From contig JAUSCR010000140.1 in assembly GCA_030651175.1 (NCBI GenBank), positions 1 to 35,551 on the forward strand: a DNA stretch of 35,551 nucleotides, given 5' to 3'. The translations under genes and the position numbers were made by a program. This DNA comes from Dehalococcoidia bacterium. Its GTDB lineage: Bacteria > Chloroflexota > Dehalococcoidia > Lucifugimonadales > SHYF01. Position 1 is the first letter of the stretch. Every line of letters begins with the position of its first letter. Of the stretch, positions 1 through 35,551 are shown piece by piece. The notes beneath the pieces were generated by a model that was not told the origin of the DNA, did no database searches, and saw only the letters and a list, made by a program, of their open reading frames with translations.

Positions 1-1
1 G

Positions 2-883
2 TACTTGCCTGTGCCTCCTGGGGACACCCAGACGGACATCCGCTCCGAGATGATCCTGAAGATAGCCAGCTTTGGCGCCTATATGGAGAAACACCACCAC
101 GAGGTGTCTACGGCAGGGCAGGCAGAGCTGGGCCTCCGATACAACACCCTAAAGACCCAGGGCGACCACGTGATGGCGTATAAGTACGTCGTCAAGAACG
201 TGGCCCGTGCCCATGGCAAGGTCGCAACATTCATGCCCAAGCCATTGTTCGGGGACAACGGCTCTGGCATGCACGTCCACCAGAGTCTGTGGAAGAACGG
301 CAAGAACCTTTTCGCTGACCCGAAGGGATACGCCGGCTTCTCCCAGATGGGCCTTCATTACATAGGTGGCCTTCTCAAACACGCCCCAGCGCTGCTGGCC
401 CTGGTGGCGCCAACCACCAACTCCTATCGCCGCCTGGTGCCCGGGTACGAGGCTCCGGTAAACCTGGTCTACTCCCAGCGCAACAGGAGCGCGGCAGCGC
501 GCATCCCCATGTACTTCAGCTCGGAAGTCTCAAAGCGCGTGGAGTTCCGCTGCCCGGACCCAACGTGCAATCCGTACCTGGCCTTCTCCGCAATGCTCAT
601 GGCGGGGCTGGACGGCATAATCAACAAGATAGACCCCGGCAAGCCCTGGGACGTGGACCTGTACGACCTGCCGCCTGAAGAGGCTGCCAAGATCAAGCAG
701 GTGCCTGGCAGCCTGGGAGAGGTCCTGGACGCACTGGAGGCGGACCACGACTTCTTGCTGCGGGGAAACGTGTTTACGCCTGATGTCATTGAGACCTGGA
801 TCAAGTTCAAGCGGGAGCGTGAGCTTGACCTGGTGAGGCTCCGGCCCCATCCGTATGAGTTTTACCTGTACTTCGATGCGTAA
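2..883 (+). CDS. glnA: Glutamine synthetase type I, C-terminal part (5' end outside window), GSI-beta-like
   Basis: Motifs [63 protein letters not shown] and the adenylylation-type motif DLYDLPPEE; frame is open to the window edge. Confidence 0.96.
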
Positions 884-907
884 TGGCTGAGATTTTCGAC
901 TAGAGCA

Positions 908-936
908 GGGGAGTGGAGCGTTGAGCCTCACTCCCC
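908..936 (+). terminator. Possible weak terminator hairpin after the first glnA
   Basis: GGGGAGTG (908-915) and CACTCCCC (929-936) form an 8-bp stem about 25 nt after the stop codon; the T-tract is poor. Confidence 0.35.
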
Positions 937-982
937 TCTTGGTCTACGGAGGGTAGCACCAGCTTTGCACAAAAAGTCATTC

Positions 983-1098
983 TTGTCATTGCGAGTCCTT
1001 CGTTCCTCAGGGTAAACTCCGCAAAGCAATCTCAGGCTGATAACAGATTGCTTCGTCGCTTGCACTCCTCGCAATGGCAATTCCCTCACACGCTCTCA
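983..1098. repeat. Intergenic repeat, family C (GTCATTGCGAG...CTCGCAATG.CAATTCCCTCACACGCTCTCA)
   Basis: The block CCTCGCAATGRCAATTCCCTCACACGCTCTCA also occurs at about 23590-23622; GTCATTGCGAG ends also occur at 21014-21056. Confidence 0.75.
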
Positions 1099-1165
1099 GG
1101 GTGGCACTTGTTGTCGCCCACGAGAGGTTTTGCACAAAGCCGATTGAGACAAAAATCACAATCTG

Positions 1166-1194
1166 TTGACAGATGCGTGGCAATTCCTTAGACT
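1166..1194 (+). promoter_or_regulatory. Sigma70-type promoter of second glnA
   Basis: TTGACA (1166-1171), 17-bp spacer, TAGACT (1189-1194). Confidence 0.6.
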
Positions 1195-1276
1195 AGGGGG
1201 CTATCCACCCTATTGAGGAGAGACGCCTCGCTCCCAGTGTCTCTGTTTCGCTTTTGGTGGCGAGAGGTAAGACGAA

Positions 1277-2617
1277 ATGAGTAAACAGGATCGCGATGAG
1301 GCGATAGAGTATGTTCTCCGCACCATCCGTGAGAACGACGTCCACTTTGTTCGTTTCTGGTTTACGGACATTCTGGGCAACCTGAAAGGGTTCTCCGTGA
1401 ATGTGGCGGAGTTGGAGAACGCCCTGGAGAGAGGGATGGGCTTTGACGGCTCATCCATAGAAGGGTTTGCCCGTATTGACGAGAGCGACATGGTGGCCAT
1501 GCCGGACCCCTCCACGTTCCGCGTTCTGCCGTGGAGGCCCAAGCAGAATGCGGTGGGTCGCATGTTCTGCGATATTCGGACTCCTGAAGGAAAATCGTTT
1601 GAAGGTGATCCGCGGGCTGTGCTGAAGCGTAATCTAGAGCGTGCTAGCAAGCTAGGCTACACCTTCTACGTTGGGCCTGAGTTGGAGTACTTCTATTTCA
1701 AGAGCTCTGATTCCACAGAACCCCTGGACTTGGGCGGATACTTTGACCAGACGCCCCTGGACGTGTCCACGGACCTGCGAAGGGAGACAGTCCTCACCCT
1801 GGAAGAGATGGGTATTCCAGTGGAGTACAGCCACCATGAGGTGGCCCCAAGCCAGCAGGAGATAGACCTGCGTTACACCGATGCCCTTACCATGGCCGAT
1901 ACCGTGATGACCTACCGCCTGGTGGTGAAAGAGGTGGCCCTGCGACACGGTGCCTACGCATCCTTCATGCCTAAGCCAGTGGCCACCATAAACGGCAGCG
2001 GCATGCATGTACACATGTCCCTCTTCCAGGGGAGTCGCAACGCCTTCTTCGATGCCCACGACCCATACCACCTCTCCAAGGTGGCCAAGTGCTTCATTGC
2101 CGGGTTGATGCGCCACGCCGAAGAGATCACCGCCGTAACCAACCAGTGGGTAAACTCCTACAAACGCCTGATTCCGGGGTATGAGGCCCCGGTCTACATC
2201 TCCTGGGCCAGCATCAACCGCTCGGACCTTATCAGGATACCCGCCTACAGGGAAGGGAAGGAGGAGTCCGTGCGCATCGAATACAGAGCGCCGGACCCGG
2301 CATGTAACCCTTACCTGGCTTTCAGCGTTCTGCTGGCCGCCGGACTGGAGGGCGTGGAGAAGGAGTACGAGGTGCCAGCGCCAGTGATGGAGAACGTGTA
2401 TGAAATGTCGCCGGAGGAGCGAGTAAGACGAGGGATACGCTCTCTTCCAGGCAGCCTGTGGGAAGCCATCCAATGCGCTGAGCGTAGCGAGGTGGTGCAG
2501 CGTGCCCTGGGCGAACACGTCTTCCATAGCTTTATCCAGAACAAGAAAATCGAGTGGGATAACTACCGCTCACAAGTCACCGACTACGAGCTAAAGCGGT
2601 ACCTGCCTATTCTGTAG
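1277..2617 (+). CDS. glnA: Glutamine synthetase type I, GSI-alpha-like
   Basis: Full-length 446 aa with GS motifs [70 protein letters not shown]; ends DYELKRYLPIL as in GSI-alpha enzymes. Confidence 0.97.
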   Translation: MSKQDRDEAIEYVLRTIRENDVHFVRFWFTDILGNLKGFSVNVAELENALERGMGFDGSSIEGFARIDESDMVAMPDPSTFRVLPWRPKQNAVGRMFCDIRTPEGKSFEGDPRAVLKRNLERASKLGYTFYVGPELEYFYFKSSDSTEPLDLGGYFDQTPLDVSTDLRRETVLTLEEMGIPVEYSHHEVAPSQQEIDLRYTDALTMADTVMTYRLVVKEVALRHGAYASFMPKPVATINGSGMHVHMSLFQGSRNAFFDAHDPYHLSKVAKCFIAGLMRHAEEITAVTNQWVNSYKRLIPGYEAPVYISWASINRSDLIRIPAYREGKEESVRIEYRAPDPACNPYLAFSVLLAAGLEGVEKEYEVPAPVMENVYEMSPEERVRRGIRSLPGSLWEAIQCAERSEVVQRALGEHVFHSFIQNKKIEWDNYRSQVTDYELKRYLPIL

Positions 2618-2797
2618 CCAACTGGTCAATATCCTGGGCTGCTTGCAAAGGGTGCGCGCTGTTGGCCATCAACAAGTGAGCACTCGAATCTGCATGCAGA
2701 TGGCCAGAGTTCCTCTTCTGTAGCTCCAACTCTCGGCGTTTGCTGCTGCAACTGATATAATGGCGCTGGTTCATCATACCAGTTCACAGAGGTTTGC

Positions 2798-3793
2798 ATG
2801 CTACAAGGCGCCGTCTCCGATGCAGAGCCGAAGATCATAGCTATTCTTAGAGTCCTCAGTGAATCTTCTGAGCCTTTGGGATCTGTCGAAATCGCCAGGC
2901 AACTGAAACCCCACGGGGTTCTATTGAGTGAACGGGCTGTAAGGTATCACCTCAAGACAACGGACGAGAGGGGTTTCACCGTTCCCATGGGGCGGGACGG
3001 CAGGATGATCACTTCTGAAGGGCTCGAGGAACTGCGTTTTGCACTGGCCCCCGATCAAGTAAGTTTCATGCGCCACAGGCTTGAATTGCTGGCCTTTCTT
3101 ACCACTTTTGATCCCAAGAAGCGGACCGGCCAGGTTCCCATAAACACGTCCCTTTTCGATAAGGAGAGGTTGAGAGAAGCCTTGGTAGCCATGAGGGGCG
3201 CTTTCAAGGCCGGGTTATGTGTCAGCGAACTGGTGGCTATGGCTGGCCCTGGGGAGAAGCTTGGCGATGCAGTTGTCCCAAGCGGTAAGGTGGGCTTGGC
3301 CACCATTTGCAGCGTGATAATAAACGGGATCCTGCTCAAGCGCGGCGTTCCCACGGAATCCAGATTTGGAGGTGTGCTGGAGATCCGCCGGTGGAAGCCG
3401 AGACGCTTTGTAGCTGTTATTGACTATGCCGGCACCTCCGTGGACCCATCAGAGCAATACATCCGAGCCGCCATGACCAGCGTGAGCAATGCAGTTGCCA
3501 CGGGGAACGGCAGGATTCTAGCCAATTTCAGGGAGATGCCCGGACCTGCCAGGCCCGTCATCGAGGAGCTCATTCCGATGCTCAAAGAGGCAAAGATCGG
3601 AGGAGTGTACTACCTGGGCGAGACCAGCGAGTCGGTTTGTCAGGTAGCCATAGGCCTGAATCGGATCGGCATGGTGCTCTTGGGGGGGCTGAATCCCCTG
3701 GCCGCCGTAGCGGAAGCAGGCATTGAGTCCGAAAACGTGGGTGAAAGCGGCACGATGGACTATGAGCGGTTGGTCAGCTTTTGGGACCTGTGA
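2798..3793 (+). CDS. NrpR-like transcriptional regulator (N-terminal winged helix plus DUF128/NrpR regulatory domain)
   Basis: N-terminal KIIAILRVLSESSEPLGSVEIARQL...SERAVRYHLK winged-helix pattern; C-terminal GGVLEIRRWKPRRFVAVIDYAGTSVDPSEQYI...GNGRILANFREMPGPARP..., LNPLAAVAEAGI as in DUF128/NrpR proteins; lies between glnA and gdhA. Confidence 0.75.
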   Translation: MLQGAVSDAEPKIIAILRVLSESSEPLGSVEIARQLKPHGVLLSERAVRYHLKTTDERGFTVPMGRDGRMITSEGLEELRFALAPDQVSFMRHRLELLAFLTTFDPKKRTGQVPINTSLFDKERLREALVAMRGAFKAGLCVSELVAMAGPGEKLGDAVVPSGKVGLATICSVIINGILLKRGVPTESRFGGVLEIRRWKPRRFVAVIDYAGTSVDPSEQYIRAAMTSVSNAVATGNGRILANFREMPGPARPVIEELIPMLKEAKIGGVYYLGETSESVCQVAIGLNRIGMVLLGGLNPLAAVAEAGIESENVGESGTMDYERLVSFWDL

Positions 3794-3835
3794 TTCAGCC
3801 TTAAGATCAATTGGGCAACAAGCCCTCGTGACGCC

Positions 3836-3864
3836 TTGACAACATGCGGGACAGACGGTATCCT
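3836..3864 (+). promoter_or_regulatory. Promoter of glutamate dehydrogenase gene
   Basis: TTGACA (3836-3841), 17-bp spacer, TATCCT (3859-3864). Confidence 0.6.
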
Positions 3865-3871
3865 CCTGGCC

Positions 3872-3898
3872 GACGGTAGCCGCTTGCCGCTTTCCGTC
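3872..3898. promoter_or_regulatory. Candidate operator, imperfect 27-bp dyad shared with gltB promoter
   Basis: GACGGTAGCCGCTTGCCGCTTTCCGTC begins 7 bp after the -10; 17/27 identical to the gltB dyad at the same offset. Confidence 0.5.
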
Positions 3899-3950
3899 AG
3901 ACTCAGCGGCAGAGATTCTACCCATTCTCTAGTGAAACAGGAGGATAAAC

Positions 3951-5213
3951 GTGGCACAGGCACCGGGCATGTTGGCTAACCCCTTTCAGGTTGCACAGGA
4001 GCAGTTAGATATAGCGGCAAAGAAACTGAATCTTGCCCCGCAGGTTCATGCCTTTTTGCGTGAGCCGATGAGAGAGTTGCACGTCACCATACCGGTCCGC
4101 ATGGACAGCGGCGAGGTAAAGATATTCAAGGGATTCAGGGTGCAGTACAACGATGCCCGCGGCCCGGCCAAGGGCGGCATCAGGTTTCATCCCCAGGAGA
4201 CCATAGACACTGTGAGGGCTCTGGCAGCCTGGATGACCTGGAAGTGCGCCGTTGTGGATATCCCCCTGGGCGGCGGCAAAGGCGGAGTCATCTGCGATCC
4301 CAAGTCCATGTCAGAAGGGGAACTGGAGCGTCTTAGCCGGGGCTATGTCAACCAGGTGGGCCGAATCCTCGGTCCAGAGACGGACGTGCCGGCTCCGGAC
4401 GTATACACCACGCCGCAGATTATGGCCTGGATGATGGATGAGTACAGCAAGTTGGTTGGGCACACGGTCCCTGGGGTCATCACAGGAAAGCCATTAGCTC
4501 TTGGCGGCTCTCTTGGTCGGGACGACGCAACAGCTCGCGGCGGTGTCCACACCGTCCGTGATGCCTGCAAGCACCTGGGGATCGATCCTTCCAAGGCAAC
4601 CGTGGCTATCCAGGGCTACGGCAATGCTGGCTACTTCGCTGCCAAGCTCTTGCCAGAGATACTAGGTTGCAAAGTGGTGGCGGTCAGCGACTCCCAGGGC
4701 GGTATCTATAATCCCAGGGGACTTGACTCGGAGGCAGTGCTGGCCCACAAACAACGCACCTCCTCGGTGGTAGGCTTCCGAGGATCAAAACCCATCTCCA
4801 ACGCAGATCTCTTGGAACTGGATGGGGACATCCTTGCGCCCTCCGCCCTGGAGGAGGTCATCACCGAAAGCAACGCCGGCAGAATGAAGCCCAAGATCAT
4901 AGCCGAGCTGGCCAACGGGCCCACTACCCCAGAGGCGGACGACATCCTCTATAAGAACGGCGTTTTTGTAATCCCAGACTTCCTTTGCAATGCCGGCGGC
5001 GTAACAGTGTCCTACTTTGAGTGGGTGCAGAACAACTATGGTCTCTATTGGGAGTTGGATGAGGTCCATAGGCTCCTTGACAAGAAGATGACCAAGGCGT
5101 TCCACGACGTCTTGGGAATGGCTCAGAAAAACAAGGTGCATATGAGAACCGCAGCCTACATGGTCGCCGTGGCCCGCGTGGCCGAGGCAATGAAACTCCG
5201 AGGATGGGTCTAA
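3951..5213 (+). CDS. gdhA: Glu/Leu/Phe/Val dehydrogenase (glutamate dehydrogenase)
   Basis: Motifs [71 protein letters not shown] start with AGGAGG ribosome-binding site. Confidence 0.96.
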
Positions 5214-5437
5214 CCCAGGCATCCTTTCGCCTTCTTCCGCGCTCCGATGGGAGGCGGGCCGCCAGCGAGATACCCCGCTAGAGCCGACCCGCCTCTCCGC
5301 TTTCCGGCCTTCCTGCTGGCGGGGGGTGTCCAGCCCCCTGACCAAAGTCGGGAGTTAGCCGGACCTGAACCTGACACTTTGGCGCCAGGACAAGTCGCCA
5401 CCGCCTGGAAGCAAACGGGACCTCATCTGATTACGCC

Positions 5438-5466
5438 TTGACAATGCGCGAGCCGCATGTTACTCT
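5438..5466 (+). promoter_or_regulatory. Promoter of gltBD
   Basis: TTGACA (5438-5443), 17-bp spacer, TACTCT (5461-5466). Confidence 0.6.
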
Positions 5467-5473
5467 CAATGCC

Positions 5474-5500
5474 AACGGCAGGCGGCAACCGCCTGCCGTT
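5474..5500. promoter_or_regulatory. Candidate operator, perfect 12+3+12 dyad
   Basis: AACGGCAGGCGG-CAA-CCGCCTGCCGTT, starts 7 bp after the -10, as in the gdhA promoter. Confidence 0.55.
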
Positions 5501-5629
5501 GGTCGCTCTAGCCTCAGGTATGGGTTCTGAACTTTCTTTAGCAAAAACGTAATCCTCACACCTGATTCCCATTCCTATTATGATCATGCGCTCCTCTAAC
5601 CCTTTTCCCCTCCTGCGACGAGCGCATTG

Positions 5630-8600
5630 GTGAATGCGATGACTGCACCACAGAAGCCGGTGGGGCTGTACCGGCCCGAGTTCGAGCATGATGCCTGCGG
5701 CGTGGGCATTGTGGCTGACATCCTGGGCCGCAACTCCCACAGAATGGTCGAACTGGGCCTGGAGGTGCTGGAGAGCCTGGCCCACCGCGGCGCTTGTGGC
5801 TGCGACCCCAACACGGGGGATGGCGGCGGGATGCTCCTCCAGATGCCCCACGCCTTCTTCGCCCGGCACAACGACGATATAGGTGTGACGCTGCCAGGGC
5901 CCGGCGAGTACGGCGTAGGCATGGTATTCCTGCCCCGGGCTCCTGCTGAGCGTGCCCGCTGCCAGCAGACCGTGGAGGATGTGGTCCGAGCCGAGGGGCA
6001 ACGCTTGCTGGGCTGGCGAGACGTGCCTGTAGATGACAGGGAGATAGGCTATATAGCCAGGGACTCCCAGCCCATCATCCGCCAGGTGTTTGTAGCCAGG
6101 GGGCCAAATACTCCCGACCAGGCTGCCTTCGAGCGGAAGCTGTACGTAATACGAAAGCGCATAGAGAATGAGGTGAACCGATCGGGCATCCGTGAATTGG
6201 GCGCCTTCTACATACCCAGCTTTTCCTCACAAAAGTTGGTCTACAAGGGCCTTCTGATGGGGAACCAGCTCCGAGGCTACTACCCTGACCTGTTGGATCC
6301 CACCACGGAGTCCAGCTTTGTGATGGTCCACTCCCGTTTCAGCACCAACACCCTGGGTTCCTGGAGGCTGGCCCATCCCTACCGGTGTATTGCCCATAAC
6401 GGAGAGATCAACACCCTGCGTGGCAACATCAACTGGATGACGGCTCGGCAGGCGGTGGTGGAGTCCAACCTGTTCGGCGAGGATATCAAGAAGCTGTTTC
6501 CCATCCTCACGCCAGGAGCCAGCGATACCGCCACCTTAGACAACGCCTTCGAGTTCCTTTTGATGGGAGGCCGATCTCTGCCACACGTTATGGCGATGCT
6601 GATACCCGAAGCGTGGGAAGGGAACAGGCAAATCTCCCCCGAAAGGCGCGCCTTCTACGAGTACCACTCCAGCCTGATGGAGCCGTGGGACGGCCCAGCT
6701 CTTATTGCCTTCACGGACGGCGTCAGGATAGGCGCCAACCTGGACCGCAACGGCCTGCGCCCCTTCCGGTACACCGTCACCAAAGACCACCTGGTGGTCA
6801 TGGCATCTGAGACTGGCGTGCTGGACATACCTCCGGAGGATGTGCTGTACAAAGGTAGGCTGCGGCCTGGCCGGATGATACTGGTGGACCCCGTGCGAGG
6901 GCGCATCCTGGACGACGATGACATCAAGGCCGAGTTGGCCCAGCGCCAGCCCTACGGACGCTGGCTGGAGGAGAACCTGGTCCGGATGGAGGACCTGCCC
7001 GCGGTCGCCGAACTCCAAGAGGTGGAGTTCGGGACACTTCTGGAGCGCCAGCAGGCCTTTGGCTACACCCTGGAAGAGCTTCGCATGATCCTTCAGCCCA
7101 TGGCCGAGACCGGCGCAGAGGCCATAGGCTCAATGGGCAACGACACACCGCTGGCCGTGCTGTCCGATAGGCCACAGCTACTGTTCAACTACTTCAAGCA
7201 GCTATTTGCCCAGGTGACCAACCCGCCCCTGGACGCCATCCGCGAGGAGTTGGTCACCTCTTTGGAAGTGACCGTTGGAGAGACGCGCAATATCCTGGAG
7301 GAGACGCCGGAGCATTGCCGCCAGTTGAAGCTGCCCTACCCCGTCCTGACCAACGAGGAGATGGAGCAGGTCCGGCGGGTAGACGTGAATGGCATCCGGG
7401 CCAAGACACTTTCGGCACTGTTCAAAGTGAAGGAAGGCCCTGGGAGCTTGAAGCGGGCGGTGGACCGCCTGTGTCAGGAGGCGGCCCAGGCAGCGCGCGA
7501 AGGCTACGCCATCCTGATACTGTCAGACCGTGGCATGGATGCTGAGAACGCACCCATGCCCAGCCTTTTGGCCACCTCCGCCGTACACCACCATCTCATA
7601 CGGGAAGGGCTGCGCATGAAAGTGGGGCTGGTGGTGGAGTCTGGCGAGCCCAGGGAGGTTCACCAATTTGCCCTTCTCGTAGGGTACGGCGCCAGCGCCG
7701 TGAACCCTTACCTGGCGTACGAGACCCTGGCCGGAATGGCGGAGCAAGGAGTCCTGCCCGCTGGTGTGGATGCCCACGTTGCGGAGAAGAACTTCATCAA
7801 AGCACTGCACAAGTCGTTGCTCAAAGTAGCCTCCAAGATGGGCATATCCACCATCCAGGGCTACCGGGGAGCGCAGATATTCGAAGCCGTGGGCTTGAAC
7901 CAGGAGACAATAGACAAATACTTCACCTGGACGCCCTCCCGCGTGGGCGGCATAGGCATTGACGTCATCGAGCAGGAGGCGTTGCTGCGCCATGCCAGGG
8001 CCTTTGGAGACGATCGTGTCCCAGGGGAGATGGAGTTGGACATGGGTGGCCAGTACCAGTGGCGTCGCGACGGCGAGTACCACATGTGGAACCCGGAGGC
8101 AATCGCCAAGCTCCAGTACGCCTCCAAGACAAACAACTACCAGGTATACAGGGAGTTTGCCAAACTGGCAGAGGAGTACGAACAGAGGCTATGCACCCTG
8201 CGGGGCCTCCTGGAGTTCAAGCCTGCGACAAAGCCGGTGCCCCTGGAAGAGGTGGAGCCAGCCTCGGAGATAGTGAAACGGTTTCATACTGGAGCCATCT
8301 CCTTGGGCGCTATCAGCCGAGAGGCCCACGAAACTCTGGCCATCGCCACCAACCGCATCGGCGCCCGCAGCAACACCGGCGAGGGTGGCGAAGACTACCA
8401 TAGATTCACACGCGACGCCAACGGGGACTCCCGGAGCAGCGCCATCAAACAGGTCGCCTCGGGCCGGTTCGGTGTTACCCCCAACTACCTGGTGAACGCT
8501 ACGGACCTTCAGATCAAGATGGCTCAGGGTTCCAAGCCAGGTGAAGGGGGACAGCTACCCGGCCACAAGATAAGCGAGTACATCGGCTGGGTGCGAAGCA

Positions 8601-10183
8601 CCACGCCTGGCGTGGAGCTTATCTCGCCGCCGCCCCACCATGACATCTACTCCATTGAGGACTTGGCGCAGCTCATCCACGACCTGAAGAACGTGAACCC
8701 CAAAGCGCGGATTAACGTGAAGCTGGTGGCCGAGGTGGGCGTGGGCACCATCGCCGCGGGCGTTTCCAAGGCCCACGCCGACGTGGTGCTCATCAGCGGC
8801 GATAGCGGCGGCACCGGGGCATCGCCCGAGTCGTCCATCAAGTACGCTGGCCTGCCCTGGGAGCTGGGCCTGGCTGAGACGCAGCAGGTGCTGGTGAAAA
8901 ATGACCTCCGGGGCCGCATCGTGGTCCAGACAGACGGCCAGTTGAAGACTGGCCGGGACATAGCCATTGCCTGTCTCCTGGGCGCGGAGGAGTTCGGCCT
9001 GTCCACAGCTCCTCTCATCACCCTTGGTTGCATTATGCTGCGCAAGTGCCACCTCAACGCCTGCTCCGTGGGCATCGCTACCCAGGACCCGGAGTTGCGC
9101 AAGATGTTCGCAGGCACCCCGGAGGCACTCATCAACTACTTCTTTTTCCTGGCCGAGCACCTGAGAGAGATCATGGCGCAGCTTGGGTTCCGCACAGTCA
9201 ACGAGATGGTGGGCAGAGTGGACTTGCTGGAGCCCCGCAAGGCCACGGACCACTGGAAGGCCAAAGGCATAGACCTCAGCGGCCTGCTGGCGCGACCGGA
9301 GGAGTCGGACCGAGTGGCCACGTACTGCTGTCAGAAGCAGGACCACGGGCTAGAGAAGGCGCTGGACAATAAGCTCATTGAGCTGGCGGAGAGCGCGCTC
9401 CACGGCAACGGACCGGTGGACGCTAGCCTCCCCATCCGTAACTCCAACACGACCGTGGGCGCCATGCTCAGCGGCGAGGTGGCCAGGCGGTACGGTGAGG
9501 ATGGGCTGCGCGAGGACAGCATCCACTTCCACTTCCGGGGTTCAGCGGGCCAGAGCTTCGGCGCCTTCCTGGCCAAAGGTGTTTCCCTGACACTGGAAGG
9601 CGATACCAACGACTATATGGGCAAGGGGATCTCCGGCGGTCGCATTGTGGTGTACCCGCCAAAGAGGTCCACCTTTGTGCCTGGGGAAAACACCATCATC
9701 GGGAACGTGTCCCTCTATGGTGCTACCGGAGGCCGCGTCTTCATCCTGGGCATGGCTGGGGAGCGTTTTGCCGTGCGCAACAGCGGCGCCCACGCGGTGG
9801 TGGAAAGCGTGGGTGACCACGGGTGTGAGTACATGACTGGGGGCATTGTGGTGGTGCTGGGACGCACAGGACGCAACTTTGCTGCGGGCATGAGCGGGGG
9901 CATAGCCTACGTGTTGGACGAGGACAATGACTTTAGAGAGCAGTACAACCCGGACATGGTAGAGCTGGGGCCTGTGCATGACCTGGCCAATGAGCAAGCC
10001 CTGAAGCAGCTTATCCAGTGGCACCACCAGTACACTGGCAGCGAGAAAGCTTTGAAGGTGCTGGACAACTGGAAGGCTATGCTCCCCAAGTTCGTCAAGG
10101 TCATGCCCATAGCGTACCGCAAGGTGCTGGAGGCCCGCGGCCAGAAACAGCCCAGGGAGCTGGAGCTGGTGCTGAATGGGTAA
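5630..10183 (+). CDS. gltB: Glutamate synthase large subunit (start could be GTG 5630 or ATG 5639)
   Basis: N-terminal ACGVGIVADI nucleophile-Cys region; central GGEDYHRF, GEGGQLPGHKI, SPPPHHDIYSIEDLAQLIHDLK; C-terminal GXGXG-like GGRIVVYPP repeats. Confidence 0.97.
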   Translation: MNAMTAPQKPVGLYRPEFEHDACGVGIVADILGRNSHRMVELGLEVLESLAHRGACGCDPNTGDGGGMLLQMPHAFFARHNDDIGVTLPGPGEYGVGMVFLPRAPAERARCQQTVEDVVRAEGQRLLGWRDVPVDDREIGYIARDSQPIIRQVFVARGPNTPDQAAFERKLYVIRKRIENEVNRSGIRELGAFYIPSFSSQKLVYKGLLMGNQLRGYYPDLLDPTTESSFVMVHSRFSTNTLGSWRLAHPYRCIAHNGEINTLRGNINWMTARQAVVESNLFGEDIKKLFPILTPGASDTATLDNAFEFLLMGGRSLPHVMAMLIPEAWEGNRQISPERRAFYEYHSSLMEPWDGPALIAFTDGVRIGANLDRNGLRPFRYTVTKDHLVVMASETGVLDIPPEDVLYKGRLRPGRMILVDPVRGRILDDDDIKAELAQRQPYGRWLEENLVRMEDLPAVAELQEVEFGTLLERQQAFGYTLEELRMILQPMAETGAEAIGSMGNDTPLAVLSDRPQLLFNYFKQLFAQVTNPPLDAIREELVTSLEVTVGETRNILEETPEHCRQLKLPYPVLTNEEMEQVRRVDVNGIRAKTLSALFKVKEGPGSLKRAVDRLCQEAAQAAREGYAILILSDRGMDAENAPMPSLLATSAVHHHLIREGLRMKVGLVVESGEPREVHQFALLVGYGASAVNPYLAYETLAGMAEQGVLPAGVDAHVAEKNFIKALHKSLLKVASKMGISTIQGYRGAQIFEAVGLNQETIDKYFTWTPSRVGGIGIDVIEQEALLRHARAFGDDRVPGEMELDMGGQYQWRRDGEYHMWNPEAIAKLQYASKTNNYQVYREFAKLAEEYEQRLCTLRGLLEFKPATKPVPLEEVEPASEIVKRFHTGAISLGAISREAHETLAIATNRIGARSNTGEGGEDYHRFTRDANGDSRSSAIKQVASGRFGVTPNYLVNATDLQIKMAQGSKPGEGGQLPGHKISEYIGWVRSTTPGVELISPPPHHDIYSIEDLAQLIHDLKNVNPKARINVKLVAEVGVGTIAAGVSKAHADVVLISGDSGGTGASPESSIKYAGLPWELGLAETQQVLVKNDLRGRIVVQTDGQLKTGRDIAIACLLGAEEFGLSTAPLITLGCIMLRKCHLNACSVGIATQDPELRKMFAGTPEALINYFFFLAEHLREIMAQLGFRTVNEMVGRVDLLEPRKATDHWKAKGIDLSGLLARPEESDRVATYCCQKQDHGLEKALDNKLIELAESALHGNGPVDASLPIRNSNTTVGAMLSGEVARRYGEDGLREDSIHFHFRGSAGQSFGAFLAKGVSLTLEGDTNDYMGKGISGGRIVVYPPKRSTFVPGENTIIGNVSLYGATGGRVFILGMAGERFAVRNSGAHAVVESVGDHGCEYMTGGIVVVLGRTGRNFAAGMSGGIAYVLDEDNDFREQYNPDMVELGPVHDLANEQALKQLIQWHHQYTGSEKALKVLDNWKAMLPKFVKVMPIAYRKVLEARGQKQPRELELVLNG

Positions 10184-11636
10184 AGTCACCGGCTTCCAGG
10201 AGTACCGCCGCCAGCCTCCCCAGCGCCAGCCGGTGCTGGAACGGGTCAAGCACTGGCAGGAGTTCTACCAGCCCTGGCCAGAGCCTAATGCCCGCGAGCA
10301 GGCCGCTCGGTGTATGGACTGTGCCGTGCCTTTCTGTCACACAGGCTGTCCCCTGGGTAACATAATCCCTGACTTCAACGACCTGGTGTACCGCGGCCGG
10401 TGGGAGCAGGCGCTGGATAGGTTGCATGCCACCAACAATTTCCCGGAGTTCACTGGCAGGATATGTCCCGCCCCCTGCGAGGCCTCCTGCGTCCTTAGCA
10501 TCAACCAGGACCCGGTGACCATCGAGTATATCGAAAAGGCCATCGCCGACAGGGGGTTCGCCGAAGGGTGGATCAAACCGCAGCCTCCAGCCCAGAGAAC
10601 GGGCAAGAGGGTTGCGGTTGTGGGTTCAGGGCCCGCAGGGCTGGCGGCGGCGCAGCAGCTTAACCGCGCAGGGCACACAGTCACCGTCTTTGAGCGGGAC
10701 AACTACATCGGCGGCTTGCTCACCCTGGGCATCCCGGACTTCAAGCTGGACAAAGGCGTCGTCCAGCGGCGCGTGGACATCATGGCGCAGGAGGGCATCA
10801 CATTCAAGACTGGCGTCAACGTGGGCGTGGACCTGCCCGCCGGCGAGCTCCTGGCCACCTTCGACGCCGTGTGCCTTACGGGAGGCGCTACCGAGTCCCG
10901 TGACCTTCCAGTACCAGGCAGGGAGCTCAAGGGCGTCCACCTGGCCATGGAGTACCTCACCCAGCAGAACAGGCTGGTCGCGGGAGAGAAGGCGCCGTCC
11001 CGGGCCCGCATCACCGCCGAGGGCAAACGTGTGGTCATCCTGGGCGGTGGCGACACAGGCGCCGACTGCCTGGGCACGGCCCACCGCCAGGGTGCGGAGG
11101 TGGTGCACCAGTTCGAAATCCTGCCAGAGCCGCCCTCTGCTCGCCCTGCCGACAACCCGTGGCCATACTGGCCCCTGGTACTCAGGCTGTCGGCGGCCCA
11201 CGAGGAAGGTGGCCTACGGGACTACGCTATCTCCACCAAGCGCTTTTCGGGGCGCAATGGACGTGTGCAGAAGCTGCACGCCGTTAAGGTGGAGTGGCAG
11301 CGCGACGCCACTGGCCGCTTCGCTATGAAGGAGATACCTGGAACAGACTTCGAGGTGGAGGCGGACCTGGTGCTCCTGGCCCTGGGTTTCACACACCCGG
11401 AGAACTATCTGCTCAAGGGACTGGGTGTGGAGCTGGACCCCCGTGGCAACGCCAAAGCAGGCCCGGATATGATGACCAGCGTTCCGGGCATCTTCGCCGC
11501 GGGAGACCTGCGCCGTGGTCAGTCGCTGGTGGTGTGGGCCATCGCCGAGGGGCGGGAGGCCGCCCACCACCTGGACAAGTACCTCATGGGCTCCACCAAG
11601 CTGCCCCGCAGCCTGCCCGGCGCGCTGCCGAGGTAG
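10176..11636 (+). CDS. gltD: Glutamate synthase small subunit
   Basis: ARCMDCAVPFCHTGCPLGNIIPDFN, CPAPCEASC, VAVVGSGPAGLAAAQQLNRAGHTVTVFERDNYIGGLLTLGIPDFKL, GGGDTGADCLGTA; overlaps the gltB stop by 8 bp. Confidence 0.97.
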   Translation: MGKVTGFQEYRRQPPQRQPVLERVKHWQEFYQPWPEPNAREQAARCMDCAVPFCHTGCPLGNIIPDFNDLVYRGRWEQALDRLHATNNFPEFTGRICPAPCEASCVLSINQDPVTIEYIEKAIADRGFAEGWIKPQPPAQRTGKRVAVVGSGPAGLAAAQQLNRAGHTVTVFERDNYIGGLLTLGIPDFKLDKGVVQRRVDIMAQEGITFKTGVNVGVDLPAGELLATFDAVCLTGGATESRDLPVPGRELKGVHLAMEYLTQQNRLVAGEKAPSRARITAEGKRVVILGGGDTGADCLGTAHRQGAEVVHQFEILPEPPSARPADNPWPYWPLVLRLSAAHEEGGLRDYAISTKRFSGRNGRVQKLHAVKVEWQRDATGRFAMKEIPGTDFEVEADLVLLALGFTHPENYLLKGLGVELDPRGNAKAGPDMMTSVPGIFAAGDLRRGQSLVVWAIAEGREAAHHLDKYLMGSTKLPRSLPGALPR

Positions 11637-11721
11637 GGACACTACCAGCCGGCTGTCCCGCTGGCAGGCCTGATGTTATGATAGCTCCGCCTCCGCTACT
11701 TCATTGCTGCGGGAGGGAGAT

Positions 11722-12201
11722 GTGACCCAACAACAGACGGTACCAGAGCCTACTGGCCCTTACTTGCAAGTCGCGTGCTTGTGCGAGAACGTGGTACAAC
11801 GTGCCGACGGAGTACTGACGCTCGTGAATATTGTGGACCGCCTGACTCTAACCACACAAGGCACTGGAGCCCCTGAGACTATGCCGCCTACAAACTACCT
11901 GTTCAATCTTGTGCTGGTATTCAAGTCGGGAAGAGCCAGAGGACGCTATGACCTTCAGATAGTGCCTCAGTTCCCAGACGGTTCCAGTAAGCAGCCCACA
12001 ATTATGAGCCTCAACTTCGAAGGGGAAGATGACCGGGGAATTCAGCTCGTTCACCAAGCCATGATCCAGCTAACGCAAGAGGGACTCCACTGGTTCAATA
12101 TATATTTAGCAGGTAGCTTAGTAACGAGATTGCCCTTGCGGGTAGTATACGCAAGGATACTGGGAGGCTTGGGCCCCTCTACGGGACGCCAAGGGGGATA
12201 G
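11722..12201 (+). CDS. DUF6941-like hypothetical protein
   Basis: Pattern VACLCENVVQRADGVLTLVNIVDRLTL...LVLVFKSGRARGRYDL; GTG start after GGGAGGGA. Family name is from memory. Confidence 0.6.
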   Translation: MTQQQTVPEPTGPYLQVACLCENVVQRADGVLTLVNIVDRLTLTTQGTGAPETMPPTNYLFNLVLVFKSGRARGRYDLQIVPQFPDGSSKQPTIMSLNFEGEDDRGIQLVHQAMIQLTQEGLHWFNIYLAGSLVTRLPLRVVYARILGGLGPSTGRQGG

Positions 12202-12499
12202 GATCACTCCGTATGCCCGACAGAGGGACGTTTGCCGCACCACTTGTAATCACAGGGGAGGACTCGTAGATCCATATCACTGGTATCGACCGCGACAGGA
12301 ACTCCTGTAGATCGGACTCATCATTGAACGTCTCGTCTATACCGGTTAGATACGCCTCAATCTTCAGAAGCATAGAACGCTCCTCGCTTGGAAGGTTGGG
12401 GGCATCCCAGTCCACATCTTCAATGAAGCGTCTGACCAAAGCAAGCGGCGCTTTGCCGATCAGGTACGCCGAAAGTATCTGTTGAGTAGCGTGCCTCAT
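12179..12499 (-). CDS. Small hypothetical protein
   Basis: MRHATQQILSAYLIGKAPLALVRRFIEDVDWDAPNLPSEERSMLLKIEAYLTG...; AGGAG ribosome-binding site upstream on minus strand. Confidence 0.5.
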   Translation of the reverse strand: MRHATQQILSAYLIGKAPLALVRRFIEDVDWDAPNLPSEERSMLLKIEAYLTGIDETFNDESDLQEFLSRSIPVIWIYESSPVITSGAANVPLSGIRSDPIPLGVP

Positions 12500-12530
12500 T
12501 TTGAATCCACACTCCTAAGAAGTAGTCTAT

Positions 12531-12839
12531 ATGTCTAAGGATTACGTGTCAAGAACCCAGCTACGGGCGCTGTTTCATCGGTACGGAGTTTGGGAAGGAT
12601 TGCGTGGGGGAGCCTTTTCTTATGCCCCGAATGACAAGGTAATCATCCCGGTCAAACACGGCCACTGGCCTCCCGGTGGGGTTCAGCTTTACCACAAATG
12701 GAAGGATGCCCTTGGGAGGCACGTAGTCACGACTCACATGGTTTTGGACGTTGATGGCTGGCCGGTGCATTGGGATGAGAAGGACCTCATCGTTGGTGAA
12801 ATCAAATACATCCATAGAGCTAGCCTAGACCTTCCGTGA
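12531..12839 (+). CDS. Small hypothetical protein (antisense to a competing ORF at 12561-12815)
   Basis: 102-aa ORF with coding-like codon use; an antisense 84-aa ORF covers most of it, so the coding strand is uncertain. Confidence 0.4.
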   Translation: MSKDYVSRTQLRALFHRYGVWEGLRGGAFSYAPNDKVIIPVKHGHWPPGGVQLYHKWKDALGRHVVTTHMVLDVDGWPVHWDEKDLIVGEIKYIHRASLDLP

Positions 12840-12959
12840 GCTTACAGGAGGCTACTACGTTGCCTCCGCTCTGTCTTCTCGTCAACTCCTTCCACTGATA
12901 GAGCGTTCCTCTCGTATGCTATACTTTGAGCCAGCTTACGGGATAGGAACTCTTGTCTC

Positions 12960-14699
12960 ATGCGCACATTCCGACTGGCCATGGCCCAGATGAACCCCAC
13001 CGTGGGCGACCTGGAGGGCAACACCGCCAAAATCCTCCAGTACATTGATGACGCACGCTCCCTGGGCGCCGACCTGGTAGCCTTCCCGGAGCTTGCCATC
13101 TGCGGCTATCCCCCCGAGGACCTGCTTTTCAAGCCCCAGTTCATCCGCGACAACCGTCGCTATCTGGACCAGGTGGTGGCCGCCAGCCGTGGCATCGCCG
13201 TGGTGGTGGGATTCGCCCACGCCGATGGCGACCTGTACAACGCCGCCGCCGTAGCCTATGACGGCAAGCTGGTGGACATATACCACAAGATGTACCTGCC
13301 CACCTACGGTGTTTTCGACGAGGACAGGTATTTCCGGGCAGGCCGCCGGTGTCCCGTCTACGTCATCAACGGAGTGGGCGTGGGCGTGAACATCTGCGAG
13401 GACATCTGGTACGCCCTGGGGCCCACGCCTGTCCAGCGGGATGCCGGTGCGGAGTTGATTGTCAACATCAACGGCTCACCCTACTACGCTGGCAAAAGCA
13501 GCTTCCGGGAGCGCATGGTGGCCGCCCGCGCCCAGGACAATCAGCTTTTCGTTTCCTACACCAACATGGTCGGCGGGCAGGACGAGCTGGTCTTTGATGG
13601 GGGCAGCATGGTCTTTGACCACCGTGGCGAGTTGGTGGCGCGCGGCCCCCAGTTCCAGGAGGCCCTGGTGGTGGCCGACCTGGACGTGGAGCCGGTTTTC
13701 AGCGCCCGCCTGCACGATCCCAGGCCCCGCAAGGAGAACCAGGAAACCTTGCAACAGATAGGCGCTCCCGTCAAAATCCACGTCTCGGACTACCAGGACC
13801 GTGGCCCACGTCCTCACATTCCCAAGCAGGAGTGGCAGCCCCTGGAGCCTCTGGCCGAGGTCTACGCGGCCCTGGTCATGGGCACCCGGGACTACGTCCG
13901 CAAGAGCGGTTTCCAGAAGGTGCTCCTTGGCCTATCCGGAGGCATTGACTCCTCCTTCACTGTAACCGTGGCTGTGGATGCCCTGGGCAAGGAGAACGTG
14001 GTGGCCGTCTCCATGCCATCCCGCTACTCCTCCGAGGGAAGCATACTCCATGCCCGGCAGGTGGCGGATAGCCTGGGCATAGAGCTTCGCGCCATCCCAA
14101 TCGAGCCTGCCCACCAGGCATACCTGGACATGCTGGAACCCAGCTTTCGAGGAACCCAGCCGGGCGTTGCCGAGGAGAACGTTCAGGCCCGCATTCGCGG
14201 CAACATCCTGATGGCGCTGTCCAACAAGCTGGGGTGGCTGGTGCTATCCACAGGCAACAAGAGCGAGTTGTCCGTGGGATACTCCACCCTCTACGGCGAC
14301 ATGGCTGGCGGCTTCGCCGTGCTGAAGGACGTGCCCAAGACCCTGGTCTACCGCCTGGCGGAGTGGCGCAACGCCCACGGCACCCCCCGCAACGTGATTC
14401 CTGAAGAGGTGCTGAACAAGCCCCCCAGCCCGGAGCTGCGGGCTAACCAGAAGACAGAGGAGGAGCGAATCCCCTACAGCCTTATGGACCCCATCCTGAA
14501 GGCCTACGTGGAGGACGACCGTACCTTTGAGGAGATGTTGGGCATGGGCTTTGCTGCCGACCAAGTGAAGCAGGTGATACAGTGGGTGGACCGCAGCGAG
14601 TACAAGCGGCGGCAGGCACCCCCGGGGGTCAAGATAACACCGCGCAACTTTGGCCGCGACCGCCGCATGCCAATAGTGAACCGGTACAAGCACTTCTAG
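12960..14699 (+). CDS. nadE: Glutamine-dependent NAD+ synthetase
   Basis: N-terminal nitrilase-like domain (FPELAICGYPPEDLL, GVGVNICEDIW, NINGSPYYAGK) and C-terminal synthetase LGLSGGIDSS, STGNKSELSVGYSTLYGDMAGGFAVLKDV. Confidence 0.97.
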   Translation: MRTFRLAMAQMNPTVGDLEGNTAKILQYIDDARSLGADLVAFPELAICGYPPEDLLFKPQFIRDNRRYLDQVVAASRGIAVVVGFAHADGDLYNAAAVAYDGKLVDIYHKMYLPTYGVFDEDRYFRAGRRCPVYVINGVGVGVNICEDIWYALGPTPVQRDAGAELIVNINGSPYYAGKSSFRERMVAARAQDNQLFVSYTNMVGGQDELVFDGGSMVFDHRGELVARGPQFQEALVVADLDVEPVFSARLHDPRPRKENQETLQQIGAPVKIHVSDYQDRGPRPHIPKQEWQPLEPLAEVYAALVMGTRDYVRKSGFQKVLLGLSGGIDSSFTVTVAVDALGKENVVAVSMPSRYSSEGSILHARQVADSLGIELRAIPIEPAHQAYLDMLEPSFRGTQPGVAEENVQARIRGNILMALSNKLGWLVLSTGNKSELSVGYSTLYGDMAGGFAVLKDVPKTLVYRLAEWRNAHGTPRNVIPEEVLNKPPSPELRANQKTEEERIPYSLMDPILKAYVEDDRTFEEMLGMGFAADQVKQVIQWVDRSEYKRRQAPPGVKITPRNFGRDRRMPIVNRYKHF

Positions 14700-14844
14700 C
14701 AGGGTGAGGAAAAACCTCTTCGACCATCCCCCTGACCCCCTTCCTGGCCAGGAAGGGGGTGAAATGGATATCTGGGGGATACCCCCAGACCCCCACCAAA
14801 GGGGCTTTGCCCCTCTGGACTTCCCTTTTTCAGCACCCTGCTAG
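14696..14844. mobile_element. MITE-like non-coding element with terminal inverted repeats (family A)
   Basis: CTAGCAGGGTG at 14696 and CACCCTGCTAG at 14834-14844 (perfect 11-bp TIR, near-match beyond); core resembles 17658-17854 in reverse orientation. Confidence 0.65.
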
Positions 14845-14859
14845 TCTCGGCACAACCCA

Positions 14860-14888
14860 TTGACACCAGGCCAGTGCCTGCGTACAGT
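14860..14888 (+). promoter_or_regulatory. Promoter of riboswitch-controlled transcript
   Basis: TTGACA (14860-14865), 17-bp spacer, TACAGT (14883-14888). Confidence 0.6.
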
Positions 14889-14928
14889 AGTAATGTTCCT
14901 TAGCAATTTAACAACCTCATATTCTCTC

Positions 14929-15086
14929 CCGGGCGCCAGCAACGGCTCAAATGGGAAGGCGGTGTAATTCCGCCACGGTTGCGCCACTGTGAACGGGGAG
15001 CCTGCCAGCACAATGCCACTGTCCTTCTACGAAGGATGGGAAGGCGCTGGCCAGGCGATGACCCGCAAGTCAGGAGACCTGCCCGG
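14929..15086 (+). ncRNA. Cobalamin riboswitch
   Basis: GGGAAGGCGGTGTAATTCCGCC...TTGCGCCACTGTGAACGGGGAGCC...GCCACTGTCC...GGGAAGGCGCTGGCCAGGCGATGACCCGCAAGTCAGGAGACCTGCC; P1 CCGGGC (14929-14934) / GCCCGG (15081-15086). Confidence 0.92.
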
Positions 15087-15185
15087 TAAGAAGTGCTCTA
15101 CTCTGCGCCATACAGAGGACGCCCCGCGATGGTTGCCTTTACCCTGGTTTGGGTTAAAGGCGAAATCGCTATTCCACTAGCTAGT

Positions 15186-15213
15186 CCCCGCGTCGAGTAG
15201 AGCGGGGTTTTTT
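15186..15213 (+). terminator. Intrinsic terminator of the cobalamin riboswitch expression platform
   Basis: CCCCGC (15186-15191), loop, GCGGGG (15202-15207), TTTTTT (15208-15213). Confidence 0.85.
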
Positions 15214-15253
15214 GTTGCCTTGACAGGAAGGGGATTGTTGGCTGCTGGCATCA

Positions 15254-15339
15254 CCCGCTCATTTCCTTCGACAAGCTCAGGATGAGCGGGAGTGCTTTTC
15301 CGCTCGTGGTGAGCCTGTCGAACCATACGAGCGGAAAAG
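15254..15339. repeat. Family B repeat, two consecutive hairpins
   Basis: CCGCTCATttccttcgacaagctcaggATGAGCGG and CTTTTCCGCTCGT...ACGAGCGGAAAAG. Confidence 0.7.
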
Positions 15340-15414
15340 TCAACCTTATTGTGAACAGAGCCAAACGGGATGAAGACAATCGGATAGGATTAGTCGCGTG
15401 AAAGGGAGGTTATC

Positions 15415-16068
15415 ATGGAAGAGCATACCTACGAGCTGATTCAGGCACGGGCCGTCCCAGGCCCTTGGGCCAGAAGGTGGCGCTGGCTTAACGTTCCACG
15501 CGCGCTGGCCGATACCGCCGCTATCCTGGCTTTTGTGGCCGCTATCCTGGCCACCAACTACGCCCTGGCCAGCTTCCCCAACGTGAAGCTGTTCGACCTG
15601 ATGGTATTCCTTGCTGGCTATACCCTGGGCTTCCGGAAGGGAGCCGCCGTGGCCGTGGTAGCCTGGCTGGTTTACGGCAATTTCAACCCTTACGGCCCTA
15701 CCACCGCACCTCTTCTGGCCACCGTCATGGCCGCGGAGACGGTCTACGCCGTTGCTGGCGCCTTGATTCGCAGGCTGGTCGCGCCAGGGAGCGTTCGATT
15801 GCTGCCCAGCAGGAGCGGCCTTCTGTTCGCCGTGGCCGCTGTCGTATCCACACTGGCATATGACGTGGCCGCCAACGTCTATACCGGCATCTCCTGGGCT
15901 ATGTTCGCCGGGTCTGCCGACTACTCCCGCTGGATAGTTACAGCGCTCTTTAACCCAGGAGCTCTCTTTTTTGCCGCAGCACACCTCTCTAGCAACGCCC
16001 TGTTCTTCGCCGCATTTGCTCCGCTATTGATCAAAGGGGCCGAGAAGGTCAGAAAGGGGAGCGCTTGA
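15415..16068 (+). CDS. ECF transporter S-component-like membrane protein (predicted cobalamin/corrinoid uptake)
   Basis: Multi-spanning hydrophobic protein (ADTAAILAFVAAILATNYALASFPNVKLFDLMVFLAGYTLGFRKGAAVAVVAWLVYGNFNPYGP...), downstream of a B12 riboswitch; GGGAGG ribosome-binding site. Confidence 0.7.
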   Translation: MEEHTYELIQARAVPGPWARRWRWLNVPRALADTAAILAFVAAILATNYALASFPNVKLFDLMVFLAGYTLGFRKGAAVAVVAWLVYGNFNPYGPTTAPLLATVMAAETVYAVAGALIRRLVAPGSVRLLPSRSGLLFAVAAVVSTLAYDVAANVYTGISWAMFAGSADYSRWIVTALFNPGALFFAAAHLSSNALFFAAFAPLLIKGAEKVRKGSA

Positions 16069-16532
16069 TGTTGCGCGCAAGGCCACTCCGCGCTGTTCAA
16101 GCTCTTGGCCTTCTGGCCGTCGTCGGGCTGCTGCTGGCTCTCGCAGCGTGTGGAACCCAGGAAAAAGCCGCTGAACCCGCGACCATCAAAGTCAGTATGC
16201 TGGTCCAGTCCAGCAAAGATGATGCAAGGTGGTTCCGGAATGTGGAGGTCGCCAAGGGGACAGATGCCTATGAGCTGACGGAGAAAGTGACCCAGGGCGA
16301 TTTGAGGTCCACCTACTCCGCGCTATACAGGTCGCACTTTGTAGACTCCATCCTGGGCGTTGAGAACAAGAATCCCAAGTTCTGGCTGATCTACGGCTGG
16401 AGCGAGCCGGAGAAGAAGTGGGAACCCCTGCCTGTGGGCGCTGACCTCTACTCACTCAAGGACGGCCACATCCTGGCATGGTATTATGCGGACACCACTA
16501 ACGAGGGAGCGCTCCCCACGGCAACTCCATGA
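16068..16532 (+). CDS. DUF4430-domain lipoprotein (predicted extracytoplasmic corrinoid-binding protein)
   Basis: Lipobox-like LLALAACG; FWLIYGWSEPEKKWEPLPVGADLYSLKDGHILAWYY resembles the DUF4430/transcobalamin C-terminal domain; start overlaps the stop of the upstream gene. Confidence 0.7.
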   Translation: MLRARPLRAVQALGLLAVVGLLLALAACGTQEKAAEPATIKVSMLVQSSKDDARWFRNVEVAKGTDAYELTEKVTQGDLRSTYSALYRSHFVDSILGVENKNPKFWLIYGWSEPEKKWEPLPVGADLYSLKDGHILAWYYADTTNEGALPTATP

Positions 16533-17623
16533 CCACCAAACGTTTGCGAATAGGTGTCATAGGCGTTGGCTTTGGCTCCAGTGTCCAGATCCCTGGGTTC
16601 CAGGCCGAGGATATGGAGGTGGTAGCCGTCTGCACTCGCCGGAGAGAGGGCGCAGAGCGGGCTGCCCAAGAGTTCGGGATCCCCGGCGTCTACACCGACT
16701 ACCGCCAGATGCTCCAGCACCCGGGCCTGGATGCGGTGAGCATTGCGACACCGCCAGTTTCTCACCATAAGATAGCCCTGGAGGCCCTGGATGCTGGCAA
16801 GCACGTCCTGTGCGAGAAGGCCTTTGCCATGGACCAGGGTCAGGCGCGTGAGATGTGGCAAAGGGCCGAGCAGACCGGCCTTACGGCCATGGTCAACCAC
16901 CTGTTTCGCTTCGCTCCAGGCCGGGCCTACGTGAAGGAGCTGCTCCAACAAGGCTACGTGGGAGACATACGGACTGTTCACACGACACTCTTCATGGGCC
17001 CCACGAGAAGCCCGAGGCCTCGCCCAATGACCTGGGGCAGCCAGGCTTCCCAGGGGGGTGGGTTCCTAAAAGCTCTGGGTTCCCACTACATTGATGGCCT
17101 GCTGGACTGGTCTTGCGAGATCACCAGAGTGTGCGGTGGGACATTCCAGTTGGACGCCGAGCGGGTGGACCCGGAAAGCGGTCGCAATGTCCGCGCCGAC
17201 ACCGACGACTCCTTTGGCTTCATATTCACCCTCAAGAACGGCGGCTGGGGGTCCATGACGGCCAGCAGTGCCTCCCCCTTCGGGTCCGGCGCTATGATCC
17301 AAATCTACGGGACCCAGGGAACCCTGCAAACACCTCAGCGCGGCGCTAACCCGGCGCCAGACGGCATTGTCCTGGGCGCCAAGTTCGCAGAAGGCCACGG
17401 CGTCCAGGAGCTGCCCATGCCAGAGCGGTTCCGCCCTTTTGACGACCCGCGGGACGAAAGGTCGTTGGCCTTCCGCCTTCTGGTCCGCCGCTTCATCCAG
17501 GGAATTGCCGAAGGGAGTTCGCCATCGCCCAATTTCTACGACGGGTTTCGCTGTCAGCAGGTCATGGACGCGGTTGCTGAGTCGGGTGTAAGCGGGCGCT
17601 GGGTGGATATTCCGACGGAGTGA
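16529..17623 (+). CDS. Gfo/Idh/MocA-family oxidoreductase
   Basis: LRIGVIGVGFGSSVQIPGF, DAVSIATPPVSHHKIALEALDAGKHVLCEKAFAMD; ATGA overlap with the upstream DUF4430 gene. Confidence 0.92.
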   Translation: MTTKRLRIGVIGVGFGSSVQIPGFQAEDMEVVAVCTRRREGAERAAQEFGIPGVYTDYRQMLQHPGLDAVSIATPPVSHHKIALEALDAGKHVLCEKAFAMDQGQAREMWQRAEQTGLTAMVNHLFRFAPGRAYVKELLQQGYVGDIRTVHTTLFMGPTRSPRPRPMTWGSQASQGGGFLKALGSHYIDGLLDWSCEITRVCGGTFQLDAERVDPESGRNVRADTDDSFGFIFTLKNGGWGSMTASSASPFGSGAMIQIYGTQGTLQTPQRGANPAPDGIVLGAKFAEGHGVQELPMPERFRPFDDPRDERSLAFRLLVRRFIQGIAEGSSPSPNFYDGFRCQQVMDAVAESGVSGRWVDIPTE

Positions 17624-17657
17624 ATTCGGCGATGGGAGCCTGTATAATCGTCAGGCC

Positions 17658-17854
17658 CTAACAGGCTATTGGGAAAGGGGTATTCATAGGGGCGAAGCCC
17701 CGGAGCTTGCCCTGAGCGGAGCCGAAGGGACGGGGGTCTGGGGGTGTCCCCCAGATTCAATCTTCACCCCCTTCCTGGCCAGAGCCTGTCCTTGAGCGTA
17801 GCGAAGGAAAGGGGGCAGGGGGATGGTCGAAGAGACTCTTTCATCATCCTGCTA
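17658..17854. mobile_element. Family A MITE-like element, inverted relative to 14696-14844, with nested short repeats
   Basis: CTAACAGG...CCTGCTA ends; shared GGGGGTCTGGGGGTGTCCCCCAGA and CACCCCCTTCCTGGCCA core; two extra CCTGAGCGGAGCCGAAGG-type inserts. Confidence 0.6.
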
Positions 17855-17876
17855 AAGTTAGAGGAGGTCACTGCGC

Positions 17877-18404
17877 ATGGAGATCAACGAATATTTGCGG
17901 ACGCTTTTTCAGAGGCTTCACGACAACCTGAGCAGGTCAGCCCAAGGCCTTACCCAGGAACAGCTATACTGGTCCCCCGCAGAAGGCTCCAACCATATAG
18001 CCTTCTGTATGTGGCACTACACTCGCACTGAAGACAACATGGTACGCTGGACATTCCAGAACCGGCGGCCTACCGTCTGGCTGGAGGAAGGCTGGAACGA
18101 GAAGTTTGGCCTGGATAGAGTCCGCCAGGGCACAGGCATGAGTTTCCAGGAGGCTTCCGCCATTAGATTCCTCGCCATGGATGAGTTCCTCACCTACATG
18201 GGCCACGTTTGGCAGTCCACCGACGACTTTCTCAAGTCTGCCACTTCCGCTGACCTGGAGCGCACCATGACAGGAAACTATCGGACGGGCACATCCTTTT
18301 CCGAAATACTGGGAACCACCCTGCTGGGCCACGGCAATGGCCACTTGGGGCAAATTTGGACCATCCGCGGCATGATGGGAAAGGGCGAAGAGTCGCCTAT
18401 CTAG
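17877..18404 (+). CDS. DinB-like protein, tandem copy 1
   Basis: SNHIAFCMWHYTRTEDN and GHGNGHLGQIWTIRG His-containing DinB-like motifs; closely similar to 18446-18970. ORF start per track; ATG at 17877. Confidence 0.8.
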   Translation: MEINEYLRTLFQRLHDNLSRSAQGLTQEQLYWSPAEGSNHIAFCMWHYTRTEDNMVRWTFQNRRPTVWLEEGWNEKFGLDRVRQGTGMSFQEASAIRFLAMDEFLTYMGHVWQSTDDFLKSATSADLERTMTGNYRTGTSFSEILGTTLLGHGNGHLGQIWTIRGMMGKGEESPI

Positions 18405-18445
18405 CAGGGTGATAAATAAGGAGACCTGAGAGGAGATCCCTGCAC

Positions 18446-18970
18446 ATGGAGATCAACGACTATTTGCGGCCGCTTTTTCAACGGCTTCACGAAAACCTGG
18501 GCAGGTCAGCCCAAGGCCTAACCCAGGAACAGCTACACTGGTGCCCCGCAGAAGGCTCCAACCATATAGCCTTCTGTATGTGGCACTACACTCGCTCCGA
18601 AGACAACCTGGTACGATGGACATTCCAGAACCGTCGGCCTACCGTCTGGCTGGAGGAGGGCTGGAACGAGAAGTTTGGCATGGACCGAGCGAGACAGGGG
18701 ACTGGGATGACTCCCCAGGAGGCTGCCGCCATTAGATTCCCCGCCATAGATGAGTTCCTCACCTACATGGGCCACGTTTGGCAGTCCACCGACGACTTCC
18801 TGGTATCTGCCACCCCCGCTGACCTGAAGCGCGCCATAACAGGCAACTACAGGCCAGGCACGCCCATAGCCGACGTTCTGGGGTACATGCTGGCCCACGG
18901 CAGTGGCCACCTGGGGCAAATCTGGACTGTCCGTGGTTTGATGGGAAAGGGCCAAGAGTCGCCTATCTAG
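18446..18970 (+). CDS. DinB-like protein, tandem copy 2
   Basis: Same length and motifs as copy 1, high identity at protein and DNA level. Confidence 0.8.
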   Translation: MEINDYLRPLFQRLHENLGRSAQGLTQEQLHWCPAEGSNHIAFCMWHYTRSEDNLVRWTFQNRRPTVWLEEGWNEKFGMDRARQGTGMTPQEAAAIRFPAIDEFLTYMGHVWQSTDDFLVSATPADLKRAITGNYRPGTPIADVLGYMLAHGSGHLGQIWTVRGLMGKGQESPI

Positions 18971-19082
18971 CCTGCTCGAAAATCCATCGTGGTTTGCCCC
19001 CGCTCAAACGGTTGGTCCGACAAGTCCGACTCTGTCGAGACTCTCGACCTTCGGTCGGAGCTCAGCATGAACGGTTAGTTTT

Positions 19083-19125
19083 CCGCTCACCATGAGCTTG
19101 CCGAACTATCGAAGGGAATGAGCGG
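19083..19125. repeat. Family B repeat hairpin (CCGCTCA...TGAGCGG)
   Basis: CCGCTCACCATGAGCTTGCCGAACTATCGAAGGGAATGAGCGG; related to 15254-15290. Confidence 0.55.
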
Positions 19126-19188
19126 TACTGAGAGCCCCGCTCACGTGGTTCGACAGCCCTACCACGAACAGATGTGAAGGAGGCACCA

Positions 19189-19959
19189 ATGGCAAAACCT
19201 CTGATAGCGGGCAACTGGAAGATGAACACCACTCTTCAGGATGGGATGGTGCTGGCCACGGCGCTACAGCAGCTTTTGGAAGGCGTGACGGGAGTGGAGG
19301 TGGTGTTGTGCCCGCCATTCGTGTCGGTGGCGGCGGTGGCGGCGGCGCTGCGTGGGTCGCCGTTGAAAGTAGGGGCGCAGAACATGCACCACGAGGATAA
19401 GGGCGCTTTCACGGGGGAGGTGTCGGCTCCGATGCTGCGGGACCTGTGCCAGTACGTGATCGTGGGGCACTCGGAGCGACGCAGGGACTTTGGCGAGACC
19501 GACGAGGTGGTCAATCGCAAGGTGAAGAAGGCACTGGAGGTTGGCTTGCGACCTATCCTGTGTGTAGGGGAGAGCCTGGAGCAGCGCCAGCGGGGTATAT
19601 ATGCGGCCGTGGTCATGCGGAGCCTGATGGCTTGCCTGGACGGTGTGGAGGCCCCGAACGGGCTGGTGGTAGCGTACGAGCCGGTGTGGGCCATCGGCAC
19701 GGGCATGGCGGCCAGCGGGGAGCAGGCGCAGGTGATGGCTGGGCTGGTACGGCAGGTGCTGGGCCAGAGGTTCGGGGAAGGAGTTGCGGCATCGGTGCCG
19801 GTGCTGTACGGGGGCAGCGTGACCCCTGCGAATATCCAGGAGTTCGTATCGCAGCCGGATATAGACGGCGCGCTGGTGGGTGGCGCAAGCCTGGACGCAA
19901 AGCAGTTCGCTGAGATTGTGAGGATTACGGCGAGGGCACGGGCGGGCAGGCCTGGGTAA
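19189..19959 (+). CDS. tpiA: Triosephosphate isomerase
   Basis: AGNWKMNTT, GAQNMHHEDKGAFTGEVSAPML, VIVGHSERR, VAYEPVWAIGTG, VLYGGSVTPAN; AAGGAGG upstream of ATG 19189. Confidence 0.97.
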   Translation: MAKPLIAGNWKMNTTLQDGMVLATALQQLLEGVTGVEVVLCPPFVSVAAVAAALRGSPLKVGAQNMHHEDKGAFTGEVSAPMLRDLCQYVIVGHSERRRDFGETDEVVNRKVKKALEVGLRPILCVGESLEQRQRGIYAAVVMRSLMACLDGVEAPNGLVVAYEPVWAIGTGMAASGEQAQVMAGLVRQVLGQRFGEGVAASVPVLYGGSVTPANIQEFVSQPDIDGALVGGASLDAKQFAEIVRITARARAGRPG

Positions 19960-19983
19960 GAGGATCCCGACGCCTTCGTTGCT

Positions 19984-20040
19984 CCGCTCATTTCCTTCCC
20001 TTCGGCTTCGCTCAGGGTAAACTCGCTCAGGATGAGCGGG
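19984..20040. repeat. Family B repeat (CCGCTCATTTCCTTCCCTTCGGCTTCGCTCAGG...ATGAGCGG)
   Basis: Terminal CCGCTCAT/ATGAGCGG with inner GCTTCGCTCAGG segment. Confidence 0.6.
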
Positions 20041-20075
20041 ATGGGAAACCGACACGCCACGAACAGATCGCCAGT

Positions 20076-20984
20076 ATGACTAAACCTCCCGTCGTAGCTA
20101 TTGTCGGGCCTACCGGCGTGGGCAAGACGGCGTTGAGCATGGCGCTGGCGGAGCGATTTCCCGTAGAGATAGTTAGCGTGGACAGCCGTCAGGTGTACCG
20201 GGGCATGGACATCGGCACGGCCAAGGCCACGGCGGAGGAGCGCGCCAGCGTCCCGCACCACCTGATAGACGTGGTGGAGCCTACGGAGGAGTTCAGCCTG
20301 GCGGCTTTTCTGGAGCTGGCGCGGGCGGCTATCGCTGAGATTCAAGCCAAAGGGAAGCTGCCATTGCTGGTGGGTGGGACGGGCCAGTACCTGTGGGCGC
20401 TATTAGAGGCGTGGCGGGTGCCCGCCGTGGCACCGGACTTGGCATACAGGCATGAGATGGCAGAGCTGGCACCTGAAATGCTGCGGTCTCGTTTGGCGGA
20501 GGTGGACCCAAAGGCGGCGGATGCCATAGACCCGCACAACGTGCGCCGCTTGATCCGCGCGCTTGAGGTGCACCACGTCACAGGGGTCGCTTGGTCGGCG
20601 ATGCAGCTTCGAGGGCCGGAGCCGTACAGGGCGCTGGTTATCGGGCTGACGCTGCCCCGGGAGCGACTGTATCAGCGCATAGACCAACGGGTGGAGCGCA
20701 TGGTAAAGCAGGGGTGGGTGGAGGAGGTACGGCGGCTGCTGGCCAGCGGGGTCACGCTGGCGCATCCGTCCATGGCTAGCGTTGGGTACAGGGATCTGGC
20801 GGCTTGTTTGGCTGGGGACGTAGCTTTGGAAGAGGCTATCCGAAACATCAAAACGGCCACGCACAGGTTTGCGCGGCACCAGTACGCCTGGTTCCGCCTG
20901 AAAGATCCGCGCATCCGCTGGCTGGAGGCTTCGGAAGGCGTGGGAGAGCAGGCCGCGGAGTTGGTGAGCGAGTTCATGGCCTAG
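20076..20984 (+). CDS. miaA: tRNA dimethylallyltransferase
   Basis: IVGPTGVGKTALSMALAERF, EIVSVDSRQVYRGMDIGTAK, VPHHLIDVVEP, GGTGQYLWAL. Confidence 0.97.
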   Translation: MTKPPVVAIVGPTGVGKTALSMALAERFPVEIVSVDSRQVYRGMDIGTAKATAEERASVPHHLIDVVEPTEEFSLAAFLELARAAIAEIQAKGKLPLLVGGTGQYLWALLEAWRVPAVAPDLAYRHEMAELAPEMLRSRLAEVDPKAADAIDPHNVRRLIRALEVHHVTGVAWSAMQLRGPEPYRALVIGLTLPRERLYQRIDQRVERMVKQGWVEEVRRLLASGVTLAHPSMASVGYRDLAACLAGDVALEEAIRNIKTATHRFARHQYAWFRLKDPRIRWLEASEGVGEQAAELVSEFMA

Positions 20985-21013
20985 TGTACTGTCCCCGAAA
21001 TACGCGTATGAAT

Positions 21014-21056
21014 TGTCATTGCGAGGAGTCCCGACTTGTCGGGCCTCGCAATGACA
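21014..21056. repeat. Family C hairpin repeat between miaA and dapF
   Basis: TGTCATTGCGAGG...CCTCGCAATGACA perfect 13-bp arms. Confidence 0.75.
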
Positions 21057-21092
21057 TTCCATTTCCCCTGCCTATGGTAAAATGCGGGAGCT

Positions 21093-21995
21093 ATGAGGTT
21101 CACAAAGATGCACGGCGCGGGCAACGACTACGTCCTTTTGGACGCGAGGGGGCAGGACAGGGACTGGCCGAAGCTGGCGCGGGAGATGTGCGACCGCCAC
21201 TACGGCATAGGGGCCGACGGCCTGCTGCTGGTAGCGCCGTCGTCGGTGGCGGACATCCGAATGCGGATGTTCAACCCAGATGGCTCGGAGGCGGAGATGT
21301 GCGGCAACGGCATCCGCTGCTTCGCCAAGTACGTGGTGGAGCGTGGCATCGTGGCGCCGGGCGAGCGGGCGCTGCGGGTGGAGACGGGCAACGGCGTGCT
21401 GGACGTGGTGCCGCTGGTGGACGGGCAGGGGCGTGTCGCCAGGGTCAGGGTGAGCATGGGCGAGCCACGGTTCGGGGCTGATGATATACCGGTGCGCCTT
21501 CCCGAAGGGGCCAGAGGACTCCAGGTAAACATAACTAAAGTGCCACTCGACATAAATAAAAGGGCACTCGACATAATAGCTGGATACGAAGTGAAGCTGG
21601 ACGGGCACAGTTTCAGGATAACATGCGTTTCAATGGGGAACCCTCACGCCGTAGCATTCGTGGAGCTGCCGGTGGGCCAGTTCCCGCTGCAGGTGGTTGG
21701 GCCTCTGATGGAGCACCATCCGATGTTTCCCAAGAGGGTGAACTTTCACGTGGTGAACGTGGTGGACCGTGGCAGGCTGAGGGCGCGGACGTGGGAGCGG
21801 GGAGCGGGGCTGACGCTGGCGTGCGGGACAGGGGCGTGCGCCATCCACGCGGCGTCTCGGCTGCTGGGGCTGACGGACAGCATGGTACAGCTTGAGATGC
21901 CAGGGGGCGTGCTGGAGGTTACGTGGGAGGGTAGGGGGCCGGTGTACCTGGAAGGGCCTGTGGAAGAGGTGTTTGAGGGGGAGTGGGGGGAGTAG
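21093..21995 (+). CDS. dapF: Diaminopimelate epimerase
   Basis: MHGAGNDYVLLD, FNPDGSEAEMCGNGIRCFAKYV, VSMGNPHAV, RTWERGAGLTLACGTGACA. Confidence 0.97.
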   Translation: MRFTKMHGAGNDYVLLDARGQDRDWPKLAREMCDRHYGIGADGLLLVAPSSVADIRMRMFNPDGSEAEMCGNGIRCFAKYVVERGIVAPGERALRVETGNGVLDVVPLVDGQGRVARVRVSMGEPRFGADDIPVRLPEGARGLQVNITKVPLDINKRALDIIAGYEVKLDGHSFRITCVSMGNPHAVAFVELPVGQFPLQVVGPLMEHHPMFPKRVNFHVVNVVDRGRLRARTWERGAGLTLACGTGACAIHAASRLLGLTDSMVQLEMPGGVLEVTWEGRGPVYLEGPVEEVFEGEWGE

Positions 21996-22082
21996 GGACC
22001 AGTCAACTAGACGAGGGCGCTGTGTTGATGTCTATGCACCGTAGGTACACACCCTGTGTGGGTTGTGCAAAAGGAGGCTCAT

Positions 22083-23129
22083 ATGCCATTGTTCGGGCGA
22101 AAAGCCAAAAGCGATGGGTCAATCTGGGACTACAAAACAGATCGCCAAGTCTATTCGTTCGGTTTCTCGCATGATGAACTTTCGATTGCTGCTATCGCAG
22201 GTGGCGACCCAGGCATGGCCTATCTCTTCAGTCACTCGGATGGGCTTCTCTACACTCACGACGCTCCGGACGCTTTTTATGACATTTCTGTTGCACCCGA
22301 CGGCTCCTACTTGGCAATTGGCGGCTACGATGGAAATGTTTATTCATTGAGTCGCTCGGGCGGAGCACGGTGGAAATACCAGACTGGCAAGCCTGTTCGC
22401 AGAGTTTGTATATATTCTCCGGATTCTCGCATAGTGGCGGGGACGGATGGGGCGGGAGTTTTCGCCTTTGAACAATCTGGGAAACTCCTCTGGCACTTCG
22501 AAGCCGGCGGTGGCTGTACGCAAATTTGTGCCTCTCAAGATGGTTCAGTTATTGCCATACTTGTTGGCGCAAAAACTTACGTGCTGAGCGCCTTGGGAGA
22601 ACTTCTTTGGGACTACCAGCCGACAAATGGAAAAGCTTCGCACATTTCTCTGTCACAGGATGGATCCCTACTTGCAGTAGGTTGGTCGCTGGAATCTCCT
22701 GTTGGTCGACCGCGTCCCGGTAGGGCATGTCTTTTTGACCGATCAGGCAAACCTCTTTGGCAATATGAGTTCGATGAGCCAGTCTTCGGAATATGTCTCG
22801 CGTCGGGGGGTTCTGTAGTCACGGTGAGTACCTTCGATCAAAACAATACAGGGAAATTGCATGTGTTTGACCCCGCAGGAAAACGCGAATGGGTCAAAAG
22901 CGGCAAGAATGGGTACCTAGTCAGAACGGTCTCGGTAGCTGCGGATGGTTCCCTCATTGCCATGAGCGCGGATAAGTTGTTCGTTTTCAATCGTGCGGGG
23001 GATGCTGTGTGGGAACGCAACATTGCTGGTGGCGTCACCGATGCTCGGATTTCCCAAAGCGGTAAACTGCTGGTCGCAGGGTCGGGTGAAAGGGTTTTCT
23101 TATTCGATATGGACAAAGTCAAGGTTTGA
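22083..23129 (+). CDS. WD40/PQQ-like beta-propeller protein
   Basis: Repeating SxDGSxLAxGxxDGNVYxLxxSGxxxWxYxT-type blades; AAAGGAGG ribosome-binding site before ATG 22083. Confidence 0.8.
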   Translation: MPLFGRKAKSDGSIWDYKTDRQVYSFGFSHDELSIAAIAGGDPGMAYLFSHSDGLLYTHDAPDAFYDISVAPDGSYLAIGGYDGNVYSLSRSGGARWKYQTGKPVRRVCIYSPDSRIVAGTDGAGVFAFEQSGKLLWHFEAGGGCTQICASQDGSVIAILVGAKTYVLSALGELLWDYQPTNGKASHISLSQDGSLLAVGWSLESPVGRPRPGRACLFDRSGKPLWQYEFDEPVFGICLASGGSVVTVSTFDQNNTGKLHVFDPAGKREWVKSGKNGYLVRTVSVAADGSLIAMSADKLFVFNRAGDAVWERNIAGGVTDARISQSGKLLVAGSGERVFLFDMDKVKV

Positions 23130-23154
23130 TGAACCATTATGAGGAAGGTAGAGC

Positions 23155-23313
23155 ATGCCGACAAGAATCTGTGATAGCTGCGGCAAAAATATCGACGTAT
23201 CTGGGGGGAAAGTGTGCGAAAACGGTCACTTCATCTGCAAGAATGACCTGGGAGGCGGGTTTTTCTCAGATCCACGCAAATACTGTCCCCTTTGCCAGAA
23301 ACCTTTGCGGTAG
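23155..23313 (+). CDS. 52-aa zinc-ribbon microprotein (not in supplied ORF track)
   Basis: MPTRICDSCGKNIDVSGGKVCENGHFICKNDLGGGFFSDPRKYCPLCQKPLR: CxxC, CxxxHxxC and CxxC ligands; GAGGAAGG ribosome-binding site; 25 bp after the propeller gene. Confidence 0.75.
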   Translation: MPTRICDSCGKNIDVSGGKVCENGHFICKNDLGGGFFSDPRKYCPLCQKPLR

Positions 23314-23330
23314 GGGGAACAAGGAGCCGC

Positions 23331-23371
23331 ATGAAGCTAGCCGAGCGAATCAGCATGCTACAGCCGTACCT
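23331..23371 (+). pseudogene. Truncated 5' fragment of a dapL-like gene
   Basis: ATGAAGCTAGCCGAGCGAATCAGCATGCTACAGCCGTACCT matches 23646-23686 at 37 of 41 positions, then runs into a family C repeat. Confidence 0.7.
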
Positions 23372-23378
23372 CAGTATC

Positions 23379-23622
23379 GTCATTCTGAGGGAGGCCCGCC
23401 TTGGCGGGACGACCGAATGAATCTGATCTGCAAGCGAGGTGCTTACATAGTTGAGCGAAACGATTATCCTTGCTAGACAGATTCCTCGCGGAGTTTACCC
23501 TGAGGAACGAAGGGCTCAAGGGCTGTGAAGAAATCATGGACTCGGCATATGAGGGGGCCCCGCCCCAGATTGCCACGGGCGGGTACGCCCTCGCAATGAC
23601 AATTCCCTCACACGCTCTCATA
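23379..23622. repeat. Family C composite repeat
   Basis: GTCATTCTGAGGGAGGCCCGCC... to CTCGCAATGACAATTCCCTCACACGCTCTCA, shared with 983-1098 and 32038-32171. Confidence 0.7.
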
Positions 23623-23645
23623 ATGCCAAGAAAAAGGAAGGGTAG

Positions 23646-24824
23646 ATGAAGTTCGCAGAGCGAATCAGCAAGCTACAGCCGTACCTGTTCGTGGAGATCA
23701 GCCGGAAGATCAACGAAAAGCGGGCGGCCGGGATAGACGTTATCACGTTCGCCATCGGCGACCCGGACATCCCGACGCCTCCGCACATACTGAACCGGCT
23801 GCTGGAGGCCTCCAGGGACCCGAAGAACCACAGGTATCCCGAATCGGAGGGGCTGCCGGAGTTCCGGCGGGCCATCGCGCACTGGTACCAGAAGCGTTTC
23901 GGGCTGACGCTGGATCCGGACAAAGAGGTGCTGCCGCTCATTGGGGCCAAGGAGGGCATCGGCCACATGGCGCTGTGCTTCATTGACCCGGGCGACGTGG
24001 CGCTGGTGCCGGACCCGGGATACCCCGTGTACTCGGTGGGCACCATGTTTGCGGGCGGAGAGTCTTACTTCATGCCGCTGGCCGAAGAGAACGGCTGGCT
24101 GCCGGACCTGGAGGCCATACCGCCGGAGGTGGCGCGGAAGGCCAAGGTCATGTGGCTGAACTATCCTAACAACCCTACGTCGGCGGTCGCGCCCCTGGAC
24201 TACTTCAATAAGGTGGTGGAGTTCGCCAAGCGGTACGACATCGCGGTGTGCCATGATGGGCCGTATACAGAGGTGGCGTACGATGGATATAAACCTGTGA
24301 GCTTCCTTCAGGCCAAAGGAGCCATGGACGTGGCCATCGAGTTCCACTCGCTGTCCAAGACCTACAATATGACTGGCTGGCGGGTAGGGATGGCGGTGGG
24401 CAACGCCCAGATGATCAACGCCTTGATGAGGGTCAAGTCCAACCTGGACTCTGGGATTCCTCAGGCGATTCAGATAGCTGGCATCGAGGCGCTGACGGCA
24501 TCTCAGGAGAGCATCGAGGAGCATAACGGTATCTACCAGCGCCGCCGGGACAGGCTGGTGGCGGCTCTGCGGAGCATCGGGCTGCGGGTCACGCCGCCCC
24601 AGGCCAGTCTGTACGTGTGGACACGGGTGCCGGAGGGGTACACCTCCGCCAGCTTCGCCGGCATGTTGCTGGAGGAGAAGGACATAGTGGTGACGCCGGG
24701 ATCGGGCTACGGTGCCTACGGCGAAGGATATATCCGGCTATCGCTTACGCTGTCTGACGCGGACCTGGAGCGCGGCATAAAGCGCCTGTCTGGATGGCGC
24801 ATTCCATCGCCGCCGAAGAGGTGA
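23646..24824 (+). CDS. dapL: LL-diaminopimelate aminotransferase
   Basis: Class I/II aminotransferase: FAIGDPDIPTP, NYPNNPTSAVA, HDGPYTEVAYDGY, FHSLSKTYNMTGWRVGMAVGN (PLP Lys); near dapF. Confidence 0.88.
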   Translation: MKFAERISKLQPYLFVEISRKINEKRAAGIDVITFAIGDPDIPTPPHILNRLLEASRDPKNHRYPESEGLPEFRRAIAHWYQKRFGLTLDPDKEVLPLIGAKEGIGHMALCFIDPGDVALVPDPGYPVYSVGTMFAGGESYFMPLAEENGWLPDLEAIPPEVARKAKVMWLNYPNNPTSAVAPLDYFNKVVEFAKRYDIAVCHDGPYTEVAYDGYKPVSFLQAKGAMDVAIEFHSLSKTYNMTGWRVGMAVGNAQMINALMRVKSNLDSGIPQAIQIAGIEALTASQESIEEHNGIYQRRRDRLVAALRSIGLRVTPPQASLYVWTRVPEGYTSASFAGMLLEEKDIVVTPGSGYGAYGEGYIRLSLTLSDADLERGIKRLSGWRIPSPPKR

Positions 24825-24830
24825 GATGCC

Positions 24831-25973
24831 ATCCCACGCAAATCGGTAAATGTAGCAAAGCGAGCGGAGCGGGCCTACCTGGTAGGGGTCCAGGTCAAGG
24901 GGCAGCGAAGCCTATGGTCGTTGAAGGACTCCCTGGGAGAGCTGGCGCAGCTTGCCCGGAGCGCGGGAGCCCAGGTGACGGGCACAATGACGCAATCCGT
25001 TGAGCACCCCAATCAGACGTACCTGGGCAAGGGCAAGCTGGAGGAGTTGCTGGCTCTGCGGGCCTCGTACGACACGATAATCCTGGACGATGAGCTGAAG
25101 CCCAGCCAGCAACGCAACCTAGAGAAGGCCCTGGGCGAGGATGTGAAGGTCATTGACCGGACGGCCCTGATCCTGGACATATTCGCGCAACGGGCCAGGA
25201 CGCGGGAAGGGCGCCTTCAGGTGGAGCTGGCACAGCATGAGTACCTGCTGCCCCGGCTTGCGGGCCAGTGGTCGCACCTGGAACGGCTGGGAGGCGGCAT
25301 AGGCACCCGCGGGCCTGGTGAGGCGCAGATAGAAACAGACAGGCAACTTATCAGACGACGAATCCAGCGTCTGGAGCGAGAGCTGGAGGAGGTACGAAAG
25401 CAACGATCGCTGTACCGGAGCCGGCGCAAAGAACAGGATGTCGCAGTGGTGGCGCTGGTGGGGTACACCAACGCTGGCAAGAGCACACTGTTCAACGCAT
25501 TGACCGCAGCGGGCGTCACCGAGTCCAGCCAATTGTTCGCCACCCTGGACCCTGTTACGCGGCGGCTGCGGCTTCCCAGCGGGAAAGCGGCGCTGCTGAC
25601 GGACACGGTGGGATTCATCCAAAAGCTGCCGCCCGCTGTGGTGGCGGCGTTCCGGGCTACGCTGGAGGAGCTGCAAGAGGCGGACCTGGTGCTGCATGTA
25701 GTAGACATAACGCATCCCAACGCCTTGGAGCAGGGGCGGGTAGTGCAGGAGGTATTACGGGACCTGCACCTTCAAGACAAGCCTGTGGTGCTGGTGTTGA
25801 ACAAGGTAGACCTGCTGCCTCAACTAGAGGGTGCCGATGGCAAGCCAGCTTTGCCAGAAGCTGTAGCGGCCCTGGGGCGAGGGGTATTGGTCTCTGCCGT
25901 GACTCATAGCGGGCTGGACCGGCTGCTGGTTGAGATAGAGACGGCACTAGAACGAGTGGTAGAGGTGCACTAG
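24831..25973 (+). CDS. hflX: GTPase HflX (true start unclear, see findings)
   Basis: [101 protein letters not shown] track begins at TTG 24921, but homologous sequence extends upstream in frame. Confidence 0.93.
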
Positions 25974-26115
25974 CGGCCTCGCAAGCTTGGCTAATGAACC
26001 ATCCCCCTGTATCCCCCTTCCTTTCCTGGAAGGGGGAAGAGAAAAACCCTGGGGACACCCCCAGACCCCCGCCAAAGGGGGCCTAGCCCCCTCTGGACTC
26101 TCCCTGCGGCGAGTT
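25970..26115. repeat. Family A-related repeat
   Basis: CCATCCCCCTGTATCCCCCTTCCTTTCCTGGAAGGGGGAAGAG...CCTGGGGACACCCCCAGACCCCCGCCAAAGGGGGCCTAGCCCCCTCTGGACT resembles 14722-14822. Confidence 0.7.
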
Positions 26116-26183
26116 TCCGAACAGTTTGTAGATGTGCGGGTATGCCTCATCTTGTGGGCAGGGCCAGTTCAAGGAGCAGATTG

Positions 26184-26510
26184 ATGGAGAGAGGTATTCC
26201 TGAGCGGATGGTGTTCAACTGCGAGGCGGAAGGCTTCTCGATTTACGACGCACAGGAGATACGGAACCTGGTGCGCTCTGGTCGTGGCGAGCCGTGGCTG
26301 GAGCTGAGGTGCGGTCCGGGCAACATATTTGAGTCGCGGCCCGTGCGGGTGGTGGGCCACAGGGAGAGTACGGTGTCGGTGCAGTGCGCGGACGGCGCCG
26401 TTGTGCACCTGGACCTGGAGGAGGGCACAGTCCGCAAGGAAGTGGGAAACAGGCTCTTGCAGTACCTGGGAGTGATCCAGGAGGGTAACGAGGGTCGGGG
26501 GTACATTTAG
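26184..26510 (+). CDS. Conserved-looking hypothetical protein
   Basis: MERGIPERMVFNCEAEGFSIYDAQEIRNLVRSGRGEPWLELRCGPGNIFESRPVRVVGHRESTVSVQCADGAVVHLDLEEGTVRKEV...; AAGGAG upstream. Confidence 0.55.
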   Translation: MERGIPERMVFNCEAEGFSIYDAQEIRNLVRSGRGEPWLELRCGPGNIFESRPVRVVGHRESTVSVQCADGAVVHLDLEEGTVRKEVGNRLLQYLGVIQEGNEGRGYI

Positions 26511-26574
26511 GCAGGGCAGGCCTGGCGGAGGGGCCCTGGAGGAGACCCTACGGAAGTGGTTCGCCCTATCATTG

Positions 26575-27143
26575 TTATGTCCACTGGCCTATGGGTGGTT
26601 TAGCGACTTTACATAACTGTGGTGTGTGCGATGCATCAAGACGTGGTGTGAAAGATTGCTCTTGGCCCAGCAGTTGGTCTCTGTGCATCCGGTCATGGCG
26701 GTAGATGCCACGGAGCAGTTGCAGCACGGTCATCTCTCCCCAGGTGCGATGCACCCCCCTTCTGTTGATGGCATCCGCGGTGGAAAGATTTGTTTCGTCA
26801 ATGCGCCGCAAGGTATGGGCGCGGGTCTCCCCCAGTCGCCTCAGCCACCAGGTCAAGGGCAGGGAGTCGGCATCGGCGACTTCCCTGAGGAACGGCTGCT
26901 CTACCTCCGGCGGCTGGCCTACGGTGATGCCTGGCCTGTGGTATACGGAAAGCGCCCACCCCAACCACTCAGGCTCGCCCTCTACAAGATGGGCCATCTG
27001 CTGTTTGGCCGACCATTCGCCTTTGGGATGCTCCTGGGCTTGTTCATCTGAGAGGACGGCCAAGACATTCAGCAGATCCTGGCGCTCTGTTGACAGCTTC
27101 TCTAGCAGGCCCGCGACTTGGGGGAGCGGCTCAGGAAGCAATC
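26575..27143 (-). CDS. DinB-like protein (start uncertain; longer ORF in track runs into a repeat)
   Basis: VAGLLEKLSTERQDLLNVLAVLSDEQAQEHPKGEWSAKQQMAHLVEGEPEW...LLRGIYRHDRMHRDQLLGQ typical of DinB-like proteins. Confidence 0.7.
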
Positions 27144-27262
27144 CCTCACCCTCTGTATCCCCCTCTCCCTTGCCAAGGGAGAGGGGGGGATGAGAAACAA
27201 AGCTAGGGGACACCCTAGAACCCTGGCAGGGAACCTGGGTTCCCTGCACTCTCCTCCGGCAC
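27143..27262. repeat. Degenerate family A-like repeat
   Basis: CCCTCACCCTCTGTATCCCCCTCTCCCTTGCCAAGGGAGAGGGGGGGATGAG...GGGGACACCCTAGAACCC. Confidence 0.5.
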
Positions 27263-27331
27263 ATGCCTCCAGGGATTCCCCTCTTTCAGGCTGTCGGGCA
27301 GGCTATCGGGAGGAAACCGAGGACACACTGG

Positions 27332-28474
27332 CTACGGTCTCTGGGCAAGGGGCACGTACGGCACGTCCATAGGGCCTGTATACTCCATCAGGGGCCGGAT
27401 GAGCATGTTCCTTTCGAACTGCTCCACCACGTTCAATGTCCAGCCTGGAATGCGCCCCAGAGCGAATATGGACACGAAAATGTCTTCAGGGACGCCCATT
27501 AGGTAGTAGACGGAGCCGGCGTAGAAGTCCACATTGACGAAGATGCCGCGCCGCTGGTAGGGCTTCATCACCTCTTGCAGGTTGGCCAGAAGCTGGAACC
27601 ATTGAGGCTCGCCCTTTTGCTCTCCCAGCACCTTGGAGCGGTCTCGCAGGTGCTGTGCCCTGGGGTCCTCGGCCTTATACACCCTATGGCCAAAGCCCAT
27701 GACGCGTCCACCGCCGTCCAGGCGCTTGCGCGCCCACTCCGCCGCTTTCTCAGGGGTGCTGATCTCCTCCGCCATCTTCATGACCTCTTCCGCGGCGCCG
27801 CCGTGGGCGGGGCCCTTGAGGGTGCCGATTCCTGTGACTATCGCGGAATGGAGGTCGCTGACTGTGGAGGCTGTCACGCGAGCGGCGAAGGCGGAGGCGT
27901 TGGCGCCGTGTTCGGCGTGGAGGATGAAGTCCACATCCATGATGTGGGCCTCTTCGGGCGTGGGGTTCCTGCCGAATAGCATATGCAGGAAGTTGCCTGC
28001 GTGGTTCAGCGTGCGGCTGGGCGGTATGGGTTTCAAGCCTTTTCGTATGCGGTCATGGGCGGCGACGATAGTGGGAGCCTGGGAGGTGAGGCGCAGTCCC
28101 TTGCGAATGGTTGCCTCTATGGAGTTATCGGTTGTCTCGGGATCAAAGGCGGCGAGGGCGGAGACCGCGGTCCTCAGCACGTCCATGGGGTGGGCCTTCT
28201 TGACCTTGTCAACGATGTCCAGGACCTCCGCCGGCACGGCCCGGTCGGCCTTGAGCTGGGCATCGAAAGCGGCCAACTCTTTGCGATTGGGCAGCTTCTT
28301 GTATAGGAGGAGGTGCATGACCTCCTCAAAAGTGGACTTTTCGGCCAGGTCGTGGATGTTGTAGCCTCTGTATAGGAGCTTGCCTTCTGCTCCATCTATG
28401 AAGCACGACTCCGTCCTGTCCAGATAGACCCCAGATAGCCCTCTATGAAGCTCAATTTTCCCTGTGGTCACCAT
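27332..28474 (-). CDS. gltA: Citrate synthase
   Basis: LLYRGYNIHDLAEKSTFEEVMHLLLYKKLP, HAEHGANASAFAARV, LKGPAHGGAAEEVMKM, GFGHRVYKAEDPRA, VNVDFYAGSVYYLMG; AGAGGAGG ribosome-binding site. Confidence 0.96.
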   Translation of the reverse strand: MVTTGKIELHRGLSGVYLDRTESCFIDGAEGKLLYRGYNIHDLAEKSTFEEVMHLLLYKKLPNRKELAAFDAQLKADRAVPAEVLDIVDKVKKAHPMDVLRTAVSALAAFDPETTDNSIEATIRKGLRLTSQAPTIVAAHDRIRKGLKPIPPSRTLNHAGNFLHMLFGRNPTPEEAHIMDVDFILHAEHGANASAFAARVTASTVSDLHSAIVTGIGTLKGPAHGGAAEEVMKMAEEISTPEKAAEWARKRLDGGGRVMGFGHRVYKAEDPRAQHLRDRSKVLGEQKGEPQWFQLLANLQEVMKPYQRRGIFVNVDFYAGSVYYLMGVPEDIFVSIFALGRIPGWTLNVVEQFERNMLIRPLMEYTGPMDVPYVPLAQRP

Positions 28475-28536
28475 GCTAACCTCCTCTGTATTACCCTTAT
28501 CAATGATTCCATCTAGCTAAGTGTGAACGCGCCAAT

Positions 28537-28569
28537 AAAAAGGCTCGGTAGGGATAACCCTTCCGAGCC
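28537..28569 (-). terminator. Intrinsic terminator of the candidate RNA
   Basis: Minus strand GGCTCGGAAGGG-TTAT-CCCTACCGAGCC-TTTTT (12-bp arms with one mismatch). Confidence 0.85.
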
Positions 28570-28740
28570 TTGCGAGGCTCTTCTATTGGGGAATACGCTC
28601 GTGCGCCGTTCAGAGAGAAAAGGCCTACGGGACGATAGCTGGGAACCCTCTGCCTCTGGTAGCGTAACACAGCGCAGCCCAACCTCCTCGGTCGCCTTCC
28701 TCTCGAAACGGATGGCAGCGTATCTGCCCTGGTATCTATT
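28537..28740 (-). ncRNA. Candidate independent structured RNA (~200 nt), 6S-like architecture
   Basis: Minus strand: TTGACA/N17/TAGCAT promoter, long rod helices (AUACGCU/AGCGUAU, CCGUUU/GAACGG, GAGAGGAAGG/CCUUUUCUCUC), then an intrinsic terminator with UUUUU; no convincing ORF. Confidence 0.5.
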
Positions 28741-28746
28741 AACTGT

Positions 28747-28775
28747 ATGCTATCAACAGGATGGCGGTGTGTCAA
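28747..28775 (-). promoter_or_regulatory. Promoter of the candidate RNA
   Basis: Plus strand TGTCAA (28770-28775) and ATGCTA (28747-28752), i.e. minus TTGACA-N17-TAGCAT. Confidence 0.6.
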
Positions 28776-28958
28776 TACGTTTTTCGTCTCAATCGTGAAA
28801 TGAATAACTAAGCCTTGGACCCTTCCTTCCACCCATAACGCCGTTTGAGCATACCCTCTACCAGCAGACGTATCCCCTGCCCTGCATTGCTGGCATTATC
28901 CCCCTATGCTATTCTGGGCGCATACCCTGATACATCAATCTTAGCAAAGCTGTCTTCT

Positions 28959-30821
28959 ATGTTTGTCATCGGCACAGCAGGCCATGTAGACCACGGCAAG
29001 TCCACGCTGGTGAAGGCGCTCACCGGCATTGACCCCGACCGCCTTCGAGAGGAGAAGGAGCGGGGCATGACCATAGACCTGGGCTTTGCCTGGATGAGCC
29101 TGCCCAGCGGCCGGGAGGTCAGCATTGTGGATGTGCCCGGGCATGAGCGGTTCATCAAGAACATGCTGGCGGGCGTGGGCGGTATAGACCTGGCATTGCT
29201 GGTTGTGGCCGCGGATGAGGCGGTGATGCCGCAGACGCGGGAGCACCTGGCCATTCTGGACCTGCTTCAGGTGAAACGGGGCGTGGTGGCAATCACCAAG
29301 CGCGACCTGGTAGACCAGGACTGGCTGGAGCTGGTCACAGCAGAGGTGGAAGAGTTGCTCCAGGGGACGACGCTGGCTGGCTCGCCGTTGTGCGCTGTGT
29401 CGGCACACACGGGGCAGGGACTTCCGGAGCTGATAGCCACCCTTGACGATATGTTGAACGTGGCGGAGCCTCGGCCCGATAAGGGGCGTCCGCGCCTGCC
29501 GGTAGACCGCTCCTTTGTGATAAGCGGCTTCGGGACGGTGGTCACCGGCACCCTGACCGACGGCACTCTCGAAGTCGGCCAGGAGGTGGAGCTGGTGCTG
29601 GCCCAGAAGCGGGCACGCATCCGTGGCCTGCAGAGCCACCGCAAGAGCGAAGAGAAGGCGCTGCCAGGCACGCGCACGGCGGTCAACCTGGCGGGGGTGT
29701 CCCACGAGGAGGTACAAAGGGGCGACGTTCTCACAACCCCGGGGTGGCTCCATCCCACGGATGCCCTGGACGGCCACCTGCGCATGGTTGCCGATGCACC
29801 GCATCCTTTGAAGCATAACACCACGGTATCGTTCTACACAGGCACAAGCGAGACCCTGGCAAAGGTAAGGCTTCTGGACCGCGACACCCTGCTGCCCGGC
29901 GAAAGCGGCTGGGTGCAGATACGGGTGGAAAGCCCCGTGGCGGTGGTCAAGGGCGACTTCTTCATCATACGCTCCTCCGAAACGACGCTAGGTGGAGGCA
30001 ACGTGGTTGAACCGCACGCCAAGCGCCACCGGCGCCTCCATCCAGCCACGCTGGAACACCTGGAAAAGCTTCAAAAAGGCACAGGGGGCGAGGTGCTGCT
30101 GGAGGGGTTGGAAGCGCATGGCCCTCAGCATCTTCGGGATCTGGCCCAGCAGGTGAATCTGTCACTGGCGGAGGCACGTGACCATCTTCAGGCGATGGTG
30201 GAGACAGGAGAGATCATGGCCCTGGGAGGCGACCTGGCGTCGGAAGATGCCGTGCTGCTCCCGGCCTCTTTGTGGGCAAAGGTGGCGGAACGAGCGCGGG
30301 CAGCTTTGCAGGAGTACCATCGCCGTTATCCCCTGCGGCGCGGCGCTCCTCGCGAGGAGGTCCGAGGCCGGCTAGGGCTATCCGACCAGGTATCGGCGCT
30401 GGCGCTACAACGTCTGATCCGCGAAGGGGTTGTGATAGAGGAGGAGACGTTGCTGTGGGTTCCGGAGCACCATGTGTCCCTCAGCCCGGCGCAGCGACAA
30501 GCACTCGACGGTTATGTCAAGTTGCTTGGTTCGGAGCCGTTCTCACCTCCAACGGCGGAGCCTCCGGAGCCGGACCTGCTGCAACTACTGGTGGAGGAAG
30601 GGAAGGTGGTCAAGGTCAGCGACAGTGTGGTGTTCACCTCGGAGGCGTACCAGCAGATGGTGGACAAGATTGTGGAGCATTTGAAGGGCGAGGGCAAGAT
30701 CACAGTGGCGCAGGTGCGCGACATGTTCAAGACCAGCCGCAAGTATGCCCTGGCCCTGATGGAGCACATGGACCAGCGTCGGGTGACTCGCCGCATGGGT
30801 GACGAGCGGGTGTTGAGGTAG
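28959..30821 (+). CDS. selB: Selenocysteine-specific elongation factor
   Basis: [76 protein letters not shown]-terminal winged-helix region. Confidence 0.93.
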
Positions 30822-30823
30822 CG

Positions 30824-32026
30824 ATGGGACTTGACCTCCATAAAGTCGCCGCCCAGATTGAAGGGCTGGCCGCTGGGCTCCAAGCCCAGGGCGCGGGCCA
30901 TAGGGAGCGCCTGGAGCGCGCGGTCACGACCCTGGCCTCCGCCGACGCCGGCGCCATCAACCAGAGGCGTAGCCAGGGAAGGGTTACGTGGCTGGTGCCG
31001 GGCCTGCCCCCGGACATCGCGGCGCATATCTCCCCTACCCCACCACCCGCCGACTACCGTGCACTGGCTGTGGACGGCTCGCACATAGACGTGGACCGCC
31101 ACCTGCCGGTGCGGTGCGCCCTGGTGAACATCAGCAAGGTGGCATTGCAGTACGGGGCCAGTCCCCATGCGCGGCTGGAGAGCCAGCCAAAGCTGTACGC
31201 CTCGCCGGAGGAGCTGGCGCTGGTTGACCCGGAGGGAGCCAGGGAACTGCCCTTAGAAGGGCCGCTGCTTGGAATCAAACGGTCGGTGGATGAGGTGGCG
31301 GCCCTGGCCGACCTGGCCGAGGAGGCGACGGACGACACGCCTACCGTGGCACTGGTGGACGGGTCGCTTATCTTGTGGGGACTTACCGGACAGGCCTACC
31401 CGGAGTACGTTCGCAGGGCTCTTATCGAGGATGGGCTGCTACCTGCTATGGAGCGTCTGAGGAGCATCGCTCAAAAGCGACCTCTGGCGCTGGCGGCATA
31501 CGTGAGCCTGCCACGCAGCACCGAGGTGGTGAACGCATTGCGAGTGTCGGTATGTCCCTACGAGCCGGTGGACTGCGACCGCAACTGCGCCACCGTGCGC
31601 CCCGGCGAGCGCCCCTGCGACGTCGTGGGCGGGCTGCTGGACAGGGAGCTATTCGCACTGCTGCTGGCCCCGGGAGAGCGGTCGGCGGCGTTCGCCAGCA
31701 CGTCGTCGGTGGTGCGGGACTACTACGGCGGACACGCTGTGGCCTTTTATTATGTCAACGTCGGCACTGAGATGGCGCGGGTGGAGGTGCCGGCGTGGGT
31801 GGCGGATGACGAGGCGCTGCTGGCCCTGACGCACTCGCTGCTGCTGGACCAGTGCCGCAAGGGGCTGGGGTACCCGGTCGCCATCATGGAGGCGCACGAG
31901 CAGGCGGTCATTGGCGGGCACGAGCGGGAGATGTTCCGGCAGATGGTGGAGGATGCCTTGGAACGACAGCACTTGCCCGTGTACACTTCGGAGAAGGCAC
32001 GGTCGAAGAGACTGAGGTGGGTGTAG
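30824..32026 (+). CDS. nurA: NurA-domain nuclease
   Basis: YRALAVDGSHIDVDRHLPVRCALVNIS, TVALVDGSLILWGL, AFYYVNVGTEMARVEVPAWV; starts 2 nt after selB stop; HerA is in the same neighbourhood. Confidence 0.85.
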   Translation: MGLDLHKVAAQIEGLAAGLQAQGAGHRERLERAVTTLASADAGAINQRRSQGRVTWLVPGLPPDIAAHISPTPPPADYRALAVDGSHIDVDRHLPVRCALVNISKVALQYGASPHARLESQPKLYASPEELALVDPEGARELPLEGPLLGIKRSVDEVAALADLAEEATDDTPTVALVDGSLILWGLTGQAYPEYVRRALIEDGLLPAMERLRSIAQKRPLALAAYVSLPRSTEVVNALRVSVCPYEPVDCDRNCATVRPGERPCDVVGGLLDRELFALLLAPGERSAAFASTSSVVRDYYGGHAVAFYYVNVGTEMARVEVPAWVADDEALLALTHSLLLDQCRKGLGYPVAIMEAHEQAVIGGHEREMFRQMVEDALERQHLPVYTSEKARSKRLRWV

Positions 32027-32037
32027 GAGGCCCACGC

Positions 32038-32171
32038 TGTCATTCTGAGCGCAGCGAAGAATCTTATTCGTCCTTTACACGTGAGTCGTGTTTGGCAATA
32101 ACGAATGTGGTAGTAGGCAGACAAGATTCATTCGGTCGTCCCGCCGCAGGCGGGCCTCCCTCAGAATGACA
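32038..32171. repeat. Family C-like repeat (TGTCATTCTGAG...CTCAGAATGACA)
   Basis: Terminal inverted TGTCATTCTGAG / CTCAGAATGACA and inner CCGCCGCAGGCGGGCC. Confidence 0.75.
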
Positions 32172-32276
32172 GGGAGAAGGCGCGGTCAAAGAGGCTGAGG
32201 TGGGTGTTAATCTTGCTACACCGTACTGTAAGTGGTGCCAGAGGCCGGTTCGATTTTGCTGTCAAGGGGGCTACAT

Positions 32277-32714
32277 ATGTCTGACATTTGGGCAAAGGTA
32301 CAGGTTATTTCCCCCTACCTCTTTCAATCCAACGGTATGTCGTCAAGAAGGCAGTTTCTACTTAGTGTACTAGCTATTTGGGGAGTCAGTGTGCTTGTGA
32401 CCTACGCTGTGGCGCTTACGACCGGTGTCACAGATGATGGGATAAGAGGCATAGAATTCCTCATTATGCTTTGGTCATTGATACCTGCCATTAGAAGATG
32501 CCACGACTTGGAATGGTCTGGGGGGGAACTTCTCTGGCTACTTGTTCCTCTGGTAAACCTCCTGTATCTCCGTAATTTGGTCTTCAAAAAAGGGCCAGTA
32601 CTTCTGAACGGGTGGCACCATATGAGGAACCCATCGGCCACTGTCGAGGAAGAGTTGAAGGTCAATGTAGCTCCGAGGAAACGCAGGGGGCCAGGGTCGC
32701 GGCCTATGCGTTAG
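32277..32714 (+). CDS. DUF805-like membrane protein
   Basis: SSRRQFLLSVLAIWGVSVLVTYA...LIPAIRRCHDLEWSGGELLWLLVPLVNLLYLRNLVFKKG. Confidence 0.6.
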   Translation: MSDIWAKVQVISPYLFQSNGMSSRRQFLLSVLAIWGVSVLVTYAVALTTGVTDDGIRGIEFLIMLWSLIPAIRRCHDLEWSGGELLWLLVPLVNLLYLRNLVFKKGPVLLNGWHHMRNPSATVEEELKVNVAPRKRRGPGSRPMR

Positions 32715-32728
32715 GCAGGAGGGGCGAT

Positions 32729-33040
32729 TTGAACGGTTCAAACATCACATTCTTAGACCCCATTGTCTTGTGGGTGTGGCATATCCTTGTATTCCTGGCA
32801 GAATGGGTCTTGCTAATAGCCTTGGGCATTGCCGTGTTGTTCGGAGTTTGTGTCCTACTGGCCGCCATCATGCATCCCAAGGAGTTCGCAAGAAAGGTCT
32901 CGGACTCTCACGGGTTATCGCTGACAAAAAGATTAGGATATCTAGGCTCTGAGTGGCAAAGTAATTTGATAATGCTAGGTGTGTTCGGCGGCTTATTATG
33001 GGCCATTGTAGTAGTAGTGGGGAGGCTACTCTTTTCATAG
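32729..33040 (+). CDS. Small membrane protein, hypothetical
   Basis: Two to three hydrophobic segments; TTG start after GGAGGGG; ORF track start upstream overlaps the previous gene. Confidence 0.55.
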   Translation: MNGSNITFLDPIVLWVWHILVFLAEWVLLIALGIAVLFGVCVLLAAIMHPKEFARKVSDSHGLSLTKRLGYLGSEWQSNLIMLGVFGGLLWAIVVVVGRLLFS

Positions 33041-33119
33041 TGTCCAACATAGTAGTCTGCCGAACGGTTGCCGCTGGCGCACCCTAAGCTGATGTAGTGT
33101 CTGAGGGCCAGAGACTTGA

Positions 33120-33313
33120 TTTCCGGCAATCACATTGACCACCATGCGCTTATTTACTACATCAGTAATGAAGAGGCGGGTGCCGTCGCTGGCGATGCTG
33201 CCGGGGTGGTTGAAGACCAATGGCCCGCCCGAGTTATTGAAGTCGAACCCAGAGAGCAGGATGTCGGCGTTCTGGCCTGTCTTGAAGAAGCCTTCGGGGC
33301 TGCTTGAAGCCAC
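33120..33313 (-). pseudogene. Possible NHL/beta-propeller gene remnant
   Basis: Minus-strand peptide GFFKTGQNADILLSGFDFNNSGGPLVFNHPGSIASDGTRLFITDVVNKRMVV resembles an NHL blade; no intact start or flanking blades. Confidence 0.4.
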
Positions 33314-33343
33314 ATTCTTTACGGTCAGCTAAGGGAGGTTTAA

Positions 33344-33814
33344 GTGCTTACATTTGCTTACGGGTCTAGCATGGATTGGGAGCAAACGAGAGGCCGATGT
33401 CCATCGGCGCGCTTTCTGTGCATCGCCAAACTCGAAGATCATCGTCTGGTGTTTCCTCGAATGTCGGAGACCAGGGGATGTGGAGTTGCTGGTGTAGAGC
33501 CTAAGCAAAACTCTGACGTATGGGGTGTGGTCTTCCAAATCGAAGAGGTTGACGTGGGAAAGTTGGACAAGTGCGAAGGGTATAAGCCTGGCCGGGCCAA
33601 AAACTCTTATGTTCGGGAGGAACGCCACGTCTACGTTGACGGTAAGGACGAAGAACCGCTGAGTGTATGGATGTATGTTGCACAGCTCGACACACTTCAC
33701 CCCCCTGCGCTTCCGAATGCCGCCTACATGGAACTCATCGTCGGTGGCGCACAATTCTGGCACTTGCCGACCGAATATATCACCATGCTTGAGCAGATCA
33801 AGACAAAAGGATGA
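33344..33814 (+). CDS. Gamma-glutamylcyclotransferase-family protein
   Basis: LTFAYGSSMDWEQ...FPRMSETRGCGVAGVEPKQNSDVWGVVFQIEEVDVGKLDKCEGYKPGR; GTG start after AAGGGAGG. Confidence 0.75.
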   Translation: MLTFAYGSSMDWEQTRGRCPSARFLCIAKLEDHRLVFPRMSETRGCGVAGVEPKQNSDVWGVVFQIEEVDVGKLDKCEGYKPGRAKNSYVREERHVYVDGKDEEPLSVWMYVAQLDTLHPPALPNAAYMELIVGGAQFWHLPTEYITMLEQIKTKG

Positions 33815-34404
33815 GGTCCATAGAGTCCCCCCGTCTCGGCGAAGTGGTGGAGGCATCCAGCGCTGGCTTCACGGTGCAGTGCTATGACCTGTATGGCGCG
33901 CCGGCCCTGGGCGCACTGGTGCGCACGGGGAAGGACAGCCCCGTCTATGGCGTCGTGCGCAACGTGGTGACATCGTCCATGGACCCGGCGCGGCGTCCCG
34001 TGGCGCGAGGCCAGGATGAGCCGGACGAAGAGGCTGTCTACCGGAGCAATCCTCAGCTTGCAGCGCTGCTGCGCACCGATTTCCAGGCAACAATAGTTGG
34101 CTACGGGGATGGCGAGCAGCTTCGCCGCTACTTGCCGTCGCAGCCGCCGAGGATCCACGCCTTTGTGCGGTCGTGCGCTCCGGCGGAGGTGCGGGCCTTC
34201 ACGGAGGACCTGCGCTTCCTGCCGCTGGTGCTGACCGGAGCGGCGAGCGAGGCCGACGAGGTTGTTGCGGCGTTCCTGCGGCAGGCGGCGTCGGCGCACG
34301 ATGATCCGCAGGCGTTTCTGATGATGGCGGGCCGGCAGATGGCGCGCCTGCTGTCTCGGGACCTGCAAAGGCTGCAAGCTATCCTACAAGGCCTCAAATC
34401 ATGA
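33811..34404 (+). CDS. HAS-barrel-like HerA-associated protein
   Basis: LGEVVEASSAGFTVQCYDLYGAPALGALVRTG...VYGVVRNVVTSS resembles the HAS-barrel domain; ATGA overlap with upstream gene and directly upstream of herA. Confidence 0.6.
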   Translation: MRSIESPRLGEVVEASSAGFTVQCYDLYGAPALGALVRTGKDSPVYGVVRNVVTSSMDPARRPVARGQDEPDEEAVYRSNPQLAALLRTDFQATIVGYGDGEQLRRYLPSQPPRIHAFVRSCAPAEVRAFTEDLRFLPLVLTGAASEADEVVAAFLRQAASAHDDPQAFLMMAGRQMARLLSRDLQRLQAILQGLKS

Positions 34405-34425
34405 CCAGTTGCCAATGCCGACGTG

Positions 34426-34453
34426 GTAGGGGCACGACATGTCGTGCCCCTAC
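34426..34453. repeat. Perfect 28-bp palindrome
   Basis: GTAGGGGCACGACATGTCGTGCCCCTAC. Confidence 0.9.
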
Positions 34454-34485
34454 AGGATATACACCTACACCCCCCTCTCTCTTTG

Positions 34486-34513
34486 GTAGGGGCGCAAGGC
34501 CTTGCGCCCCTAC
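34486..34513. repeat. Perfect 28-bp palindrome, sister of 34426-34453
   Basis: GTAGGGGCGCAAGGCCTTGCGCCCCTAC. Confidence 0.9.
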
Positions 34514-34555
34514 GTCTGCCTAACACAACCCCCTTCGTATAAGGTAGGCGACCTC

Positions 34556-35551
34556 ATGAACGGATTATCACCCAAGCAACAACCCCTCGGCGTTGTGGTT
34601 GGCGGCTCGCTGTCCAGAGGCGTGGATGTCAGGCTGGACGCGTCGTTCCCCGTGGAGCAGGTGAAGGTTGGCGGCTTCGTGACCATCCAGGGGCAGGCGA
34701 ACAGGTTCTTCGCCATCATCTCGGATGTAACGCTGGAGGCGTCGGACTCATCATTGCGGGCCGTACCGCCGGACGCCTCGGACCCGTTCGTGGCGTCGGT
34801 TATGTCCGGCACGGGGGCATACGCGGTCGTGAACGTGCTGCCGCAGCTCACTATGGCCAGCGACGCCTTCGCTATGCTGTCGGGGCCGCAGCCGGCGCGT
34901 TCCATCCCGGCCCACTTTGCGCCTGTGTACGCCGCCTCTGAGGAGGACATCCGCGCGGTGTTCGGCGCCGAGGACGAGCGGCACATCTGGATAGGCAGTC
35001 CGCTGGACATGGAAGGTGTTCGCGTTTGCCTCGACCTGGCGGAGCTGGTCAAGCGGTCGAACGGCGTCTTTGGCAAGAGCGGCACGGGCAAGACGATCCT
35101 CACGCGCATCCTGCTGGCGGGTATTTTACAGAAAGACGTGGCGGTGAACCTGGTGTTCGACATGCACAACGAGTACGGCTGGCAGGGCACGCGCGAGGGC
35201 GGCCCAGGCGTGAAGGGACTGAAGCAGCTCTTCCCGTCCAAGGTGGCGGTGTTCTCGCTGGACCCGGAGCAATCGCGCCGGCGTGGAGTGTCGCCCGACG
35301 CGGAGGTGCGCATAGGGTACGGGGAGATCGAGCCGGAGGACATCGAGATACTGGCCGCTACGCTGAACCTTACGCCCCAGGGGGTGTCGTCGGTATACAG
35401 CCTGGTGCGTCGCTTTGGACAGGAGGCGTGGCTGGAGGAGTTCCTGGCGCGGGAGAACCGCGAGGAGCTGGCGGCCCTGGCCGACGAGACGTCGGAGTTG
35501 TTCCAAGTGCTGTTCACCCTGCACCGCCGTCTGAGAACGCTGGGCCGCATG
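34556..35551 (+). CDS. herA: HerA-type ATPase, N-terminal part (3' truncated by window; absent from ORF track)
   Basis: Plus-strand reading MNGLSPKQQPLGVVVGGSLSRGVDVRLDAS...NGVFGKSGTGKTILTRILLAGILQKDVAVNLVFDMHNEYGW (Walker A, HAS-barrel N-terminus); open to window end. Confidence 0.85.
   Translation, partial: MNGLSPKQQPLGVVVGGSLSRGVDVRLDASFPVEQVKVGGFVTIQGQANRFFAIISDVTLEASDSSLRAVPPDASDPFVASVMSGTGAYAVVNVLPQLTMASDAFAMLSGPQPARSIPAHFAPVYAASEEDIRAVFGAEDERHIWIGSPLDMEGVRVCLDLAELVKRSNGVFGKSGTGKTILTRILLAGILQKDVAVNLVFDMHNEYGWQGTREGGPGVKGLKQLFPSKVAVFSLDPEQSRRRGVSPDAEVRIGYGEIEPEDIEILAATLNLTPQGVSSVYSLVRRFGQEAWLEEFLARENREELAALADETSELFQVLFTLHRRLRTLGRM

Follow-up and report, generated by a model that had tools for sequence, protein, structure and literature searches.

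BtuM is a solitary cobalamin transporter whose fold is that of an S-component; in E. coli it moves cobalamin with no ECF module (PMC6072759). ECF-CbrT of Lactobacillus delbrueckii, the complex of the cobalamin S-component CbrT, gives no transport when the ECF module is missing (PMC5997447). In L. rhamnosus, an ‘additional lipoprotein component of putative cobalamin ECF transporter’ has been annotated, and a DUF4430 gene, which may encode that component or a separate protein, neighbours the reductase gene rtpR (PMC9963975). The notion that a cobalamin S-component may have a lipoprotein partner predates the present work and is not wholly new. The gene rtpR is presumably that of an adenosylcobalamin-dependent ribonucleotide reductase. 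In humans, the isolated beta domain of transcobalamin binds cyanocobalamin and cobinamide by itself (PMC5599065). Here we describe a gene pair of Dehalococcoidia, S–D, that probably encodes a two-protein importer of corrinoids (B12), controlled by B12, independent of ECF modules and acting in place of BtuFCD. Searches of the open-access literature found no description of such a pair without an ECF module, of its riboswitch control or of its exchange with BtuFCD.

The pair lies in a stretch of 35,551 nucleotides (the window) from a Dehalococcoidia bacterium, with the promoter, the leader elements and the three genes all on the forward strand. A sigma-70-like promoter, recognized by consensus match only (TTGACA-17-TACAGT, 14860–14888; 10 of 12 consensus bases, with 0.3 expected in shuffles), is followed by a cobalamin riboswitch aptamer (RF00174, 14914–15100) that spans the full length of the model (positions 1–189) at 115.5 bits (E = 1.7e-28; curated score, 31.5 bits). 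It is the one copy found in the window genome (2.48 Mb, 97.8% complete). An intrinsic terminator follows at 15186–15213 (CCCCGC, a 10-base loop, GCGGGG and T6), and an equivalent hairpin with a T run precedes S in loci L002, L025, L027 and L031. In the ligand-free minimum-energy fold, nine bases at the 3′ end of the aptamer (GCUCUACUC, 15095–15103) pair with GAGUAGAGC (15195–15203), which overlaps the terminator loop and 3′ arm, forming an antiterminator. This layout is compatible with termination upon cobalamin binding, a direction suggested by the arrangement of the leader. Between terminator and S, at 15265–15340, lies a palindromic repeat-like element (CCTTCGACAAGCTCAGGATGAGCGG...); a similar element occupies the same place in L002, and a 25-base query finds just a single copy in the window.

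Three genes follow: S (15415–16068), a six-helix S-component-like membrane protein of 217 amino acids; D (16068–16532), a lipoprotein of 154 amino acids with a lipobox cysteine at position 28 and a predicted DUF4430 or transcobalamin beta-domain fold; and O (16529–17623), a Gfo/Idh/MocA oxidoreductase (PF01408, 99.5 bits). D most plausibly starts at the ATG at 16068, overlapping the S stop codon (TGATG), and O overlaps the stop codon of D (ATGA). This agrees with the first-pass annotation, which had described a complete cobalamin riboswitch with promoter and terminator ahead of three overlapping genes. After the operon, at 17877–18970, stand two tandem DinB_2 or mycothiol-transferase-like genes of about 175 amino acids each, which are also in tandem in L002.

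Of 147 related genomes, 21 contain S, and at every S locus examined D is its neighbour, always in the order S–D. Profile searches of the same 147 genomes found D in all 21 and in one further genome without S, and this co-occurrence is significant (P = 1.5e-24), although Fisher tests ignore relatedness, so that here and below their P values overstate the independent evidence because the genomes are related; yet swaps within a genus do occur. The exception (genome G122, L159, 1807–2205) is a divergent, membrane-anchored orphan homologue of D with no S beside it; its genus mate G142 has S–D. Named relatives include a Lake Baikal Dehalococcoidia genome and a SAR202 genome. Outside the order, a search of 400 genomes across the phylum found no S, save for a single partial match of marginal score within a frame of far greater length, and D had no match in plasmids. 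At another S–D locus (L041, G134:C57:26430-26720), a B12-binding domain lies in a 984-amino-acid frame about 1 kb away on the opposite strand.

When the open frames of all neighbourhoods were clustered, S and D alone were common to all loci; the only other wide cluster consisted of opposite-strand shadow frames. O adjoins S–D at four loci from two families (both members of f1 and two of f29). The unit is therefore S–D and not a three-gene operon, and O is a loosely associated passenger that we reject as a core part. The three-gene order, which the first-pass annotation had proposed to survey, thus holds for its first two genes (adjacent in 21 of 21 S genomes) and fails for the third. A single corrinoid uptake-and-modification operon of S, D and O, the reading that we find hardest to credit, could draw on the D–O overlap and on the position of O 3′ of S–D at these four loci. 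The overlap, however, is limited to the window locus: gaps of roughly 120 to 400 bases separate D from O in L002, L027 and L031, the O frame is broken in L002, and O was not found adjoining S–D at the remaining loci. The corrinoid-modifying role suggested earlier for the oxidoreductase finds no support here. The break in L002 (5393–6474) splits O into two overlapping frames, through either a frameshift or an assembly error.

In D, at least 90% of family members keep the lipobox cysteine, and Trp55, His90, Trp106, Trp111, Trp118, Asp126 and Trp138 are invariant. Against PF14478 (DUF4430), D scores 15.5 bits, below the cut-off of 23.8, and 7 of the 21 members match at E < 0.1. A confident structure model (pLDDT 91) supports the assignment strongly: its 19 Foldseek matches with E of 0.001 or less consist entirely of transcobalamin, haptocorrin and intrinsic factor together with RUMGNA_00854, a bacterial protein (3u7z), with E values from 8e-7 (best) to 3e-4 and TMt of 0.73–0.82 for isolated domains, including 0.76 for the isolated transcobalamin beta domain with cyanocobalamin (CNCbl; 5np4). 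The resemblance to the transcobalamin and intrinsic factor domain that had been noted from the sequence thus holds at the level of predicted fold, with the Pfam score below cut-off. By eye, D has FW and KDG positions in common with a C-terminal stretch of transcobalamin (confirmed in the PDB). Whereas the transcobalamin and intrinsic factor family combines an alpha-helical barrel with the beta domain, D consists of the beta domain only; unlike transcobalamin, haptocorrin and intrinsic factor it is a bacterial lipoprotein, and its cobalamin binding is predicted. Single-sequence PDB searches with S and D returned nothing useful, and profile matches of D to beta-lactamase inhibitor proteins were discarded because they were based on a 13-residue stretch.

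For S, the likeness to ECF S-components suggested in the first-pass annotation is partly upheld: the predicted fold agrees weakly, and the family model PF12822 stays below its cut-off (14.7 against 30.7 bits; E < 0.1 in 12 of 21 members). The model is confident (six helices, pLDDT 89.4), and its credible Foldseek matches are all ECF S-components (PanT, ThiT, BioY and FolT), although weak (E = 0.08, TM 0.55). A profile of S had a single match in the PDB, to CbrT (6fnp), the S-component for cobalamin, and this match is not significant (E = 1.3); BtuM did not appear. Basic inner loops and a basic C terminus are consistent with both ends lying inside. The extracellular half is the substrate-binding side in S-components. 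In S, placement from predicted helices, rather than from coordinates, would put most of the invariant polar residues (Asn56, Lys58, Asp61, Asn91, Tyr149, Asp150, Asn154, Thr157, Trp161, Trp173, His190 and Asn194) in that half. S resembles BtuM in being a small six-helix S-component-like membrane protein with a putative role in B12 uptake, in genomes with no detectable ECF module, and in standing at a position from which BtuCDF is missing. It differs in being always paired with a lipoprotein and under a riboswitch, and in lacking the invariant cobalt-binding cysteine of BtuM (no column has Cys in more than 3 of 21 members). A cobalt ligand, if there is one, must therefore be another residue; as a matter of speculation, two invariant histidines, His190 in S and His90 in D, are candidates.

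The strongest evidence for function is a pattern of replacement, because it is independent of any sequence similarity of S or D. A cobalamin riboswitch was detected in 129 of the 147 relatives, usually once per genome. In S-negative relatives, a FecCD/BtuC permease lies 3′ of the riboswitch at 19 of 20 sampled loci, most of these with a visible BtuF-like lipoprotein and ATPase; the exception is in a genome with corrin-synthesis genes. BtuFCD and S–D thus occupy the same riboswitch-controlled position in close relatives, and both combine a capture protein with a membrane part; they differ in belonging to unrelated protein families and in that S–D has no dedicated ATPase. At the S–D loci, the riboswitch scores at or near threshold 5′ of S in 16 of 21, with a terminator 5′ of S in the five strongest; it was undetected in the other five, one of which is cut by a contig end.

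FecCD above cut-off is present in 4 of 21 genomes with S as against 104 of 126 without (P = 2e-8), and among genomes without CbiC, a marker of corrin synthesis, in 4 of 21 as against 100 of 107 (P = 3e-12), P values that again take no account of relatedness. These CbiC-negative genomes divide into 17 with S–D only, 100 with FecCD only, 4 with both and 7, obtained by subtraction, with neither. Exchange is visible within genera: in g29, G074 has BtuFCD and G029, G058 and G086 have S–D, and in g54, G105 has S–D and G069, G095, G112 and G117 have BtuC. In three of the four S-containing genomes with FecCD, including the window genome, the FecCD belongs to a clade separate from the riboswitch-linked ones. 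G096 alone has both systems, each under its own riboswitch: riboswitch–BtuC at L121, on a contig that also carries CobS, and riboswitch–S–D at L033.

The earlier statement that no BtuCDF or ECF parts are visible holds for the window operon, in which no FecCD permease, ATPase or BtuF was found, and for EcfT throughout the genome; it needs amending for a single FecCD-type ABC cluster that the genome has on a different contig (L045, 3889–6553; binding protein, permease and ATPase). This cluster is unlikely to import B12, as it has no riboswitch and its FecCD does not group with the riboswitch-linked BtuC clade. Its contig also carries ResB-like and cytochrome-biogenesis-like genes, and it may possibly import iron or heme.

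None of the 21 S–D genomes has CbiC, CobS was found only in G096, and riboswitch-linked BtuC is absent from all but one; B12-binding domains are nevertheless present in 18 of 21. The S–D genomes are therefore likely to be corrinoid auxotrophs without another recognized importer.

We propose that, when intracellular cobalamin is low, the leader would adopt its antiterminator fold, and the two genes would be translated as an overlapping pair. D, tethered by its lipid to the outside of the cytoplasmic membrane, would bind corrinoid through its transcobalamin-type beta domain and deliver it to an extracellular pocket of S, which would carry it across without an EcfT/EcfA module, as solitary BtuM does. 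Within its order, S–D would thereby take the place of BtuFCD. Capture of corrinoid by the lipoprotein on behalf of an S-component had already been put forward in the first-pass annotation, and is well supported by the fold of D, the perfect S–D linkage and the mutual replacement with BtuFCD. The most specific form of this proposal is a minimal B12 importer free of any ATP module, in which a lipoprotein homologous to the transcobalamin beta domain hands corrinoid to a solitary S-component, and which, on several occasions within one order, has taken over from BtuFCD behind the same riboswitch; we regard that form as evenly poised between right and wrong.

One alternative concerns the source of energy. 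S–D could import corrinoids with ATP supplied by a module that we did not recognize, for instance an EcfT/EcfA that has diverged or an ATPase that also serves another transporter. The characterized CbrT, to which S is marginally similar, needs its ECF module (PMC5997447), and helix 1 of S is alanine-rich in many members, making an AxxxA docking motif hard to judge. Several members nevertheless lack AxxxA in this helix, and BtuM is a precedent for transport without ECF (PMC6072759). EcfT, searched with one Pfam model (PF02361) in mostly draft genomes, was undetected in 21 of 21 S–D genomes, including the single-contig G105, whereas the same search was positive in 7 other relatives and in 10 of 14 control genomes. 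On the strength of this EcfT search, an ECF module elsewhere in the window genome was likewise rejected. We consider an unrecognized energy module unlikely, if well short of negligible, and the ECF module that the first-pass annotation would have added for complementation is probably unnecessary. A different challenge concerns the cargo: S–D might be regulated by B12 and carry some other substrate, for instance a lower-ligand base, cobalt, or a compound required in B12 shortage. Control by B12 riboswitches can extend to B12-independent enzymes and to cobalt transporters, and at several S–D loci the riboswitch is weak or undetected. The predicted fold of D, however, matches B12-binding domains specifically, and with riboswitch-linked BtuFCD replaced and synthesis genes absent, 20 of 21 genomes would be left with no other explanation for corrinoid import, which makes another cargo quite improbable. 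Corrinoid import by S and D, independent of an ECF module, remains the reading that we prefer.

One study reports high abundance in deep water for the SAR202-type Dehalococcoidia, the group of the source lineage (PMC6169038). For genomes that lack the corrin-synthesis marker but have B12-dependent enzymes, S–D is a specific candidate for B12 acquisition. After BtuM, it also provides a second instance, open to experiment, in which an S-component may act with no ECF module, and D is a small bacterial protein in which B12 binding by transcobalamin-type beta domains, and hence the origin of the B12 carriers of animals, may be probed.
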